Source: an uncultured Rhodocyclaceae bacterium
Lineage (GTDB): Bacteria; Pseudomonadota; Gammaproteobacteria; Burkholderiales; Rhodocyclaceae
Direction: 5' to 3'
DNA length: 64,000 nt
NCBI GenBank assembly: GCA_907163075.1
Contig: CAJQTY010000001.1
Location: forward strand, 2,666,001-2,730,000
Positions within the stretch are counted from its first letter, which is position 1, and each line of letters begins with the position of its first letter. This document shows positions 1-64,000 of this stretch, piece after piece. The notes under the pieces were generated by a model. That model did not search any database. It was not told the origin of the DNA and saw only the letters and a list, made by a program, of their open reading frames with translations. A program made the translations under genes and the position numbers.

Positions 1-88
1 CGCCAAGGAAGCAGGCAAGATGCGCGCCGAGGGCAAGGAGTACGTCGTAAAGGACGGAGATGTGCTCAATTTCCTGTTCAACGTCTAA
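1..88 (+). CDS. ychF: YchF/EngD GTPase, C-terminal end (5' truncated by window)
   Basis: The reading frame open from base 2 ends with GDVLNFLFNV and a TAA stop at 86-88. This is the strongly conserved C-terminus of the ribosome-associated ATPase/GTPase YchF, including the preceding AKEAGKMRAEGK block of the TGS domain. Only 28 codons are inside the window. The stop region is also the left copy of a 12-bp direct repeat (76-87) that recurs after hsdR, so the restriction island appears to have entered exactly at the 3' end of this gene without destroying it. Confidence 0.85.
   Translation, partial: AKEAGKMRAEGKEYVVKDGDVLNFLFNV
76..87. repeat. 12-bp direct repeat, left copy (ychF 3' end)
   Basis: The sequence gttcaacgtcta covers the last codons of ychF and recurs exactly at 8134-8145, just after the restriction-modification genes. 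Both copies sit at the end of a reading frame ending in FNV and a stop. A repeat bracketing a foreign gene block is what site-specific insertion leaves behind. No integrase is visible between the copies, so this is inference. Confidence 0.45.
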
Positions 89-102
89 ACCGAAGTGCGG
101 AT

Positions 103-121
103 TCCGCCGGTTTTCGGCGGA
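103..121. terminator. Stem-loop after ychF, weak terminator candidate
   Basis: A perfect 7-bp inverted repeat (tccgccg / cggcgga) with a gtttt loop lies 15 bases after the ychF stop. No clear T-run follows on the plus strand, so termination is uncertain. A related string (ttccgccggccgcataaaacg) recurs near 270-290 just before hsdM, suggesting a duplicated segment. Confidence 0.4.
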
Positions 122-301
122 TAAAACGAAGCATTCCGTCAGACCGACCATCAACTCGCCCATCGAGGCGTGGCGCACCGGCTTATCCTGAAGAAAGCAA
201 ACCTCCATTCCACAAGCTGTTTCCAGACTTGCGTGCAACCTGCATACCTGTAATTGCGTTACTCAGTATTTCCGCCGGCCGCATAAAACGAAAGCTCGCT
301 C

Positions 302-2638
302 ATGGATCAAGCACAACTCAACTGGCTGACCAATTTCATCTGGAACATCGCCGACGACGTGCTGCGCGACGTTTATGTGCGCGGAAAATACCGCGATGTC
401 ATTCTGCCAATGACCGTGCTGCGCCGTCTCGACGCTGTGCTGGAGCCGACCAAGCAGGCGGTGCTGGAGATGAAAGCGGCGCTCGACAAGGAGGGCATCA
501 CCAATCAGGACGACGCGCTGCGCGCCGCCGCCGGCCAGGCGTTCTACAACACCTCGCCCCTTCTGCTGCGCGATCTGAAAGCCCGTGCTACCCAGCAAAA
601 GCTCAAGGACGACTTCGAAGCCTACCTCGACGGCTTTTCGCCCAATGTGCAGGACATCCTGACCAACTTCGAGTTTCGCCACCAGATCCCGCGCCTCTCC
701 AAAGCCGACGCTCTCGGCATGCTCATCGAGAAATTTCTCGACAAGGACATCAACATCAGCCCGTTCCCGGTCGGCCAGGGTGACAGCGCCATGCCCGGCC
801 TTGACAACCACTCGATGGGCACGATGTTCGAGGAGCTCGTCCGCCGCTTCAACGAAGACAACAACGAAGAAGCCGGCGAACACTGGACGCCCCGCGATGC
901 CGTTCGGCTGATGGCGAACCTGATGTTCCTGCCAGTGGCCGACAAGATCGAGTCCGGCACCTACCTGCTCTACGACTGCGCCTGCGGCACCGGCGGCATG
1001 TTGACCGTGGCGGAAGAAACCCTCCAGCAGATCGCCAAGGCCCACGGCAAGCAGGTCGCCACGCATCTGTACGGCCAGGAAATCAACGGCGAGACCTACG
1101 CCATCTGCAAGGCCGATCTTCTGCTCAAGGGTGATGGCGACGCGGCGGACAATATCGTCGGTGGTCCGGAACACAGCACGCTGGCCAACGATGCCTTCCG
1201 CTCCCGCGAGTTCGACTTCATGCTCGCCAATCCGCCTTACGGCAAAAGCTGGAAGAGCGACCTGGAGCGCATGGGCGGCAAGAAAGACTTGAAAGACCCG
1301 CGCTTCGTCATCGAACACGCCGGCGACGCGGAGTACTCGCTGATCACTCGCTCCAGCGACGGCCAGATGCTCTTTCTGGCCAACATGCTGAGCAAGATGA
1401 AACACGACACGACTCTCGGCAGCCGCATCGCCGAAGTCCATAACGGCTCGTCGCTGTTCACCGGCGATGCCGGCCAGGGCGAAAGCAACATCCGCCGCTG
1501 GATCATCGAAAGCGACTGGCTGGAGGCCATCGTCGCCCTGCCGCTGAACCTCTTCTACAACACCGGCATCGCCACCTACGTCTGGGTGCTGTCCAACCGC
1601 AAGCCGGCGCACCGCCAGGGCCAGGTCCAGCTCATCGACGCCACGCAATGGTTCAAGCCGCTGCGCAAGAACATGGGCAAAAAGAACTGCGAACTGGCCG
1701 CCGACGACATCCAGCGCATCTGCGACACCTTCCTCGCGTTCCAGGAATCCCCCCAGTCGAAAATCTTCCCCAACGCTGCTTTCGGCTACTGGAAAGTCAA
1801 AGTCGAGCGGCTGCTGCGCCTGCACAGCCAGCTCACCCGCTCGCGCATCGAGGCCCTGCGTTATGCCTCGGGCGATGAAGACATCCGCGCCGCGCTCTAC
1901 GAGCAACTCGGCGATGCGCTCTTCGACAACCCCGCCAGCGTTCGCCAGCAACTGGAACAACTCGTCAACGACTGCGGCAAGGGCGATAGCGAAGAGGATG
2001 ACGAAGGCGTTGAAACCACCAGGAAAACGCTCCCCGAAGCCAAGAAAAAAAAGCTGCTCAGCGAGGCCACCTGGAAGCGCGACGCCCAGCTCGTTGAAAC
2101 CGCCACCCAGCTCCGTGCAGCCCTCGGCGACGGCCTGATGGAAGACCACAATGTCTTCCTCGAACGTGTCGACGCTACGCTCAAGCGACTCGGCCTCAAG
2201 CCCAGCGCCGCCGACCTCAAGCTGATCATCAACGCCGTCAGTTGGCGGGTCGAAGACGCGCCCGCCGTCATCAAGAAAATCCACAAACCCGGCAAGGCCC
2301 AGCCCGATCCCTTGCGCGGCCGGTTCGCGGCCAAAATCGACGGCAAGACCTGCGTCGTCGAATACGAACCCGACAGCGAACTGCGCGACTACGAGCAAAT
2401 CCCGTTGCTGGAGGCTGGCGGCATCGAAGCCTTCATCCGCCGCGAAGTGCTGCCCTATACGCCCGATGCCTGGATCGTCGAGGCCGACACCAAGATCGGC
2501 TACGAAATCAGCTTCACCCGCCACTTCTACCAGCCACCGAAATTGCGCACCCTGGCCGAGATCAGCGCCGACATCCTCGCACTGGAGCAGGAAACCGAAG
2601 GTCTGTTGAGTGAAATCACCGGAGGGGCCGGGGCATGA
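302..2638 (+). CDS. hsdM: Type I restriction-modification methyltransferase subunit HsdM
   Basis: This 778-aa protein is the N6-adenine DNA methylase subunit of a type I system. It binds S-adenosylmethionine and, with HsdS, methylates the target site. Visible motifs are the SAM-binding YDCACGTGGML block near residue 221 and the catalytic NPPYGK motif near residue 311. An HsdM N-terminal helical domain precedes them. The long C-terminal part (about residues 480-778) is charged and makes the protein longer than the usual 500-550 aa form. It starts at ATG 302 after a weak purine stretch. Its last codons overlap the start of a nuclease-gene remnant and it is followed by hsdS, higBA and hsdR in one direction. 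Confidence 0.95.
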   Translation: MDQAQLNWLTNFIWNIADDVLRDVYVRGKYRDVILPMTVLRRLDAVLEPTKQAVLEMKAALDKEGITNQDDALRAAAGQAFYNTSPLLLRDLKARATQQKLKDDFEAYLDGFSPNVQDILTNFEFRHQIPRLSKADALGMLIEKFLDKDINISPFPVGQGDSAMPGLDNHSMGTMFEELVRRFNEDNNEEAGEHWTPRDAVRLMANLMFLPVADKIESGTYLLYDCACGTGGMLTVAEETLQQIAKAHGKQVATHLYGQEINGETYAICKADLLLKGDGDAADNIVGGPEHSTLANDAFRSREFDFMLANPPYGKSWKSDLERMGGKKDLKDPRFVIEHAGDAEYSLITRSSDGQMLFLANMLSKMKHDTTLGSRIAEVHNGSSLFTGDAGQGESNIRRWIIESDWLEAIVALPLNLFYNTGIATYVWVLSNRKPAHRQGQVQLIDATQWFKPLRKNMGKKNCELAADDIQRICDTFLAFQESPQSKIFPNAAFGYWKVKVERLLRLHSQLTRSRIEALRYASGDEDIRAALYEQLGDALFDNPASVRQQLEQLVNDCGKGDSEEDDEGVETTRKTLPEAKKKKLLSEATWKRDAQLVETATQLRAALGDGLMEDHNVFLERVDATLKRLGLKPSAADLKLIINAVSWRVEDAPAVIKKIHKPGKAQPDPLRGRFAAKIDGKTCVVEYEPDSELRDYEQIPLLEAGGIEAFIRREVLPYTPDAWIVEADTKIGYEISFTRHFYQPPKLRTLAEISADILALEQETEGLLSEITGGAGA

Positions 2639-2757
2639 CAAAGAGACTGGCACCCGCCGCCTATGGAAAGCAGATTCTTGCGACACTATCGCAAGAATTG
2701 ACGGCGGAGTTCAGTCCTGGGTTCCGGCGACTTCCGGCTATGGGCGGCCAGCCATGA
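2635..2757 (+). pseudogene. Remnant of a DUF1016 (YhcG-type PD-(D/E)XK) nuclease gene
   Basis: An ATG overlapping the hsdM stop opens a 40-codon frame ending with TGA at 2755-2757. It contains YGKQILATLSQELTAEF, closely matching the conserved segment of DUF1016 proteins (YGxxIxATLSxxLTxEYGxGF) before the text breaks off. Intact members are about 350 aa and often sit between hsdM and hsdS. Here only this piece survives and its stop overlaps the hsdS ATG. The short frame may now serve only to couple hsdM and hsdS translation. The family match comes from memory of the motif. Confidence 0.55.
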
Positions 2758-4178
2758 TCGAGGGGCTCAAACCTTATGCGGAATACAAGGAGTCGGGAGA
2801 ACGTTGGCTTGGGCAGTTGCCGGCTTCGTGGGATTTGCGACGGGCCAAATTTCTCTTCCGCGAGGTTGATGAACGATCCAAGACAGGCAAGGAGGAACTG
2901 CTGTCGGTGTCGCACAAGACCGGCGTTACACCTCGCAGTCAAAAGAACGTCACGATGTTCATGGCCGCGTCGAATGTGGGACACAAAATTTGTCGTCCGC
3001 AGGACTTGGTGATCAACACGCTCTGGGCTTGGATGGCGGCTTTGGGCGTCTCCAAACACACGGGCATTGTCAGTCCGGCGTATGGCGTTTACCGGCCCAT
3101 CAACACAGAGGCATTTCTGCCACGATTCGCGGATCAGCTACTCCGAACGCCGTTTTATGCGGACGAGTATCAGCGCCGATCCACAGGGGTAAACAGTTCC
3201 CGTCTCAGACTCTATCCAGAGGCCTTCTTTCGGATACCAGTAGTGCTCCCGTCACCCGATGAACAATTAGCCATCGTGCGGTTTCTGGACCACGCGAACC
3301 GGACGATCGACGGCTTCATCCGCGCCAAGCGCAAGCTGATCGGGCTGCTGAACGAGCAGAAGCAGGCCATCATCCACCGCGCCGTCACCCGCGGCCCCGC
3401 CCCCGACGTCCCTCTCAAGGCCTCCGGCATTCCTTGGCTTGGCGAGATTCCGAGGCATTGGCAAATCGCACCGCTCGGTCGGCTATGCGTCTCGCGTTGT
3501 GACGGTCCCTTTGGTTCGGGGCTGAAGTCCAGTCACTACGTGGAATCGGGGGTAAGAGTTGTTCGTCTTCAAAACATTGGAAGTGGTGAGTTCAGAAACC
3601 GAGTAGCAGCTTACATTGCCCCCGAACACTATGCGACTCTCGGGGATCACAGTGTCATTACTGGTGACCTATTGGTAGCCGGCCTTGGCGACGAGAAAAT
3701 TCCAGCGGGAAGAGCTTGCATAGCACCGACAGGAATTGCGCCCGCAATGGTTAAGGCAGACTGCTTTCGATTCCGACTCCGCACTGGTATTTTCAATCCC
3801 CAATTTCTCGCGCTGCACTTATCTGCTACGGCAATGGTTGCAACGGCTTGTTTATCCACGGGAGCGACAAGGTTGCGCATTAATCTGTCTGCGGCTTCAG
3901 CTCGCACCATCGCTCTTCCGCCGATCTCCGAACAACACGAGATCGTATTGCACCTCACTGCTTCTACCGAACCTCTCAAAACCGCCATCGCCCGCACCGA
4001 GCGCGAAATCGCACTAATGCAGGAATACCGCACGCGCCTGACCGCCGATATCGTGACCGGCAAGCTGGACGTGCGCGAAGCCGCCGCCACGCTACCTGAT
4101 CTGCCCACCGACCCGGCTGCCGAAGCCCTCTCCGACGAGGCGCTGGACGATAGCGAAACCGACGATGCCGAAGCGTGA
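2754..4178 (+). CDS. hsdS: Type I restriction-modification specificity subunit HsdS
   Basis: A 474-aa specificity subunit with the expected two-fold layout. The first target recognition domain begins with the KESGERWLGQLPASW motif. A conserved central segment follows (LDHANRTIDGFI...LLNEQKQAIIHRAVTRG). The second half repeats the pattern (ASGIPWLGEIPRHW) and ends in another helical spacer (EREIALMQEYRTRLTADIVTGKLDVR). I chose ATG 2754 rather than upstream GTG 2610 because the first 48 residues of the longer frame are unlike HsdS and cover the nuclease remnant read in another frame. HsdS selects the methylated or cut sequence; the specificity cannot be read here. Confidence 0.92.
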   Translation: MIEGLKPYAEYKESGERWLGQLPASWDLRRAKFLFREVDERSKTGKEELLSVSHKTGVTPRSQKNVTMFMAASNVGHKICRPQDLVINTLWAWMAALGVSKHTGIVSPAYGVYRPINTEAFLPRFADQLLRTPFYADEYQRRSTGVNSSRLRLYPEAFFRIPVVLPSPDEQLAIVRFLDHANRTIDGFIRAKRKLIGLLNEQKQAIIHRAVTRGPAPDVPLKASGIPWLGEIPRHWQIAPLGRLCVSRCDGPFGSGLKSSHYVESGVRVVRLQNIGSGEFRNRVAAYIAPEHYATLGDHSVITGDLLVAGLGDEKIPAGRACIAPTGIAPAMVKADCFRFRLRTGIFNPQFLALHLSATAMVATACLSTGATRLRINLSAASARTIALPPISEQHEIVLHLTASTEPLKTAIARTEREIALMQEYRTRLTADIVTGKLDVREAAATLPDLPTDPAAEALSDEALDDSETDDAEA

Positions 4179-4207
4179 AGACCGGCCGCACGCCGTAGCC
4201 TGATTGA

Positions 4208-4226
4208 CTATATCAATATGATATAG
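4208..4226. promoter_or_regulatory. Palindromic operator upstream of higBA
   Basis: A perfect 8-bp inverted repeat (ctatatca / tgatatag, spacer ata) lies 7 bases before the higB ATG in an otherwise GC-rich setting. It overlaps the place where a promoter -10 element would fall. Type II antitoxins such as HigA bind palindromes of this kind to repress their own operon, so this is the likely HigA or HigBA operator. Confidence 0.6.
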
Positions 4227-4233
4227 TGCGCCC

Positions 4234-4536
4234 ATGCACATCATCTCCATCAAGATGCTTCGTGAGTTCTGGCAGAAACATCCCGCCGCGGAGAATGCCT
4301 TGCGCCAGTGGCATTCGATCGTGGAGAACGCTGATTTCCGGGACTTTAGCCACATCAAGGAGTTCTACAACTCTGCCGACTACGTTCCGCCCTTTGTCGT
4401 CTTCGACGTTGCAGGGAATAACTATCGCGTCGTTGTCGTCGTGCAGTACAGGGCGAAACGTGTGTACATACGGGAAGTTATGACACATCGTGAATACGAT
4501 GCCTGGTGCAAGCGCTACCGAAAAGGAAAGGTCTGA
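4234..4536 (+). CDS. higB: HigB-type toxin (RelE-superfamily mRNA interferase)
   Basis: This 100-aa basic protein matches the HigB toxin family in length and in blocks such as LREFWQKHPAAENALRQWH near the N-terminus and NNYRVVVVVQYRAKRVYIREVMTHREYDAW at the C-terminal half. HigB cleaves mRNA on the ribosome. The toxin precedes the antitoxin, the usual order of higBA and the reverse of most type II systems. It ends 2 bases before the higA ATG. Its place between hsdS and hsdR suggests it protects the restriction island from loss. Confidence 0.85.
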   Translation: MHIISIKMLREFWQKHPAAENALRQWHSIVENADFRDFSHIKEFYNSADYVPPFVVFDVAGNNYRVVVVVQYRAKRVYIREVMTHREYDAWCKRYRKGKV

Positions 4537-4538
4537 TC

Positions 4539-4967
4539 ATGCAAGGAGCACAAACCCAATTTGACATTCGAGCGATCCAGTCCTCCTGGGTGGCGTTCGA
4601 TTCCATGGTGCATCTGCGGCCGATTCACGACCAGGCCGGTTACGACCAGATGGTCGCCCTGATGAACTCGCTGCTGGATGTGGTTGGCGAGGATGAAGAC
4701 CATGCACTCTCCGGGTTGCTGGAACTGGTGGGCGATGTCGTCGCCAAGTATGAGCGTGAGCATTACGCCATCGAAGCCGCGACCCCCAGGGATTCACTGC
4801 GCTTTCTGATGGAGGCACGAGGGCTTACCCAGGAAGATTTGAGCGCCATCGTGCCGCAAAGCAACCTTTCCTCGATTCTGGCCGGAAAGCGCAAAATCAG
4901 CGCGACACTGGCGGGTAAGCTGGGCAAGTTCTTTGGTGTCAGCCCGGCGTTGTTTGTCCCGATTTAG
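4539..4967 (+). CDS. higA: HigA-type antitoxin with C-terminal helix-turn-helix
   Basis: A 142-aa antitoxin. The C-terminal half carries a Xre-type helix-turn-helix (LTQEDLSAIVPQSNLSSILAG... KLGKFFGVSPALFV). The N-terminal 90 residues would bind HigB. Start ATG 4539 is preferred over the in-frame 4506 start because an AAAGGAAAG ribosome site lies just before it and it follows the higB stop by 2 bases. It probably represses its own operon through the palindrome at 4208-4226. It is separated from hsdR by only 30 bases. Confidence 0.87.
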   Translation: MQGAQTQFDIRAIQSSWVAFDSMVHLRPIHDQAGYDQMVALMNSLLDVVGEDEDHALSGLLELVGDVVAKYEREHYAIEAATPRDSLRFLMEARGLTQEDLSAIVPQSNLSSILAGKRKISATLAGKLGKFFGVSPALFVPI

Positions 4968-4997
4968 CCAAGCCCGCACCGGAGGCCGAGTCAGCCA

Positions 4998-7900
4998 ATG
5001 AGCAAAACCGACACCAGCGAAAAAGGCCTCGAAAGCCTGATCATGAGGCACCTGACCGGTGTCGATGGTCTGGTCAGCGGCATACCGTCCGGCGTGGCCG
5101 AGCCCGCCACCGGAGGCACGGGCTGGTTTGCGGGAAGCCCGGCCACTTATGATCGCGAGTTTGCCGTCGATACTTCGCAGCTTTTTACCTTTCTGCACAC
5201 CACCCAGCCCGAGGAATACGCCAAGCTGGGCATCGGCGATTATCGCGACACCAAAGGCATGGCGCGGCAGAAGTTCCTCGCCCGGCTGCAAGGTGAGATC
5301 ACCCGGCGCGGCGTGATCGACGTGCTGCGCAAGGGCATCAAGCACGGGCCGCTGAGCTTCGACCTGTTCTACGGCACGCCCTCGGCGGCGAACGCCAAGG
5401 CGGTGGCGCGCCATGCCGGCAACCGTTTCAGCATCACCCGCCAGCTCCATTACAGCCGCGATCAAAGCAAGCGTTCGCTGGATTTGTGCGCGTTCATTAA
5501 TGGCCTGCCGGTGATTACCTTTGAACTCAAAAACAGCCTGACCAAGCAGACGGTGGACGACGCGGTGGAGCAGTACAAACGCGACCGCGATCCGCGCGAG
5601 ACGCTGTTCGCCTTTGGTCGCTGCGTGGTGCATTTTGCGGTGGACGACAGCGAGGTGCGGATGTGCCCCGCCCTCAAAGGCACTAAGGGCATGGCAAAGG
5701 ATTCGTGGTTTCTGCCCTTCAATCAGGGCTGGAACGATGGCGCGGGCAATCCGCCCTCGGACGGTATCAAGACCGATTACCTGTGGAAGCGCATCCTCAC
5801 GCCGGCGCGGCTGACCGAGATTCTGGAGAACTACGCGCAGATCGTCGAGGAGGTGAACCCGAAGACGGCTAAGAAGAAACGGGTGCAGATTTTCCCCCGC
5901 TACCATCAGCTCGACGTGGTCCGGCGGATACTCGCCGATGTGCTCGAACACGGCGCGGGCAAGCGTTATCTGCTCCAGCATTCGGCGGGCAGCGGCAAGT
6001 CGAACTCGATCGCCTGGCTGGCGCACCAGTTGATTGGCCTGGTCAAGGACGGGGAGGCGGTGTTCGACTCGGTCATCGTCATCACCGATCGCCGGATTCT
6101 CGACCAGCAGATTCGCGAGACGATCAAGGGCTTTGCCCAGGTCGGCAGCATCATCGGCGCGGTGAGGGAAGGCGCTGGCAGCTCGAAGACCGAGCAGTTG
6201 GCGAAGTTCCTCAAGGATGGCAAGAAACTGATCATTTCCACCGTGCAGACCTTTCCTTTCGTGCTCGACCGCATCGGCGAGGCGCATCGCGGCGGGACCT
6301 TCGCGATCATCATCGACGAAGCGCATTCCAGCCAGGGCGGTCGCGCCACGGCGGCGATGAGCATGGCGCTGGCCGAGGGCGGTGCGGAGCAGGAGGACGA
6401 AACCACCGAGGACAAGATCAACCGCATCATCGAGTCGCGCAAGCTGCTGCCCAATGCCAGTTACTTCGCCTTCACCGCGACGCCAAAGAGCAAGACGCTG
6501 GAGATTTTCGGCGTGCCGTATGAAGCCTGTGGCGAGGTGAAGCACCGGCCCTTCCACGGCTACACGATGAAGCAGGCGATTCAGGAGGGCTTCATTCTCG
6601 ATGTGCTCAAGCACTACACGCCGGTGGCGAGTTACTACCGGCTGGCCAAGACGGTGGCCGGCGACCCCGAATACGACGTCAAGAAGGCGCGCAAGAAGCT
6701 GCGCGTTTATGTCGAGAGCCACAGCAAGGCGATCCGCGACAAGGCGGAGATCATGGTCGACCATTTTCTCGAACAGGTGATCGGCCAGCGCAAGATCGGC
6801 GGTCAGGCGCGGGCGATGGTGGTGACCGGCAGCATTCAGCGCGCGATCGAGTATTTCTTTGCCTTTCGCGATTACCTTGCGGAACTGAAAAGCCCGTACA
6901 AGGCCATCGTCGCCTTTTCCGGCGAGCCGGAATACAAGGGCGAGAAAGTCAGCGAGGCCAAGCTGAACGGTTTTCCGAGCAACGATATCGCCGACCGGAT
7001 TCAGGAAGACCCGTATCGCTTTCTGATTTGCGCCGACAAGTTCCAGACCGGCTACGACGAGCCGCTGTTGCACACAATGTACGTGGACAAGGCGCTATCG
7101 GGTATCAAGGCGGTGCAGACGCTTTCCCGCCTGAACCGGGCGCACCCGAAAAAGAGCGACGTGTTCGTGCTCGATTTCCAGAACGACAGCGAGACCATCG
7201 AGAAGTCGTTTGCCGATTACTACCGCACGACGATCCTGAGCAGCGAAACCGACCCGGACAAGCTGCACACGCTCAAGGGCGAACTGGACCAGCATCAGGT
7301 TTATACGCCCGAGCAGATTGACGCGCTGGTGACGCTGTTTCTCGACGGCGCGCCGCGCGAGACGCTCGACCCTATCCTCGACGCCTGCGTGGCGGTCTAT
7401 GTGCACGACCTCGACGAAGATCAGCAGGTGGATTTCAAGGGCAAGGCGAAGTCGTTCACCCGCAGCTACGATTTTCTCGCGACGATCCTGCCCTATGGCG
7501 TGCAGGCGTGGGAGAAGCTGTCGATCTTCCTGAACTTCCTGATCAGCAAGCTGCCCGCGCCAGTCGAGGAAGACCTCGCCAAAGGCATTCTCGATGCGAT
7601 CGATATGGACAGCTACCGCGCCGAGAAGAAGGCGATGATCGCCATCGCGCTACCCGATGCAGATGCCGAAATCGAACCGGCGCCAACTTCAGGTGGCGGG
7701 CGGAAACCAGAGCCGGAACTGGACAGGCTGTCGAACATCGTCAAGGCGTTTAACGATCAGTTTGGCGGCCTTTTCCTCGATTCCAAAGCGGTAGAAAAGC
7801 GCATTATCGAAGCCATTCCGCCGAAGGTGTCCGCCGATCCCGCTTACCGGAACGCGAGGAAGAACTCAGATCCACAAAACGCCCGCATTGAGCACGATAA

Positions 7901-8027
7901 GGCATTGAAGCGGGTCATCACGGCCATGTTCAAAGACGATGCACAACTCTTCAAACAATTCCAGGACAACGACTCATTCCGCCACTGGCTGACGGACACG
8001 ATTTTTGGAATGACCTACGGAGAGTGA
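4998..8027 (+). CDS. hsdR: Type I restriction endonuclease subunit HsdR
   Basis: This 1009-aa motor and nuclease subunit translocates and cuts unmethylated DNA with HsdM and HsdS. The N-terminal nuclease domain shows the PD-(D/E)XK residues in DLCAFINGLPVITFELKN (about residues 155-175). The helicase core follows: Walker A SAGSGKSNSIAWLAH near 330, Walker B/DEAH in IIIDEAHSSQGG near 440, and motif III FTATPK near 490. A second RecA domain (TGYDEPLLHTMYVDK) and a DUF3387-type helical C-terminus complete it. A GGAGG site 12 bases upstream supports ATG 4998. It looks intact, so the system is probably active. Confidence 0.95.
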   Translation: MSKTDTSEKGLESLIMRHLTGVDGLVSGIPSGVAEPATGGTGWFAGSPATYDREFAVDTSQLFTFLHTTQPEEYAKLGIGDYRDTKGMARQKFLARLQGEITRRGVIDVLRKGIKHGPLSFDLFYGTPSAANAKAVARHAGNRFSITRQLHYSRDQSKRSLDLCAFINGLPVITFELKNSLTKQTVDDAVEQYKRDRDPRETLFAFGRCVVHFAVDDSEVRMCPALKGTKGMAKDSWFLPFNQGWNDGAGNPPSDGIKTDYLWKRILTPARLTEILENYAQIVEEVNPKTAKKKRVQIFPRYHQLDVVRRILADVLEHGAGKRYLLQHSAGSGKSNSIAWLAHQLIGLVKDGEAVFDSVIVITDRRILDQQIRETIKGFAQVGSIIGAVREGAGSSKTEQLAKFLKDGKKLIISTVQTFPFVLDRIGEAHRGGTFAIIIDEAHSSQGGRATAAMSMALAEGGAEQEDETTEDKINRIIESRKLLPNASYFAFTATPKSKTLEIFGVPYEACGEVKHRPFHGYTMKQAIQEGFILDVLKHYTPVASYYRLAKTVAGDPEYDVKKARKKLRVYVESHSKAIRDKAEIMVDHFLEQVIGQRKIGGQARAMVVTGSIQRAIEYFFAFRDYLAELKSPYKAIVAFSGEPEYKGEKVSEAKLNGFPSNDIADRIQEDPYRFLICADKFQTGYDEPLLHTMYVDKALSGIKAVQTLSRLNRAHPKKSDVFVLDFQNDSETIEKSFADYYRTTILSSETDPDKLHTLKGELDQHQVYTPEQIDALVTLFLDGAPRETLDPILDACVAVYVHDLDEDQQVDFKGKAKSFTRSYDFLATILPYGVQAWEKLSIFLNFLISKLPAPVEEDLAKGILDAIDMDSYRAEKKAMIAIALPDADAEIEPAPTSGGGRKPEPELDRLSNIVKAFNDQFGGLFLDSKAVEKRIIEAIPPKVSADPAYRNARKNSDPQNARIEHDKALKRVITAMFKDDAQLFKQFQDNDSFRHWLTDTIFGMTYGE

Positions 8028-8091
8028 GTCGGAGATCATTCACAAGCTGGTAGTAAGATTTTCAAAACCGGCATAAAAAGGACTTTTAGGT

Positions 8092-8145
8092 CATGTCGTT
8101 CAATGTTACCAACGCGTTCAGCCGCTTGTTGCGGTTCAACGTCTA
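8092..8145 (+). other. 17-codon frame ending like ychF, with right copy of the 12-bp repeat
   Basis: ATG 8092 opens MSFNVTNAFSRLLRFNV and a TAG stop at 8143-8145. The final gttcaacgtcta (8134-8145) is identical to ychF 76-87, and both frames end in FNV. The rest does not resemble ychF. It looks like the right boundary of the restriction island rather than a working gene. Confidence 0.35.
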
Positions 8146-8161
8146 GTCACCAAGCGCCGAA

Positions 8162-9112
8162 GTGGCAGGCAGCGCAAATCCGGCACCCCAAGGCGGCCTG
8201 ACCGTGCGCTATCGTGGCCGCTTCGCTCCCTCGCCGACGGGCCCGCTGCATTTCGGTTCGCTCGTCGCCGCGCTGGGCAGCTATCTTGATGCGCGTACCC
8301 ATGGCGGCGAGTGGCTCGTGCGCATCGAAGATGTCGACATGCCGCGCACGGTGCGCGGTGCGGCCGACGGGATTCTGCGCACGCTGGAGGCGCTCGGCTT
8401 CGAGTGGGACGGCGAAGTCGTCGCGCAGAGCCGTCGTCTCGATCTTTATCACGGCGCCCTCGTCCACCTGCAACTGGAAGGTGATGTCTATCCCTGCTCC
8501 TGCACGCGCAGCGAAATTGCCGCGGCGACGCAGCGTATTGCGGTCGATGGTGGTCTGCTCTATCCCGGTACCTGTCGTGGCGGCCTGGCCGACGGGATGG
8601 CGGCGCGCGCCTGGCGCCTGCGCGTGCCAGATCACGAATTGAGTTTCGTTGACCGAATCCAGGGTGAAGTGCGGCAGAATCTCGAGCGCGACGTGGGAGA
8701 CTTCGTCCTCTTGCGCGCCGACGGGCAATATGCCTACCAGTTGGCGGTGGTCGTCGACGATGCGCTGCAGGGGGTGAATGCGGTCGTCCGCGGCGTCGAC
8801 CTGCTCGATTCGACGGCACGCCAGCTTTGGTTGCAGCAACGACTGGGTGTGCCCAGCCCGAGCTACGCGCATCTGCCGGTGGTGGTCAATGCCGCCGGCG
8901 AAAAGCTTTCCAAGCAGACGAAAGCGGCGGCCGTCGACGCGGCCGGCGGTAGCGAGGTACTGGCTGCCGCGCTACGTTTTCTCGGCCATCCGGTCCCGCC
9001 CGAAGTGGGTGCGCTACCGGTCGCTGACTTTTGGCGGTGGGCAGTTTCAGCCTGGTCGATAGAACGCGTGCCGGCGGTACGCGGTATTTTTCCGGGCGGT
9101 GGTGCGCTTTAA
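8162..9112 (+). CDS. gluQ: Glutamyl-Q tRNA(Asp) synthetase
   Basis: A paralogue of glutamyl-tRNA synthetase catalytic domain that attaches glutamate to the queuosine base of tRNA(Asp). It has the nucleotide-binding RFAPSPTGPLHFGSLVAALG block near the N-terminus, zinc ligands CSC followed by YPGTC in the middle, and the KLSKQTKA version of the KMSKS loop. There is no anticodon-binding domain, as expected at 302-316 aa. GTG 8162 and GTG 8204 are both possible starts; the family usually begins a few residues before YRGRFAPSP, favouring 8204. It stands alone, directly after the restriction island. Confidence 0.92.
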   Translation: MAGSANPAPQGGLTVRYRGRFAPSPTGPLHFGSLVAALGSYLDARTHGGEWLVRIEDVDMPRTVRGAADGILRTLEALGFEWDGEVVAQSRRLDLYHGALVHLQLEGDVYPCSCTRSEIAAATQRIAVDGGLLYPGTCRGGLADGMAARAWRLRVPDHELSFVDRIQGEVRQNLERDVGDFVLLRADGQYAYQLAVVVDDALQGVNAVVRGVDLLDSTARQLWLQQRLGVPSPSYAHLPVVVNAAGEKLSKQTKAAAVDAAGGSEVLAAALRFLGHPVPPEVGALPVADFWRWAVSAWSIERVPAVRGIFPGGGAL

Positions 9113-9226
9113 GCGCGGATTCGCTATTGACGGCAGAACTCGGGGGAGTTCGCGGCAACAAGCCTGCGTGCGTGCAACCATTCAAAGAGCCGGGCACGTT
9201 GTGGCCAAGCGGCTCCACGCTGCGGA

Positions 9227-9499
9227 TTACCCCTGCAGGCTGGCTTCGAAGGCCGCGCCAGCGTTACCCGGAAAGTTGAATTGGGCAAACAAATGCTTCA
9301 GTTGGATCGAGCGAGTCCTGGCTGTCGATGAAAACCAGATGCCAAGTGTCTTGCCCTGCCGGGCCAGCGTAGTGAAGGCGTAGCGCCATTCACGGGCCTC
9401 GCCGAGACGCTCGATGACTTCCCGTTCATTTCCGATCAGGATGCCGGCGTGTTTAAGCGACTCGATGAACAGCGCGGATTCTTTTTGCTTGGTGATCAT
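9227..9499 (-). CDS. Small conserved-looking protein of unknown function
   Basis: A 90-aa protein on the minus strand. A clear ribosome site (CAGGAG, 6 bases before ATG 9499) makes it a credible gene. It is mixed helix and strand with no signal peptide or membrane segment. I recognise no family. It lies between gluQ and clsB on its own, with about 140 bp of AT-richer upstream sequence that could hold its promoter. Confidence 0.6.
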   Translation of the reverse strand: MITKQKESALFIESLKHAGILIGNEREVIERLGEAREWRYAFTTLARQGKTLGIWFSSTARTRSIQLKHLFAQFNFPGNAGAAFEASLQG

Positions 9500-9642
9500 T
9501 TGGTGCTCCTGTTATTGGTATTGCTAGCCCCAAATAACGTTCACCATGAGCTTTAGTTGACCAGCAACGAGTAACACCGTGTAACAGACGCCAGACGCCT
9601 GCGGATTCCGGAACAGGCCATATCGCGGCCGAAGTCCAAAAA

Positions 9643-10812
9643 TCATCCTGCTCCGTGCTTACCGCCGTAGCCCGATATTCCGATCGCGGCACGCACGAGG
9701 TTGTAGCTGGCCCAGCGCAACAGCCGGGAATGCCACGGCAGTTGTTGCCAGCGCAGCGTGAGAAGTTCCTGGGCGCCTTGCTGCATGGCTGTCGCCAGGC
9801 TGCCGCGTAATTCGTCGGCAAAGCGGCTGTCGGCGACGACGAGGTTGGCCTCCTTGGCCAGCAGCAGGCTGAAGGGGTCGATGTTGGACGAGCCGACGGT
9901 CGCCCACTGCGCGTCGATGACGGCGACCTTGGCGTGCAGGAAACTGTAGTGGTATTCGAAGATGCGTATGCCGGCTTTCAGCAGCCGGCCATAAAGCGCT
10001 TGCGTGGCGTAGTGCAAAAGAGGGTATTCGATGCGGCCCTGGAGCATGATGCTGACTTCCACGCCGCGCTTTGCGGCATTGATCAGGGCGCGCCGGAACC
10101 GGCGTCCGGGCAGGAAGTAGGCGTTGGCGATGACGATGCTTCGGCGCGCTCCGGCGATCGCGGCCAGGTAGGCTTCTTCGATGTCCCGGCGATGCCGGAT
10201 GTTGTCGCGTATCAGGAAAGCGGCGCTCTGGTCGCCGCGCGGCGACGGATTGGGCGCACTCTTGCGTTCCAGACGGTAGCGGCGCTTCATGGTGACCCAG
10301 GCGACGGTTTCCCAGAGCCGGCGCATGGTGCGCTCGATCGGCACGAGCAGCGGACCTTCGACGCGAACCGCGTAGTCGTAGCGCGGTGTCGTCAGATCCT
10401 CGCCGTTGAGATCGTCGATGATGTTGATGCCGCCGACGAAGGCGATCGTGCCGTCGATGACCGCCAGCTTGCGGTGCAGGCGGCGCAGGCGATGGCGGCG
10501 CAGCTTGAAGCGCGCGATCTCGGGACGGTAGATCAGGGCCATGACGCCGCCGGCGGTCAGAGCCGGCATCAGGGCTTTGGCAAAGTCCGGGGAGCCGAAA
10601 CCGTCGACCAGGAGGCGCACGCGCACGCCGCGCTGCGCCGCCGCGATCAGGGCTTCGCTGACGGCGCGTCCGGTGTTGTCGTTCTCAAAGATATAACTTT
10701 CCAGATGCACTTCATGACGGGCTTCGCCGATCGCCGTCAGTAGCGCCGGAAAGAAACAGGCGCCGCTGTTAAGCAGCGTCAGCCGGTTGCCGGGCACGAA
10801 TTTGGCGGGCAT
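9643..10812 (-). CDS. clsB: Cardiolipin synthase B (phospholipase D family)
   Basis: A 389-aa phospholipase D superfamily enzyme that joins two phospholipids, or phosphatidylglycerol and another headgroup donor, to make cardiolipin at the inner membrane. Two HKD motifs are visible: RLHRKLAVIDGTIAFVGG in the first half and FLHAKVAVIDAQWATVGSSN in the second. The start is taken as ATG 10812, only 2 bases after the upstream gene's TGA, with an AGGAA site before it; a longer frame to 10887 would overlap that gene. It forms a translationally coupled pair with the endonuclease-like gene, as in many beta- and gammaproteobacteria. Confidence 0.9.
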   Translation of the reverse strand: MPAKFVPGNRLTLLNSGACFFPALLTAIGEARHEVHLESYIFENDNTGRAVSEALIAAAQRGVRVRLLVDGFGSPDFAKALMPALTAGGVMALIYRPEIARFKLRRHRLRRLHRKLAVIDGTIAFVGGINIIDDLNGEDLTTPRYDYAVRVEGPLLVPIERTMRRLWETVAWVTMKRRYRLERKSAPNPSPRGDQSAAFLIRDNIRHRRDIEEAYLAAIAGARRSIVIANAYFLPGRRFRRALINAAKRGVEVSIMLQGRIEYPLLHYATQALYGRLLKAGIRIFEYHYSFLHAKVAVIDAQWATVGSSNIDPFSLLLAKEANLVVADSRFADELRGSLATAMQQGAQELLTLRWQQLPWHSRLLRWASYNLVRAAIGISGYGGKHGAG

Positions 10813-10814
10813 CG

Positions 10815-11597
10815 TCAGCGCGTATTCCTGGCGGAATTCTGAAGCAGGTGTGCGGAAAGGGCGGCGTGATCGGAAATTTTCGACCATGGCTCACCGAAGT
10901 GCATTTCGGCCTGTTTGACCGAGAAGCCGCGCACGTAGATGCGATCCAGGCGAAGGACAGGGCGCTTGGCCGGGAAACTGCGCCCCGGCGATCCCAGGCT
11001 GCCTCCGGCGCCGCCAAAAACCTCGATCAGGCCCAGGCGCTGCGCCAGCAATCCGTCGGCTTCGTTGCGCCAGTCGTTGAAATCGCCGGCGATGATCAGC
11101 GGCGAGTCGGCACCGGCGATGTCTTCCAGGTAGCAGGACAGCGCATCCATCTGCCGACGGCGCGAGCGGGCGAACAGCGAGAGGTGAACGCAGACGCAGT
11201 GCAGCGCCGTTTTCAGTCCGGGGATTCTGATCGCGCAGTGCAGGAGGCCGCGCCGCTCAAAGCGCAGGTGCGTGACGTCCTGGTTGTGCGTATGCTCGAT
11301 CGGGAATCGGGACAGAATGGCGTTGCCGTGGTGCCCGTGGTCGTAGATCACGTTGCTCCCGTAGGCGGTTGATTGCCAGACGTCTTCGGCGAGAAAGTCC
11401 TGCTGTGGCTCATCCGGCCAGTTGTCGATCGTTTCCGCATGCCGGCTGTGCATGCCCTGCACTTCCTGGAGAAAGACGATGTCCGACTCCAGCGCACGCA
11501 GTTGCCCGCGCAATTCGTGCACCATCATGTGCTGGTTGAACTGCGAAAAACCTTTGTGGATGTTGTAGGTAACGACCTTCAGCGCCTTAGTTGTCAC
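10815..11597 (-). CDS. Endonuclease/exonuclease/phosphatase-family protein paired with ClsB
   Basis: A 260-aa member of the EEP fold (DNase I/exonuclease III/phosphatase). Conserved pieces are TYNIHKG at the N-terminus, FLQEVQ, AGDFNDWRNE with the metal-binding Asp/Asn, and the C-terminal SDHAALS with the catalytic His. It starts at GTG 11597. Its stop is 2 bases before clsB, so the two are co-translated. Members next to clsB (YbhP-like) have no settled substrate; a phospholipid or sugar-phosphate role is only inference. Confidence 0.85.
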   Translation of the reverse strand: MTTKALKVVTYNIHKGFSQFNQHMMVHELRGQLRALESDIVFLQEVQGMHSRHAETIDNWPDEPQQDFLAEDVWQSTAYGSNVIYDHGHHGNAILSRFPIEHTHNQDVTHLRFERRGLLHCAIRIPGLKTALHCVCVHLSLFARSRRRQMDALSCYLEDIAGADSPLIIAGDFNDWRNEADGLLAQRLGLIEVFGGAGGSLGSPGRSFPAKRPVLRLDRIYVRGFSVKQAEMHFGEPWSKISDHAALSAHLLQNSARNTR

Positions 11598-11769
11598 GTG
11601 TGGTGTATGGCTTTTTCAAGCTTCATCCCCGTTACCGCTACCGACGTAGCTCCATGCATTGATCAGGGGCGATGACTCGCCCGGAAACATCGGAGACAGT
11701 TTCTCACGGCCGCCGCAAGTCTCCCGGTTTTTCACTCCTTTCGCGGTCGCCCGAACTTTTCCGGATGGC

Positions 11770-13428
11770 TCAGGCGAGCAGGGCAAACAGCCCCGCCCAG
11801 GGTTCCAGGTGAACCTGGTCGCCTGCCAGTTGCGCCCCGCTCAGGCCGCTTTCGGTCATCACCGCCGATACGGCATATCCGGCGGGAATGTCCCAGCGTG
11901 CGGCGCGGTCGCTGAAATTGAACAGGCACAGCAGGCGCTGCGTCGGGCACGAGCGCACATAGGCGAGCACCTGCGCATCGGGCGCCAGCGCGCTCATGTC
12001 TCCGTCGAGCAGCGCCGGTTGCGCTTTGCGCCAGTGCAACAACTGGCGGTACAAATTCAGTAGCGAAGCGGGCTGGCCGTCCTGTACATCGACGGCGAGT
12101 GGGCGATGCGACTCGGAAACGGGTAGCCACGGGGCGGGCGCCGTTGCCGGATCGGCCGAAAATCCCAGGTCGGCGGCCTTGGCGGTCCACGGCATCGGCG
12201 TGCGGCAACCGTCGCGCCCCTTGAATTCGGGCCACATGTTGATGCCGTAGGGATCCCTCAGGTCTTCGTAGGCGATCACCGCTTCCGGTAGTCCGAGTTC
12301 ATCTCCCTGGTAGATGCACGGTGAACCGCGCAGGCTCATCTGCAGGGCGGCGGCCAGGCGCAGCAGGCCGGGGGCCGGCTGATCGCCGCCCCAGCGGGTG
12401 GCCAGGCGGACGACGTCGTGATTGGTCAATGCCCAGCACGGCCAGCTCGTGGCATCGACCGTTTCAAGACGCTTGAGAACGGCGTGGATGTACGGCGCGC
12501 TGCACTCCTTGCCGAGCAGGTCGAAGGAATAGGCCATGTGCAGCTTGTCGCCGCCGCTGGTGTATTCCGCCGCGCGGGCGAGGCCGTCGTCGTCGCCGAT
12601 TTCCCCGACCATGGCGGTGTTCGGGTACTGGTCGATCAGCGCGCGCAGCTTGCGCAGGAATTCGAGGTTTTCCGGCTGGCTCTTGTCGTGCTTGTGCCAT
12701 TGCCAGGCGTAGGGGTTGACCGAGCTGACCGCCGGATCTTCCCCGGTCGGACGGCCGCGCGGCGGGTTGTCGCGCAGCTTGGCGTCGTGGACATAGAAAT
12801 TGACGGTGTCCAGGCGGTAGCCGTCTACGCCAAAGTCGAGCCAGAACCTCACCGTCTTGAGCAGGGCGTCCTGCACCTCCGGATTGTGAAAGTTGAGGTC
12901 CGGCTGGCTGGACAGGAAATTGTGCATGAAGTACTGGCAGCGGCGGGTGTCCCACTGCCAGGCGCTGCTGCCGAAGATGGACAGCCAGTTGTTGGGCGGA
13001 TTGCCGTCGCTCTTGGCGTCGGCCCAGACGTACCAGTCGGCCTTCGGGTTGTCCAGGCTGGCGCGGCTCTCGACGAACCACGGGTGCTGGTCGGAGGTGT
13101 GCGACAGCACCAGGTCGATCATCACCTTGAGCCCCATCGCGTGCGCGCGCTCGACCAGGGCCTTGAAATCGGCGAGCGTGCCGAACATCGGATCGACATC
13201 GCAATAATCGGTGATGTCGTAACCGAAATCCTTCATCGGGCTCTTGAAAAACGGCGACAGCCAGATGCTATCGACGCCGAGCCTGGCGACGTAGTCGAGA
13301 TGCGCCGTAATTCCGTTCAGGTCGCCGACGCCATCGTCATTGCTGTCGGCATAGCTGCGCGGGTAGATCTGGTAAATGACGCCTCCGCGCCACCAGTTGT
13401 CGTTGGGCGCCTTGTTTGATTTTTGCAC
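11770..13428 (-). CDS. aglA: GH13 alpha-glucosidase (AglA-type) of the alpha-glucoside operon
   Basis: A 552-aa cytoplasmic glycoside hydrolase cleaving terminal alpha-linked glucose. The catalytic residues are visible: nucleophile Asp207 in GVDGYRLDTVNF, acid/base Glu276 in AMVGEIGDDD, and Asp338 in LTNHDVV. The usual first conserved region (DLVLSHTSDQHPWF) is near residue 105. I chose GTG 13428 because an AGGAC site lies just before it and the family begins at about WWRGGVIYQIYPRSY; upstream codons of the open frame overlap aglG. It is the last gene of the aglK-E-F-G-A order, after a 146-bp gap with a strong stem-loop. No secretion signal, so it acts on imported disaccharide. Confidence 0.93.
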   Translation of the reverse strand: MQKSNKAPNDNWWRGGVIYQIYPRSYADSNDDGVGDLNGITAHLDYVARLGVDSIWLSPFFKSPMKDFGYDITDYCDVDPMFGTLADFKALVERAHAMGLKVMIDLVLSHTSDQHPWFVESRASLDNPKADWYVWADAKSDGNPPNNWLSIFGSSAWQWDTRRCQYFMHNFLSSQPDLNFHNPEVQDALLKTVRFWLDFGVDGYRLDTVNFYVHDAKLRDNPPRGRPTGEDPAVSSVNPYAWQWHKHDKSQPENLEFLRKLRALIDQYPNTAMVGEIGDDDGLARAAEYTSGGDKLHMAYSFDLLGKECSAPYIHAVLKRLETVDATSWPCWALTNHDVVRLATRWGGDQPAPGLLRLAAALQMSLRGSPCIYQGDELGLPEAVIAYEDLRDPYGINMWPEFKGRDGCRTPMPWTAKAADLGFSADPATAPAPWLPVSESHRPLAVDVQDGQPASLLNLYRQLLHWRKAQPALLDGDMSALAPDAQVLAYVRSCPTQRLLCLFNFSDRAARWDIPAGYAVSAVMTESGLSGAQLAGDQVHLEPWAGLFALLA

Positions 13429-13500
13429 GATGTCCTGCCTTTCCTTGCTCGGTGACTCAATGGTAGATGCCGAGAAATTCAGCTTGAAGTAGGTCTTCGG

Positions 13501-13528
13501 GGAGCCTTCTTCAGGCGAAGAAGGCTCC
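13501..13528 (-). promoter_or_regulatory. Perfect 12-bp intercistronic stem-loop between aglG and aglA
   Basis: ggagccttcttc pairs exactly with gaagaaggctcc around a 4-base loop, in the gap between the permease gene and the glucosidase gene. No T-run follows in the minus direction, so it is not a classic terminator. Such hairpins protect upstream mRNA or set unequal expression of transport and hydrolase genes. Confidence 0.65.
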
Positions 13529-13574
13529 TCCAATGTCGCCGTCTGCCAGGCGTTTGGCAGGTGATGGCCTTGTC

Positions 13575-14753
13575 TTAGCCGCCCTTGACCGAACCGGCGA
13601 GGAGGCCGCGGACGAAGAAGCGTTGTAGCGAGAAGAACACGGCGACCGGCACCGCGATCGAGACGAAAGCGCTGGCGGTGAGGATTTCCCAGCTTTCGCC
13701 GCGCGATCCCATGAGGTCGTTGAGCTTGATCGTCAGTACGATCTGTTCGGGCTGCTTGCCCAGGTAGATCAGGGCGATCAGGAAGTCGTTCCACACCCAG
13801 AGGAACTGGAAGATCGCGAAACTGGCCAGCGCCGGGATCGACAGCGGCAGTACGATGCTGACGAAGATCTGGAAATGCGAGGCGCCATCCATGCGCGCAC
13901 TTTCGATAATGTCTCGCGGCAGCGCGGCGATGTAGTTGCGCAGCAGGTAGATGGCCAGCGGCAGGCCGAAGGCCGAGTGCGCCAGCCACACCCCGAGGTA
14001 GGACTTGGACTCCACGCCGAGGCTCTCGCCCACCTGGTTATAAAGCCGCAGCAGCGGGATCAGCGACATCTGAAGCGGCACGACCAGCAAGCCGACGACG
14101 ACGATGAACAGCCATTTGCGACCGGGGAAATTCATCCAGCTGAAGGCGTAGGCCGCGAAGGCGGCGATCAGGATGGGAATGAACGTGGCCGGGATGGTGA
14201 CCTTGAAGGTGTTCAGGAAGGCCTGGCCAACGCCTTCGGAGGTCAGCACTTTCTCGTAGTTCTGGGTCATGAAGATCGGCGGCGACTCGGCGATGTAGAA
14301 AATGCGTACGCCTTTGTCGCTTTCGTACGGCGCGCTCAGCTCCAGGCGGTAGGTGCTGTCGGCGGCAACCGTGAGAACCCCGTCCGGTTTGCCGTCTTCT
14401 TCATCAAAAATCTGGCCGTCGGCGATGTCCACCTTGGCGCCCGCCGGGTACTGGCCCGGAGTGGCGGTTTTCAGCGAAAACTTATTGATCTTTACGTTGG
14501 CTTCCTCGGCAATCAGGCGCCCGCTGATGACGTATTTGTCGCCCTCCTGGACCACGCTCTGGGCGCCGCCGGTACGCCGCATGTCGGCGCGGGTCTGCGT
14601 GGACATGGCCGTCCACCATCCGCTGGAGACCAGTTGCGTCTTCTCCCGGAAGCTCGACACAAGCAGGCCGAAGGTCGGCATCACCCACACCACGACGATC
14701 GCCAGCAGGAGCAGCTGCGAGACGATGGAAGACAGGCTGAAGTATTTTTTCAT
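13575..14753 (-). CDS. aglG: ABC alpha-glucoside transporter, inner-membrane permease (AglG-type)
   Basis: A 392-aa permease of the MalG class. The first membrane segment follows [22 protein letters not shown] large periplasmic insert of about 150 residues comes next, a hallmark of AglG relative to ordinary MalG. The C-terminal half holds the remaining membrane segments and the EAA loop contacting the ATPase ([21 protein letters not shown]). The start is ATG 14753, overlapping the aglF stop as ATGA; the longer upstream frame is a shadow of aglF. Confidence 0.9.
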
Positions 14754-15754
14754 CGTTGCGCCTCTTCGGTACGGAAACGACGGATGTTGAAGGCCATCAC
14801 CGGGATTACGGCGAACATCAGGACCATGGCCAGCGTCGAGCTGCGCCCGTAGTCGCCACCGCCACGGAACATCCAGTCGTACATGAGATTGGCCAGCACG
14901 CTGGTATCCCACTGGCCGCCGGTCATCGCCATGACGATGTCGAAGACCTTGAGCACCGTGATGGTGATCGTGGTCCATACCACGAGGATGGTGGACATGA
15001 CCTGCGGCACCATGATCTCGAAGAAAATCTGCAGTTCGTTGGCGCCGTCGATGCGCGCCGCCTCAAGCGTTTCGGTCGGCACGCCGCGCAGGGCGGCGGA
15101 GAGAATCACCATGGCAAAGCCGGTCTGGATCCAGATCAGGATGACCATCAGGAAGAAATTGTTCCAGAAGGGCAGGGTGATCCAGGCCTGCGGCTCGAAG
15201 CCCATGCCGGTGACGATGGCGTTGATGATGCCAATCTGGTCCGAGGACGGGCCGCGGTAGTCGTAAACGAATTTCCAGATCACGCTGGCACCGACGAAGC
15301 TGATGGCCATTGGCATGAACACCATGGATTTGGCAAAGTTGCCCCACCACACCCGGTCGGCGAGCACGGCGACGATCAGTCCGAAAACGGTGGCCATGGT
15401 CGGTACCACCAACAGCCACATGAAGTTGTTGCGGATCGTGATCAGGAAATTCTGGTCGACCAGCACCCACTTGTAGTTGGACAGGCCGACGAAGGCGCTG
15501 TCGGTCGAGTCATAGAAACTCAGCCGGAAGGTTTCGACCAGCGGGTAGAACAGATACACCGTCAGCAACAGCAGTGCCGGCGCCAGGAACAGCCACGGCC
15601 GGATGCTGGAACGCACCCGCTCGCGCTGATTGCGCGTACCGACGGGCAGGTAAATTATCTTGTCGAGCAAGAAGTTCGAACCCGCGAAATACAGCAGGCA
15701 AAACGAAATGCTGACGACGACGGCAAATATCGTCTGGAGTATTTGATCAGTCAT
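14750..15754 (-). CDS. aglF: ABC alpha-glucoside transporter, inner-membrane permease (AglF-type)
   Basis: A 334-aa permease of the MalF class with about eight hydrophobic segments. The EAA loop reads [21 protein letters not shown] near residue 240 and docks to the ATPase subunit. ATG 15754 is chosen over TTG 15763 because AAAGAG is correctly spaced before it. Its TGA overlaps the aglG ATG, so the two half-channels are made together. The gene lies between the binding-protein gene and aglG. Confidence 0.9.
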
Positions 15755-15845
15755 GGCGATCAACTCTTTGGTGAGTTCAGGACGGGTTCATAAGCGGCCG
15801 ATGGCTTGCAACCACCGGCCGTTACGCATGCCTTACAGTGCAGCC

Positions 15846-17150
15846 TTACTTCTTGAGTGCATCCCAGCTTTTCTGGATTTCGTCGGCGACTTCCTTGGCC
15901 GATTGACCGCCGGAATAGTTCACCATGCCCTTCCAGAAGCTGCCGGCGCCCACGGCACCCGGCATCAGGTCGGAACCGTCAAAGCGGAAGGTGCTCGCAT
16001 TGAGCAGGATTTCGCCCTGCTTGCGCAACTGCTTGGTCTTGTACTTGTTCAGGTCGGCTCCCTTGTGCGGCGTCAGGAAGCCGCCCTCGGCCATCCAGAT
16101 TTCGCTCGCCTGCGGATGTTGCAGGTACTCCATCCAGGCGCGTGCCGCCTTGCTGTCCTTGGTGATGGTCATGATCGTGCCGCCACCGAGTACCGGGTTG
16201 CCCAGTTTCTTGCTGGCGAAGGCCGGGAAGTAGAAGAAGTCGGCTTCGTCCTGCTTGCCGTCGGGGAAAAAGGCGGGAATGAAGCTGGCCTGGCGGTGCA
16301 TATAGCACTTGGGTGGCGATCCGAACATGCCTTTCGGGCTGTCCTTGAAGCTCACCGTCGCCACCGCCTTGGCGCCGCCATCGACGTACGCATCGTTCTT
16401 GGCAAACCAGCCGTAGGTCTCGATGGCTTCGATCACGCGCTTGTCGTTGAACTTGACCGTGTTGTTGACCCAGCCATCATAGACGTCCGGCGTCTGCGTG
16501 CGCAGCATCATGTCCTCCACCCAGTCGGTGGCTGGCCAGCCGGTCGCCGCATCGCTGCCCAGACCGATGCACCAGGGCTTGCCGCCATCGGCCGCGATCT
16601 TCTTGGTCAGGTCCTGCAGTTCTTCCATCGTCTTCGGAACCTTGTAGCCCTTTTCCTTGAAGTTCTCGGGAATGTACCAGACCAGGCTCTTGAGGTTCAC
16701 GTTGAAGAAGATCCCGTAAAACTCCTTCTTGCCCGCCTTGTTGGTGTAGGTGCCGAGGTCGGCCCACGAGTCGCCGGCCGCGAAATTCTTTTTGACCCAG
16801 TCGCGGGCCTTGTCGCCCAGCGGCGCCAGGCCGTTGATGGCGGCCATGTTGGCGGCCAGGCCGGGCTGCGGGAAGGTCGAAATATTGGTCGGCGAGCCGG
16901 CCTTGATGTCGATCACGATCTGCTGCTCGGAACTCTGTGAGCACGAATGCTTGACGGTGGCGCCAGTGGCTGCCTCGAAGTTGGCGACCACTTTCTTGAA
17001 CATCCCCTCTTCAACCCCGGTCCACGGACAGGTTATGGTTAGAACCTCGCCTTTCAGATCCGGACCCTTGTAGTCGGCGGCCAGCACCGGGCTGGACAGG
17101 GAAGCCAGGGCCATAGTGCAGGAAGCGGCGATTATGGTTTTCTTGAACAT
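15846..17150 (-). CDS. aglE: Periplasmic alpha-glucoside-binding protein (AglE-type)
   Basis: A 434-aa solute-binding protein of the MalE class. The N-terminus is a signal peptide with cleavage expected after SSPVLA at about residue 24. The mature protein has the two-lobe layout, with segments such as GSPTNISTFPQPGLAANMAA lining the sugar site. A strong AGGAGA site precedes ATG 17150. The 90-bp gap to aglF could hold a hairpin or a processing site. It delivers alpha-linked disaccharides to AglFGK. Confidence 0.92.
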   Translation of the reverse strand: MFKKTIIAASCTMALASLSSPVLAADYKGPDLKGEVLTITCPWTGVEEGMFKKVVANFEAATGATVKHSCSQSSEQQIVIDIKAGSPTNISTFPQPGLAANMAAINGLAPLGDKARDWVKKNFAAGDSWADLGTYTNKAGKKEFYGIFFNVNLKSLVWYIPENFKEKGYKVPKTMEELQDLTKKIAADGGKPWCIGLGSDAATGWPATDWVEDMMLRTQTPDVYDGWVNNTVKFNDKRVIEAIETYGWFAKNDAYVDGGAKAVATVSFKDSPKGMFGSPPKCYMHRQASFIPAFFPDGKQDEADFFYFPAFASKKLGNPVLGGGTIMTITKDSKAARAWMEYLQHPQASEIWMAEGGFLTPHKGADLNKYKTKQLRKQGEILLNASTFRFDGSDLMPGAVGAGSFWKGMVNYSGGQSAKEVADEIQKSWDALKK

Positions 17151-17219
17151 ACCAATATTCTCCTAAAAATACTCTACGGCCGATCCGTAAAGATGATTGA
17201 TCGCTCGAATGCAGGCCGC

Positions 17220-18221
17220 TTACAGACTTTTCCCGGCGCTGTCGAAGCGGTACAGATGCTGCGGCGCAAAACCCAGCGTAACGGCATCACCCGGTTCCAC
17301 GGCCAGTGTTCCGTCGACGCGCGCCGTGACTTCGCCGACGTCCCCGGCGGTGACGTAGGCAAACGTCTCGTTGCCGAGTTTTTCGGCGTGTTTGAGGGTG
17401 CCCTTGATTTCGCCGTCGGCCGCGACATTGAGATGCTCGGGGCGCAGGCCGACCGTTGTCGCGTCGTGCCGGGCAGCGAATTCGCCGCCGATGAAATTCA
17501 TCTGCGGAGAGCCGATGAATCCCGCCACAAACAGGCTGGCGGGGGCGCTGTAGAGTTCCAGCGGGTGCCCTACCTGCTCGACTCGGCCCTTGTTCAGCAC
17601 CACGATCTTGTCGGCCAGGGTCATTGCCTCCACCTGGTCGTGGGTAACGTAAATCATCGTCGCGCCGAGGCGACGGTGCAGCGTCTTGAGTTCGACACGC
17701 ATCTTGGTGCGCAGGGCGGCGTCCAGGTTGGACAGGGGTTCGTCGAACAGGAAGACCTTGGGGTCGCGCACGATGGCGCGGCCGATGGCGACGCGCTGGC
17801 GCTGGCCGCCGGAAAGCGCCTTGGGCAGACGCTGCAGGTATTCGGTGATCTGCAGAATCTCGGAGGCTTCGCGGACCCGGCGATCGATTTCCGGCTTGGG
17901 GATCTTGGCGATCTTGAGGCCGAAGGCCATGTTGTCATACACCGTCTTGTGTGGGTAGAGCGCATAGCTCTGGAACACCATGGACACTCCGCGCTGGGAT
18001 GGCGGTAACTCGTTGACCCGTTCGCCGGTGATGGTGAGATCGCCCCCGGATATTTCTTCCAGCCCCGCGATCATGCGCAGCAGGGTTGTTTTGCCACAGC
18101 CCGACGGACCGACGAAGACAACAAACTCGCCCGGTTCGATGTCCAGATCGACACCGTGGATGACATCGATCTTGCCATAGCTCTTTTTGATTCCGCGCAG
18201 GCGGACATCGGATTTGCTCAT
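17220..18221 (-). CDS. aglK: ABC sugar transporter ATP-binding subunit (AglK/MsmK-type)
   Basis: A 333-aa MalK-class ATPase. Walker A GPSGCGKTTLLRM, signature LSGGQRQRVAIGRA and Walker B VFLFDEPLSNLD are all present in the first 165 residues. The switch histidine is in MIYVTHDQVEAMTL. A C-terminal regulatory OB-type domain (FIGSPQMNFIGG, GLRPEHL) follows. ATG 18221 is chosen because the 16 residues before it are unlike the family. It is the first gene of the operon; in Rhizobium agl operons the ATPase gene comes last, so the order is rearranged. Confidence 0.92.
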   Translation of the reverse strand: MSKSDVRLRGIKKSYGKIDVIHGVDLDIEPGEFVVFVGPSGCGKTTLLRMIAGLEEISGGDLTITGERVNELPPSQRGVSMVFQSYALYPHKTVYDNMAFGLKIAKIPKPEIDRRVREASEILQITEYLQRLPKALSGGQRQRVAIGRAIVRDPKVFLFDEPLSNLDAALRTKMRVELKTLHRRLGATMIYVTHDQVEAMTLADKIVVLNKGRVEQVGHPLELYSAPASLFVAGFIGSPQMNFIGGEFAARHDATTVGLRPEHLNVAADGEIKGTLKHAEKLGNETFAYVTAGDVGEVTARVDGTLAVEPGDAVTLGFAPQHLYRFDSAGKSL

Positions 18222-18333
18222 GTGTACCCCCAGCAAACGACTGCAACTATCGTCAAAAAATCCGTGCAAGACGAATTCGCGTTAGTGACATCGATAAGAG
18301 CATTGTCGGAATGACCGCTCTTGATCCCAAGTC

Positions 18334-18347
18334 TGAAACCGTTTTCA
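18334..18347. promoter_or_regulatory. LacI-family operator candidate 1 (aglK side)
   Basis: tgaaaccgttttca is a near-perfect palindrome matching the LacI/GalR-family consensus TGAAAACGTTTTCA, 113 bases before aglK. It lies in the 482-bp gap between the operon and its divergent regulator, where it would repress the uptake operon until an inducer is present. Confidence 0.6.
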
Positions 18348-18595
18348 AAGTTCTTTCCATTTAAATGCGGCTGCATAAACTTGTCAACATTTTTCGAAAT
18401 GTCTTGCATTAACACGCTGGTCTTATCCCGTTTGCAATGGTTGTGCCACATAACCCTGCGGACGTAGGGGAAAAGGTGTCTAAAGGGCAGGTCGGGGCAG
18501 AGCGGGCGCTCGTGATCGGCGGCTGAACATCATCCCTGAGCGGCGTGATTTTCCGGCAAGTGTTGAAATCGCGGGTATTCGTTTTGAATTTTCCT

Positions 18596-18609
18596 TGAAA
18601 ACGTTGTCA
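18596..18609. promoter_or_regulatory. LacI-family operator candidate 2 (regulator side)
   Basis: tgaaaacgttgtca differs from the LacI consensus palindrome by one base and lies 95 bases before the regulator gene. A weaker relative, ggaaacgtttgac, is at 18671-18683 next to the start codon. Together they suggest autoregulation and possible looping with the site at 18334. Confidence 0.6.
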
Positions 18610-18703
18610 GCTTTTTAAGAAATGCACTATGATTCACGGGACGGCAAGTGGTGCGCAACCCCCTTGCTCCGGAAACGTTTGACTGATACACGAGGTTTCC
18701 CCG

Positions 18704-19750
18704 TTGGCTGCAAACAGCAAATTCCCTTCTCAGCTGGTCTTTCCCTCCGGCGATAAGCCAATTGTCACGGCGACGGATGTTGCCCGCGAGGCCGGCGTAT
18801 CGATCAGCACCGTGTCGCGTATCGTCAATGGCACGGCGCGCGTTGCGAAGGACAAGCGGCTGGCAGTGGAGGCGGCGATTGCGCGCATGGACTATCGCCC
18901 CAATCTGCAGGCGCGCAGCCTGAAACTAGGCACCTCGATGATCATCGGTATGCTGACGCAGGATATCGAAAGCCCCTTCCTGGCGCGGGTGATACGCGGC
19001 TTCGAGGAGGCGCTGGTCGGTACCGGCTATGCGCCAATCATCGTCAGCGGGCACTGGAACCAGAAGGAGGAAATCGAGCGCGTCGGTCTGTTGATGGATC
19101 GCCGGATCGACGGCCTGGTCGTCCTTTACGGCGACCTTAGCGACAGCCAGTTGCTCGAAATCTCCCGCCGGCAACCGGTGGTGGCCACCGGGCGAAGGCT
19201 GGAGGGGGAGCATATCCGGACCCTGCAACTCGATCACGAACAGGGGGGCTACATCGCCGCTAGCCATCTGCTGGGGCTCGGGCACCGCCGCATCGCGCAC
19301 ATTAGCGGCCCGCCCCTGCATACGGACGCAACGGAGCGTTACGCCGGCTTCGTGCGGGCGCACCGGGAGTACGGCGTCGAAGTCGATCGCGATATCGTTT
19401 TCCAGGGTGACTTCCTGGAGCACGGTGGCGTCCTCGCCATGAACCGGCTGCTCGACTGCGGGAAAAATTTCACCGCCGTTTTCGCGTCCAACGATCAGAG
19501 CGCGATGGGCGCCCATCTGGTGATGTATCGCCGCGGCATCCGGGTACCTGACGACGTTTCCCTGATGGGCTTCGACGACATTCCGGCGGCGGCCTACCTG
19601 ACGCCGCCGCTGACCACGGTGCGCCAACCGTTCTTCGAGATTGGACTCTATCTCGCGCAGTCCCTGCTCGCCATGCTCGGCCACGATCTTGGCGAACTCA
19701 CCGTGCCGAGCATGGAACTGGTGATCCGCGAGTCCGTCAAGCGCTGTTAG
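18704..19750 (+). CDS. aglR: LacI-family transcription regulator of the alpha-glucoside operon
   Basis: A 348-aa repressor. The helix-turn-helix and hinge read TATDVAREAGVSISTVSRIVNG near residue 22 and NLQARSLKLG near 66. A periplasmic-binding-protein-like sugar domain fills the rest, ending with DDVSLMGFDDIPAAAYLTPPLTTVRQP. The frame starts at TTG 18704; no better ATG precedes the helix-turn-helix. It is divergent from aglK, and the LacI-type palindromes between them are its expected sites. The gene name is by analogy with the Rhizobium agl cluster. Confidence 0.88.
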   Translation: MAANSKFPSQLVFPSGDKPIVTATDVAREAGVSISTVSRIVNGTARVAKDKRLAVEAAIARMDYRPNLQARSLKLGTSMIIGMLTQDIESPFLARVIRGFEEALVGTGYAPIIVSGHWNQKEEIERVGLLMDRRIDGLVVLYGDLSDSQLLEISRRQPVVATGRRLEGEHIRTLQLDHEQGGYIAASHLLGLGHRRIAHISGPPLHTDATERYAGFVRAHREYGVEVDRDIVFQGDFLEHGGVLAMNRLLDCGKNFTAVFASNDQSAMGAHLVMYRRGIRVPDDVSLMGFDDIPAAAYLTPPLTTVRQPFFEIGLYLAQSLLAMLGHDLGELTVPSMELVIRESVKRC

Positions 19751-19816
19751 ACCTGCCCCCGGAGCCGATCTGGCCGGGTGCTGGCAACGCCTGATTGCCG
19801 GGTCTAGCGGCGCCCG

Positions 19817-20260
19817 TCAGTTGTTTTCTGCACGGTGCTTCGGCAGATAATTCCTGATTCTGATGTCGTGTTGCAAGACATGGTCGACGATCCAGCGCTT
19901 GATCATCCTGAGTACGTCGGAACGGGCAAGAGGCTGGCCTTCCATCAGGTCGATATTCAGGCGGACATACTGGTTGAGAATCTCGGTGTGCGTTTGAACG
20001 TGGTCCTGAACTTCGTCCGCTGGCATGTCGAGTGCCCTGAAAATCTCTTCCTCATGGACGAAATGGTCGGTGATCTGCTGGCCCAGGCGACTGAAGATTT
20101 CTGAAAAGTGCTCCGAGTTCGGGTGCGCGTCGGTCGTGGTGATCAGGGACTCGAGTTGCGTGACGAGGTCATGGTGTTCCTGGTCAATCGATGGAACACC
20201 GATCAACAGTGACGAATCGAGATACTGTTGCATTGCTTCGGGGGCGTATTGATCGGTCAT
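19817..20260 (-). CDS. Bacteriohemerythrin
   Basis: A 147-aa four-helix oxygen-binding protein with a di-iron site. The ligand pattern is present: SIDQEHHDLV near residue 25, HFVHEEEIF near 70, HVQTHTEIL near 88 and HVLQHDIRI near the C-terminus. Stand-alone bacteriohemerythrins bind oxygen in microaerobic or redox-sensing bacteria. It is a single gene; no strong ribosome site is seen, so the start is less sure than the family. Confidence 0.9.
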   Translation of the reverse strand: MTDQYAPEAMQQYLDSSLLIGVPSIDQEHHDLVTQLESLITTTDAHPNSEHFSEIFSRLGQQITDHFVHEEEIFRALDMPADEVQDHVQTHTEILNQYVRLNIDLMEGQPLARSDVLRMIKRWIVDHVLQHDIRIRNYLPKHRAENN

Positions 20261-20555
20261 TTGATTTTTCGGGACTTGGATTTGTTCGTCATTTGAATTC
20301 GGCTTGGCCTTGCCGATGGGCTGATGTTACTCCGATGACAAAGAAATTTCAGCCTCCGTATTGCGTCCGGGCAACGAGCCTGCCGCCACGCGCGCGGTGG
20401 CCTGAGGCGCAAGCATGTGCAGCCCGCATCGGCAGCCCGAATGCACTCTGAAGATGGCTCTATTTATTGGCGTGCAGGTCTAAGCGCCTGGCGGCGGCGA
20501 GAAGCCGGCCGGGGCACGATGTCGCGCTTGCGGAATTTCAGATGCCGGCTACCGG

Positions 20556-21653
20556 CTACGAAACGGCGAGCATCCGTTCCAGGGCCAGCCGGGCGAGGCC
20601 GACTTCGTGCTCTGGCACCTTGATCTGGTTTACGACGTGGCCGTCGGCCAGATTTTCAAGCGTCCAGGCCAGATGCTGCGGGTCGATGCGCTGCATGGTC
20701 GAGCACATGCAGACGGTCGGCGCCATGAAATGCACGCTCTTGCCTTCCGCCTTGACCTCCTCGGCCAGGCGGTTGACCAGGTTCAGTTCGGTGCCGACCA
20801 GCCAGCGCGTATTTGGCGCGGCTTCCTTGATGGTCTTGACGATCAGTTCGGTCGAGCCGACGAAGTCCGACTGCTTGCAGACTTCGAAGCTGCATTCGGG
20901 GTGCGCGATGACCAGCCCGTCCGGGTACTGGTTGCGGAACTTGATGATGTGCGCCGGCTGGAACATCTGGTGTACCGAGCAGTGGCCTTTCCACAGCAGC
21001 AGTCGGGCTTTGTGGATCTGTTCCGGAGTCAGGCCGCCCATTTCGAGATCGGGATCCCAGACCATCATCTCGTCGAGCGGAATACCCATCTTGTACCCCG
21101 ACCAGCGTCCGAGATGCTGGTCGGGAAAGAACAGGATCTTCTCGCGCTGCCCGAACGCCCACTTGGCAATCGTTTCGGCGTTCGACGAGGTGCATACGAT
21201 GCCGCCATGCGCGCCGCAGAAGGCTTTGAGGTCGGCGGCCGAGTTGATGTAGGTTACCGGCGTGAACACTTCGTCGGCGTTCAGCACCTCGTTCAACTCG
21301 CGCCAGCAGCGTTCGACCTTGGCCAGATTGGCCATGTCGGCCATCGAGCAGCCGGCCGCCAGGTCGGGCAGGATGGCGATCTGGTGCGGCTTCGACATGA
21401 AGTCGGCGACTTCGGCCATGAAATGCACGCCGCAGAAGACGATGTACTCGGCGTCGGTCTGCGAAGCCAGGCGCGAGAGCTTCAACGAATCGCCGGTCAG
21501 GTCGGCGTATTGATAGACGTCCGCGCGCTGGTAGTGGTGGCCGAGGATGACGGCGCGTTTTCCCAGTCTGGCGCGGGCGATACGGATGCGCTCATGGCAG
21601 GCGTCATCCTGCATCTGGTTGAAGCGGTCAAAGGCGATGGTTGCGGTTTGCAT
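20556..21653 (-). CDS. nadA: Quinolinate synthase A
   Basis: A 365-aa iron-sulfur enzyme that condenses iminoaspartate with dihydroxyacetone phosphate to make quinolinate for NAD synthesis. The three cluster cysteines are in conserved settings: AAGCSMADM, GGIVCTSSNAE and HPECSFEVCK. AVILGHHYQRADVYQYAD near residue 34 binds substrate. It ends ERMLAVS at 20556. nadB and nadC are not nearby. Upstream lies a rhodanese gene in the same direction. Confidence 0.95.
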   Translation of the reverse strand: MQTATIAFDRFNQMQDDACHERIRIARARLGKRAVILGHHYQRADVYQYADLTGDSLKLSRLASQTDAEYIVFCGVHFMAEVADFMSKPHQIAILPDLAAGCSMADMANLAKVERCWRELNEVLNADEVFTPVTYINSAADLKAFCGAHGGIVCTSSNAETIAKWAFGQREKILFFPDQHLGRWSGYKMGIPLDEMMVWDPDLEMGGLTPEQIHKARLLLWKGHCSVHQMFQPAHIIKFRNQYPDGLVIAHPECSFEVCKQSDFVGSTELIVKTIKEAAPNTRWLVGTELNLVNRLAEEVKAEGKSVHFMAPTVCMCSTMQRIDPQHLAWTLENLADGHVVNQIKVPEHEVGLARLALERMLAVS

Positions 21654-21731
21654 GGCGAATCTCGAATTGGTGCCGTAAGTGACAGGCAGACTGTGGAAAC
21701 AGGAAATGGTTCTGGGGCTTGGCGGTGACTT

Positions 21732-22196
21732 TCAGTTGTGCCATGGCAGGCCGGCGAGGCGCCAGCCGCCCGTCTTGCCGCGCTGCCCGTTGGCGTCCTT
21801 GTCGCCTTCGAAACCTTCCAGCACGTTGTAGCACTCGCTGTAGCCGGCCTCGCTGGCCAGGCACGCGGCGTGGTGCGAGCGCACACCGCTGCGGCAGATG
21901 AACATGACCAGCGCTTCCGGATCGACCTGGTGTTTCAGTTGCGCGAGAAAGTGCGTGTTGGGATGATTCGTCGGATAGCTCATCCACTCGATTTCCTCGG
22001 CGCCAGGTATGCGCCCGACCCAGTCCCACTCGGCACGGGTGCGCACGTCAACGAGTTTCGCGCCAGGCGCCAGGCGCCAGATGTCGTGTGCCTCCCGAGG
22101 CGTCAGCGCCCCGGCATAAGGCACGCCGAGTTCGCGCGCGCGCGTCTGGGCCAGGTTCAAAAGGTCGGTCAGCTTTCCCATCGATCGTGACAACAT
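21732..22196 (-). CDS. Single-domain rhodanese-like sulfurtransferase
   Basis: A 154-aa rhodanese-domain protein. The active-site loop is FICRSGVRSHHAA with the persulfide-carrying Cys, preceded by KLVDVRTRAEWDWVGRIPGA. It would transfer sulfur from thiosulfate or a persulfide donor. ATG 22196 and ATG 22181 are both possible starts; neither has a strong ribosome site. It sits upstream of nadA in the same direction and may supply sulfur for the NadA iron-sulfur cluster, but this is speculation. Confidence 0.85.
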   Translation of the reverse strand: MLSRSMGKLTDLLNLAQTRARELGVPYAGALTPREAHDIWRLAPGAKLVDVRTRAEWDWVGRIPGAEEIEWMSYPTNHPNTHFLAQLKHQVDPEALVMFICRSGVRSHHAACLASEAGYSECYNVLEGFEGDKDANGQRGKTGGWRLAGLPWHN

Positions 22197-22377
22197 CCAA
22201 ATTCATGAGACTAAAGTATAAACCCAGAAGCGGGAGTTTAGGCTTGCGCCAAGCTTAAACAGGGCCGCAGCATGAAAAGCCGTTCGCGATCATGTCGTTA
22301 TGACACAGGCTTGTAAGCCCGGGTGAAACGGGGTCCGCTCTCGTGATCCGGGAACACGAGGGACGGGCGAGAAGAAA

Positions 22378-22518
22378 GTGATCGAGGGCTTGGTCGAACA
22401 GTTTTCCGATTTGCCGGATATCGTTGTTCTGGCCTTATGTGCCGTGATGTCGGGAGCGGAAGATTGGGATGACATGGAGGACTGGGGGCGAGAGCGGGAA
22501 AAGTGGCGGCGGCGCTAG
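22378..22518 (+). pseudogene. ISAs1-family transposase remnant
   Basis: A 46-codon frame from GTG 22378 to TAG 22516-22518 contains PDIVVLALCAVMSGAEDWDD, matching the N-terminal block of ISAs1 (H-repeat) transposases (LxDILxLALCAVLSGAEDW). The rest of the transposase is missing. The 416-bp gap 22182-22597 holds only this piece and the phosphofructokinase leader. Confidence 0.65.
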
Positions 22519-22597
22519 CCCCGAAGCGGCCGGTTTGACCAAGCGGCTTGCGGCGAGGATACTGCGCACTAACGTCAATCGCACCGGAAGCCCGATC

Positions 22598-23866
22598 ATG
22601 AATATCAACGTTCTTGGCGAAGCCCTCTTTCCCTCTCCCTTGCCCTTCCATGTCAGCGACAAGGCGCGCGTACTGTTTAACGTCATCGTCGATCCCGACG
22701 CGCCGCCGAAGGAGGAGTTTCTGTTCGAAGTCGCTGGCCCCCGTGAGCGCCTTTTCTTCGATCCGAAAAACACGCGCGCCGGCATCGTCACCTGCGGCGG
22801 CTTGTGCCCCGGGCTCAATAACGTCATCCGTTCGCTCGTTCTCGAACTGAATCACGGCTACGGCGTGCGCGAAATCCTGGGCTTCGTCAATGGCTACCAG
22901 GGCCTCGATCCCTGGCGCGGCTCCGAGCCGATTCCGTTGACCCCCGAATTCGTCGAAGACATTCACAAGGAAGGTGGCACCGAGCTGAACACCTCGCGCG
23001 GGCCAGTCGATGTAAGCGTGGCCGTGGATAACCTGATCCGGCGAAAAATCAATATCCTCTTCGTCGTTGGCGGCGACGGCACCCAGCGCGGTGGCGACGC
23101 CATCTACCAGGAAGCCAAGAGCCGCGGCCATGCGCTGGCCGTGGTCGGCATCCCCAAGACGATCGACAATGATGTCGCTTTCGTCTCGCGCACCTTCGGC
23201 TACGTCACCGCGGTCGAGGAAGCGGCGAAGGCGCTTAACTGTGCGCACACCGAGGCGCACAGCGTGCATAACGGCATTTCGCTGGTCAAGATCATGGGCC
23301 GCCACGCTGGCTTCATCGCCGCCGGCGCCACCGTCGCCAGCCAGGACGTGAACTTCACGCTGGTGCCTGAAGTGCCTTTCGTGCTCGAAGGCGACGACGG
23401 TTTCCTGGCCGCGCTCAAGCGGCGCGTGCTCAGACGCGCGCACGCCGTCGTCCTGGTTGCCGAAGGTGCCGGCCAGCACCTGATGGTCGGCGGCGAAGAC
23501 CAGTTCGATGCCTCAGGCAACCTCAAGTCAAAGGATATCGGCATCTTCTTGCGCGAGCGCATCGAAGCCTATTTCAAGGCCGAGAATATCCCCTTCGCGC
23601 TGCGTTACTTCGACCCCAGCTACCTCATTCGCAGTGTGCCGGCCAACGCCGAGGACGCCATCCTGTGCGACTTCTTTGCGCGCAACGCCGTACATGCGGC
23701 GATGGCGGGCAAGACCGGCCTGGTGATCGGTTATCAGCACGGCAAGTTCACCCACGTACCGATCGAGCTGCTGACTCGGCAGCAGAAGAAACTCGATCTG
23801 AACAGCCCGGCCTGGCTTGGCGTGCTGGCCTCTACCGGGCAGAATTTCGCGCAGTTCGCGCTCTGA
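22598..23866 (+). CDS. 6-phosphofructokinase, GGDG...PKTIDND subtype
   Basis: A 422-aa PFK-A superfamily enzyme phosphorylating fructose 6-phosphate. GGLCPGLNNVIRS binds the phosphoryl donor, GGDGTQRGG and IPKTIDNDV form the active site, and MGRHAGFIA binds sugar phosphate. ATG 22598 is chosen because earlier codons are low-complexity and GGAAG lies nearby. The Gly in GGDG is typical of ATP users, whereas the Lys in PKTIDND is typical of pyrophosphate users; plant and spirochaete ATP-PFKs have the same pair. The phosphoryl donor is therefore not decided by sequence. Confidence 0.88.
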   Translation: MNINVLGEALFPSPLPFHVSDKARVLFNVIVDPDAPPKEEFLFEVAGPRERLFFDPKNTRAGIVTCGGLCPGLNNVIRSLVLELNHGYGVREILGFVNGYQGLDPWRGSEPIPLTPEFVEDIHKEGGTELNTSRGPVDVSVAVDNLIRRKINILFVVGGDGTQRGGDAIYQEAKSRGHALAVVGIPKTIDNDVAFVSRTFGYVTAVEEAAKALNCAHTEAHSVHNGISLVKIMGRHAGFIAAGATVASQDVNFTLVPEVPFVLEGDDGFLAALKRRVLRRAHAVVLVAEGAGQHLMVGGEDQFDASGNLKSKDIGIFLRERIEAYFKAENIPFALRYFDPSYLIRSVPANAEDAILCDFFARNAVHAAMAGKTGLVIGYQHGKFTHVPIELLTRQQKKLDLNSPAWLGVLASTGQNFAQFAL

Positions 23867-23936
23867 CCGGCTCCGTGTTACTGGCTTGAGCCAGCGTCGA
23901 GATCGACTGGGCTGGCGACGAATGCGGGCGGCCGCA

Positions 23937-25757
23937 TCAAGCCGGCGCCGCGAGCAAGGCCAGCAAGGTTTCGCCGTAACGATCGGCCTTGGCCAGCCCG
24001 ATGCCCGGGATTTGCAACAGGGCGTTTAGCGACTGAGGACGCTGCACGGCGAGTTCGTGCAGCGTCCGGTCGTGCAGGATGACATAGGCCGGAACGCCCT
24101 GTTCGCGCGCCTTTTCGCCGCGCCAGGCGCGCAGTGCCTCGAACAGCGGCGTATCGCGTTGCGCTGTGCGGCTGCCACCGGATTTTCCCGATGCCGCTGA
24201 GCGCGGTGTTTTGCCTTTGACGCGGGCAGTGCGCCGGCGCAGGTTCAGCACGGTTTCGCCCTTGAGCACAGGGCGCGCGATAGCGGTCAGCTTGAGCGCG
24301 CCGTAGGCCTGCACGTCGGCTTCGAGCAGGCCGGAGGCGAGCAACTGGCGAAAGACCGAGCGCCAGCCCATGTCGTCGAGATCGGCGCCGACGCCGAAAG
24401 TCGGCAGGCGCTCGTGACCGAACTGCCTGACCTTGTCGGTCGACTTGCCGCGCAGGATGTCGATCAGATGCCCGGCCCCAAAGCGCTGCCCGGTGCGCAG
24501 CGCTGCGGACAGGGCCTTCTGGGCGGCGACCGTGCCGTCCCAGACCTGTGGCGGGTCGTTGCAGACGTCGCAGTTGGCGCAGGGCGCCGCGTCTTCGCCG
24601 AAGTAGTTGAGCAGCACCACGCGCCGGCATTGCGCCGACTCGCAATAGGCCAGCATGGCGTCGAGTTTCTGGCGTTCGACGCGTTTCTGCTCGGGCGGCG
24701 AGGCCGATTCCTCGATCATCTGGCGGTGGATGACGACGTCGTTGAGTCCGTAGGTCATCCAGGCTTCGGAAGGTTCGCCGTCGCGCCCGGCACGGCCGGT
24801 TTCCTGATAGTAGGCTTCCAGGCTCTTGGGCAAGTCGAGGTGGGCGACAAAACGCACGTCGGGCTTGTCGATACCCATGCCGAAGGCGATGGTGGCGACC
24901 ATGACCACGCCGTCTTCGCGCAGGAAGCGTTGCTGGTGGCGCTGGCGCAGCTCGGCCCCGAGACCGGCGTGATAGGGCAACGCGCCGATCCCGTGCGTAT
25001 TGAGCCAGATCGCCGTCTCCTCGACCTTGCGCCGCGACAGGCAATAGACGATGCCGGCATCGCCGCGATGCTCGCCGAGGAAAGCGAGCAACTGCTTGCG
25101 CGGATTGTCGCGCTCGACGACGCTGTAGCGGATGTTCGGCCGGTCGAAGCTGGAGACGAAAATTTCGGCTGTCTCGAGCCCGAGCCGGGCGATGATTTCC
25201 TGCCGGGTCAGTTCGTCGGCGGTGGCCGTCAACGCGACGCGCGGAACGTGCGGATAGCGTTCGTGCAACCGCGAGAGCTGGATGTATTCGGGGCGGAAGT
25301 CGTGCCCCCACTGCGACACGCAATGCGCCTCGTCGATGGCGAACAGCGCCAGCTGGCCGCGCTCGTCGAGCTGATCCATCAGGCCGATGAAACGCTCGTT
25401 AAGGAGGCGCTCGGGAGCGACATAGACGAGATCGAGTTCGCCGCGCATCAGGCGGCGCTCGGTATCGACCGCCGCTTCGAAGGCCTGCGACGAATTGAGG
25501 AAGGCGGCGCGTACGCCGGCCTGCAGCAGCGCGTCGACCTGGTCCTGCATCAGGGCGATGAGCGGCGACACGACGATGCCGACGCCCGGCCGCAGCAGCG
25601 CCGGAATCTGGTAGCAGAGCGACTTGCCGCCGCCGGTCGGCATTAGCACCAGCGCATCGCCACCGCCGCCGACGTGCGCGATGATTTCGGCCTGATGTCC
25701 GCGGAACGCCGGATAGCCGAAAACGCATTGCAGGAGTTCGAGGGCCGTAGGTGTCAT
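23937..25757 (-). CDS. recQ: ATP-dependent DNA helicase RecQ
   Basis: A 606-aa 3'-5' helicase of RecF-pathway repair. Helicase motifs are clear: [17 protein letters not shown] (I), [17 protein letters not shown] (II), LTATAD (III), [14 protein letters not shown] (V) and [13 protein letters not shown] (VI). The zinc-binding cysteines (CRR, CANCDVC) and winged-helix region follow. A single HRDC domain is at residues 525-600. It ends 70 bp from the phosphofructokinase gene, convergently. Confidence 0.95.
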
Positions 25758-25790
25758 AAAAAATGCCGTTCAGCGATCACTGAACGGCAT
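25758..25790 (-). terminator. Rho-independent terminator of rpoH
   Basis: atgccgttca pairs perfectly with tgaacggcat over 10 bp (25763-25790). On the minus strand it is followed by TTTTTTA, which runs into the recQ start codon region. It closes rpoH and leaves recQ needing a promoter within or beyond the hairpin, or read-through. Confidence 0.8.
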
Positions 25791-25817
25791 CTCCCGAGGC
25801 GCTTGGTCGGTCCGAAT

Positions 25818-26672
<855 letters not shown>

Positions 26673-26711
26673 TTGGAGCTATACCTCATTACAAATCTAC
26701 ACACTCAAATT

Positions 26712-26738
26712 TTAGCACTCCATTAGTGAGAGTGCTAA
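26712..26738. promoter_or_regulatory. CIRCE element (HrcA operator) upstream of rpoH
   Basis: ttagcactc, nine bases, gagtgctaa: an exact match to the CIRCE consensus, ending 40 bases before the rpoH ATG. HrcA binding here would link the HrcA and sigma-32 heat-shock regulons. CIRCE before rpoH rather than groES or dnaK is, as far as I recall, known from some betaproteobacteria. Confidence 0.93.
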
Positions 26739-26842
26739 AAGCATGGAGAATTTCTTGTGACAGTTTGTAATTTAATCTGACCGACTAAAGTCGAAACTCG
26801 GAATGCACTTCTTTTGATTGATGTCGCGCACGCAGATCGAAT

Positions 26843-26961
26843 GAAGCTGGAAACCGCATTTAACGCAGAGAAAAGCCAAGAGAACGCAAGGGCTTATGGA
26901 AATGCGACGGCTCACCTGGAAGGTGAAACCGGTTTTTCCTCTGCGTTCTCTGCATTGAAAG
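26843..26961 (+). repeat. Interspersed repeat, copy A (119 bp)
   Basis: This stretch, with ends of the form aacgcagag ... ctctgcg and an inner hairpin (ggctcacc / ggtgaaacc), recurs inverted at 30989-31133. Shared blocks include aatgcgacggctcacc and tttcctctgcg. It sits between the CIRCE element and the IS3-type element. It has no coding potential and looks like a REP or MITE-type element. Confidence 0.75.
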
Positions 26962-27045
26962 AGGTTTCAACCGAGGTTTGCGGCGGTCACGTTTTTTTGG
27001 ACAGTCGGCTAAGCTAAGGCTGACCGGTTGAAAGGAACGTGAAAG

Positions 27046-27351
27046 ATGGGAACGAAGCGCAAGCAGCACAGTGCCGAATTCAAGGCCCAAGTAGCGATGG
27101 CGGCCTTGGCGGGAGACAAGACGCTGGCGGAACTGGCGTCGGCATACGGCGTCCATCCGACGATGATCAGCACCTGGAAGCAGGAACTGGTCAAGAACGC
27201 CAAGGAGGTATTCGAACGCGGCAACAAGAAGGCCGCCGACCCGCAGGCCGTGATTGACAACCTACATCGCAAGATTGGGCAGTTGCAGGTTGAACGGGAT
27301 TTCTTGGCCGGACAGCCCGCCATTGCCCGCCTGTTGAAAGGCGGACAATGA
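27046..27351 (+). CDS. IS3-family transposase OrfA
   Basis: A 101-aa helix-turn-helix protein of IS3-type elements: RKQHSAEFKAQVAMAALAG, then LAELASAYGVHPTMISTWKQEL, then a leucine-zipper-like C-terminus (VIDNLHRKIGQLQVERDFL). In intact elements it fuses with OrfB by frameshifting to make the transposase. Here the frame ends at TGA 27349-27351, directly at the deletion junction with orfB, so no functional fusion can form. GGAAC before ATG 27046 is a plausible ribosome site. Confidence 0.85.
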   Translation: MGTKRKQHSAEFKAQVAMAALAGDKTLAELASAYGVHPTMISTWKQELVKNAKEVFERGNKKAADPQAVIDNLHRKIGQLQVERDFLAGQPAIARLLKGGQ

Positions 27352-27798
27352 TTCCTGTACCTGTGCGCCATCCTGGACTGGGCGACGCGCAAGGTGCTGG
27401 CGTGGCGCCTGTCGAACACACTGACCACCGACTTCTGCACGGCGGCACTGACCGAGGCACTGGCCCGCTATGGCACACCGGAAATCTTCAACACCGACCA
27501 GGGCAGCCAATTCACCAGCGCGGAATTCACCGATGTGCTCAAGGCGCACGGCATCCAGATCAGCATGGACGGACGCGGGCGTTGTCATGACAACATCTTC
27601 GTCGAGCGATTGTGGTGGACGGTGAAACACGAATGGGTCTATCTGCGTCCCTGCGAAAACGGCATCGAGCAGAAGAAGAGCCTGGCTGAATGTTTCGACT
27701 GGTACAACCGCCGCCGACCGCATCAGTCGCTGAACTGGCAGACGCCGGACGAGACCTACTTCGGGGCGCGGGACAACGCCCAGCCGCAGGCAGCCTGA
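27352..27798 (+). pseudogene. IS3-family transposase OrfB, C-terminal remnant
   Basis: Starting at FLYLCAILDWATRKVLAWRL the frame encodes the last 148 residues of the integrase core. The second catalytic Asp (IFNTDQGSQFTS) and the Glu (HDNIFVERLWWTVKHE) are present. The first Asp and all upstream sequence are gone, because the frame joins orfA at 27351. No start codon fits before 27385. Confidence 0.85.
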
Positions 27799-28138
27799 AA
27801 TGCAAAAGCAATGCACTGTGGATTTATGGACAGCCGGCTACGCCGGTTCCCGCCTGACCGCGCCAGCGCGGTCCCCTATGAACAAACCGTGGGCAACGCT
27901 GCGCGTTGCCCACCGCTTGCCCACAGGTCGGCGGCGGCGCACAAGCTCCACAGCGCTCGATCCAATCGCTATAAAATCCGGGAAAGTCAAAACCAAAACC
28001 CCGGCACCGGCCTTAGCTTATTCCTGCCCGGTGGCTGTCCAAACGACAGGGACCACCGCAGTTTTCTGGATGAATCTTGTTCGGCAAATGAACCGGTCTC
28101 GGCTTGGAAATTGATCTCACAATCGACAAGGAATGAGC

Positions 28139-28234
28139 ATGGCAACGAAGTTGGATCGAAAGGCCCGAGTGTTGCGAGCAGCTGAGATTTACAGTAAACA
28201 AGGAGCCATGGCCGCCGAGGCGATGGCTCCATGA
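28139..28234 (+). other. Possible 31-codon small ORF with ribosome site
   Basis: ATG 28139 follows AAGGA by 6 bases and opens MATKLDRKARVLRAAEIYSK and 11 further residues ending EAMAP. The last part overlaps an inverted repeat (ggagccat / atggctcc, 28201-28230). On the minus strand that repeat precedes TTGTTT and may terminate the bufferin operon. The peptide may be the truncated start of a gene removed with the IS insertion. Confidence 0.3.
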
Positions 28235-28271
28235 CACTTCGGCCGGGCTGATTTCATCCGGCGCTGTGCGG

Positions 28272-28817
28272 CTACTTCACGCCGAATCGTCTCATCAAAA
28301 AATGATCAACCGCGATTACGCCGGGTCCCCGGGCGATGAGGAGCAGGAGTACGGCGGCCCAGACGCCATGGGTCGGGTAGGCGTCCGGATAGATGAAAAT
28401 CTGGATGGTCAGCGTCATCACCAGCAACGCGAGCGCGGAGAACCGTGTCGCCAAGCCAATCAGGATGAGTGCCGGGAAGAGATGTTCGGCAAAGGCTGCC
28501 ATCGGGGCCGCCAGCTCTGGCGGGATCAGCGGTAGTCGATACTCGTCCTGAAACAGGGCAATGGCGGAATCCGACACGTGCGGCCAGCCGAATGAAAACT
28601 CCCCGGAGATAATGTCGACGGCGAATCCTTCGATCTTGGTCTGGCCGGATTTCCAGAATATTGCGGCAATCGAGAAGCGGCCGATCAGTGCAATCAACGA
28701 ATTCGGTATGCCGGAGAAGAGCCCGATGGCCGAATGGATAAGTCCGTTGATTCTGCCGACGAAGGTTGGCGAATCGGGGAAGGCGCGTTTGGTGGTAGTC
28801 GCGGCGGAATGAATCAC
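28272..28817 (-). CDS. DoxX-family membrane protein of the bufferin operon
   Basis: A 181-aa protein with four hydrophobic segments. DoxX family features are SLIALIGRFSIAAIFWKSGQTKIEGF at the first segment and HLFPALILIGLATRFSALALLVMTL in the third. GTG 28817 overlaps the bufC stop as GTGA, so it is co-translated with bufC. DoxX proteins commonly end bufferin (DUF2282/DUF692/DUF2063) operons; their role there is thought to be at the membrane but is unproven. Confidence 0.85.
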   Translation of the reverse strand: MIHSAATTTKRAFPDSPTFVGRINGLIHSAIGLFSGIPNSLIALIGRFSIAAIFWKSGQTKIEGFAVDIISGEFSFGWPHVSDSAIALFQDEYRLPLIPPELAAPMAAFAEHLFPALILIGLATRFSALALLVMTLTIQIFIYPDAYPTHGVWAAVLLLLIARGPGVIAVDHFLMRRFGVK

Positions 28818-29587
28818 GATGTTCTCCTCAATGAATACAAAGCCGTGATGGCACTTTTTTGAATCAGCAGACCGAGAGGGATCGCCGCATCGAAGTCTGG
28901 ATCGAGCTTCTGCGCAGACACCAGCGCCCCGCCCAGCGTCTCACCGCGCATCAATGCTTCGATGAAAGCACCGGCGGCGCGGGGAACTTCCATGACCTCG
29001 ACATCCAGCCCGTCACGTACGACCAGCGCCGTCTCGGGTACGTCGGGAACGACCGTTGCGAGATCGCCGACCCCTTGATGCGCGGCCCACAGAGAGACGA
29101 CGGCCGCCATCGAGTCAACAACACCAAGCGCGGGATGGATAGCCAGATTCAGATACGGCAAGTTCTCCTCGTCGGCCAGCATGGCGGTGATATCTTCGCT
29201 GCGTACCGGCGTCACTTCGGCAGCGTGATAGGCGCGTACGCGCAGGAATTCGAGACGTGCCATGTCGGCCAGATAGGGGACGCTGGCGGCTGGCGGGAAG
29301 CGCTCGACAAAGCCGGGAAACGCCTCGCCATAGAACACCATTAAACGCGAGGTCGGCGGATTAGCGTAGGCAAACAGGCGGGCCATGGCCCTGAAAAACG
29401 TCTCGCCGACCAACTCCTGGGTCACCGCAAAGGTGTCCGCCAATGCATCGACGAGCGAGACGATCACGTTGTTGCGGTAGACCGCGAAGCGGCGTGCAGG
29501 GTCGGAGCTGTTCCAGGTCGTCAGGCCCGGCGGACAAAATTGTCCCGGGTCCAGCAAAGCTTCAGCAAAGAGCTGTTGTTGGGTCAT
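28814..29587 (-). CDS. bufC: BufC-type partner protein (DUF2063 N-terminal domain)
   Basis: A 257-aa protein whose N-terminal half matches the DUF2063 domain that delivers precursor peptide to the DUF692 enzyme ([41 protein letters not shown], in two adjoining parts). ATG 29587 overlaps the bufB stop. With bufA and bufB it makes a bufferin maturation module. The C-terminal part ([21 protein letters not shown]) is the usual second domain. Confidence 0.88.
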
Positions 29588-30480
29588 GCCGCGACGTCCG
29601 CATCGGAATGCACATCGCCCGTCGTTCGCAGCATGCCTTCGGCGTTTCTCGCTTCGGCAAGCAGCACCTCGAACGCCGGAATATCGTTGTCGCGCTCGAT
29701 CAGCGTGGCGACCGGGCCGACACGCTTCAGCGCGTAGCGGTACAGCGCCCAAACCGCCTCGGCGACTGGCGAACCATGGCTGTCAATCAGCAGCTCATCG
29801 CCGGCGGCATCCGTGTCGCGGGCGAATCCGGCCAGATGGATTTCACCGGTAGCCGCCAGCGGCAATGCGTCGATACAGGCATACGGATCGCGCCCATGAT
29901 TGACGCAGGAGACATAGACATTGTTCACGTCGAGCAGCAGGCCGCAGCCGGTGCGCTGGATTACCTCGCTCATGAAATCGGATTCGTCCATCGTCGACGC
30001 GGCAAACTCGACGTACGTCGCCGGGTTCTCCAGAAGCATGCGCCGCTTGAGCTTTTCCTGAACGCGGTCGATGTGATCGCAGACGCGCGTTAGCGCTGCG
30101 CGATGATACGGCGCCGGCAGCAGGTCGTTGAGAAATACATCGCCATGACCCGACCAGGCCAGGTGTTCGGAAAAGGACTGCGCTTCATAGCGTTGCAGCA
30201 AAGCCGCCAGACGCGCCAGATGCTCTTCGTCGAGCGCAGACTCGCCGCCGATCGAAAGCGCTACGCCATGGATCGACAAGGGATACTGGCTGCGGATTTT
30301 CGACAGGTAGTGGTGGAACGGGCCGCCATCCACCATGTAGTTTTCGGCATGGATTTCGAAGAAGCCCAAGTCGGGCGATGTCTCGAGAATCGTTCGATAG
30401 TGCTCGGGTTTGAGGCCCAAACCGCTACGTGCCGGGAGAGCGCCCGCCGCGATCGTCAGGAGATTTATGGCTGTCGTCAT
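29584..30480 (-). CDS. bufB: BufB, DUF692/MNIO multinuclear iron oxidase
   Basis: A 298-aa TIM-barrel enzyme of the multinuclear non-heme iron-dependent oxidase family. It modifies cysteines of the bufferin precursor, in characterised cases making thiooxazole-type groups that bind copper. Visible blocks are [14 protein letters not shown] at the N-terminus, [10 protein letters not shown] with a metal-binding His/Glu, [16 protein letters not shown] and [16 protein letters not shown] 30480 is chosen because the 47 residues before it include frame text of bufA. It is 42 bases after bufA and overlaps bufC. Confidence 0.92.
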
Positions 30481-30521
30481 GGCAGGCGTCTCTTGCTGGT
30501 TTGAGTCGATGAATCCCGGGA

Positions 30522-30824
30522 TCAGGCCTTCTTTTCCTTGAACTCGGCGAGTTGGCCAAAGCCGGTCGCCGATGTCGGCGAAGCGGTCTTTTCGCAGGAG
30601 CCCTTGGGAACCAGCGACCACGCGTTACCCTGATAATCGACCTTCGACGTTCCGGCACAGGTGGTGCCAGCACCCGCCTTGCAGTCGTTCTTGCCTTTCA
30701 ATGCCACGCCGTAGCATTTTTCCTTGTCGGCCATTTTGTCCTGGGCGGCAACCGGAGTCGCGGCAACGGTCAGCGCGGTGCCAAGGGCGAAAGCGAGTGA
30801 TGCGGCGGTCATCGTTTTGTTCAT
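30522..30824 (-). CDS. bufA: Bufferin-type precursor (DUF2282), secreted copper-binding RiPP
   Basis: A 100-aa precursor with a signal peptide ([20 protein letters not shown]... cleavage near VAAQ). The mature part has four cysteines in the DUF2282 pattern: [21 protein letters not shown] and KGSCEK. A strong AGGAGA site sits 6 bases before ATG 30824, which is why the longer frame to 30863 is rejected. BufB and BufC next to it would modify the cysteines before or during export. The product should sequester copper in the periplasm. Confidence 0.9.
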
Positions 30825-30988
30825 GGTGATTCTCCTGGTGTTGATGTAGGAACGGGCATTCATATGGGCAACAGCACGAATCTGCGAGTTGCTTGTTGGT
30901 TGGTCGGCGAATGAATGAATTCCTTACAACAAATCATCGAGAGGTTTCATCGGAGCAACGATTCGTCCAGAAACCTGAGTTGAGACCA

Positions 30989-31133
30989 CTTTCAACGCAG
31001 AGATCGCCGAGCCGCAGAGGACGCAGAGGAAAATTCGGTTTCACCTTTCGGGTGAGCCGTCGCATTCGCATCAGCCTTTGCGCTCTCCTGGCTTTTTTCT
31101 GCGCCCTTTGCGTCAAATACGGTTTCCAGATTC
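30989..31133 (-). repeat. Interspersed repeat, copy B (145 bp, inverted)
   Basis: The reverse complement aligns with 26843-26961 along its whole length, with a 20-base extra segment near the ctctgcg end. The 474-bp gap 30825-31298 holds this repeat and nothing else certain. A protein-like fragment (MYALLPGLSRQAWPDHFTEP and on, 31205-31336) may be the decayed end of another gene. Confidence 0.75.
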
Positions 31134-31298
31134 ATGCATCGTCAAGATGAGGCCGAGACCTGGCTTGCCGATACCGGCTGCTACCGCGCGAAGGATTTGG
31201 AGGTATGTATGCCTTGCTGCCAGGATTGAGCCGTCAAGCGTGGCCGGACCACTTTACCGAACCGCTGCACCTGGCGGACGACGCCTCGCCGGTCGCCT

Positions 31299-32756
31299 TT
31301 AAGTCCGACGGGCTGCCAGACCAATACACTTTTTAGCCAGAATCTCGGTCGGATCAAGAACTGCCACGGTCTTTCCGGCGACAACGAAATGGGGATCGGC
31401 TTCCAGTACCAGGGGAAGCTCCGTGCAGCCCAAAATGACCGCGCTCGCTCCGAGTTCGACCAGGTGAGAGAGCGCGACTAGAAGCTCCTCCCGGCATTCG
31501 CCTTCGGTGAAACCAGCCTTCACACCCCGCTCGCCGTAGATCGCATTCATCACCTTGGCCTGATTCGCCTCGTCGGGGATTAACAGCCCGATTCCTGCCT
31601 TGGCCGCCACCTCAGCATAAATTCCACTGCACACCGTGCCGTCGGTGGCGAGCAGTCCTACCGTCGCCTTCACAGGCAGGCTTGCCTGAATGTGTTCGAC
31701 CGTTGCTGTCAGCATATTGATCACGGGAATGCCGAGATATGGCTGGATACGCTCGACGAAGGCGTGAGCGGTATTGCAGGGAATCGCAATCACGTCCGCA
31801 TCGGCTGCTTCAAGTTTCTTGCAGGTTGAATAGAGCGCCACGGTCGGATCGGTACCATTGCCGATCAGGTTCTCGGTGCGATCGGGAATTTGCGGGTTCT
31901 GCTCTATGACCAGTTTGATATGCTCCTGATCCTTGCTGGCTTTTGTGTGACGCACGATCTTGCCAACGAAATCAACGGTGGCAGCCGGTCCGATGCCGCC
32001 GACAACGCCGATCTTGAATTCCTTGGCAGAAGCCTCGGCGCCGTTGGCAATGGTGTAGCGGGCATAGATCAGGTTGGCGTCGATAACCGGCAGGCCCAAC
32101 TGGGTCAGCGCATCAAGGACGATGGGTATTTCCGTGAATCCGGGAATGATCAGTTCAGCACCTTGCTCCATCAGATCACGGCAGGCCAGGACCAGCCGCT
32201 CCACCGCGGCACCCTGCAAGTGACCGGCCTTGATCCCTTCGGGACCGTAAATGGCGGGCATGACGCATGTCCTCTGAATGTCCTCGCTGGGGTAAAGCAG
32301 TTCCCAGCGGGGCTCGGAGAAATGCTGTTCGAAAAGGCCCCTGGTTCGCACGTAGTCCGAGCTTAGAACCCCCAGGCGTCGCACATTCGGATGCCGGCGA
32401 CCGACGTACTCACTCAAGGCGTCCATCATGTTGACAATGGGCAGCCGGGATTCCGCCTTCAACTCGTCGATAAACGTATGACTCAGGAAGCAAGGAAGGA
32501 TCACTGCATCGACCCGACGCTTCTCGAATTGGCGAATCATGTCGAATACGTAAAGCTTGCGACCGCTCTGGGCGGCAGAGCTTTCTCCCGGAGCATCTCC
32601 TTCGGCAAAAGGGTGCTGCTCAAAGATCAACTCGGGCTGTTCCGCCGCGTTCGTCGATGGCACGGCCTTGACCAGCTTGAAAAATATGTCGGCGGCGCCC
32701 AGCGAACCAAGGCCGCCGACGATGCCATAGCGAAGTTTACTGCGTCTGTTTTCCAC
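31299..32756 (-). CDS. Tandem-domain aspartate/glutamate racemase-family protein
   Basis: A 485-aa protein made of two copies of the Asp/Glu racemase fold. The C-terminal copy (about residues 245-480) keeps both catalytic cysteines, in VIAIPCNTAHAF and VILGCTELPLVL, and starts KIGVVGGIGPAATVDF. The N-terminal copy starts RYGIVGGLGSLGAADIF and keeps the first Cys (VILPCFLSH), but has LIIPGFTEIPIVL where the second Cys should be. So only one half looks catalytic. GTG 32756 has CAGGAG 8 bases before it. It stands alone; the substrate is unknown. Confidence 0.87.
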   Translation of the reverse strand: MENRRSKLRYGIVGGLGSLGAADIFFKLVKAVPSTNAAEQPELIFEQHPFAEGDAPGESSAAQSGRKLYVFDMIRQFEKRRVDAVILPCFLSHTFIDELKAESRLPIVNMMDALSEYVGRRHPNVRRLGVLSSDYVRTRGLFEQHFSEPRWELLYPSEDIQRTCVMPAIYGPEGIKAGHLQGAAVERLVLACRDLMEQGAELIIPGFTEIPIVLDALTQLGLPVIDANLIYARYTIANGAEASAKEFKIGVVGGIGPAATVDFVGKIVRHTKASKDQEHIKLVIEQNPQIPDRTENLIGNGTDPTVALYSTCKKLEAADADVIAIPCNTAHAFVERIQPYLGIPVINMLTATVEHIQASLPVKATVGLLATDGTVCSGIYAEVAAKAGIGLLIPDEANQAKVMNAIYGERGVKAGFTEGECREELLVALSHLVELGASAVILGCTELPLVLEADPHFVVAGKTVAVLDPTEILAKKCIGLAARRT

Positions 32757-32948
32757 GCTTTGTCTCCTGTGACTTCAGGGATTGCATAGGCGTTCTCCGC
32801 GTGCATGAGCGATAACACCGATTCGGAATGCCTGTCCTGAACCTGTTCTCCATGGGGTTGATAACTCGCGTGCGTGCATGCCGATTCCAGAGCAGCGTGT
32901 TAATTGGCGGTGTCAACGTCCGGTGAGGGTTCGGCGGCCGGAGGCAGG

Positions 32949-33560
32949 CTAGCGCGCGACCGAAGTCGCCAGTTTCGCCGCCAGGCCGAGAAGTGCGGCG
33001 CCGACGATGCGGTCAAACCATAGCATGTGGCGGCGCAGCCATTCGAGAACCCGCTGCGACGAAAAGAGCACGGCGACCAGGCCGAACCACAGAAACGATT
33101 CGCCGACCAGCAGGAACCACAGGAGCGCGACGTCGGCAGCGCCCAGGCCGGGCGTCAGCGCCTGCGAAAGAATCGAGCCGAAATAGAGCATGGCCTTGGG
33201 GTTGAGCAGATTCGTCAGAAACCCGGTGAGGAATGCCTTGCCGACGTGTTGCCGGGATTGTGCATCCGGCAACTGGCCGCGGGAGCGCAGGCATTGTACG
33301 CCCAGCCACGCCAGGTAAAGCGCGCCGGCAACCGACAATAGCCGCCCAAGTCCGGGCAAGGCGGCCAGGACCAGCGACAACCCGAGTACCGAGATCAGCA
33401 CATAGACCCCGATGGCAACGACGACACCGGCCGCTCCCCAGAGGCCGGCACGGCGCCCGAAAACGATGGAAAGGCGGGTGACGACAGCGAAGTCCGGTCC
33501 CGGCGAAATCAGGGCGACGGCGTGAATGATCAGGATCGGGCTCAACGCTTCAAGAGACAC
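32949..33560 (-). CDS. LysE/RhtB-family amino acid exporter
   Basis: A 203-aa inner-membrane protein with six hydrophobic segments. The family signature is ISPGPDFAVVTRLSIVFGRRAGLW near the N-terminus, and a second conserved block is FLTNLLNPKAMLYFGSIL near residue 115. Such proteins export amino acids such as lysine, threonine or homoserine lactone. GTG 33560 is preceded by AAGGAAAAAC. It lies 50 bp after gabD in the same direction and may be co-transcribed. Substrate not readable. Confidence 0.88.
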   Translation of the reverse strand: MSLEALSPILIIHAVALISPGPDFAVVTRLSIVFGRRAGLWGAAGVVVAIGVYVLISVLGLSLVLAALPGLGRLLSVAGALYLAWLGVQCLRSRGQLPDAQSRQHVGKAFLTGFLTNLLNPKAMLYFGSILSQALTPGLGAADVALLWFLLVGESFLWFGLVAVLFSSQRVLEWLRRHMLWFDRIVGAALLGLAAKLATSVAR

Positions 33561-33612
33561 GTTTTTCCTTGGTATTAGAAGGCTTGATCATGAAATTCAT
33601 GCACGGAGCTGC

Positions 33613-35067
33613 TCAAAGGCCGGCGACGCACACGTATTTGATTTCGAGATAGTCATCGAGGCCGTGGCGTGAGCCTTCGCGTCCCAGCCCGGACGACTTG
33701 ACGCCGCCGAAGGGCGCGATCTCGGTGGAAATGATCCCGGTGTTGACGCCGACCATGCCGTATTCGAGGGCTTCCGACACGCGAAAAATGCGCCCGATGT
33801 CGCGCGCGTAGAAGTACGAGGCCAGGCCGAATTCCGTGTCGTTGGCCATGCGGATGGCGTCTTGTTCATCTTGAAAGCGGAACAGCGGGGCGACCGGGCC
33901 GAAAATCTCTTCGCGCGCCAGGCGCATTTGGGGCGTCGCGTCGGCGAGGATCGTCGGCTCGAAAAAGGTGCGGCCGAGCGCATGCGGCTTGCCGCCGCAC
34001 AGCACTCGAGCGCCTTTCGCGACGGCGTCGGCGAGCAGTTCCTCGACCTTGGCGACGGCGGCCTGGTCGATCAGCGGCCCCTGCGTGACGCTGGCGTCAA
34101 GGCCGTTGCCGACCTTCAGCACGGCAACGGCGCTGGCCAGTTTCTGCGCAAAGGCGTCGTAGACGCCATCCTGGACCAGCAGGCGGTTGGCGCACACGCA
34201 GGTCTGGCCGGCGTTGCGGTACTTTGAGGCGAGCGCGCCGAGCACCGCGGCGTCGAGGTCGGCGTCGTCGAAGACGATGAAGGGCGCATTTCCGCCGAGT
34301 TCCATCGACAGCTTCTTCACCGTCGGCGCGCACTGCGCGATCAACTGCGAGCCAATCTCGGTGGAGCCGGTGAAGGACAGCTTGCGCACTACCGGGTTGG
34401 CGCAAATTTCGGTGCCGATGGCTGCGGCCGAGCCGGTGACAACGTTGAAAACGCCTGGCGGGAGACCGGCGCGTTCGGCCAGTTCGGCCAATGCCAGCGC
34501 AGAAAACGGCGTCTGGCTGGCCGGCTTGACGAGCATCGTGCAGCCGGCGGCCAGCGCGGCGCCGGCCTTGCGCGTGATCATCGCGGCCGGGAAGTTCCAC
34601 GGCGTGATTGCGGCGCATACGCCGACCGGCTGGCGGGTGACGAGCAGGCGGCGATCGGTCGCGTTGGACGGAATGAGCTCGCCGTAGGCGCGCTTCCCTT
34701 CTTCGGCGAACCACTCCAGGTAAGCGGCGGCATAGGTAATTTCACCTTTCGCTTCGGCCAGCGGCTTGCCCTGTTCGGAGGTCATGATCAACGCCAGGTC
34801 GTCCTGACTGAGGAGCATCAACTCGTACCAGCGGCGGAGGATTCTGGCGCGTTCAGCGGCAGTTTTCGCCCGCCAGCCTGGCAGCGCGGCGGCGGCGGCG
34901 TCGATGGCGCGCCGTGTTTCGGTGCCGCCCATCTTCGGCACCGTGCCCAGCGCTTCGCCCGTGGCCGGATTGCGTACGCCAAGAGTGCCGGCCTGGTCGG
35001 CGTCGAGCCAGACGCCGTCGATATAACATTGCTGACGAAAAAGCACGGGATCTTTGAGGTCGAGCAT
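33613..35067 (-). CDS. gabD: NAD(P)-dependent succinate-semialdehyde dehydrogenase
   Basis: A 484-aa aldehyde dehydrogenase of the GabD class, oxidising succinate semialdehyde to succinate. Hallmarks are AAITPWNFPAAMITRK, SFTGSTEIG, MELGGNAPFIVFDDADLD with the general-base Glu, and YRNAGQTCVCANR with the catalytic Cys. The C-terminus has YGMVGVNTG and APFGGVKSSGLGREG, typical of GabD. AGGAG precedes ATG 35067. A GABA transaminase is not adjacent, so other aldehydes are possible. Confidence 0.92.
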   Translation of the reverse strand: MLDLKDPVLFRQQCYIDGVWLDADQAGTLGVRNPATGEALGTVPKMGGTETRRAIDAAAAALPGWRAKTAAERARILRRWYELMLLSQDDLALIMTSEQGKPLAEAKGEITYAAAYLEWFAEEGKRAYGELIPSNATDRRLLVTRQPVGVCAAITPWNFPAAMITRKAGAALAAGCTMLVKPASQTPFSALALAELAERAGLPPGVFNVVTGSAAAIGTEICANPVVRKLSFTGSTEIGSQLIAQCAPTVKKLSMELGGNAPFIVFDDADLDAAVLGALASKYRNAGQTCVCANRLLVQDGVYDAFAQKLASAVAVLKVGNGLDASVTQGPLIDQAAVAKVEELLADAVAKGARVLCGGKPHALGRTFFEPTILADATPQMRLAREEIFGPVAPLFRFQDEQDAIRMANDTEFGLASYFYARDIGRIFRVSEALEYGMVGVNTGIISTEIAPFGGVKSSGLGREGSRHGLDDYLEIKYVCVAGL

Positions 35068-35173
35068 TGGCCGTCTCCTGGTCTGGTCGCTTACCGCGAG
35101 TAGATAGACGGAGTTTAACGCTCAATGCGCCTGAACTTGCTTGCACCTCTTGTTCATTTCGCTTCGGCGTGCC

Positions 35174-35201
35174 AAAAAAATGGGCGCCACGAGGGCGCCC
35201 A
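35174..35201 (-). terminator. Rho-independent terminator of glnK-amtB
   Basis: tgggcgcc and ggcgccca form a perfect 8-bp stem with a 5-base loop (35181-35201). On the minus strand TTTTTTT follows, 26 bases after the amtB stop. It is a textbook terminator for the ammonium operon. Confidence 0.85.
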
Positions 35202-35226
35202 AATGGGAGTGCTTCTTGGAGAAAGC

Positions 35227-36699
35227 TTAGTGGTGGTAGGCCGATTCGCCGTGCGAAGTGATGTCCAGCCCTTCGCGCTCTTCCTCTTCCGGCACGCGCA
35301 GGCCGATGAACATGTCGACCAGCTTGTAGGCGACCAGGGAAACCACGCCGGACCAGACGACGACCGTTCCGACGCCCCACAACTGGCTGATCAACTGCGT
35401 TGTCATGTCGTAGTCGCCGACCTTGTTGGCCACGTAGTCATAGACGCCGGTACCGCCCAGCGACGGCGCACAGAAGATGCCGGTGAGGATCGACCCGAGG
35501 ATGCCGCCGACGCCATGCACGCCGAAGACGTCGAGCGAATCGTCGGCACCGAGCATGCTCTTCAGGCCATTGACGCCCCACAGGCAGATGATTCCCGCCA
35601 GCAGGCCGATGGCGATGGCGCCCATGACGCCGACGAAGCCAGCCGCCGGGGTGATCGCCACCAGGCCGGCGACGGCACCGGAAGCGGCACCCAGCATCGA
35701 GGGCTTGCCCTTGATCAGCCATTCCGCCAGCATCCAGGACATCGCCGCGCAGGCCGTTGCCACCCAGGTGTTGACCATCGCCAGAGCAGCGCCGCCGTTG
35801 GCTTCGAGTGCCGAGCCGGCGTTGAAACCGAACCAGCCAAACCACAGCAGCGAGGCGCCGATCATGGTGAAGGTCAGGCTGTGCGGGGCCATCGATTCAC
35901 GGCCGTAGCCAACGCGCTTGCCGGTCAGATAGGCGCCGATCAGACCCGCCACGGCGGCATTGATATGCACCACGGTACCGCCGGCAAAGTCCAGCGCGCC
36001 TTTCTGAAACAGGAAGCCCGCCGTCTTGCCCGCCGCTTCGCCAGCCGCCGCATCGACATAGGCATCCGGGCCCGCCCAGTACCACACCATGTGCGCCATC
36101 GGCAGATACGAGAAGGTGAACCACAGGACCATGAAGACCAGGATGGCGGAGAACTTGGCACGCTCCGCGAAGGCACCGACGATCAGCCCGCAGGTAATCG
36201 CCGCAAAGGCGCCCTGAAAGATGACGTAGGCGTATTCGGAGATGACCACTCCCTTGCTGAAGGTGGCCACGACCGAATCGACGGTCAGCCCTTTCAGGAA
36301 GAGTTTGTCCAGCGTCCCGAGGAAGCTGCCGCCTTCGGTAAAGGCCACCGAATACCCGAAGACCACCCACAACACGCTGATCAGGGAGAAGGTGACAAAA
36401 ACCTGCATCAGCACCGAGAGCATGTTCTTCGCGCGCACCAGTCCACCGTAGAACAAGGCCAGGCCGGGGATTGACATCAGGATGACCAGTGCCGCGCTGA
36501 GCATGACCCAGGCGTTGTCGCCACGGTTCGGAACGGCGGCTGGAGCGGCGGCCGCTGGCGCCGCCTCGGCGGCGGATACTGCAGCCGCCGGTGCGGTGGC
36601 GGTGACGGCGGGTGCGCCACCGGCTTTTTCTTCAGCCCAGGCCGGCGAGCCCAGACTGACGGCGCCCAGCAAGGCAATTATTGCCAAGAGGTGTCTCAT
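35227..36699 (-). CDS. amtB: Ammonium transporter AmtB
   Basis: A 490-aa ammonium channel. A signal peptide (RHLLAIIALLGAVSLGSPAWA) is followed by an Ala/Pro-rich linker, then about eleven membrane segments. Conserved parts include LFYGGLVRAKNMLS, YLPMAHMVWYW, the pore region GGTVVHINAAVAGL with one twin-His, and DVFGVHGVGGILGS with the other. ATG 36699 is chosen because GGAGAAAATC precedes it. It follows glnK by 10 bases, the standard order in which GlnK gates the channel. Confidence 0.95.
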   Translation of the reverse strand: MRHLLAIIALLGAVSLGSPAWAEEKAGGAPAVTATAPAAAVSAAEAAPAAAAPAAVPNRGDNAWVMLSAALVILMSIPGLALFYGGLVRAKNMLSVLMQVFVTFSLISVLWVVFGYSVAFTEGGSFLGTLDKLFLKGLTVDSVVATFSKGVVISEYAYVIFQGAFAAITCGLIVGAFAERAKFSAILVFMVLWFTFSYLPMAHMVWYWAGPDAYVDAAAGEAAGKTAGFLFQKGALDFAGGTVVHINAAVAGLIGAYLTGKRVGYGRESMAPHSLTFTMIGASLLWFGWFGFNAGSALEANGGAALAMVNTWVATACAAMSWMLAEWLIKGKPSMLGAASGAVAGLVAITPAAGFVGVMGAIAIGLLAGIICLWGVNGLKSMLGADDSLDVFGVHGVGGILGSILTGIFCAPSLGGTGVYDYVANKVGDYDMTTQLISQLWGVGTVVVWSGVVSLVAYKLVDMFIGLRVPEEEEREGLDITSHGESAYHH

Positions 36700-36709
36700 G
36701 ATTTTCTCC

Positions 36710-37072
<363 letters not shown>

Positions 37073-37086
37073 TTAAAGGTCCCCGG

Positions 37087-37158
37087 TTACAGAAGATTGT
37101 CAGAGTTCAAGTTCGTGACGCTGTGGAACCTGGCGTTGGCCAGAATTGCTGTTTCCAT
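37087..37158 (-). CDS. Possible 23-aa leader peptide upstream of glnK
   Basis: ATG 37158 is preceded by GAGGAG at 8 bases, one of the best ribosome sites in the window, and opens METAILANARFHSVTNLNSD followed by NLL and TAA. It lies between the sigma54-type promoter and glnK, inside the expected transcript. It resembles no protein known to me. It could be a regulatory leader peptide or a short decayed gene. Confidence 0.4.
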   Translation of the reverse strand: METAILANARFHSVTNLNSDNLL

Positions 37159-37210
37159 AAGTGACTCCTCAGACATTGATAAAAGATTGCAAGGTTTGCG
37201 TAGCACATTA

Positions 37211-37226
37211 AGCATTAGCCGTGCCA
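37211..37226 (-). promoter_or_regulatory. Sigma54 (RpoN) promoter for glnK-amtB
   Basis: On the minus strand tggcacggctaatgct has GG and GC separated by exactly ten bases, matching the -24/-12 sigma54 consensus TGGCAC-N5-TTGC at most positions. Transcription would start near 37200, about 150 bases before glnK. An NtrC-type site is expected further upstream but I could not pick one out. Confidence 0.7.
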
Positions 37227-37551
37227 GATAACTTATTAATATTAATCATATGGTTATCAACGCCATGCGCGCTTGCTGATTGTGTTGCGCACTGTGCTGG
37301 CGCACGCAAACAGGTCGTCGCACCAAGGCGGGGCGACGAGTCCATAGCCCGATTTCTGCCTGAGAACGGCCGTGCGGCAGAGCAAAAATGGCGATTTCAA
37401 TCGGCCACGCGGCAGCGCTTGCTCGCCTCCGCGCCGCGCCCCTGGGAACGCCCGTTTACGCAGTTTCCGGGGCGGGCCGAGTCGTCAGGGCAATCGCATG
37501 AGTACCAAAGTCATTAAAGTGAAACTCCGCACGCTTCATTTCGGCCAAGGC

Positions 37552-37622
37552 TTGTCGTCCCGGCGCAAGCCGGGACCCAGTTCGTGTTCCGCGAACCTGG
37601 ATTCCGCCATACGCCGGAATGG
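37552..37622. repeat. Multi-hairpin intergenic repeat
   Basis: Three nested stems lie in a row: cccggc/gccggg at 37559-37574, ccaggttcgcg-type pairing at 37577-37600, and ttccg/cggaa at 37602-37619. The pattern (gtcccggcgcaagccgggac... ctggattccgcc) is a common dispersed repeat of proteobacterial genomes. The gap 37227-37758 otherwise shows only ubiK's upstream region. Confidence 0.6.
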
Positions 37623-37759
37623 CCAGCCCTGGTGCATCTGGCCGCCGGCCCTTCCGGCGACATTCGGGCGATTGCCCTGGCCGTGCCGTGGGTTCGGGTC
37701 TGTGCCCGGATGGGCTGTGATAAACTCGACCGCCAGCCCCCAGATGAAAGGCATCCGCC

Positions 37760-38005
37760 ATGCTCGACCCAAAAATGTTTGAGGAATTCAGCGCCAGACT
37801 CAGTACCATCATCGCGGCCAGCCCGGTTGCCGACATCGAGAAGAACGCCAAGGCGCTGCTTTCCGGCTTCTTCACCAAGCTGGACCTGGTCAGCCGAGAG
37901 GAATTCGATATCCAGACGCAGGTACTGCAGCGTACGCGGGAAAAGCTGAAGGCGCTGGAAGAGCGGGTCGCCCGACTGGAAAGCCGCGGCACAGCCGACG
38001 ACTGA
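37760..38005 (+). CDS. ubiK: UbiK-family ubiquinone biosynthesis accessory factor (BMFP)
   Basis: An 81-aa protein with a short N-terminal amphipathic helix (MFEEFSARLSTIIAASPVADIEKNAKALL) and a C-terminal trimeric coiled coil (QTQVLQRTREKLKALEERVARLE). This is the BMFP/YqiC layout. UbiK assists aerobic ubiquinone synthesis with UbiJ. It lies 22 bases before comM, a very common pairing in proteobacteria. Confidence 0.88.
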   Translation: MLDPKMFEEFSARLSTIIAASPVADIEKNAKALLSGFFTKLDLVSREEFDIQTQVLQRTREKLKALEERVARLESRGTADD

Positions 38006-38027
38006 GCCAGCGCCGCGCCTTCGCTCC

Positions 38028-38879
38028 ATGCCGCTTGCCATCGTCCACAGCCGGGGCCTAGACGGGCTTTGCGCACCGGAAGTCGCGGTCGAAGTGCATC
38101 TGACGGGTGGTTTGCCGAGCGTCACGCTGGTGGGACTGCCGGACGTCGAAGTCAAGGAGGCGCGCGACCGGGTGCGGGCGGCGCTGCAGAATTCCGGCTT
38201 TGAGTTTCCCGCCAAGCGCATCACCGTAAACCTCGCCCCCGCCGACCTGCCGAAGGAATCGGGGCGCTTCGACCTGCCCATTGCGCTGGGCATTCTCGCC
38301 GCTTCGGGCCAGATACCCGGCAAGGCACTGAACGATTACGAGTTTGCCGGCGAACTCTCGCTTTCAGGTCACCTGCGGCCGATCCGTGGCGCCCTGGCCA
38401 TGGTGCTGGCGGCCGGCAGTCGCGGGCGCCACTTTGTGCTTCCCGCGAGCAGTGCCCGCGAAGCGGCACTGGCGCACGAGGTCCGTGTACTGACGGCAAC
38501 GACCTTGCTGGAGGTGTGCGCTCACCTGAGCGGCCAGGGCGAACTCAGCGAAAGCATCGCCGCGTCCACCGTCGACCACGATGCCGGCGCCTATCCCGAC
38601 CTCGCCGAGGTGCGTGGGCAGACGCAGGCCAAGCGTGCGCTGGAAATCGCCGCGGCCGGCGCGCATTCGCTCCTGTTCGCCGGCCCGCCCGGCACTGGCA
38701 AGTCGATGCTGGCCATCCGCCTACCCGGCCTGCTGCCACCGATGACGCGGGAAGCGGCGCTGGAATCGGCCGCCGTGCTCTCGCTGGCCGGACAGTTCAG
38801 CCCCGAGAATTTCGGCCGGCACCCCTTTCGCGCGCCGCACCACACGGCATCGTCCGCTGCCCTTGTAGGCGGCGGCTGA
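38028..38879 (+). pseudogene. comM: ComM/YifB Mg-chelatase-type AAA+ protein, 3' truncated by insertion
   Basis: The frame encodes residues 1-283 of a protein normally about 500 aa. The ChlI N-domain (IVHSRGLDGLCAPEVAVEVHLTGGLPSVTLVGLPD) and the Walker A loop (LFAGPPGTGKSMLAIRLPGLLPPM) are present. It ends right after FRAPHHTASSAALVGGG with TGA 38877-38879, where the conserved text should continue into the Walker B region. IS21-type terminal sequence begins at the next base. ComM is a branch-migration helicase used in natural transformation. The 3' part is not in the window. Confidence 0.88.
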
Positions 38880-38921
38880 GACTTCCATTTAAATATCGGA
38901 CCGAACATTTAAATATCGGAC
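38880..38921. repeat. IS21-type terminal repeats at the comM break
   Basis: catttaaatatcggac occurs twice with a 20-base period (38886-38901 and 38906-38921). The preceding gactt and following cga match 58560-58584 next to an IS21 transposase remnant. This marks the boundary between the comM fragment and the accessory region. Confidence 0.65.
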
Positions 38922-39105
38922 TGGAGTAGTGCCAATAGCATACCTATTGTTGGTGATCCAATACGGGGGAGAATTGTCCTCTTTTCCAGAAGGGGAAAAA
39001 GTGCAGAGAACTCTCCAACGATCGGGTTATTTGAGCACGTTGGGTCGTTGACATCGCGTATTCACACCCAACTCTTACGACTGGGAAGCTAGAATACTTG
39101 TTGTA

Positions 39106-39381
39106 TCATCGACTATCATCGCAGCGTCTTTGGTTACCACATGTATAGGAAATCGGGTTTTTATGCATGTTGCCGGTGACGCATATAGAAATCATGGTTT
39201 TTCTATGCATGTTGGTGGGAACGTGTATAGATCGGGCATTTCCGGCAGGTTCCAGCAGGACTTCGGCCTCTAGCAAGCGCAGTTGGCCAGAGATCAGGCG
39301 AGAAAGCAGGGTGTCGCGGAGGGTGGCGAGGGTTTGGGCATTCGCGTGATTGGCAGCGATTCTTTGTTGAATCAGTTCCAC
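39106..39381 (-). pseudogene. C-terminal fragment of a type I HsdS specificity subunit
   Basis: The first 45 residues read ELIQQRIAANHANAQTLATL, then RDTLLSRLISGQLRLLEAEV, the helical C-terminus of many HsdS proteins. Nothing upstream encodes the rest. The frame then runs into a short tandem repeat, so the end is not native. The 950-bp stretch 38922-39870 otherwise contains no intact gene, and GC content falls here. Confidence 0.65.
39141..39236. repeat. Short tandem repeat, period about 41 bp, 2.3 copies
   Basis: Units begin at 39141, 39181 and 39223 and share gtatagaaatc, a ttttt tract and tatgcatgttg. Each unit can fold (catatagaaa with tttctatg). It lies at the decayed end of the hsdS fragment. 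Confidence 0.6.
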
Positions 39382-39870
39382 AATGGCGGATAGCCACGCT
39401 GCACCAGCTCGCTGCGCAAGGCGTCTCGATCACTGCGGCGGTCTTCGCCAGATGCGGTCGCGTCTGTGCCGTGCTGACCGAGCAAAACAGGCGTTGGTTC
39501 GCGCTGTTCGTACTCGAAAACCACCGGTTGGAAAGGCCGATTCAGCCACGTTGGCATCAAGGCTCAATCAACCGCCTATGCCAACGGTTTGATAACCACC
39601 GGTTTCGCTTTACAATACCCCAATCAATAGCCCGTGCGGCGGTTCAGTCCAACAAGGTTTATTCGCCGCCATGTCTCAGCGCTCTCTTCAACCGCTTCCG
39701 TTGCGGCGGATAAACGCTATTCGTTAGTCTGCACGCAACGCGAACATCAAGCGTTAATGTGCTGATTTTAAGCCGACGACACGATGATCGATATAAAACA
39801 ATATTATTTGGAGTAATTCATCAACGGGCGAGTGCGAAATCCCTGCCCTGGGTTGGTGGCAGAGACGAAC

Positions 39871-40269
39871 TTAACGTTGTCGGCGATCAAGCAAAGTGGC
39901 AACGACCGAGAAAATTGCTACAAAGGCAAGCACGTAAAACATCACATCAAAGGACGCTGCCTTGCTAAAGGCCTCAATTTTTTCATGGCGAATTAGTTCG
40001 TTGATGGCGTTCATTACAGCCTTGATTTCAGTCGCTGCAATAACGACAACACCAAAAGCGGTGACGACAACGATGCAAAGTGCGTTTATAGAACCAACTG
40101 TCAATTCTCTATTCAGCAAATCCCGAAATTCATTGACGAGGGCATGAAACAAATGTCCGGCATCAATGTGAAAGATGGCTACAACCGATTTAACGAGAAC
40201 CACTAGTAGCAGTGCTTGAATAAACCAGTTGTATTGTTCCGCTAGAACAAACCAGTTGTAGTGTTCCAT
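39871..40269 (-). CDS. Unknown three-helix membrane protein
   Basis: A 132-aa protein with hydrophobic segments at about 15-35 (FIQALLLVVLVKSVVAIF), 62-82 (ALCIVVVTAFGVVVIAATEI) and 108-127 (MFYVLAFVAIFSVVATLL). No recognised domain. It is the last gene of a three-gene block with lower GC than the chromosome, 32 bases after the previous gene. Its N-terminus contains a near-repeat (EHYNWFVLAEQYNWF). Confidence 0.6.
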   Translation of the reverse strand: MEHYNWFVLAEQYNWFIQALLLVVLVKSVVAIFHIDAGHLFHALVNEFRDLLNRELTVGSINALCIVVVTAFGVVVIAATEIKAVMNAINELIRHEKIEAFSKAASFDVMFYVLAFVAIFSVVATLLDRRQR

Positions 40270-40301
40270 CTGCCATTAGACGCAAGACGAGAAGGGCTCA
40301 G

Positions 40302-40805
40302 TCATTTGCGAGACACGCGGCCCATTAAATAAAAGAAAGGTGTCGCAATTAAAATCAATAGGGCCGCGAAAGGATTGATGATAATTAGTGATGAATCACT
40401 AGCTATCCAACTCAGCAGAGATGACAGGGAGGCCAAGCCAACGACTATCGATCCAGATTTAAGAAGAACATGTAACGGTATCGAACGACCTGGTAAGGTG
40501 TTAGTCTGGGCTGTTTGCGTGTCACTTGGTAAATCCAAGCTTTCGAGATATGCAGAATTATCGCGAAGCAATTCGGCTTTTATAGTGATGGTGGCGTTTT
40601 CGTTGGAATAAAATTCGCGGCCAAGTTCAGTTTCAATTGGATAGACGGAAAATTGCGTCCTCTTTCTCATCGTGAGCGCCGCCGTAACTTCCGCCATTTC
40701 CTTTAACCGACGCTTTTCAGGCCGGAGATTTTTGACATGTTCTTCCGTGCCAACGCAACAACCGCCGGTCTGATCAAACATAATTGCTCGAGATCCAACA
40801 TCCAT
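40302..40805 (-). CDS. Unknown protein with two C-terminal membrane segments
   Basis: A 167-aa protein starting at ATG 40805, 4 bases after the preceding gene's stop. The first 100 residues are soluble and charged. Two hydrophobic segments follow, SGSIVVGLASLSSLLSWIA and IINPFAALLILIATPFFYLMG, ending in a basic tail. The family is not recognised. Close coupling with its neighbours suggests one operon acting at the membrane. Confidence 0.6.
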   Translation of the reverse strand: MDVGSRAIMFDQTGGCCVGTEEHVKNLRPEKRRLKEMAEVTAALTMRKRTQFSVYPIETELGREFYSNENATITIKAELLRDNSAYLESLDLPSDTQTAQTNTLPGRSIPLHVLLKSGSIVVGLASLSSLLSWIASDSSLIIINPFAALLILIATPFFYLMGRVSRK

Positions 40806-40809
40806 GACA

Positions 40810-41541
40810 TTATCCCTTCTCAACAGTGCTGATCATTTGTACTTTTATTCCAGAAAGCAACTTGGAAAGAGTTTCTTCTTTTGTTCCCGCCCTACTGGCT
40901 TCTTCGGTTAGTTCAATCAGATCCTTTCCATCCAATGCAAAGAAAATCTCTTTAAGCACACCAGAGTCCAAAAATTCGATCTTTAGGTTATGCACGATTA
41001 GCGCATTAGTCGGTTGATCTTTAATGTCATTTCCGAAGATAGGACGAATGTCCGTCAATATCCGGGCGGCTACAAAAATCTGATCATATTCGCCCTGAAG
41101 ACCCGTGGCCTTTGCGCATAATTCAAGTGAAGGAACAGACATGAGTTTCAAAAGGCGCTCTTTGAACCGATTTAAGGTTTCGTTCTTATCCCTATTATCC
41201 TCATCGGATTTCAACTCCAGATCGCAGGCTAGGTTCGCGGCAACTTCGCCAACGAGCTCAGAAGCAGATTTCTTATTGTTGGCTTTGATTATGTAGAGAG
41301 CAAGGAGCGCTTCAATTAGGGCCAAGGCGTCTTTTTTTGGAATTCTATCAAGGCGTGACGCCGCGCTCTCAGGCAAGTCATTGCCGAAAACGCCTGGTTC
41401 GATTGATGCGAGCGTAGCAATCAACTTTCCTTCTGCAGTATCGTCTAACTCAGCGAGCAACATGAGAGCCGGCTTTAGACGCTCGGGTAGTCGTAGGTTA
41501 GTCAATGTTTTTAGTACCGCGGAAAAAGAAAAAAATAGCAC
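40810..41541 (-). CDS. Unknown mainly helical protein, first gene of a three-gene block
   Basis: Up to 243 aa from GTG 41541. It is charged and helical throughout, with no membrane segment and no motif I recognise. The start is uncertain: the first ten codons are Phe-rich and an ATG lies 25 codons in. Its stop is 4 bases before the next gene. Low GC and position beside mobile-element debris indicate recent acquisition. Confidence 0.55.
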   Translation of the reverse strand: MLFFSFSAVLKTLTNLRLPERLKPALMLLAELDDTAEGKLIATLASIEPGVFGNDLPESAASRLDRIPKKDALALIEALLALYIIKANNKKSASELVGEVAANLACDLELKSDEDNRDKNETLNRFKERLLKLMSVPSLELCAKATGLQGEYDQIFVAARILTDIRPIFGNDIKDQPTNALIVHNLKIEFLDSGVLKEIFFALDGKDLIELTEEASRAGTKEETLSKLLSGIKVQMISTVEKG

Positions 41542-42023
41542 TCAACATGAGGTGGCGCCAATTAGAAAATCTATACACAATTATGCTCAACATGAATTTT
41601 TCTGGGAAATCTTTGAGCGTCGCATTTGACGGTGAATGCTCCGCTTTTTTTTTGCAAAATGCAAGCCCCAGTCCCTTCCAACATGGTATGAGTCTGAAGG
41701 TAGAGTCGTGTTTCCAACGAGGAATGAGTCTGCAAGTAAAAAGGCTCAGGCTCCAATGGCACTACCTTAAGCCTTCGCCATGCAGGACTTTCTGTTGTAT
41801 GAGGATGGCAGTTTTGAGGAGATGGCGCGGCTGAGTCACGCACGGGGTGGGTTTGGGGCGTCATTTGACGGCTCACGGTCACACGATCTGGTCGGTGAGG
41901 CAACCGTACTTACGAGATTCCAGCGAGCAGACAAGCTCGACACACCGCTAAGCGTCCGCGTGGCGCATGCCGAAGGTTTTCCTCGAACGCGCGGATAAGT
42001 TGCAGTGCCGCCTTGAAACTCAA
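41542..42023. other. Gap with decayed repeat sequence
   Basis: No gene is seen. At 41670-41740 a loosely repeated unit occurs (caacatggtatgagtctgaag / caacgaggaatgagtctgcaag). The right part, from about 41760, probably belongs to the end of the IS4-type element whose transposase fragment starts at 42024. Confidence 0.4.
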
Positions 42024-42300
42024 CTAGCGCGGAAGCACATGGCCGAGGAAGGCCGCTTGAGGCATCACCGCCCGTACTAGGTTGTAGGCCAGCAGGTGGA
42101 CGGCGATTTCCTTTCTCACCATTTCGGGACTTTTGCAGCGCAGGACGTCCATCTGCATCACCGTCTTGATCGAACGCAAGTCCAGTTCGACCTGCCAACG
42201 GGCCAGGTAGAGCGTCAGCAGTTCTTTTTTGCTGACATCCCTGGCGTCACGGAGCGACGTCACCAAGGTCAAACCACCGATACGCACTTCCCGCCATGGG
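42024..42300 (-). pseudogene. IS4-family transposase, C-terminal fragment
   Basis: The frame PIPWREVRIGGLTLVTSLRD and ELLTLYLARWQVELDLRSIKTVMQMD is the conserved C-terminal YREK-type region of IS4 transposases (R-W-x-VE-x-D-x-R-x-IK). The N-terminal two thirds are absent. Its left edge abuts the exonuclease gene near 42297, so this element or its deletion cut that gene. Confidence 0.75.
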
Positions 42301-42609
42301 ATCGGCAAAAATCATGTTAATCCACGGCCAATCCCAATCAATGCTGTCTGTGGTCAGAGTCACCGGTTGCTCAAAACCTTCGAGCCAATTGCCGAGCCGC
42401 AACGATAGAGCGGGCAACGTCATCCGTGCGTCGCCACCTTCCAGGAGGGGCAATACCACCTCACGGGCGAAATCGCCGCAATCGGCAATCTGGTACGTAT
42501 CGGACAGTTCGTCGTAAAACTCACGTCCGTACTCGGCCACCAAACCAATAGAAATCAGTTTCGTTTCCCAATACAAGCCGGTGAATTCCGTATCGAAGAA
42601 GATCAGCAC
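42297..42609 (-). pseudogene. 3'-5' exonuclease-like gene, C-terminally truncated
   Basis: From GTG 42609 the frame reads LIFFDTEFTGLYWETKLISIGLV, with the DxE motif of DnaQ-fold exonucleases, then LRLGNWLEGFEQPVTLTTDS and DWDWPWINMIFADPM. It ends at the IS4 fragment after about 105 codons, whereas relatives are around 170-190 aa. The last catalytic Asp region is lost. Before the IS5 insertion this gene directly followed the antitoxin-like gene: rejoining the TA target site puts GGAG 10 bases before the GTG. Confidence 0.65.
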
Positions 42610-42631
42610 GCCGACTAGGGTCTGTTGACAA

Positions 42632-43018
42632 TCAAGCGAGCCAGATGACGGAAGCGGTGAATGCAACGAAGGACGAGAATCGCTGAGCGAGTTTGTCGTA
42701 TCGGGTGGCGATACGGCGAAACTGCTTGATCCGGCAGAAGAAACGCTCGACGAGATTTCGACTTTTGTAACGATGCTTGTCGAATTCACGTTGAACGCAG
42801 CGATTGCTGCGAGGCGGGATAACGGCCTCAATGTTCGAGGCGTACAGATAGTCAAGGATGGCATCGCTGTCGTAGGCCTTGTCCGCACTGACTGAGCCGG
42901 GTTTTAATCCCAGCAGGAGTGGCAAGGCTTCGGGGCTGTCGCCGGCCTCTCCACCCGTCAAATGGAATCGGGCCAGAGAACCCAATCCTTCAACCACGGC
43001 ATGGATCTTCGTGCTCAA
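42632..43018 (-). CDS. IS5-family transposase, C-terminal frame (OrfB)
   Basis: A 128-residue frame with the DDE-domain parts after the frameshift: STKIHAVVEGLGSLARFHLT, SADKAYDSDAIL with the second catalytic Asp, and RYKSRNLVERFFCRIKQFRR with the Glu. The text is continuous with OrfA when the ribosome slips back one base on the A-run (giving KNGNQALGRSRGGLSTK). Alone it lacks the first catalytic Asp. Confidence 0.88.
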   Translation of the reverse strand: MSTKIHAVVEGLGSLARFHLTGGEAGDSPEALPLLLGLKPGSVSADKAYDSDAILDYLYASNIEAVIPPRSNRCVQREFDKHRYKSRNLVERFFCRIKQFRRIATRYDKLAQRFSSFVAFTASVIWLA

Positions 43019-43383
43019 TCCGCCACGGGAACGTCCGAGCGCTTGATTGCCGTTTTTTTTGCTGCACCGGCCGCATGCTGATGCGCACGCACAATCGTGC
43101 TGTCGATAAACACTTCTTCAAAATCGGCGTCACCGGCCAGTTGCGTGAAGAGTCGATGCCAGACGCCCTGCCGCGACCAGCGGGCAAAGCGCTGGTAGGC
43201 GCTATTCCAGAGCCCAAACTCCGGGGGAAGATCGCGCCACGGGCTACCCGTACGGGCAATCCAGAGGACAGCCTCGACAAATAAACGATTGTTTGCTGCC
43301 GTGCGCCCCGGATCACTGCGCTTACCCGGCAGCAACGCTTCGATCCGCTCAAACTGATCATCCCTCAACCAAAAACGTACCAT
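43015..43383 (-). CDS. IS5-family transposase, N-terminal frame (OrfA)
   Basis: A 122-residue frame from ATG 43383. It starts VRFWLRDDQFERIEALLPGK, a typical IS427-group beginning, and includes FVEAVLWIARTGSPWRDLP and FIDSTIVRAHQHAAGAAKK, with the first catalytic Asp. The frame ends at TGA 43015 shortly after the A-run. Full transposase is expected by -1 frameshifting into OrfB. Confidence 0.88.
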   Translation of the reverse strand: MVRFWLRDDQFERIEALLPGKRSDPGRTAANNRLFVEAVLWIARTGSPWRDLPPEFGLWNSAYQRFARWSRQGVWHRLFTQLAGDADFEEVFIDSTIVRAHQHAAGAAKKTAIKRSDVPVAD

Positions 43384-43523
43384 CCTGATGTCCGCCCAAA
43401 AGTCAGGATATGACCATAAATCGAAGAAAGTGAACAGCCCCTCCGTAGGTGATTGAAAGTAAACGAATTTTTGGCGTGAAAAACCAAACAGCATTTATTG
43501 CTCGGCGCGTATGTCAACAGACC

Positions 43524-43790
43524 CTAATCTCCAGTGAGCTTTTCTCGCCCGACGTCTCTCAGATTCTCCCAATCGGCCATGTCGGCCGGCGGCGGTGACG
43601 TAGGATCGCAGTGAGCAATCAAGTCGCTGAGTTTGTATCCGGCACGGCCTTCGTTGATCAGGGCTTTGAGATCGATCCCCGAGATCGGTACCGAAGCACG
43701 CATGGACCGGCGCATAAATTGAAGCATCTCCTCAACAGCGATGGCGTTTCGGGTGAGTGCTGGTGATAATTTCTTCTTGGCGCGTTTCAC
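43524..43790 (-). CDS. MazE-like antitoxin-type protein
   Basis: An 88-aa protein. The C-terminal part GYKLSDLIAHCDPTSPPPAD and the ending WENLRDVGREKL match the toxin-binding tail of MazE-like antitoxins (YxLxxLLAxCDPxAPxPxD ... W... PVGREV). The first 45 residues are basic and helical. GTG 43790 overlaps the phosphatase stop as GTGA. The TAG stop is formed by the target-site TA and was also the stop before the IS5 insertion, so the gene is intact. Confidence 0.6.
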   Translation of the reverse strand: MKRAKKKLSPALTRNAIAVEEMLQFMRRSMRASVPISGIDLKALINEGRAGYKLSDLIAHCDPTSPPPADMADWENLRDVGREKLTGD

Positions 43791-44341
43791 CGAAGTGCCT
43801 CCAGATAGTCTTCCTGCTCAGTCGTTTCGATCGCACCGGGCCGGGCGATACGCACGCGTTTCATGGCGTCCGACACCTCCTCGCCAAACGAAGCCAGAAG
43901 CTCGGCAGCCAGCGTTCCCGTGCGTCCGAGTCCGCCCTTGCAGTGGATAAGATTACGTTCGTCACAATTTAGCCGGGCGAGCAGATCCGCTTTGACGTGT
44001 TGCCATGTCGCGGCTTCCTCCCCTTCGGGAACGCGACCGTCGGGGACTTCAATCCAGTACCAGACGATACCAAAGTCGGCGACGACGGAGCCGAGATTCT
44101 CTACCCGCAGGTCGGCCAGTTCCCAGGATTCAAGAAGCGTCAGCACGACGGTTGCGCCCCAGGACTGGATGGCGCCAATATCCGTCTCCAGATCGCGGAA
44201 CCAATTGCCGCCAGTCATCGAGCCGATAACGTGCTTGCCGGGGCAAAGTGACATGCCGATCGCGCCAGTACCGGTGATCGGATGAACCGTATCGATCTGT
44301 AGCGGGTGGGAGATGCTGGATTTGTTGATGGTCGGGTTCAT
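43787..44341 (-). CDS. Dual-specificity/tyrosine phosphatase-like protein (CDKN3-type)
   Basis: A 184-aa protein with the cysteine-phosphatase signature HCKGGLGRTG near residue 140 (C-x5-R) and a general-acid candidate Asp in EVPDGRVPE upstream. The N-terminal text GAIGMSLCPGKHV and WFRDLETDIGAIQSWGATVV is typical of the bacterial CDKN3-like branch. ATG 44341 is preferred, because codons upstream have unlike composition. It is the first gene of an operon with the antitoxin-like and exonuclease-like genes. Confidence 0.8.
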   Translation of the reverse strand: MNPTINKSSISHPLQIDTVHPITGTGAIGMSLCPGKHVIGSMTGGNWFRDLETDIGAIQSWGATVVLTLLESWELADLRVENLGSVVADFGIVWYWIEVPDGRVPEGEEAATWQHVKADLLARLNCDERNLIHCKGGLGRTGTLAAELLASFGEEVSDAMKRVRIARPGAIETTEQEDYLEALR

Positions 44342-44895
44342 GCAGTCCTTGATTTCTTGGGGTGTCTGTTGGTTAAGACAATCGATGCGGGAATAATTCC
44401 TGCGAAGCATTTCGAAGCACGGCGGTAGAAAACCATCATAGGCTGCAACCCAAGGCAGAACCATGCAGCGCAAGCATTTGCCAGGAATTGGCCGTGGTCC
44501 GCAGACCTCGATGCCGCGAAAAACTTGGCATCAGGCAATCCGCTGCCTGGAACATCGCGCTGCGCGCGGTAGTGTTGTGCTGGATAGAATTGAATTGTTT
44601 AGCCTGGGCTGGTCGGCGAGCAGGGCCAGAGAACCGCAAGCCAGGGATGGCCGCTCGGCGAGCCAGGACAACGAAACGGTCGTGACGCAGTACGGCGAAC
44701 GTTCAAGCACAGAGGGTGTCTATTTTGCAGATAGGAATTCTCCCTGCACCGATGCCATGGCGGGCAGCGACACAGAACGCCATTATCGTGTCGTGGTCGC
44801 CAGCATTGCGTGTGCCCTTAGTGTTGTCGTCAGCACACACCTTGGCCAAGGGGTTCGACATTCCATCCCTACCCGCAAGGCACAAGGAGAAACGA
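44342..44895. other. Gap without a recognisable gene
   Basis: The 554 bp between the divergent phosphatase and msrB genes must hold promoters for both. I see no credible frame: open stretches have no ribosome site and unnatural composition. No IS ends or hairpins of note were seen. Confidence 0.4.
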
Positions 44896-45345
44896 ATGCG
44901 GAAGTTCAGCAATAACCACGAGGCCATCCTAAAGCTCTCGCCAGAGCAGTATCGCATCACACAGCAAAACGGTACGGAACAGCCCGGAACTGGAAAATAC
45001 CTCGATACCAAGGAACCGGGTATCTATGTCGATATTGTGTCGGGTGAGCCGCTATTCGCCTCGTCCGACAAATTTGAATCGGGATGCGGCTGGCCCAGCT
45101 TCACCAAGCCTATTGAACCGGCCAGTATCAACGAACTGCAAGACACCACATATGGTGCGGTCCGCACCGAGGTGCGCTCGGCACAGGCAGATAGCCATCT
45201 CGGGCACGTGTTTCCTGACGGTCCAAAGGAGCGTGGCGGATTGCGCTATTGCATCAACTCGGCCTCGCTGCGATTCATCCCTCGCGACACCATGGCGGCT
45301 GAAGGATATGCGGCTTACTTGAACCAGGTGGAGAATGTCCAATGA
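44896..45345 (+). CDS. msrB: Peptide-methionine (R)-S-oxide reductase MsrB
   Basis: A 149-aa reductase of oxidised methionine (R form). Conserved blocks are [41 protein letters not shown] and the catalytic Cys in [12 protein letters not shown]. The usual zinc CxxC pairs are absent, as in the metal-free branch. AAGGAG is 7 bases before ATG 44896, ruling out the long upstream frame. Its TGA overlaps the msrA ATG. Confidence 0.93.
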
Positions 45346-45869
45346 CTGAGGAACGCGCCGTTCTTGCCGGCGGTTGCTTCTGGGGGGTGCAGGACCTTAT
45401 TCGCCACTACGACGGCGTACTGTCAACGCGGGTCGGCTACACGGGCGGCAGCGTACCCCAAGCGACCTATCGCCATCATGGTACCCATGCCGAAGCCGTT
45501 GAGATCATCTTTGATCCTGCCCGCGTCAGCTATCGACAGATCCTCGAGTTCTTCTTCCAGATTCATGACCCGAGCACGCGCAATCGCCAAGGCAATGACG
45601 TCGGGAGCAGCTATCGGTCGGCGATCTTTTACACTAGCGACGAGCAACGGCGGATCGCCGAGAACACGATCGCTGACGTTGATGCTTCAGGCCTGTGGCC
45701 CGGCAAGGTCGTAACCGAAGTCCTTCCCGCCAGCGATTTCTGGGAGGCTGAACCCGAGCATCAGGATTACCTCCAACGATTTCCCGGTGGCTACACCTGC
45801 CATCTCGTCCGGCCCCACTGGCACTGGCGGTTGCCGATTCGCGCCGATAAGCGTTCACGCGAGGCGTGA
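45342..45869 (+). CDS. msrA: Peptide-methionine (S)-S-oxide reductase MsrA
   Basis: A 175-aa reductase for the S form, with the catalytic motif [12 protein letters not shown] at residue 10. Other family blocks are [49 protein letters not shown] and [17 protein letters not shown] overlap with msrB shows translational coupling, so both methionine sulfoxide isomers are repaired together. Confidence 0.95.
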
Positions 45870-46113
45870 CAACTGGCCACGCTCTGGCGAATAGAAACGT
45901 TCAAGCTCGGCGAATGGGTATTGGCGGCCCACTCCGGTCTGATGATCTGTTCGTTGGCACTGGCATCTGAGTGATCGGATACCGGTCGTTCAAAATCTCG
46001 GTGTGACGGCCTGGACTTTGGCTAATTCGGCCGTTGGCCTGATGGGAGGCGTCGGGCGGCAATGTGCCGGTTACCAGCCGATCAGTCGAGAATCGCGTTG
46101 AACGGCAGCTTCT

Positions 46114-46668
46114 CTATCTGGCGAACTCGAACTCTCGACTCTGACCAGCCCTTGAGTGTTCCCGGACGGCAGACACTTCACTGTTCCGTCGAGATCGAGT
46201 ATGACCGTTGCCATCGCCGGGGCTGAGGATACCTTCTCCAGCATCGATCATTGAAAGCATTCGGCCAGACTGTTCGTCACCCTTCTTGGCGCAGTAGTCC
46301 AACATCTGTCGTGCCTTGACGATATCCCGACCGACCCCACCTTTTCCGGTCGCGTAGGCCATACCCAGCACGGAGATCGCGCCCTCGAAACCCGCATCTA
46401 TGGCACGCTGTAAGCAGACGATTGCCTGTCCGCCGCCCTCTTCCACTCCCTGCCCCATCAGATACATCGTCCCGAGCACGGACATGGCTTGCGCGTTTCC
46501 GAGTTCGGACGCCTCTATCATCAGAGGTAGTGCTTGCCGGTAGTGCTTGTCTTTGTGCAACGCCAATGCCTCATCGTATGCCAGCACGGCACGGGCCTTG
46601 TTGGCCAGGGAAGCGTTCAGATTGATGAGGCTGCTGATGAGATTGAACACGGTCTGGCCCGCACTCAA
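46114..46668 (-). CDS. Sel1-like repeat protein
   Basis: About 184 aa with two or three Sel1/TPR-like repeats: ALPLMIEASELGNAQAMSVLGTMYLMGQGV, then AIVCLQRAIDAGFEGAISVLGMAYATGKGG, then ARQMLDYCAKKGDEQSGRML, each quoted in overlapping parts. Such repeats mediate protein contacts. The start is uncertain; TTG 46668, right after the upstream stop, gives a coupled gene. The last 40 residues are basic and low in structure. It follows prepilin-like genes. Confidence 0.6.
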   Translation of the reverse strand: MSAGQTVFNLISSLINLNASLANKARAVLAYDEALALHKDKHYRQALPLMIEASELGNAQAMSVLGTMYLMGQGVEEGGGQAIVCLQRAIDAGFEGAISVLGMAYATGKGGVGRDIVKARQMLDYCAKKGDEQSGRMLSMIDAGEGILSPGDGNGHTRSRRNSEVSAVREHSRAGQSREFEFAR

Positions 46669-46669
46669 T

Positions 46670-46876
46670 TCACGTTTTGTCAGCCAATCGCCTGACCGCG
46701 GCAACAAACATCGTGGTGCAATAGGCGCAGACGTACGACATCGCCAACGTCTGGCCGAGCACCATGGGGATACTCGTTAATCCGACCGAGGACGACACGA
46801 AGAATATCCACAGGAACACGAGCCAGAATACCGGGGTAATCAGGGCTGCCAGATACAGCTTTTGCTTGATGGTCAT
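46670..46876 (-). CDS. Small two-helix membrane protein, unknown
   Basis: A 68-aa protein from ATG 46876, with GCAGG before it. Hydrophobic stretches LYLAALITPVFWLVFLWIFF and MVLGQTLAMSYVCAYCTTMF predict two membrane helices. No family recognised. The next gene starts at its stop codon. Confidence 0.55.
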   Translation of the reverse strand: MTIKQKLYLAALITPVFWLVFLWIFFVSSSVGLTSIPMVLGQTLAMSYVCAYCTTMFVAAVRRLADKT

Positions 46877-46989
46877 CAGAACCTGCCTGTTCTTTTGTTG
46901 TGCTTTACGCTTGCCTGCAACTTCAAGGAATACTGCTTGGATTCGCTTCAACCGACGGAATGCTTACTCCAAGCATGGGCGGGTTCTAT

Positions 46990-47787
46990 TCAGGGCCAAT
47001 CCCTCGCCTCCACACCACTCCGGGCGGCCAACTCACTTATCGTAACCCAAGCCAGCACGTCGTCGAAATGTGCTGCCGCCGTTGGATCGATGCCGGCATC
47101 CGAATGGGGCTTTCTGAAATACGGACTTGCCGCCCCCGTGTTTGTCAGCTCATCCCCGGCGGTTGGCAGTTGAACGCGACCACCTCCCGGTAGATAGGCG
47201 CCATACCCGCTTTCACCATGACTGATTAAGAGGTAGGCGATACCGGAAATCAAATTTCCAGAATCGTTGACCTGCAACCCCTTGCCTGCCAGAAATTGCG
47301 TGTCGAGGTTGGTGTGAGCCAGAGTGCATAGGTCGCCAGGGGCGAGAGGTGCAGGTGCAACCGGAAGATTAGTGTCGCAATTCGCCATGCTTGCGCCGCC
47401 AGCTTGCGTCAATCCGGTGGCGCCTTGGAACACACGATACGAAATCCGGCGATTCCACCCATCAAGAACCAAATCTGGCGCCAATCCCAGGGTGGTCCAA
47501 GGCACGACTCCGGCAGGGGAATTACAGGTGCTGTTGGGGGGAACAGGGTCGGACACCCCATCATTTGCTGCCGCTGGGTTGGCCGGGCAGGGCAAATGAC
47601 CGTTGAGGGCCACATACGCGACAACGGCTTGCTGTATGGCAAGAAGATTGGCGTCGGTCACTTCCGAGTGCTTGGCACCCCGTTGAGCAGGCACCAGGAG
47701 CTTGACCGCAAAAATGGTCGCCATCGTCAAGAACATCCCCACGATAAAGAGCAGGACAGTGGCCCCTCTCTGTTTGTGGACGGCCAA
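46990..47787 (-). CDS. Prepilin-like protein 2 (non-canonical cleavage site)
   Basis: A 265-aa protein with a basic leader and hydrophobic helix typical of type IV pilin or pseudopilin (HKQRGATVLLFIVGMFLTMA). The residue after the Gly is Ala rather than Phe, and the usual Glu at +5 is missing. The body resembles its neighbour: HLPCPANPAAANDG versus RLPCPADGTNTTG, GVVPWTTLGLAPD versus GVVPWAVLGLSAS, and LLISHGESGYGAY versus ILISHGENRSGGF. TTG 47787 is the chosen start, just after the upstream stop. The two genes are ancient duplicates. Confidence 0.65.
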   Translation of the reverse strand: MAVHKQRGATVLLFIVGMFLTMATIFAVKLLVPAQRGAKHSEVTDANLLAIQQAVVAYVALNGHLPCPANPAAANDGVSDPVPPNSTCNSPAGVVPWTTLGLAPDLVLDGWNRRISYRVFQGATGLTQAGGASMANCDTNLPVAPAPLAPGDLCTLAHTNLDTQFLAGKGLQVNDSGNLISGIAYLLISHGESGYGAYLPGGGRVQLPTAGDELTNTGAASPYFRKPHSDAGIDPTAAAHFDDVLAWVTISELAARSGVEARDWP

Positions 47788-47788
47788 T

Positions 47789-48667
47789 TTAGTGGCTTCT
47801 CGGCCCAAGGGAGGCTCGCTGAATCACCGAGATGACCGATGGCCGCAGCACGTAGTCGTCGAACCGCGTCGCGTCAGTAGAATAATTCTGGGGTGCATCG
47901 ACGTAGTAAGCCAGCGAGGTATCGGCCCGATTTTGCGTCTCGTTCACGCCTTCAACGGCCGTCGTCGCCGCGAGCAAGGCGCCACTTTCGCTGAAGCCCC
48001 CGCTGCGATTCTCGCCGTGGCTGATCAAGATGTACGCCGCCGCGATGAGCGGCGGCAGGATCGGATCCATCAGAATGGTTCCCCCAACGGCCGCTCTGAT
48101 CTGCAAACCTTTGGCATTGAGAAACTGTATCGGCGTCACGCATAGATTAAGCGTTAAGGCTGTACATACTCCGGCCACACCACACGAATTTCGTGCGGGA
48201 ACATTCCCGTCGGACGGAGCGGCCGCAATGGTTCCCGCAGGATCACAACGAGACATGTCCATGGCGCCAGCCCTGGCCAGGTACGGGTCCAGGCGGTAGG
48301 TAATGCGGGTTCCCCATCCATCTTCAATATCACTGGCAGACAATCCCAACACGGCCCACGGGACAACCCCATTGGCCTGGTTGGTGCAGGGATTGGCCTG
48401 GGTGCCAAAGACCTCGGCACCTGTCGTATTGGTTCCGTCAGCGGGACAAGGAAGACGCCGGTTAACAGCAACAAAACTCACCAGGGCCGCGTCAATGGCT
48501 TTCAATTTTGCGCGTGTGGTCTCTCCGCGCTGAACGCTCATCATCCCCGTTGATATCCCGAGTAGGGAACCTCCCAGGAGCGCAACGATCACCAGAACGA
48601 CGGCGAGTTCAACAAGGGTGAAGCCGCGAGTACGCATGAAAGTATTGAATGGCTGAAGAGTTTGCAT
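47789..48667 (-). CDS. Prepilin-like protein 1 with canonical type IV prepilin signal
   Basis: A 292-aa protein whose leader contains RGFTLVELAVVLVIVALLGG, the standard prepilin peptidase site (G^FTLxE) and helix. The large globular part has several Cys pairs (LPCPADG, NPCTNQANG, SRCDP, NSCGVAGVCTALTLNLC). ATG 48667 or ATG 48637 could be the start. A peptidase, ATPase and secretin are not nearby, so assembly would depend on genes elsewhere. Confidence 0.75.
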   Translation of the reverse strand: MQTLQPFNTFMRTRGFTLVELAVVLVIVALLGGSLLGISTGMMSVQRGETTRAKLKAIDAALVSFVAVNRRLPCPADGTNTTGAEVFGTQANPCTNQANGVVPWAVLGLSASDIEDGWGTRITYRLDPYLARAGAMDMSRCDPAGTIAAAPSDGNVPARNSCGVAGVCTALTLNLCVTPIQFLNAKGLQIRAAVGGTILMDPILPPLIAAAYILISHGENRSGGFSESGALLAATTAVEGVNETQNRADTSLAYYVDAPQNYSTDATRFDDYVLRPSVISVIQRASLGPRSH

Positions 48668-48912
48668 CTTAGCGTATGCGCCCTCGGTCGGGTAATTGCT
48701 ATGGTCCATGCCCCTATTAGCGATTTCCAACCACGTATTGCACATAGCCAGAATGCTGACCTGATTCAAGTCGTATTTTTTGCGATCTGATACCCCGCGA
48801 CCAAAACGCATTCTTCCATTTCAACATTCAACTTAACCACCACTAGGTCGACAGCGATAACATTTCGCAAATATCACTGCAATACCCGATGTTTTTCGCA
48901 TTTATCGTTGGA

Positions 48913-49023
48913 GCTTACAACGAGATTGGGCTGGCATGCGGGGTTCATCCGATCCAGGTTGGGCCGTGGAAGAAGGAAATCCAGGAGCAAGCCAGCACGC
49001 TGTTTGAAGGTAAGCGCGGTCCC
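48913..49023 (+). pseudogene. IS3-family OrfA remnant
   Basis: The frame EIGLACGVHPIQVGPWKKEIQ followed by EQASTLFEGKRGPK matches the middle of IS3-group OrfA (helix-turn-helix C-terminal half, VHPxQVxxWKKE). Both ends are missing. It lies in the short gap between the prepilin and TOMM loci. Confidence 0.65.
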
Positions 49024-49059
49024 AAGCTCGCCACTTCGCCCCCATTGGGCCTAGCTGCG

Positions 49060-49878
49060 TTAGCTGCGGCTGGTTAGATTGTCTACTACCGGTGAGCGTG
49101 AAGCCTCGTGCAGCACACGCTCCAGCACGCCGACCGCGATACCGTAGAGTGGCGCCTCGGCGTCGATATTCATGTGCAGCAAGGTGCCGAGTTCCACGTC
49201 AAAGAAACCGCCAAGGTCGCAGTTGCCCAGCCCGAGGGCGGCCGACAACAAATTGAGGTTCTGCGCGACGTGACCGGCCTCGAGCACAATGTAGCGATAG
49301 CCGCGGTCACCGTATTTCTTCATGCTGCGCAGAAAGTCCGCACCAATCAAGACGATCAGCGGCGCGTAACCGGCGTAGGTTTGGCCCATGAACAGATATG
49401 TAAGGATGCGCGGCGGTATCGTGCCATTACGAAGCTGTTCGAGCCCGTGACTAACAGGCGCGTAGCGGTACACGCCAGGGTCGAGGCGTTCGATTCGGCT
49501 GGCGATGAGGTATAGGTCCAGAGGATACATGCTGCCGCCCGACGGCACGGGGCGCTCGTAGAACGGCAGCGCACCGAAAGACGATTCACCGATGATACCG
49601 TACGAGTATTTAAGGAGCGCAGACACCGAATCAAGCGGAACCGACACGTCGGCGAACTGCCGGCAAGAATGGCGACCTTGGATGGCCTCAATGAGCCCTG
49701 CAGCGCTGTGCTGTGGCGTCGGCAACGCATAGTACGGCGTGTCTAGCAACTCGCGCGGTGGCTCTGGAGTGTCGTCGACGCCTGGCGACAGGGTGTTGAA
49801 TGTCCACCGCGACGTGTTGCGATGGAAAAGCCACGTCAGTGGAAAACGCTCATGAAGGCTGCGCTTAAGCTTGTTCAT
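49060..49878 (-). CDS. SagB-type flavin dehydrogenase of the TOMM locus
   Basis: A 272-aa nitroreductase-fold protein that oxidises azolines to azoles on RiPP precursors. SagB-type features are AIQGRHSCRQFADVSVPL (FMN contacts), PSGGSMYPLDLYLIA, GVYRYAPVSHGLEQL and YRYIVLEAGHVAQNLNLLSAALG. Its ATG overlaps the YcaO stop (ATGA). It is the last gene of the precursor / ThiF-like / YcaO / SagB series, so azole rather than only azoline products are expected. Confidence 0.88.
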   Translation of the reverse strand: MNKLKRSLHERFPLTWLFHRNTSRWTFNTLSPGVDDTPEPPRELLDTPYYALPTPQHSAAGLIEAIQGRHSCRQFADVSVPLDSVSALLKYSYGIIGESSFGALPFYERPVPSGGSMYPLDLYLIASRIERLDPGVYRYAPVSHGLEQLRNGTIPPRILTYLFMGQTYAGYAPLIVLIGADFLRSMKKYGDRGYRYIVLEAGHVAQNLNLLSAALGLGNCDLGGFFDVELGTLLHMNIDAEAPLYGIAVGVLERVLHEASRSPVVDNLTSRS

Positions 49879-51218
49879 GACAGCGGATGTGGATCCGGAT
49901 TGAGGTCGGACAAGCTGGCGTCGTCATCGCGGAACCCTAGAGTCCGCGCCAGCTGGAACAACCGACGACCGCCGAGGCGCCGCTCGTGCGCACCGAAATG
50001 GATTGGCTGGAAGTCGGGGATGATCGCACGTGCCGTGTAAAGACCTAGCAGAGCCATATCGGCCGGGGTCACGTCGAAATAGCAAACCTCCTTGCCGATC
50101 GCCTGCATCGCGTTGTCCATCTGCGCGAGTGCATGCGCGCTGACAACCGGCTCCGCATTCCACTCGAATGACTCGAGGGTTGCACGACGTACGAAATCAA
50201 AGCGCGGTAACATCACTTGGCTGGCGTACAGCAGATCGTGATCCTCCAGTTCGACTACCTGCTGCGGGTCAGCGAGTAGCCTAGCCAGTCGTTCACGTGC
50301 CTCCGGCGAGCGCATGCGGATGCGTAGCGCCGGCCGCACCTGCGCGGTCTCTATCACCGCGCCACGCGCAGCGGCTGCTGCGTCTAGGCCTGCCCCTAAT
50401 CCCACTACGACAGCCGGGCCTGCGGCTCCCAGGTCGATCGCCAGCGCCATGAAAACATGGACTGCATGGTCAGCCGGTAGCAGGTACAGTTCGATATCAA
50501 CCCCGCGGCGACGATAGGCGGAACATAACTCACGCGTGCCGGGATCGGGGTGGTCCGCCACATCGATGCGCCGCGCCGGCAGTCGGTTCATCCACCAAAT
50601 CATGAAAGCATCGCGCTCGATAACCTCGTAGCTGGCCTTGAGCACCGCATCCTCGAGGCTCTGCCCGGAAGCAAGCCCGCTAGACGTGATTGGGCACAGG
50701 AATTCCTCGTGACATCGGGCGTTGTAGGACAGAAACACGCCGATCGCCGGTATCCACACGGGCTCTTCACTGCCCACCGTATTGCCTCGGACCCAGCCTA
50801 ACGTGCTGTCGTCGCTATATGGCGCGTAGCGCAACACCGGGTACTGATCCTCCGCGTACAGCACTAGCGCGCGTGGATCGAACGATTTGCCATCCAGTTC
50901 GGCGCGCCGTGCGTAGTGGATCTGTGATGGCTGCCAGCACGACGCACTGTAGCGCTCCACTGCTTCGCCCAGGGCGCTGATCCGCGCCGCTTTATCGGAG
51001 AATCCCTTACCGGACGCGACTTGCGTGGTGTTATTTTCGATCTTTCTGATGAACTGGCTATTGGCCAGCTCAGCGCGGTAAATGTAGGGCAGCAACGGTT
51101 CGCAGTAGTCCTTATGGACCCGTTTGCATTCGGTAACAATCCCACACAGCGGGCTGAGCAAAAAGGGCTCGCTGGCGAGCAGGTCAGGTTGCGGGCAGTC
51201 AAGGTTGGTCGATGGCAT
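49875..51218 (-). CDS. YcaO cyclodehydratase of the TOMM locus
   Basis: A 447-aa YcaO ATPase that activates backbone amides with ATP so Cys, Ser or Thr side chains cyclise. The ATP-binding acidic motifs are in GKGFSDKAARISALGEAVERYSA and SLEDAVLKASYEVIERDAF, each quoted in part. The C-terminus PDPHPLS is Pro-rich, as in TOMM YcaO proteins. ATG 51218 is chosen because GGGGGAG lies 5 bases before it; the gene overlaps the ThiF-like gene by 20 bp. Its partner is the discrete E1-like protein upstream. Confidence 0.9.
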   Translation of the reverse strand: MPSTNLDCPQPDLLASEPFLLSPLCGIVTECKRVHKDYCEPLLPYIYRAELANSQFIRKIENNTTQVASGKGFSDKAARISALGEAVERYSASCWQPSQIHYARRAELDGKSFDPRALVLYAEDQYPVLRYAPYSDDSTLGWVRGNTVGSEEPVWIPAIGVFLSYNARCHEEFLCPITSSGLASGQSLEDAVLKASYEVIERDAFMIWWMNRLPARRIDVADHPDPGTRELCSAYRRRGVDIELYLLPADHAVHVFMALAIDLGAAGPAVVVGLGAGLDAAAAARGAVIETAQVRPALRIRMRSPEARERLARLLADPQQVVELEDHDLLYASQVMLPRFDFVRRATLESFEWNAEPVVSAHALAQMDNAMQAIGKEVCYFDVTPADMALLGLYTARAIIPDFQPIHFGAHERRLGGRRLFQLARTLGFRDDDASLSDLNPDPHPLS

Positions 51219-52332
51219 GAACACTCCCCCTCTTCACTGCCTGCAGTTTCCCACGGCACGACGGGCAGTCGGGTCGGTGCAGGAAATGGTGCTCGCGCAT
51301 CGTCGATTCCAGTGCGTCAAGTTCCAGAACGCGGCCCGCTGTCGTGGGGACGCCGAGTCCGAGCACGATCTTCGCGATCTCCAACGTCGTGACTCCAGCC
51401 GCCCAACTGATCAGCGGCAGGAAAAGAGGGCGACCCGCCGCAGCGGGTGACCTGCTCTTGTCCATCGCCGACTCGTAGGCCATCGCCTCTGTGAAGTCAT
51501 CGCAGGCCGCCATGCGACGCATACGCCAACACATATAGCAGGGTGTCTCGCCCGGAAACACCATTGGCCCAACCAGCGCACGCACACCCTGCAGGTCGCA
51601 GTACAGCGACGGCGTGCCCGTCTCGAGGCAGGCGCCATTGATCCAATGGTGGGCGGCACTGAAGGCGCGGTCGAAAGCGCCAACGGCGAAATCTGCGTCG
51701 CCGACTATCTCGCGTACGCCGTCCTTTGTCACCACCTCACCGGGAAACTCCCACACTTCGGTTGGCCCGCGCCGGGATTCGATGAGTTCAGCGATTGCGT
51801 GCTGCCGGGTCAGGCCGGGTCGCAGCTCGTCGATGAAAGGCATTGAAACTAGGTCGCCGGTGCGGACCTCTCCCGGGTCGACGAGCGTGAGGTGGCCGAC
51901 GCCCAGTTGAGCCAACTGAAATGCAACATGGCCGCCAACATGCTCAAGCCCGACTATCGCGATTCGTAATGTCCGCATACGTGCTATCGCGGCCTCCACC
52001 GGCACACCGATGACATTCAAGAGCGCGTGCCATGGCGAATCGGCCGGCGCCTGCTGCTCAGAGGGCGACTCAGAACGGCTAATTAGCACACCGGCGCTGA
52101 GGAGCCGGTCAACGACGCTGCGTATCGCATCCGGGTCGTAGCCGGACAGATGCATGCACAAATCATCAATGCTTCGCCACTCTCGCACAAAAGGGATCAG
52201 CGTCTCGCCGACCAATGACACCGACGCACCTTCCAATCGTAGCGCGACAAAGTCCGATCGAAGTAACAATGAATCGTCACAGGGTACCGCGTCGACGCCA
52301 GGAGAAAGTCGTATCCACTGCATAGGAGTCAT
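51199..52332 (-). CDS. ThiF/E1-like TOMM cyclodehydratase partner (precursor-binding)
   Basis: About 377 aa. The N-terminal 95 residues look like a winged-helix RiPP recognition element (SIDDLCMHLSGYDPDAIRSV). An E1-like Rossmann domain follows (LRIAIVGLEHVGGHVAFQLAQLGVGHLTLVDPG, in parts), with zinc-binding CYMCW and CPSC pairs at the C-terminus. Such C proteins bind the leader peptide and present it to YcaO. ATG 52332, ATG 52323 and codons up to 52380 are possible starts; no ribosome site decides. Confidence 0.85.
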   Translation of the reverse strand: MTPMQWIRLSPGVDAVPCDDSLLLRSDFVALRLEGASVSLVGETLIPFVREWRSIDDLCMHLSGYDPDAIRSVVDRLLSAGVLISRSESPSEQQAPADSPWHALLNVIGVPVEAAIARMRTLRIAIVGLEHVGGHVAFQLAQLGVGHLTLVDPGEVRTGDLVSMPFIDELRPGLTRQHAIAELIESRRGPTEVWEFPGEVVTKDGVREIVGDADFAVGAFDRAFSAAHHWINGACLETGTPSLYCDLQGVRALVGPMVFPGETPCYMCWRMRRMAACDDFTEAMAYESAMDKSRSPAAAGRPLFLPLISWAAGVTTLEIAKIVLGLGVPTTAGRVLELDALESTMREHHFLHRPDCPSCRGKLQAVKRGSVHAIDQP

Positions 52333-52443
52333 CTGTCCACAGTCGGTGAGGGTCGGGAGACAGTGACGCATATGTAACAAGTCCGGCGCGCACGGCCTGT
52401 TGCACCGGGCTCTCGGGTGGGGCGTAGCTGCCGTCGGTTGGGA

Positions 52444-52773
52444 CTATTCGCCTAAGTGCGAGAAAGAGCCCAAGCCCTGCTGCAGGCCGCCGATATTGCA
52501 TGGGCCGCAGGTGCATTCGTTGATGCAGCGCACGATGCAGCGCGTTGCGCAGGCACTAACCCCTCCACATCGCACCACGACGCAGCGGAAACAGTCGTTG
52601 ATACCGCAGAACTCGCCGTAGTCAGCAGCCAAGACGTCGCGTACTTTCGTGTAGGTCTTTAGTTCCTCGGCACTCAATTGCGAGGTACCGGTGCGCTTTG
52701 TCGCCAGTTCGAGTTTCTTCTCGAGTTCGACGATCCGCAGCTCGAGTTGTTTGAGTTCGTTGGTGTCGGCCAT
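52444..52773 (-). CDS. TOMM/RiPP precursor peptide with ten-cysteine core
   Basis: A 109-aa peptide from ATG 52773, preceded by AGGAGAC. Residues 1-54 form a helical, coiled-coil-like leader (LKQLELRIVELEKKLELATK). The core begins about residue 55 and has ten cysteines at 56, 61, 64, 69, 75, 79, 83, 87, 89 and 92, mixed with Arg, Val, Gly and Asn. A Cys-free tail (GLQQGLGSFSHLGE) follows. Every Cys is a potential thiazole. The spacing is not the strict CxxCxx repeat of heterocycloanthracins. It is first in the series and the likely substrate. No ABC exporter is in the locus. Confidence 0.85.
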   Translation of the reverse strand: MADTNELKQLELRIVELEKKLELATKRTGTSQLSAEELKTYTKVRDVLAADYGEFCGINDCFRCVVVRCGGVSACATRCIVRCINECTCGPCNIGGLQQGLGSFSHLGE

Positions 52774-53600
52774 GATCAAGTCTCCTATTGATTGACTCAA
52801 AAAGCAGGATTAACCCTGCGCCATGTAGGCTGAAAGCAACAACACCCGTCGTTTAAAATAACCGCGCCCGTGTGTTGAGCGAGGTGTAGAAGAAAGGCGG
52901 TCAAGACGATAAACGTCCACTATTCTGATTTCGAAACTGCACCTTTTTTCAGCCACTAAACCAGTATAGTTGGAGCTCCGCCTTATTCAACCCAGATAAT
53001 CTATTGGCCGTTTTTAAGCAGCATGGATAGTGCTGGTGCCAATTTCCAGCCAACTAGCCTCCTCGACGTTTGAGCCAGCAGACCATCGGCAATTCCATTT
53101 ATCTACAGCCCGTATCGACGCTTTAACGATCGGAACAGGCGGCGGATTTCATCTGAATATGTAGCACAAAGGACTCTTTGCATCCGCAAGGGATGTCCAT
53201 TCGTGCATGCCATTGAGATTGCTCACGATCGCCAATTGCCTAGTCCCGTCCATAGATTAGCAACTCCCCTAAGTGCCTTCACCGTCTTCCTTGGATGTCC
53301 TCAGCAATCTGCTGCACCAGGTTTGACTATTTCGCATCATTCATTTGGATGATGCGCTCAGTATATGAAAGGAAGTAGGCTTTATCGTCGACAAGATCAA
53401 CCCGAGAGTAACGAACTAGTCGGTGTAGCTATCCCGTTGAAGGACGGACGCCTTGTCAGAAGCTTAAGAAAGAAACGATGACTTATGTGTGACTGATGCG
53501 CAGTTGTGCTGTTGTGACAGACGGAATTTTGCTTAGGGCTAGGACAGTGCCAATACATAGACATAGCAGGTTACTTTTGACCGTCGATTAGGGAGGTGTC
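52774..53600. other. Long non-coding gap between divergent TOMM and protease genes
   Basis: 827 bp of about 50% GC between two divergent gene groups. No frame with a ribosome site was found. It must contain both promoters. A small inverted repeat (catcattcatttggatgatg, near 53335-53355) is visible. Such length suggests decayed sequence or unusual regulation. Confidence 0.45.
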
Positions 53601-54482
53601 ATGTACTTCGCAACCGAAGAAACAAATAGTCAAAATCACCACCGTTCAAAAGGGGTTTTTGTCGGGGTCTTGTGCACTGCACTGGGTGGATGTGCGATGA
53701 CGTCTCCTAAGTATGAGAACGGACAGTATTTACCCCCTCCATCAGAACACGCGCTTAGCATTTCTCTGGAAAAGCAGTCGTGTGACCCAAATAGGGTAGT
53801 TTCAGTGATTGGGACAGCATTGCTAAGCACTGTCGTTCCAGCCTTGGCCAACTATGGTTACGACCAGTTTGTTAATTGGCTAGACAACAAGGCTGCCAAT
53901 CTCTCGTCTTCCTCTTCCGGTATCGCAACCACACCCTTTTATTACTATGAGGATGGTGGCGGGAAACCAAAACCGATGGGTTGCCTGATACTCAAGCGAG
54001 CAGAAGATCTAACCGCGAAGTTCGAACTTACGCCAATTGGTATAAACGCCGAGAAGGAAGCCGCATATTGGCATATGACGCCATCTAGTCTTGAATTCAA
54101 GAAATCCGAGGCCAAGGAGGGCGCTGACCAAGAAAAAAGCGTGGTAATCGAGATTGCCTTCGCCACACCAAGTGTGGACGGCAAGCTCGCCGACTTCTTT
54201 GTGGGGACTTTCGATCTGGGGAAACACAAGGCTGGGCCGGCTGTGATTACTAAACAGATGCTTGTGGGGCAGGACAGTGGGCCTATTGTATTTCCGAAAC
54301 CTAACGACAACGATCGGAGCCTGACGATGAAGATCACGGCTTCTGTCGTCGAGCAAGGGGAAGGGCGCGATTGGATCCGCGGGGTCACAAATTCGCTAAG
54401 AGAGAAAGAACAACGAGATCAAATTCTAAAGCAAATCCTCGACGCCATTGGCAAAGCTTTGGGGAAAGGGGCTAAGCAATGA
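53601..54482 (+). CDS. Predicted lipoprotein of unknown function
   Basis: A 293-aa protein with a strong GGGAGG site before ATG 53601. The N-terminus has a basic stretch, a short hydrophobic run and a lipobox (VLCTALGGCAM), so it is probably lipidated at Cys31 or so. A second hydrophobic segment (VVSVIGTALLSTVVPALANYG) may contact the membrane. The rest is soluble, with a basic amphipathic C-terminus. No family recognised. It overlaps the C11 peptidase gene by 4 bases. Confidence 0.7.
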   Translation: MYFATEETNSQNHHRSKGVFVGVLCTALGGCAMTSPKYENGQYLPPPSEHALSISLEKQSCDPNRVVSVIGTALLSTVVPALANYGYDQFVNWLDNKAANLSSSSSGIATTPFYYYEDGGGKPKPMGCLILKRAEDLTAKFELTPIGINAEKEAAYWHMTPSSLEFKKSEAKEGADQEKSVVIEIAFATPSVDGKLADFFVGTFDLGKHKAGPAVITKQMLVGQDSGPIVFPKPNDNDRSLTMKITASVVEQGEGRDWIRGVTNSLREKEQRDQILKQILDAIGKALGKGAKQ

Positions 54483-55828
54483 AAAGTGCTAGAAGAGCGC
54501 TCCTTAAAGCGTTCGTCGCCGCTGGACTTAGCTCTGCGTTTAGAGACTCTGCGGCGCTTGGCGGGGCGCCGAATACGGCAGAATGGTTGATCCTAGTTTA
54601 CATGAACGGTAAGAACAACCTCGTGTCCTTTGCGTTGCAGGATTTCCTAGAAATGGCAAGCGTCGGTTCGACAGATGCCGTTTCCGTAGTAGTGCAACTT
54701 GGTCGTCCAGAGAAGGGCAATCATCCAACCTATGATGCTTGGTCGGGTGTTAAGCGCTACTTTGTTAAGAAGGATATGAAGCCCAGTGTCGACGAGGCAC
54801 TGATGCATGTTGCGGACGCGAAGGATCCAAAAGGGGATATGGGTTCCCCCGCCGTGCTAGATGAATTTGTCGCGTGGGCACTAGCCAAGTACCCCACACG
54901 TAAGAAACTATTGGTGATCTGGAATCATGGGCAGGGATGGCGATTTCAGGCCCATCCATCAACCATGCGCTTCGCCGCTGCGACGCGCGCTCTGACGCGG
55001 GACGAGGCGAGCGAACTCAGTGACGCGCGAATAGTTGGCACGTACCGCTCTGTTTCTTCCGATGACGACCACCGTAGCATTCTTTACAACAAGCAAGTGC
55101 AGACGTTACTCGAAAGGCGTGCTAGCGAAGGAATTCGGTTCAACATCGTGGCCTACGACGCTTGCCTAATGTCTATGATTGAAACCGCCTATTCGCTCAG
55201 GAACTGCACCGATTACCTCATTGGCAGCCAGGAACTGGAGCCAGGTGCTGGCTGGGATCACGGCATTTTTCTAAAGAAACTGATAGCGAAGCCTAGCATG
55301 AACCCCGAAGAGGTAGCACGTACCGTCGTTGAAAGCTATCAGGAACGGTACGGCAATTACGACATGACCACGCTGTCGGCAGTGCGCCTCAAGGGCATCC
55401 AAAACGTTTGCCAGACAATTTCGGTCGCCGCCAAGGCACTAATGAACGATCGCGATGCGAGCTATCCGGTTCTCGCGAAGGTGCGCGGCTCACTTAGGGC
55501 CTTCGCGGATTACGAGGGCGTAGGTTTCGGGGTGGATTGTGAGAGCCTCTTCGAGCGTATTGCCGCCACGTCGGTTGATCCTGCTGTAAAGAATAGCGCT
55601 ATCGATGTAGCAGCTGGGGTGAAGTCGCTGATCGTGGCAAATTACGCGTCAGACCAGACGAAGGCATACTCCCCGCGGGGCCTCGCGATTTATTTCCCTT
55701 TGACTCGCAGTGAATTCGAACGGGATCCTGACAGCAAAGGTTACCTCAGGTCGAACGCCGAATATACAGTTGACTTCGTGCAGGACGTTGAGTGGCCGGT
55801 GCTGCTGAAGGACTACCTCAAGCTGTGA
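54479..55828 (+). CDS. Clostripain-like cysteine peptidase (family C11), probably exported
   Basis: A 449-aa peptidase. The N-terminus MKSARRALLKAFVAAGLSSA carries a double-Arg signal-like start. The catalytic dyad is His150 in LLVIWNHGQGW and Cys229 in VAYDACLMSMIETA. The segment LIGSQELEPGAGWDHG is typical of the substrate pocket, and C11 enzymes cut after Arg or Lys. ATGA overlap with the lipoprotein gene indicates one operon. The Arg-rich core of the divergent precursor (FRC, VRC, TRC) could be a substrate, which is speculation. Confidence 0.85.
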   Translation: MKSARRALLKAFVAAGLSSAFRDSAALGGAPNTAEWLILVYMNGKNNLVSFALQDFLEMASVGSTDAVSVVVQLGRPEKGNHPTYDAWSGVKRYFVKKDMKPSVDEALMHVADAKDPKGDMGSPAVLDEFVAWALAKYPTRKKLLVIWNHGQGWRFQAHPSTMRFAAATRALTRDEASELSDARIVGTYRSVSSDDDHRSILYNKQVQTLLERRASEGIRFNIVAYDACLMSMIETAYSLRNCTDYLIGSQELEPGAGWDHGIFLKKLIAKPSMNPEEVARTVVESYQERYGNYDMTTLSAVRLKGIQNVCQTISVAAKALMNDRDASYPVLAKVRGSLRAFADYEGVGFGVDCESLFERIAATSVDPAVKNSAIDVAAGVKSLIVANYASDQTKAYSPRGLAIYFPLTRSEFERDPDSKGYLRSNAEYTVDFVQDVEWPVLLKDYLKL

Positions 55829-55838
55829 TGAGCTTGTC

Positions 55839-57728
55839 ATGCGGATGACTCAGAGTTGGCGTGCGTCATTCCTAGCATTGTGGCTCGCCGGCGGCTGCAC
55901 TGGTTTTTGGACAGCGTCGGCGGCGGGTGCGACGCATTGCATTGCGGAAACCACACAGCCGAACGGCCTGTACCTTAATCGCTACCAGGAACTGAAGCCG
56001 CTAAGGGAATCTACCGATAGGGCACGCGGCTCCGGCGAACCAGAATACAAGACCGGAAAGTTCGCACTTATCCTCGTGGGTTTATTGGTAGAGCGGTCTC
56101 CCGGACACCCGATCTTGCCTGGCTCGGCACCAGAGCTATCGAAACCAGTGCAAGTCCGCGCGCAGGTGTTCGCAATAGGGAAAGACGGCAATCGTACTGC
56201 GTTGTGCTCGCATCAAAGCTCGTTGAGAGTGAACACGGTCATCATGTTGCGTGTCGAATCCGAGGAGCCCGTCCAGCACCTTGCTATACACTACTCTTCA
56301 GTGAAGCCACTGCCGTCGGACGTGGTCGTCAAAGCGAGCGTAAGTTCAACGGTGCAGACAGCCATCGAACTGTTCCCGCTGTCCTGTCCCGAAGTAGTTC
56401 CGAGCGCTCTGCAGGAGATCTTTGAGTTACGCCATATCGACCAAGCCACCATCGGGCCCGGGATGTCCTGCCGACACCGGATCGTTACAAAGTCTCCGCA
56501 CAGCCTACTCGTCTCGTTTCGGCAATCCCAAGTAGACAATCACCCCGTGGACGCCAAGCTCAGCGCGGGTTTCAAGCCAGCTAATTCATATGCCGGATTT
56601 GCTAAGCTTTGTGGCGCGGAATTCAAAGGACAACCGAGCGGAGCTTATCTCGTTGGGCTTGATTCGTCGCTGCCAGTATTGAGGGATGGGGTGAGCCAAT
56701 TATGGGCACTTGATATCGCGGCTGACTGCTCCGCTGAATACGGGCTTGAAATCGATGTATTTGAAGTCGTGCCGAAGGTTGGTATCGCGATCGTGGAAGA
56801 CCGCGCACCTATAGCCCCAGCGTACGGCGCACCGGCATATCTCACTGACCTCCGCTTGAGCTGTTTCAGCGACCTAAAATCGCACATGTTTGTGGACGCG
56901 TTCCGGAGAAGAAAAGCGAACGTTGATGGCAAGACCTTCCTTGATATTGTTGTGGCGCGCCGCAATGGCACGCTCATGCCCCATGAACGTGCGTTGGTCG
57001 AGAAAGCAGCCATGTATGCCATTTCTGCTTGGAATCGCTCTTGCCTGATCTGCGGACCAGACGGACTTTCCATCGCACGCGTAAACGGCGAGCTTTTCGC
57101 CAGTAGCCTAATTATAGAATTGCTGAATGCAGCCAGTGATGGGCTGGCCACGCAGCCGGGCACCACACCACGCTCCCTTGCTGGCGATGTTTTAGTAGAA
57201 GACTGGTCAATGCGTGTCACGTCGAATCTTCGTGCCAGGGTGCCGGCGTTCCTGCGCATGACACCTAGAGACGTCTCAATCCTCTGTGGAAGCATTTGGC
57301 TGACCAGACTATTCGGCCAAGGGGCAAGTTGTGTTCGCAACCAACCGATCGCAGAGAATGAGGGGGCTGTCTTACGAATTGTGCTCACGGACGGTTATAC
57401 GGTATGCGATTCAGACCCCGACACTATTGCGTGCGAGCAGTATGGTACGCAGATCGAGTTCAACATCCGAGATTTCACCTATGTGGTAGACTCAAATCTT
57501 GAGGTTGCCTTCGGTAGAGGAAAGCGCTCGGTCTCGCTCGATCTGGTCATAGCGCATGAGATTGGACACTGGCTGGGGTTGGGTCACGTCGATTCGCTCG
57601 ACGCGATTATGTCCACGACCACTACAAACGCGCGGTGTATTAGCAATGCGGATGTCGATGCGCTTATGATGCTCAATGCAGCTAGCGCGCTACCCCGCCC
57701 AGCAATAAATGCACTCAAATACAAGTGA
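55839..57728 (+). CDS. Secreted metzincin-like zinc metalloprotease
   Basis: A 629-aa protein with a signal peptide (RASFLALWLAGGCTGFWTASAAGA). Near residue 572 it has the metzincin zinc motif AHEIGHWLGLGHVDSLDAIM, with HExxHxxGxxH and a following Met-turn. The first 350 residues show no family I know and may be a substrate- or wall-binding region with several Cys. It starts 10 bases after the C11 gene and completes a three-gene secreted-protein operon. Confidence 0.8.
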   Translation: MRMTQSWRASFLALWLAGGCTGFWTASAAGATHCIAETTQPNGLYLNRYQELKPLRESTDRARGSGEPEYKTGKFALILVGLLVERSPGHPILPGSAPELSKPVQVRAQVFAIGKDGNRTALCSHQSSLRVNTVIMLRVESEEPVQHLAIHYSSVKPLPSDVVVKASVSSTVQTAIELFPLSCPEVVPSALQEIFELRHIDQATIGPGMSCRHRIVTKSPHSLLVSFRQSQVDNHPVDAKLSAGFKPANSYAGFAKLCGAEFKGQPSGAYLVGLDSSLPVLRDGVSQLWALDIAADCSAEYGLEIDVFEVVPKVGIAIVEDRAPIAPAYGAPAYLTDLRLSCFSDLKSHMFVDAFRRRKANVDGKTFLDIVVARRNGTLMPHERALVEKAAMYAISAWNRSCLICGPDGLSIARVNGELFASSLIIELLNAASDGLATQPGTTPRSLAGDVLVEDWSMRVTSNLRARVPAFLRMTPRDVSILCGSIWLTRLFGQGASCVRNQPIAENEGAVLRIVLTDGYTVCDSDPDTIACEQYGTQIEFNIRDFTYVVDSNLEVAFGRGKRSVSLDLVIAHEIGHWLGLGHVDSLDAIMSTTTTNARCISNADVDALMMLNAASALPRPAINALKYK

Positions 57729-57773
57729 ATCGCCTTCACAACGAGGCCACTATTATCACGGCCCTTAAATAGA

Positions 57774-58440
57774 CTAACTAAGCAGCGTAGGCGGCATGAG
57801 GATGCTGAAAATAGGAACGGATGCGCAGCGGCCATTGAGCGATGCGACGAAGAGGCTGGCCGGCCAGATCTCGCCGGTGCCCGCTACGATGATCGGTACT
57901 GTCGGGCCGGTATAGTCAGCGAACAGCTTCTCGCCGGCACGGTGAATTTGGCGCATTGGGCGTTTCAGCTTCCCAGTCCAGTCATTGTGACGGGTGCAGA
58001 AGGCCGCGTACTGGCAACCCCGTCCGCCGACCGCTTGCAGGTACGCTTCCCAGATGAGCGTCAGGGTGACGCCTTTCTTCTTCAATTCCTGATGAACCAG
58101 GGCGTAGTCGGGTTCGGCGTAGGTCGGTTCGCGAGCTGCCGCTTGCCGGTACAGCCGTTTCTCCAGCGCGGAATCATCAAGGTCGTTAGGCAATGGCCAA
58201 GTCAGACCAGCAGCGGCAGCGGCAGCGGCCAGCCGAATGTATTTGGCGACCCGCCATTGGAAATGTTGAGAGCCCGAGCCGTCGCGTCCAGGCTGAGCCC
58301 GGCGCTGTGGCAGTAGCGGAGTACGTCTCGTACCTTGCGCATGAATAGTCTTTCCTGAGGCATCCCCGTCCGCTTTCGAAAAAAGCGTCGAGGGTAGCGG
58401 TGTTTCGCAAAGGTCGACCTCGACAAGCAGGGCGTCATTT
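57774..58440 (-). pseudogene. IS21-family IstA transposase remnant, frameshifted
   Basis: Two overlapping frames carry the N-terminal half of IstA: MRKVRDVLRYCHSAGLSLDAT with the helix-turn-helix, then in another frame LEKRLYRQAAAREPTYAEPD and IHRAGEKLFADYTGPTVPII, which begins the catalytic core at the first Asp. The rest of istA and all of istB are missing. The gap 57729-58588 holds nothing else. Confidence 0.8.
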
Positions 58441-58559
58441 TCCTTGGCAGCCAGGAGAAAGCGTCAGCCAGATAGCATTAAAACCCGCCGTCATGTAGTG
58501 TACATGCAATATGAGTTGAGCATTACCGCGTTGCATTGTTTCCAGATCTGAAAGGATAA

Positions 58560-58585
58560 GACTTTCATTTAAAGATCGGACCGAC
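58560..58585. repeat. IS21-type terminal sequence, second copy
   Basis: gactttcatttaaagatcgg and the following accga match 38880-38904 with two base differences, in the same orientation. It is the outer end of the IS21 remnant and lies only a few bases before the next start codon. Confidence 0.65.
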
Positions 58586-58588
58586 CTT

Positions 58589-59344
58589 ATGCCCGCCGTC
58601 ACTGATCCCGTACAGGAAACTTTCCCCGAGGACGACCGTCTCTATCGCATTTATTGGGGGGGCGAACTGTTGTTGCCAAAACCTGATAACGCTACGAGCC
58701 GAGTGCGTTTTTGGCTCAAGGAAGTCGACGAAGACGATAGAGAAATAAAGGAGAGCCCAATCGTTCAGGTGACCGAGTCTGTTGGGGCCATTCCACGTTT
58801 AACGATCGGATCACATTGGCGAAATGGCCGTAAAACTCGCCCGAAAAACTCAGGGCCACCTCGGATTGAGCACCTTGAGATTGTTGCTCCTCCAGTCTGG
58901 AATATCGTTCGCGCCTGCGATCGTGTTCCCGATCATCCAAATTTTGGCGGAATACTGCATACTTGGATCAATCGATCCGAGATGGCACTACTCTTCAACA
59001 CATCAACCGGACAAAGAGTAAGAGGACTGGAGGCATGGGTTGTATCCGCACGCACGATAGAAGAGAAACGAGAAATCATCATCCCGTGTTACGAAATCTT
59101 TCGATCTTTTTTTGGTGGAACTTCGGATTTGTCGTTCGCACTTCTAAGTCAGACATGGGATGCCGCCGAAAGAAAATTCATTGTTGGCAGTCATGAATCC
59201 GCAAGTGAAAACGGAGTTAACTGGCACATCGATTTGGCCAACAGGGTTCCTCACTGTGCCGTTCCTTATCTCAGCTGGTTACATTTTGACAAGACGGCGA
59301 GAAAAGCGGCAAACAAGATTTATGCAGCGACTGTGAATCAATGA
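58589..59344 (+). CDS. Unknown protein, first gene of the dGTPase cassette
   Basis: A 251-aa soluble protein with no signal or membrane segment. Distinctive stretches are LYRIYWGGELLLPKPDN and IIIPCYEIFRSFFGGTSDLS, in an alpha/beta composition. I recognise no family with confidence. ATG 58589 begins 4 bases after the IS21 end, so the native start or promoter may have been replaced by the insertion. Its stop overlaps the next gene (ATGA). Confidence 0.65.
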   Translation: MPAVTDPVQETFPEDDRLYRIYWGGELLLPKPDNATSRVRFWLKEVDEDDREIKESPIVQVTESVGAIPRLTIGSHWRNGRKTRPKNSGPPRIEHLEIVAPPVWNIVRACDRVPDHPNFGGILHTWINRSEMALLFNTSTGQRVRGLEAWVVSARTIEEKREIIIPCYEIFRSFFGGTSDLSFALLSQTWDAAERKFIVGSHESASENGVNWHIDLANRVPHCAVPYLSWLHFDKTARKAANKIYAATVNQ

Positions 59345-60345
59345 CCTCGCAGCGCTGGATATCGGCCGCTCCACCTGTCACGGATCAGACGTTAAGGATA
59401 GTCGCGAATGTCGTTCATTTGCGATCACGCAATGCCCTGCTGGTGACAAAAATCGCCGGTGTTGATTTTCCGTTGAAAGTTGCCACGCTCTCCTATACGG
59501 TTGACTGGCGAGATATCCCGGTTTCCACATCCGCGATAGATAAAGTCGATATTCCGCAAGAGGCAATCCCAATCAAACGGCCATCGACCGTATCCAAACC
59601 CGTTGATCGACGCCGTACGCTACGCTATTTCGAATTACCATCTGTCGCTGTTAAGTTCTCTGGGCTTCCTGTCCCGACTCGGTCCGAAAGGAGAAAAAGA
59701 TTTGTGCCAATTCCGGATCAATTACAGCCGAAGACCATCCTCCAGGAAAGGCAAGTAAGTGTTGGTGCCTCTGGAAATCGTCCTGCTCCCACCGCAGCAC
59801 AATTTACGCCCGAAGAAGAGCGAACAATCGAGGATCGATTTCAGGCAATTAAGGATCTTGTAGACGACTTGATGCTGGAAGGCAAGATTGACGAGGCCAT
59901 TGAATATCCACTGGTCCGACCGGCCCCCGCCGGTGCGCCAACTTACTGCGAGTTCCCTTCCTCTCTTGAAGTGAAGCCGTGGCCATGGTCCATGGTGCGA
60001 AATCCCATACGGCGACCGCGGTTAGCGTTGGTGTTGCAACTGGCTGTCAAGGATCGATTGGTCTACTGGATTGAGACCGAGGCAACAGGCAGGGAATACT
60101 ATCGCTCACTTGCTGTGGAAATGATCAAAGGGGGCTCGCTTGACGAAAGGACGCTAGCGGCTTTGCTTGATATTTGCGTCATGAACAAAGGAATCTGGCC
60201 CCACCCTCTACCACTTGCCCAAGAGACGGTCGTTTCCGTCAAAGCCTACCACGCCACTGCCAAGGGACAGCTAAGCCAGAATTTTGTGCTGCTGGCGCTT
60301 GCACGGCTTGAAAGCGAACGAGCTAAGATTGGTGAGAAGCATTAG
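59341..60345 (+). CDS. Unknown protein, second gene of the dGTPase cassette
   Basis: A 334-aa soluble protein. A Pro-rich and basic middle (about 85-165) separates an N-terminal beta-rich part from a C-terminal domain, RRPRLALVLQLAVKDRLVYW and IETEATGREYYRSLAVEMIK. The layout of that domain faintly recalls the TnsE C-terminal domain, at low confidence. It overlaps the previous gene by 4 bases, so the two proteins probably act together. A 157-bp gap follows before the dGTPase gene. Confidence 0.65.
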   Translation: MTSQRWISAAPPVTDQTLRIVANVVHLRSRNALLVTKIAGVDFPLKVATLSYTVDWRDIPVSTSAIDKVDIPQEAIPIKRPSTVSKPVDRRRTLRYFELPSVAVKFSGLPVPTRSERRKRFVPIPDQLQPKTILQERQVSVGASGNRPAPTAAQFTPEEERTIEDRFQAIKDLVDDLMLEGKIDEAIEYPLVRPAPAGAPTYCEFPSSLEVKPWPWSMVRNPIRRPRLALVLQLAVKDRLVYWIETEATGREYYRSLAVEMIKGGSLDERTLAALLDICVMNKGIWPHPLPLAQETVVSVKAYHATAKGQLSQNFVLLALARLESERAKIGEKH

Positions 60346-60502
60346 GGACCTGAGTTTTCAGTACCAAATACAAATGTATCAACGGGCAGCTGATCCTCCA
60401 AGCACAGAGTCAGATTTATCCGTAACAACGACCCTTCAAGACATCTGACATCCATTGGCTATATGATCGTACGTTTCTGCACTCCATGATTCGAGAATAT
60501 TG

Positions 60503-62017
60503 ATGAACGAGACAAAATGCCAGTGGGGGGAGTTGCTAAACGAAGGTCGGCGGAAAAAGGACTTTCAAAAATTGACCGGCGAAAAGTCCGACAGGCGTGA
60601 CAGCCCTTCGCCGCAAAAGGAAAGAGATCCTCGGACTGAAATTGAACGAGACTATGACCGTATCTTGTTTGCTACACCCACTCGCCGTTTAGCGGACAAA
60701 ACGCAAGTGTTCCCGCTTGATGCAAACGATAGCGTTCGTACCCGCCTAACACATTCGCATGAGGTATCGAACCTGGGGCGCAGTATCGGCACAGCTTTGG
60801 CCTTCGAATACAACATCGCAGCAAGCGCAACGTCTGCTAGGCCTCAGCGAAACTTGCCTTCACTCTTGGCTGCTGCAGGTCTCGCCCACGACCTAGGGAA
60901 CCCCCCTTTTGGGCATCAAGGTGAAATGGCAATCCAAAGCTGGTTTGCGGACAATAAAGATATTGTCTTAGAGCCGCTCGGGGCTGATCCGCAGTTGCAA
61001 TTCGATTTTCTACATTTTGAGGGCAATGCCCAAGGGTTCCGACTTGTTACACGTCTTCAACTCTTGAATGATGATTTTGGTTTGGATCTAACTTACGCGA
61101 CTCTCTCAGCGATGATGAAATATCCAACCCGTTCACACGAGACCAGCAAGAAAGGCGACGTTTCGGTGGCCTCCAAGAAACACGGGTTCTTCAAATCGGA
61201 AGAGCACATTGCAAACCAAGTGTGGGAGAAGACGGGACTTGGCATAGGTAAACGCCACCCTGCTGCGTATCTGATGGAGGCGTGTGACGATATTGCCTAC
61301 GTTGTTCTCGACGCAGAAGACGCGGTCAAGAAAGGGTTGGCCTCGTTTTCAGATTTGTTGGCTTTCCTGAGACATCATGGTCGTGGCGACCCGATCGTGG
61401 AGTGGGTTGTTGATGTAAGCCAGTCGAAGCATGAATCGTATCGTGAGTCCGAGTCTCAACTTTCTCCCGCCGAACTCAACGATGTTTCGATGCAACGCTT
61501 CCGGGTGTATGCAATTGGGGAGCTCGTCAAGGCTGCGACAAGGGCTTTCATTGACAACGAGGGCAGATTTTTTGCGGGGCTGGTTCAGAAGCCACTGTTG
61601 GAAATTAGTCTAGGCGAAAAGCTTCGTAAGACATTGAAAGATTTTAGTTATAAGCATGCCTACACCCACCGTTCAGTTTTGAAAGTTGAGCTTGAAGGGT
61701 ACAATGTCATCCGTGGTCTGATGGATCTTTTCTGGGCGTCAATTGTCGACCGGAGGGACCAAGAAAAAGCGGCTTCCGACCGCTTGCATCCGTTCAGCCG
61801 ATTTGTTTATGGCCGTATTTCTGAGAACTACCGAAGAATTTTTGAGAACCCAATCGAAGAGGTCGCGAAACTGCCGATGCGCTATCGAGAGTGTCAACTT
61901 CTCACTGACATGCTATCAGGCATGACGGATTCGTTCGCAATCGATCTGTACAAAGAGTTGTCGGCAATGCAAGGCGACTTTAATCTGCATAACTTCGGCA
62001 TCGTGCGCGTTAAATAA
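60503..62017 (+). CDS. dgt: dGTPase-family HD-domain triphosphohydrolase
   Basis: A 504-aa protein, the length of E. coli Dgt. HD-domain metal ligands are in RTRLTHSHEVSNLGRSIG and GLAHDLGNPPFGHQGE; FEGNAQGFRLVTRL and LMEACDDIAYVVLDAED complete the active site. It would hydrolyse dGTP or other dNTPs to deoxynucleoside and triphosphate. ATG 60503 is preferred over TTG 60500. It lies 9 bases before a nucleotidyltransferase gene in the same direction. Some dGTPases are known phage-defence effectors, depleting dNTPs; this one lies in an accessory region. Confidence 0.9.
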   Translation: MNETKCQWGELLNEGRRKKDFQKLTGEKSDRRDSPSPQKERDPRTEIERDYDRILFATPTRRLADKTQVFPLDANDSVRTRLTHSHEVSNLGRSIGTALAFEYNIAASATSARPQRNLPSLLAAAGLAHDLGNPPFGHQGEMAIQSWFADNKDIVLEPLGADPQLQFDFLHFEGNAQGFRLVTRLQLLNDDFGLDLTYATLSAMMKYPTRSHETSKKGDVSVASKKHGFFKSEEHIANQVWEKTGLGIGKRHPAAYLMEACDDIAYVVLDAEDAVKKGLASFSDLLAFLRHHGRGDPIVEWVVDVSQSKHESYRESESQLSPAELNDVSMQRFRVYAIGELVKAATRAFIDNEGRFFAGLVQKPLLEISLGEKLRKTLKDFSYKHAYTHRSVLKVELEGYNVIRGLMDLFWASIVDRRDQEKAASDRLHPFSRFVYGRISENYRRIFENPIEEVAKLPMRYRECQLLTDMLSGMTDSFAIDLYKELSAMQGDFNLHNFGIVRVK

Positions 62018-62026
62018 GGATTGGTT

Positions 62027-62740
62027 GTGATTTCTCCGGACGACCTTAGAAATAGTGTGCGGGGATACCTTAGTCACCCCTCGGTGGAACGCATGGCGCT
62101 CAAGGCCACACTGGATTCGATTAAATCCCGGTTGCCGGACAGCGAAACTGTGATATTCGGCGGAATGCTCCGCGACTTTGCGCTCGGAGATGCACGTAGG
62201 TTCTCTTCCGATATTGACTTGGTTTCTCTTGCCAGCAAAGGCGACATTGCTAAAGCCGTGAAGGAGTTTTCTCCTGTTCGGAACAAGTTTGGTGGTTACA
62301 GGTTTTCAGTGAAGAAGCAGATCTACGATATTTGGGCTTTCGAAGACACTTGGGCGTTCCGCGAAGGACTCGTAGCAGGGACGGAACTTAAGGATATTCT
62401 AAAGACGACATTTTTTAACGTGGACGCTTCTGCTTACAGCATTACGCGGGACTGCTGTTACGTTTCCCTTATCATGCGGTCGAGTATTGAAGCTAGGCTT
62501 CTTGACATAAATCTGGCCGAGAACCCTTCGCCGGACGGGATGGTTCGTCGTGCTATCCGGATTGGTTGTGAGAAGAACTTTGCCATCGCCCCCGAATTGG
62601 CTAGATTCCTTCTCCGTAATTTAAAGCTTCAACACCTAGACCGTGTAAGTTGCATGTTTATGCTGGGATTAAAGAAGCACGTTGAGCATGGTGTTGAAGG
62701 CCCATATAGATTTGTTCCTCAGCCAACTCTATTTCCGTAA
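62027..62740 (+). CDS. Nucleotidyltransferase with polyA-polymerase/CCA-type head motif
   Basis: A 237-aa protein. VIFGGMLRDFALGDARRFSS followed by DIDLV is the GG-x-x-RD ... DxD active site of class II nucleotidyltransferases such as polyA polymerase and CCA-adding enzyme. The second half is short and lacks the usual RNA-binding domains. GTG 62027 is chosen because AAGGA is 6 bases before it; TTG 62021 is too close. It is coupled to the dGTPase gene. The substrate is unknown: tRNA, another nucleic acid, or a protein such as its partner. Confidence 0.78.
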   Translation: MISPDDLRNSVRGYLSHPSVERMALKATLDSIKSRLPDSETVIFGGMLRDFALGDARRFSSDIDLVSLASKGDIAKAVKEFSPVRNKFGGYRFSVKKQIYDIWAFEDTWAFREGLVAGTELKDILKTTFFNVDASAYSITRDCCYVSLIMRSSIEARLLDINLAENPSPDGMVRRAIRIGCEKNFAIAPELARFLLRNLKLQHLDRVSCMFMLGLKKHVEHGVEGPYRFVPQPTLFP

Positions 62741-62791
62741 CCTGAAGCCACGAAGCGTGGGCAGTACGGCAATTGGCACCCAAGCTTCGTG

Positions 62792-63256
62792 CTAGTGATC
62801 TGAGCTGTCAGGAATAATTAGAGTGGATTGATTCGCCGGATCATACGTCAAGGGAGTCATCGTGTCGGTGGCTTTGAGTACGCGGTACGCCGTGAGACCG
62901 GAACGATCACGAGCGACCAGAACGGGAACCTGCTCGTGGCAGAGACCGTGCTTGTAGGCCTTCTGCAGCAGCGTATGCTGCCCTTTGAACGACAGCAGGA
63001 ACATCGTTGCGTCAGCCTCCCCTATGCCAACCAAGGCCTCCGGCTGTAACGCCTGCGGACGCCAGGAAACGATGGCGTCAGCGATGGGCGGTTCCAACAT
63101 GGATGCATGTCGAGATTGTTTCCGCCCGTTCGCAGCGTCCGCCCGTCCTGAAGTGTTGCGGCTTGGCCAGACCACTTCTCCTTTTTGTGCAGCCCACACA
63201 AAGGCTTGCCGCTTAACGCGTTGAACGTCCGCAGGCACCTGCGGCGGCGATATCAC
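62792..63256 (-). pseudogene. IS1595/ISXO2-like transposase fragment
   Basis: The frame contains EALVGIGEADATMFLLSFKG and HEQVPVLVARDRSGLTAYRV, matching the DDE core of ISXO2-type transposases (VPVLVARDRSG). The N-terminal zinc-ribbon part and the last catalytic region are absent. A possible remnant of another gene ends just upstream (63253). Confidence 0.65.
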
Positions 63257-63507
63257 TGGCCGTTCCGTGCCGGTACACTCGCGTCATACCACTGTTGCAC
63301 TTCAGGCTTGAATCCGCCGGGTATATAACCCCAGCTTTTCCAGAAAATCGCAGGCCGTTGAAGACTGCAGGGCACATTCGTTTTCACCAGCACCCAGCTA
63401 ATTTCCTGAGAGCGTTCCGGAAAATCTGAAGTAAGGCTGCATCCAGAGCCGCCTAGACCCCGCCCGGCCAGATAGAATGTCGAACTGGTCGAGCGAAGCT
63501 GATTGAC
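63253..63507 (-). pseudogene. Start-less coding remnant, unknown
   Basis: An 84-codon open stretch has natural-looking protein text, such as SQEISWVLVKTNVPCSLQRP and AIFWKSWGYIPGGFKPEVQQ, then WYDASVPARNGQ and TGA. It has no start codon and a stop directly upstream, so it looks like the C-terminal end of a lost gene. I do not recognise it. Confidence 0.35.
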
Positions 63508-63657
63508 TTAACGATGCATTGACGCCTGCGCCGACACGATCACGCTATCAACGAAATTTCTATCCAGGACCCTTTGGAGCCGCGGAGGTTTCGATGCCGA
63601 TGAGCGCCTCGGCAATGCAGTTGTTCTTGACTCGAATATAGTGCTCGGGCGAGTATT

Positions 63658-63783
63658 TTAGATACGCCAACTCATCGACACGCAGTGCCCGCACCGCACT
63701 TTGGTCAGTTGCGGCGCAATCAGGCGTTCCTTGGTAGCATCTGTGTGAATGCGGTAGTTGACCTTGGCCAGCCGCAACCTCAG
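63658..63783 (-). pseudogene. Frameshifted fragment resembling KilA-N/antirepressor-type phage proteins
   Basis: Read in the frame without a start codon, the text is LRLAKVNYRIHTDATKERLI followed by APQLTKVR. The VNYRIHTDAIKE block is, from memory, shared by phage-type KilA-N or RhuM-like proteins. MTE can be read just before it in the neighbouring frame, so a single-base indel may have split the gene. Confidence 0.35.
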
Positions 63784-64000
63784 TCATCTTCCTCGTCGTT
63801 CATTGATAGCAGGATTTAACAGGCGGTTGGCGCGGTAGACGAACTCGAGAACGATTTCCTTGGACACTTCACACAAAGAAGTCCTCGGAACAGCCGAGTT
63901 CCGCAGGATCTCTTTTCCGTCTGCTGACTTCACCGGTCCATAGCGATCCGAAAGTGCCTCCAGACGTCCCATACGCTTGGCCTCTGCCTCCCATTCGGTG
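63784..64000 (-). CDS. Unknown protein, C-terminal part (5' end beyond window)
   Basis: A frame open to the window edge ends with TGA 63784-63786. The visible 71 residues include RMGRLEALSDRYGPVKSADG and KEIVLEFVYRANRLLNPAIN. No family recognised. An internal ATG at 63972 could be a start, but the frame continues upstream with similar composition. The next fragment overlaps its stop. Confidence 0.45.
   Translation of the reverse strand, partial: TEWEAEAKRMGRLEALSDRYGPVKSADGKEILRNSAVPRTSLCEVSKEIVLEFVYRANRLLNPAINERRGR

Follow-up and report, generated by a model that had tools for sequence, protein, structure and literature searches.

A four-gene TOMM/LAP cassette with a ten-cysteine precursor in a Rhodocyclaceae bacterium, and its relatives in other phyla

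The Cassette and Its Enzymes

The window, a 64 kb stretch of DNA, carries four minus-strand open reading frames encoding a precursor peptide (A; 52444..52773), an E1/ThiF-like partner protein (C; 51199..52332), a YcaO protein (D; 49875..51218), and a SagB-type dehydrogenase (B; 49060..49878). An earlier note on this DNA had read these genes as a TOMM set forming one unit, and both parts of that reading hold: the C and D genes overlap by 20 bp, D and B share an ATGA, and each enzyme scores over the cut-off of its family model. Ribosome-binding-like sites, read by eye, precede A (TAGGAGA) and D. Alignment with homologues makes the ATG at 52332 the most probable start of the C gene, ahead of the TTG at 52380, which is also open, and this start leaves 111 bp between the precursor and C.

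The D protein is a TOMM-type YcaO cyclodehydratase with the C-terminus PDPHPLS (TIGR03604, 298.4 bits against a cut-off of 219.25; PF02624), an assignment supported by its position in a tree and by matches to MusD and to TruD and LynD, its nearest solved relatives. The B protein is a SagB-type FMN-dependent azoline dehydrogenase (TIGR03605, 139 bits, cut-off 78.4; PF00881), with McbC among its PDB matches (E 1.5e-10). In the C protein (AlphaFold2 model, mean pLDDT 83.6), an E1/ThiF-like domain (TIGR03882, 56.5 bits, cut-off 36.9; PF00899) follows an RRE-like N-terminus. Two CxxC pairs, already pointed out in C, are indeed present and show no variation among the 12 C regions aligned. The suggestion that its N-terminus resembles an RRE is also upheld, as a profile of 15 relatives matched LynD (E 1.3e-4), PbtF (3.8e-4), TruD (0.0017), and MusD (0.006) in the PDB; these matches are weak but consistent, and point to a putative leader-binding RRE.

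With D and C over the cut-offs of TIGR03604 and TIGR03882, and a heterocyclisable core of ten cysteines in 37 residues in the adjoining precursor, the four genes are, as judged from sequence, a TOMM/LAP biosynthetic cassette which probably turns precursor cysteines into sulfur-containing rings, thiazol(in)es.

At the edge of the cassette, a fragment of an IS3-family transposase on the plus strand (48889..49077) overlaps the end of gene B. It has no Pfam match, and among the matches listed it shows 59-64% identity over residues 7-50, five of these being annotated as IS3-like ISPpu29 family. An IS21 transposase fragment also lies near the locus. Upstream, a hairpin followed by T5 on the minus strand (52804..52819) lies after a promoter-like site (52990-52963) and ahead of the precursor gene; it is a possible attenuator, or may be due to chance, with seven terminator-like sites in the stretch scanned vs. 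4.0 (sd 2.2) in shuffles. An Rfam search of the upstream region returned nothing at E 1.

The Precursor Peptide

The precursor is a 109-residue peptide with cysteines at exactly the ten residues previously given for it (56, 61, 64, 69, 75, 79, 83, 87, 89, and 92). A leader of about residues 1-55 is followed by the cysteine-rich core (56-92) and a cysteine-free tail (93-109) that carries F-x-x-L-G close to its end. Cysteine spacing in the core is irregular (5,3,5,6,4,4,4,2,3), and many of the cysteines follow Arg, Pro, Glu, or Asp; small residues are usual before azoles. Such cysteine density is rare in this DNA: only 14 of the 56,762 overlapping, stop-free 37-residue stretches in the window's six frames have at least eight cysteines, and all 12 of those listed fall in the precursor core.

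No Pfam or NCBIfam family matched the precursor over cut-off; at E 1 no metal-site family was found in either library, and NCBIfam gave no family at all. Plasmids yielded no copy at E 0.01 and viral contigs no relatives, while PHROGs gave a single marginal match of unknown function (E 0.014). The precursor gene is under purifying selection: two pairs of related loci both give a dN/dS of 0.17. A chance or mis-called reading frame is ruled out by this selection together with the homology described below.

Relatives and Distribution

A single-sequence search of genome contigs (P0003) found nothing; relatives were found by a profile search of contigs. Homologues of the precursor sit next to these same enzymes in a range of bacteria: Georgenia (where identity to the window precursor is 55-56%), Thiodiazotropha, Propionicimonas, Micropruina, Ginsengibacter, and one contig from the Chloroflexota. 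More distant homologues are found in the same setting in Paracoccus and further Rhodobacteraceae. Cysteine-rich homologues beside these enzymes thus occur in four phyla, or five when cysteine-poor Acidobacteriota precursors, related by their leader, are added. The earlier note had proposed a new ten-cysteine TOMM from a betaproteobacterium. That no characterized TOMM class fits, as that note had also held, stands as far as the libraries and literature searched go: no library model reaches its threshold with the precursor, and the papers named no such class. The locus is not a one-off, however, and with homologues in four phyla the novelty is that of a family rather than a betaproteobacterial oddity.

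In the tree of D proteins, that of the window cassette sits in a clade of 14 rows and five named phyla (SH-aLRT 99). Gene order is common to the relatives; 12 of the 14 clade loci carry a fusion of C and D. No recognizable precursor lies near the cassette in two of the 14 (L011 and L022), and no B gene was found beside it in three (L011, L017, and L022). Eight of the ten core cysteines are kept in at least eight of nine aligned sequences, and both the core ends (the FCGINDC and ECTCGPC blocks) and the cysteine-free tail are conserved across phyla. Core composition is nonetheless not fixed, as three of 12 precursors in this enzyme clade have only one to three cysteines (L016 two, L017 three, and L023 one), and the enzymes may therefore not need a poly-cysteine core.

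Distribution within lineages is patchy. In the family, one of 395 genomes has the precursor, and in the class to which Georgenia belongs one of 296 does; each time this is the genome that supplied the query. Among 399 genomes sampled from the order no other member of the family has D. Nine of 13 related genomes gave a precursor match, one each and at the cassette, and the precursor of genome G922, from the order of the window's host, is 100% identical to that of 'Betaproteobacteria bacterium GR16-43' (L055), pointing to a probable betaproteobacterial host. The cassette has most likely spread between phyla by transfer, as we infer. Base composition does not support a transfer, as the cassette's G+C of 60.7% is reached by 170 of 603 equal-size stretches of the 64 kb; the AT-rich part of the locus is the upstream flank.

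Comparison With Known TOMM Systems

Heterocycloanthracin shares a cysteine-rich core and a B protein with the window cassette, but it has a C-D fusion that lacks the N-terminal recognition part and is served by a separate F protein. Here C and D are separate proteins, an RRE-like domain is part of C itself, and the cassette consists of A, C, D, and B only, with no F protein; this led us to reject the assignment. The irregular cysteine spacing is a further difference. The precursor model of that class, TIGR03601, gave no match at E 1 in an NCBIfam release that may or may not include it. Streptolysin-like cytolysins resemble the cassette in their separate SagB-, SagC-, and SagD-type enzymes. Their clusters are reported with a CaaX-like protease and an ABC transporter (PMC4603692), which are absent among the nine neighbors scanned here, and this identity was also rejected. 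An NHLP/Nif11 TOMM was set aside, as neither Pfam nor NCBIfam gave a nitrile-hydratase-like or Nif11 leader match at E 1.

Two uncharacterized groups were also compared. Mobilisins are reported by Cox et al. (2015; PMC4603692) with B, C, and D only; by that description, they are like the window cassette in these enzymes, but no precursor is identified there. Anabaenasins, as outlined in the same source, and Nostoc-type loci, which we infer to be anabaenasins, share separate C and D proteins and Gly/Cys-rich precursors with the window. Nostoc-type cores consist of GGC/CRGC repeats, unlike the window core, and cyanobacterial D proteins form a clade of their own that excludes the window D, in a tree that holds other sequences than those named by Cox et al. 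Cyanobacterial precursors are weakly similar to the Paracoccus precursor (E 5e-4 to 0.009). The Paracoccus and other Rhodobacteraceae loci (L012, L024, L079, and others, among them L029 of Paracoccus denitrificans DSM 413) have a homologous leader and core (E 9e-9 as a pair), with CINEC and an FGGLG-like end in common with the window precursor. Unlike the window cassette, they carry an extra gene for an rSAM_ocin_1 radical SAM C-methyltransferase, their cores are longer, and their D proteins form a separate clade.

Proposed Pathway and Alternative Explanations

We consider it probable that the RRE-bearing C protein, the YcaO protein D, and B form a pathway yielding a peptide with several thiazol(in)es, and that the cassette is a compact module spread among phyla. 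The RRE of C would bind the conserved leader and its E1-like domain would present the core to D, which, using ATP, would cyclise core cysteines to thiazolines; B would then oxidize the thiazolines, in part or entirely, to thiazoles. The predicted product would carry several, and at most ten, cysteine-derived thiazol(in)es between FCGINDC and ECTCGPC, followed by the conserved cysteine-free tail, though ring number and leader removal are presumed. The up to ten thiazoles of the earlier note can count only as an upper limit, since several of the cysteines follow Asp, Glu, or Pro and three precursors of the enzyme clade have one to three cysteines.

The earlier note had pointed to the lack of an exporter and an immunity gene, and there is indeed no exporter among the cassette genes. 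Across the 13 clade loci with flanks (L013 has none; congeneric pairs were left out), no flank gene keeps a constant position, and the flanks thus give no sign of a linked exporter or protease; a linked immunity gene was not found either. The relatives are likewise without a linked exporter, and its absence is not peculiar to the window locus. The nine neighboring window ORFs belong to pseudopilin-like, Sel1, MsrA, MsrB, phosphatase, and C11 and M10 peptidase families, with two unmatched; around the cassettes of the relatives, nine ORFs were scanned with Pfam. Of the window flank ORFs of at least 90 aa that lie within 6 kb, none has a homologue next to a second cassette, and the upstream clostripain-type (C11) and matrixin-type proteases were rejected as maturation enzymes on this ground; the C11 protein occurs in one of 28 genus genomes, its own. 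As no dedicated protease or exporter was seen to accompany the cassette, host enzymes may process and release the product, or it may stay in the cell.

The first of these options would suit a secreted narrow-spectrum bacteriocin or toxin, the usual type of LAP, borrowing an exporter and a protease such as TldD/E from its host. This is a real possibility, to which we give somewhat less than an even chance. Microcin B17 and klebsazolicin, in the account given in PMC10885120, rely on TldD/E encoded outside their clusters, two TldD/E-family genes are present on a different contig of the window's host, and in L021 and L015 genes for ABC-2 type transporters are found 2-4 kb away from the cassette. 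However, among 13 genomes (12 of the D clade plus L055), six gave no TldD/E-family match (both Georgenia, both Micropruina, Propionicimonas, and Ginsengibacter; all drafts, three MAGs), and TldD/E is therefore rejected as the general leader protease of the family. The lack of a fixed flank gene and core ends that are conserved rather than hypervariable also speak against a bacteriocin.

These last two features fit a modified peptide that is no antibiotic but acts inside or at the producer as a cell-associated factor (metal ligand, redox, or signaling peptide), as do the single precursor match per genome where any was found, purifying selection on the core, and a conserved tail whose RFxxLG is kept even in single-cysteine L023. 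We nevertheless regard such a role as unlikely, given the patchy distribution, the clade cores with one to three cysteines, and the absence beside the cassette of recurring neighbors pointing to a cofactor or metal role. Less likely again is the specific form in which the polythiazole peptide remains unexported, possibly with its leader or tail still attached, and acts as a ring-bearing small protein inside the producer, e.g., a metal or redox ligand, rather than as a secreted antibiotic. It is similarly doubtful that the cysteines are mostly free or metal-bound and that the enzymes make one or few rings: Asp, Glu, Pro, or Arg precede most cysteines, some spacings are CxxC-like, and the clade members with one to three cysteines keep all enzymes or all but B, but the precursor matches no Pfam or NCBIfam metal-site family and a dedicated cyclodehydratase and dehydrogenase argue against merely incidental modification. 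A decayed or chance cassette, with an unreal precursor gene or enzyme pseudogenes, is very improbable, as the nearby transposase fragments and the absence of precursor and D from the other genomes of the family sampled are outweighed by four open frames, the ribosome-binding-like sites, the precursor identity with Georgenia, and the low dN/dS in relatives.

Significance

A precursor family with no Pfam or NCBIfam model over cut-off links scattered TOMM cassettes through a leader common to five phyla and a cysteine framework common to four of them. Since similar cassettes occur in distantly related bacteria, and no published study of them was found in the literature searched, the product is worth isolating, and test systems are at hand, including named strains of Georgenia satyanarayanai and Paracoccus denitrificans. 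The variants that keep their enzymes with almost no cysteines could probe the substrate needs of TOMM cyclodehydratases. If members work without a linked exporter, immunity gene, and leader protease, they would offer a direct case for a LAP role beyond the secreted antibiotic. Should the product prove to remain within its producer, the family would represent a LAP encoded in its entirety by a precursor and its ring-forming enzymes, a self-sufficient module moving between phyla.

The four-gene cassette

The four minus-strand genes placed in the window by the earlier note, a precursor (A, 52444..52773), an E1-like protein (C, 51199..52332), a YcaO cyclodehydratase (D, 49875..51218) and a SagB-type dehydrogenase (B, 49060..49878), were borne out in position by an ORF check; both gene overlaps (20 bp and ATGA) and all ten precursor cysteines (56, 61, 64, 69, 75, 79, 83, 87, 89 and 92) had also been correctly read. 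The proposed ThiF/E1-like, YcaO and SagB-type identities hold, with each protein above the curated cut-offs of NCBIfam and Pfam models (TIGR03882 and PF00899 for C, TIGR03604 and PF02624 for D, TIGR03605 and PF00881 for B). Among solved structures, those related to C include MccB and, by profile, TruD and LynD; those related to D include TruD, LynD and MusD, and those related to B include McbC and SagB-type oxidases. A PxPxP-like end is a feature of TOMM YcaO proteins, and D has one (PDPHP).

The suspected leader-recognition domain (RRE) of C is supported by a profile built from 15 relatives, in which the N-terminal ~90 residues match the recognition domains of LynD, PbtF, TruD and MusD (E 1.3e-4 to 0.006), and an AlphaFold2 model of C (12 sequences, mean pLDDT 83.6) places strands and then three helices in this region. 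The homologue alignment of C begins at ATG 52332, a start that leaves a gap of 111 bp between A and C. Cyclisation by this enzyme set uses ATP. Most likely the RRE of C would bind the precursor leader, D would cyclise core cysteines and B would oxidise the azolines, the roles described for such an enzyme set in Cox et al., 2015 (PMC4603692).

A rare precursor with homologues across phyla

Neither the precursor nor nine family members matched any NCBIfam model at E 1, and the precursor lies below every Pfam cut-off (best Swi5, E 0.11, 13 of 22.1 bits) and had no match in plasmid records. Among 395 genomes of its family it was matched in its own genome only, and a precursor search of 296 genomes from the Georgenia class gave no match beyond the query's own genome. 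The enzyme searches likewise point to a rare cassette: out of 399 genomes from the order, 3 matched D (E 1e-20), and out of 398 from the phylum, 5 matched C (E 1e-12, just one other being strong), own genome counted in both. Open-licence PMC full text, searched other than by precursor letters, yielded no paper naming this precursor family. In Cox et al., 2015 (PMC4603692), mobilisins have B, C and D only and anabaenasins have Gly/Cys-rich precursors; relatives may sit in an unnamed group of that paper.

A profile of five D proteins matched at least 591 stretches of the genome collection, 540 of those listed being relatives; the best 80 loci were retained, and the precursor was searched against ORFs of the collected related loci. 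Homologues occur in Georgenia (two loci, 55-56% identity, E about 1e-37), Thiodiazotropha (49%, E 2e-30), Propionicimonas (51%, E 1e-28), Micropruina (two loci, 40-45%) and Ginsengibacter (37%, E 1e-9), with weaker matches in Kribbella, Acidobacteriota and Rhodobacteraceae. The Paracoccus precursor has leader and core in common with that of the window (pairwise E 9e-9). A Chloroflexota precursor (CINECICGPCNICG...RFGGLGG), whose contig starts inside the gene, adjoins the best-matching enzymes and matches the precursor profile at E 4e-4. Across 13 genomes searched (of 14 loci), this profile found a single precursor per genome, at the cassette, in nine; the four without a match hold loci L017, L023, L022 and L055. 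At L017 and L023 a candidate precursor adjoins the enzymes but escapes the profile, and the L055 precursor is of another type.

In an alignment of nine precursors, window counted, C61, C69, C87 and C92 are cysteine in all nine, C56, C79, C83 and C89 in eight, C75 in six and C64 in four. Leader residues L10, R13, E18, E36 and V44 and tail residues F104, L107 and G108 are invariant. Precursor dN/dS was 0.17 in both the Georgenia and the Micropruina pair, each on few sites.

Other precursors were seen among the related loci. Rhodobacteraceae TOMM precursors of GACMPAAGACM- or GACFPAA-type repeats (L025:7265-7744, L027:7198-7746, L044:7170-7709, L026:7134-7661) carry 16-20 cysteines in ORFs as called, some upstream-extended, with leaders related to the Paracoccus precursor. 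Hellea, Myxococcota and a betaproteobacterium have candidates with dense CxxC or GCGGC repeats close to YcaO genes (L054:7236-7655, L055:7382-7786, L066:7345-8004, L074:7630-8043, L075:7381-7968; 16-32 cysteines as called). In seven Paracoccus-type loci the gene between precursor and C encodes a B12-type radical SAM C-methyltransferase (L012:6001-7872; TIGR03975, family scan on L012 alone) or a homologue of it (L024, L032, L046, L071, L079 and L084), an arrangement that suggests methylated peptides.

Genomic surroundings

Flanks were compared in 13 loci of the D clade described below (ORFs of at least 90 aa within 6 kb, E 1e-6, congeneric pairs excluded). ABC-type ATPases recur on variable sides and strands (L011, L018, L020, L021, L050), as does a LuxR-type AAA regulator (L017, L022, L023); pairs of other genes recur too, and at these thresholds no window flank ORF matched beside another clade cassette. 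ABC-2 transporter genes 2-4 kb from the cassette in L021 and L015 may be exporters at those loci. The host has genes of the TldD/E family (the microcin B17 protease), and so do seven of the 13 related genomes, with no match in the other six.

An IS3-family transposase fragment (48889-49077, +) lies over the end of gene B and an IS21-family remnant (57774-58193, -) on the other side of the region; by base composition the cassette does not stand out as foreign. A terminator-like hairpin with T5 (52804-52819, -) lies ahead of the precursor start, after a promoter-like site, and is a possible attenuator. At 53601-57728 (+) stand three consecutive genes: an ORF with no Pfam match, a clostripain-family (C11) peptidase and a matrixin-like (M10) protein. 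Out of 28 genomes of the genus, the C11 gene was found only in its own. At 44716-45869 (+), two methionine sulfoxide reductase genes, of MsrB and MsrA type, overlap.

Variation within the D clade

In a quick tree of 82 D proteins, with SH-aLRT support only, the window falls in a 14-row clade (SH-aLRT 99) with Actinomycetota (7), Pseudomonadota (2), Acidobacteriota, Bacteroidota and Chloroflexota (1 each) and Nonomuraea. B adjoins the cassette in 11 of the 14 loci and was not found beside it in L011, L017 or L022; C and D are separate in two, the window and L016. A candidate precursor adjoins the enzymes in 12 loci, none being found beside them in L011 and L022, and nine of these precursors have at least nine cysteines, the Chloroflexota one being incomplete at its start. 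The remaining three precursor-like genes are Cys-poor: L016:1592-1894 (two cysteines), L017:7528-7779 (three; Asp-rich core, weakly linked to the window precursor at pairwise E 0.003) and L023:7697-7963 (one; RFADLGG tail retained). These Cys-poor members speak against the poly-Cys core being a constant feature of the clade.
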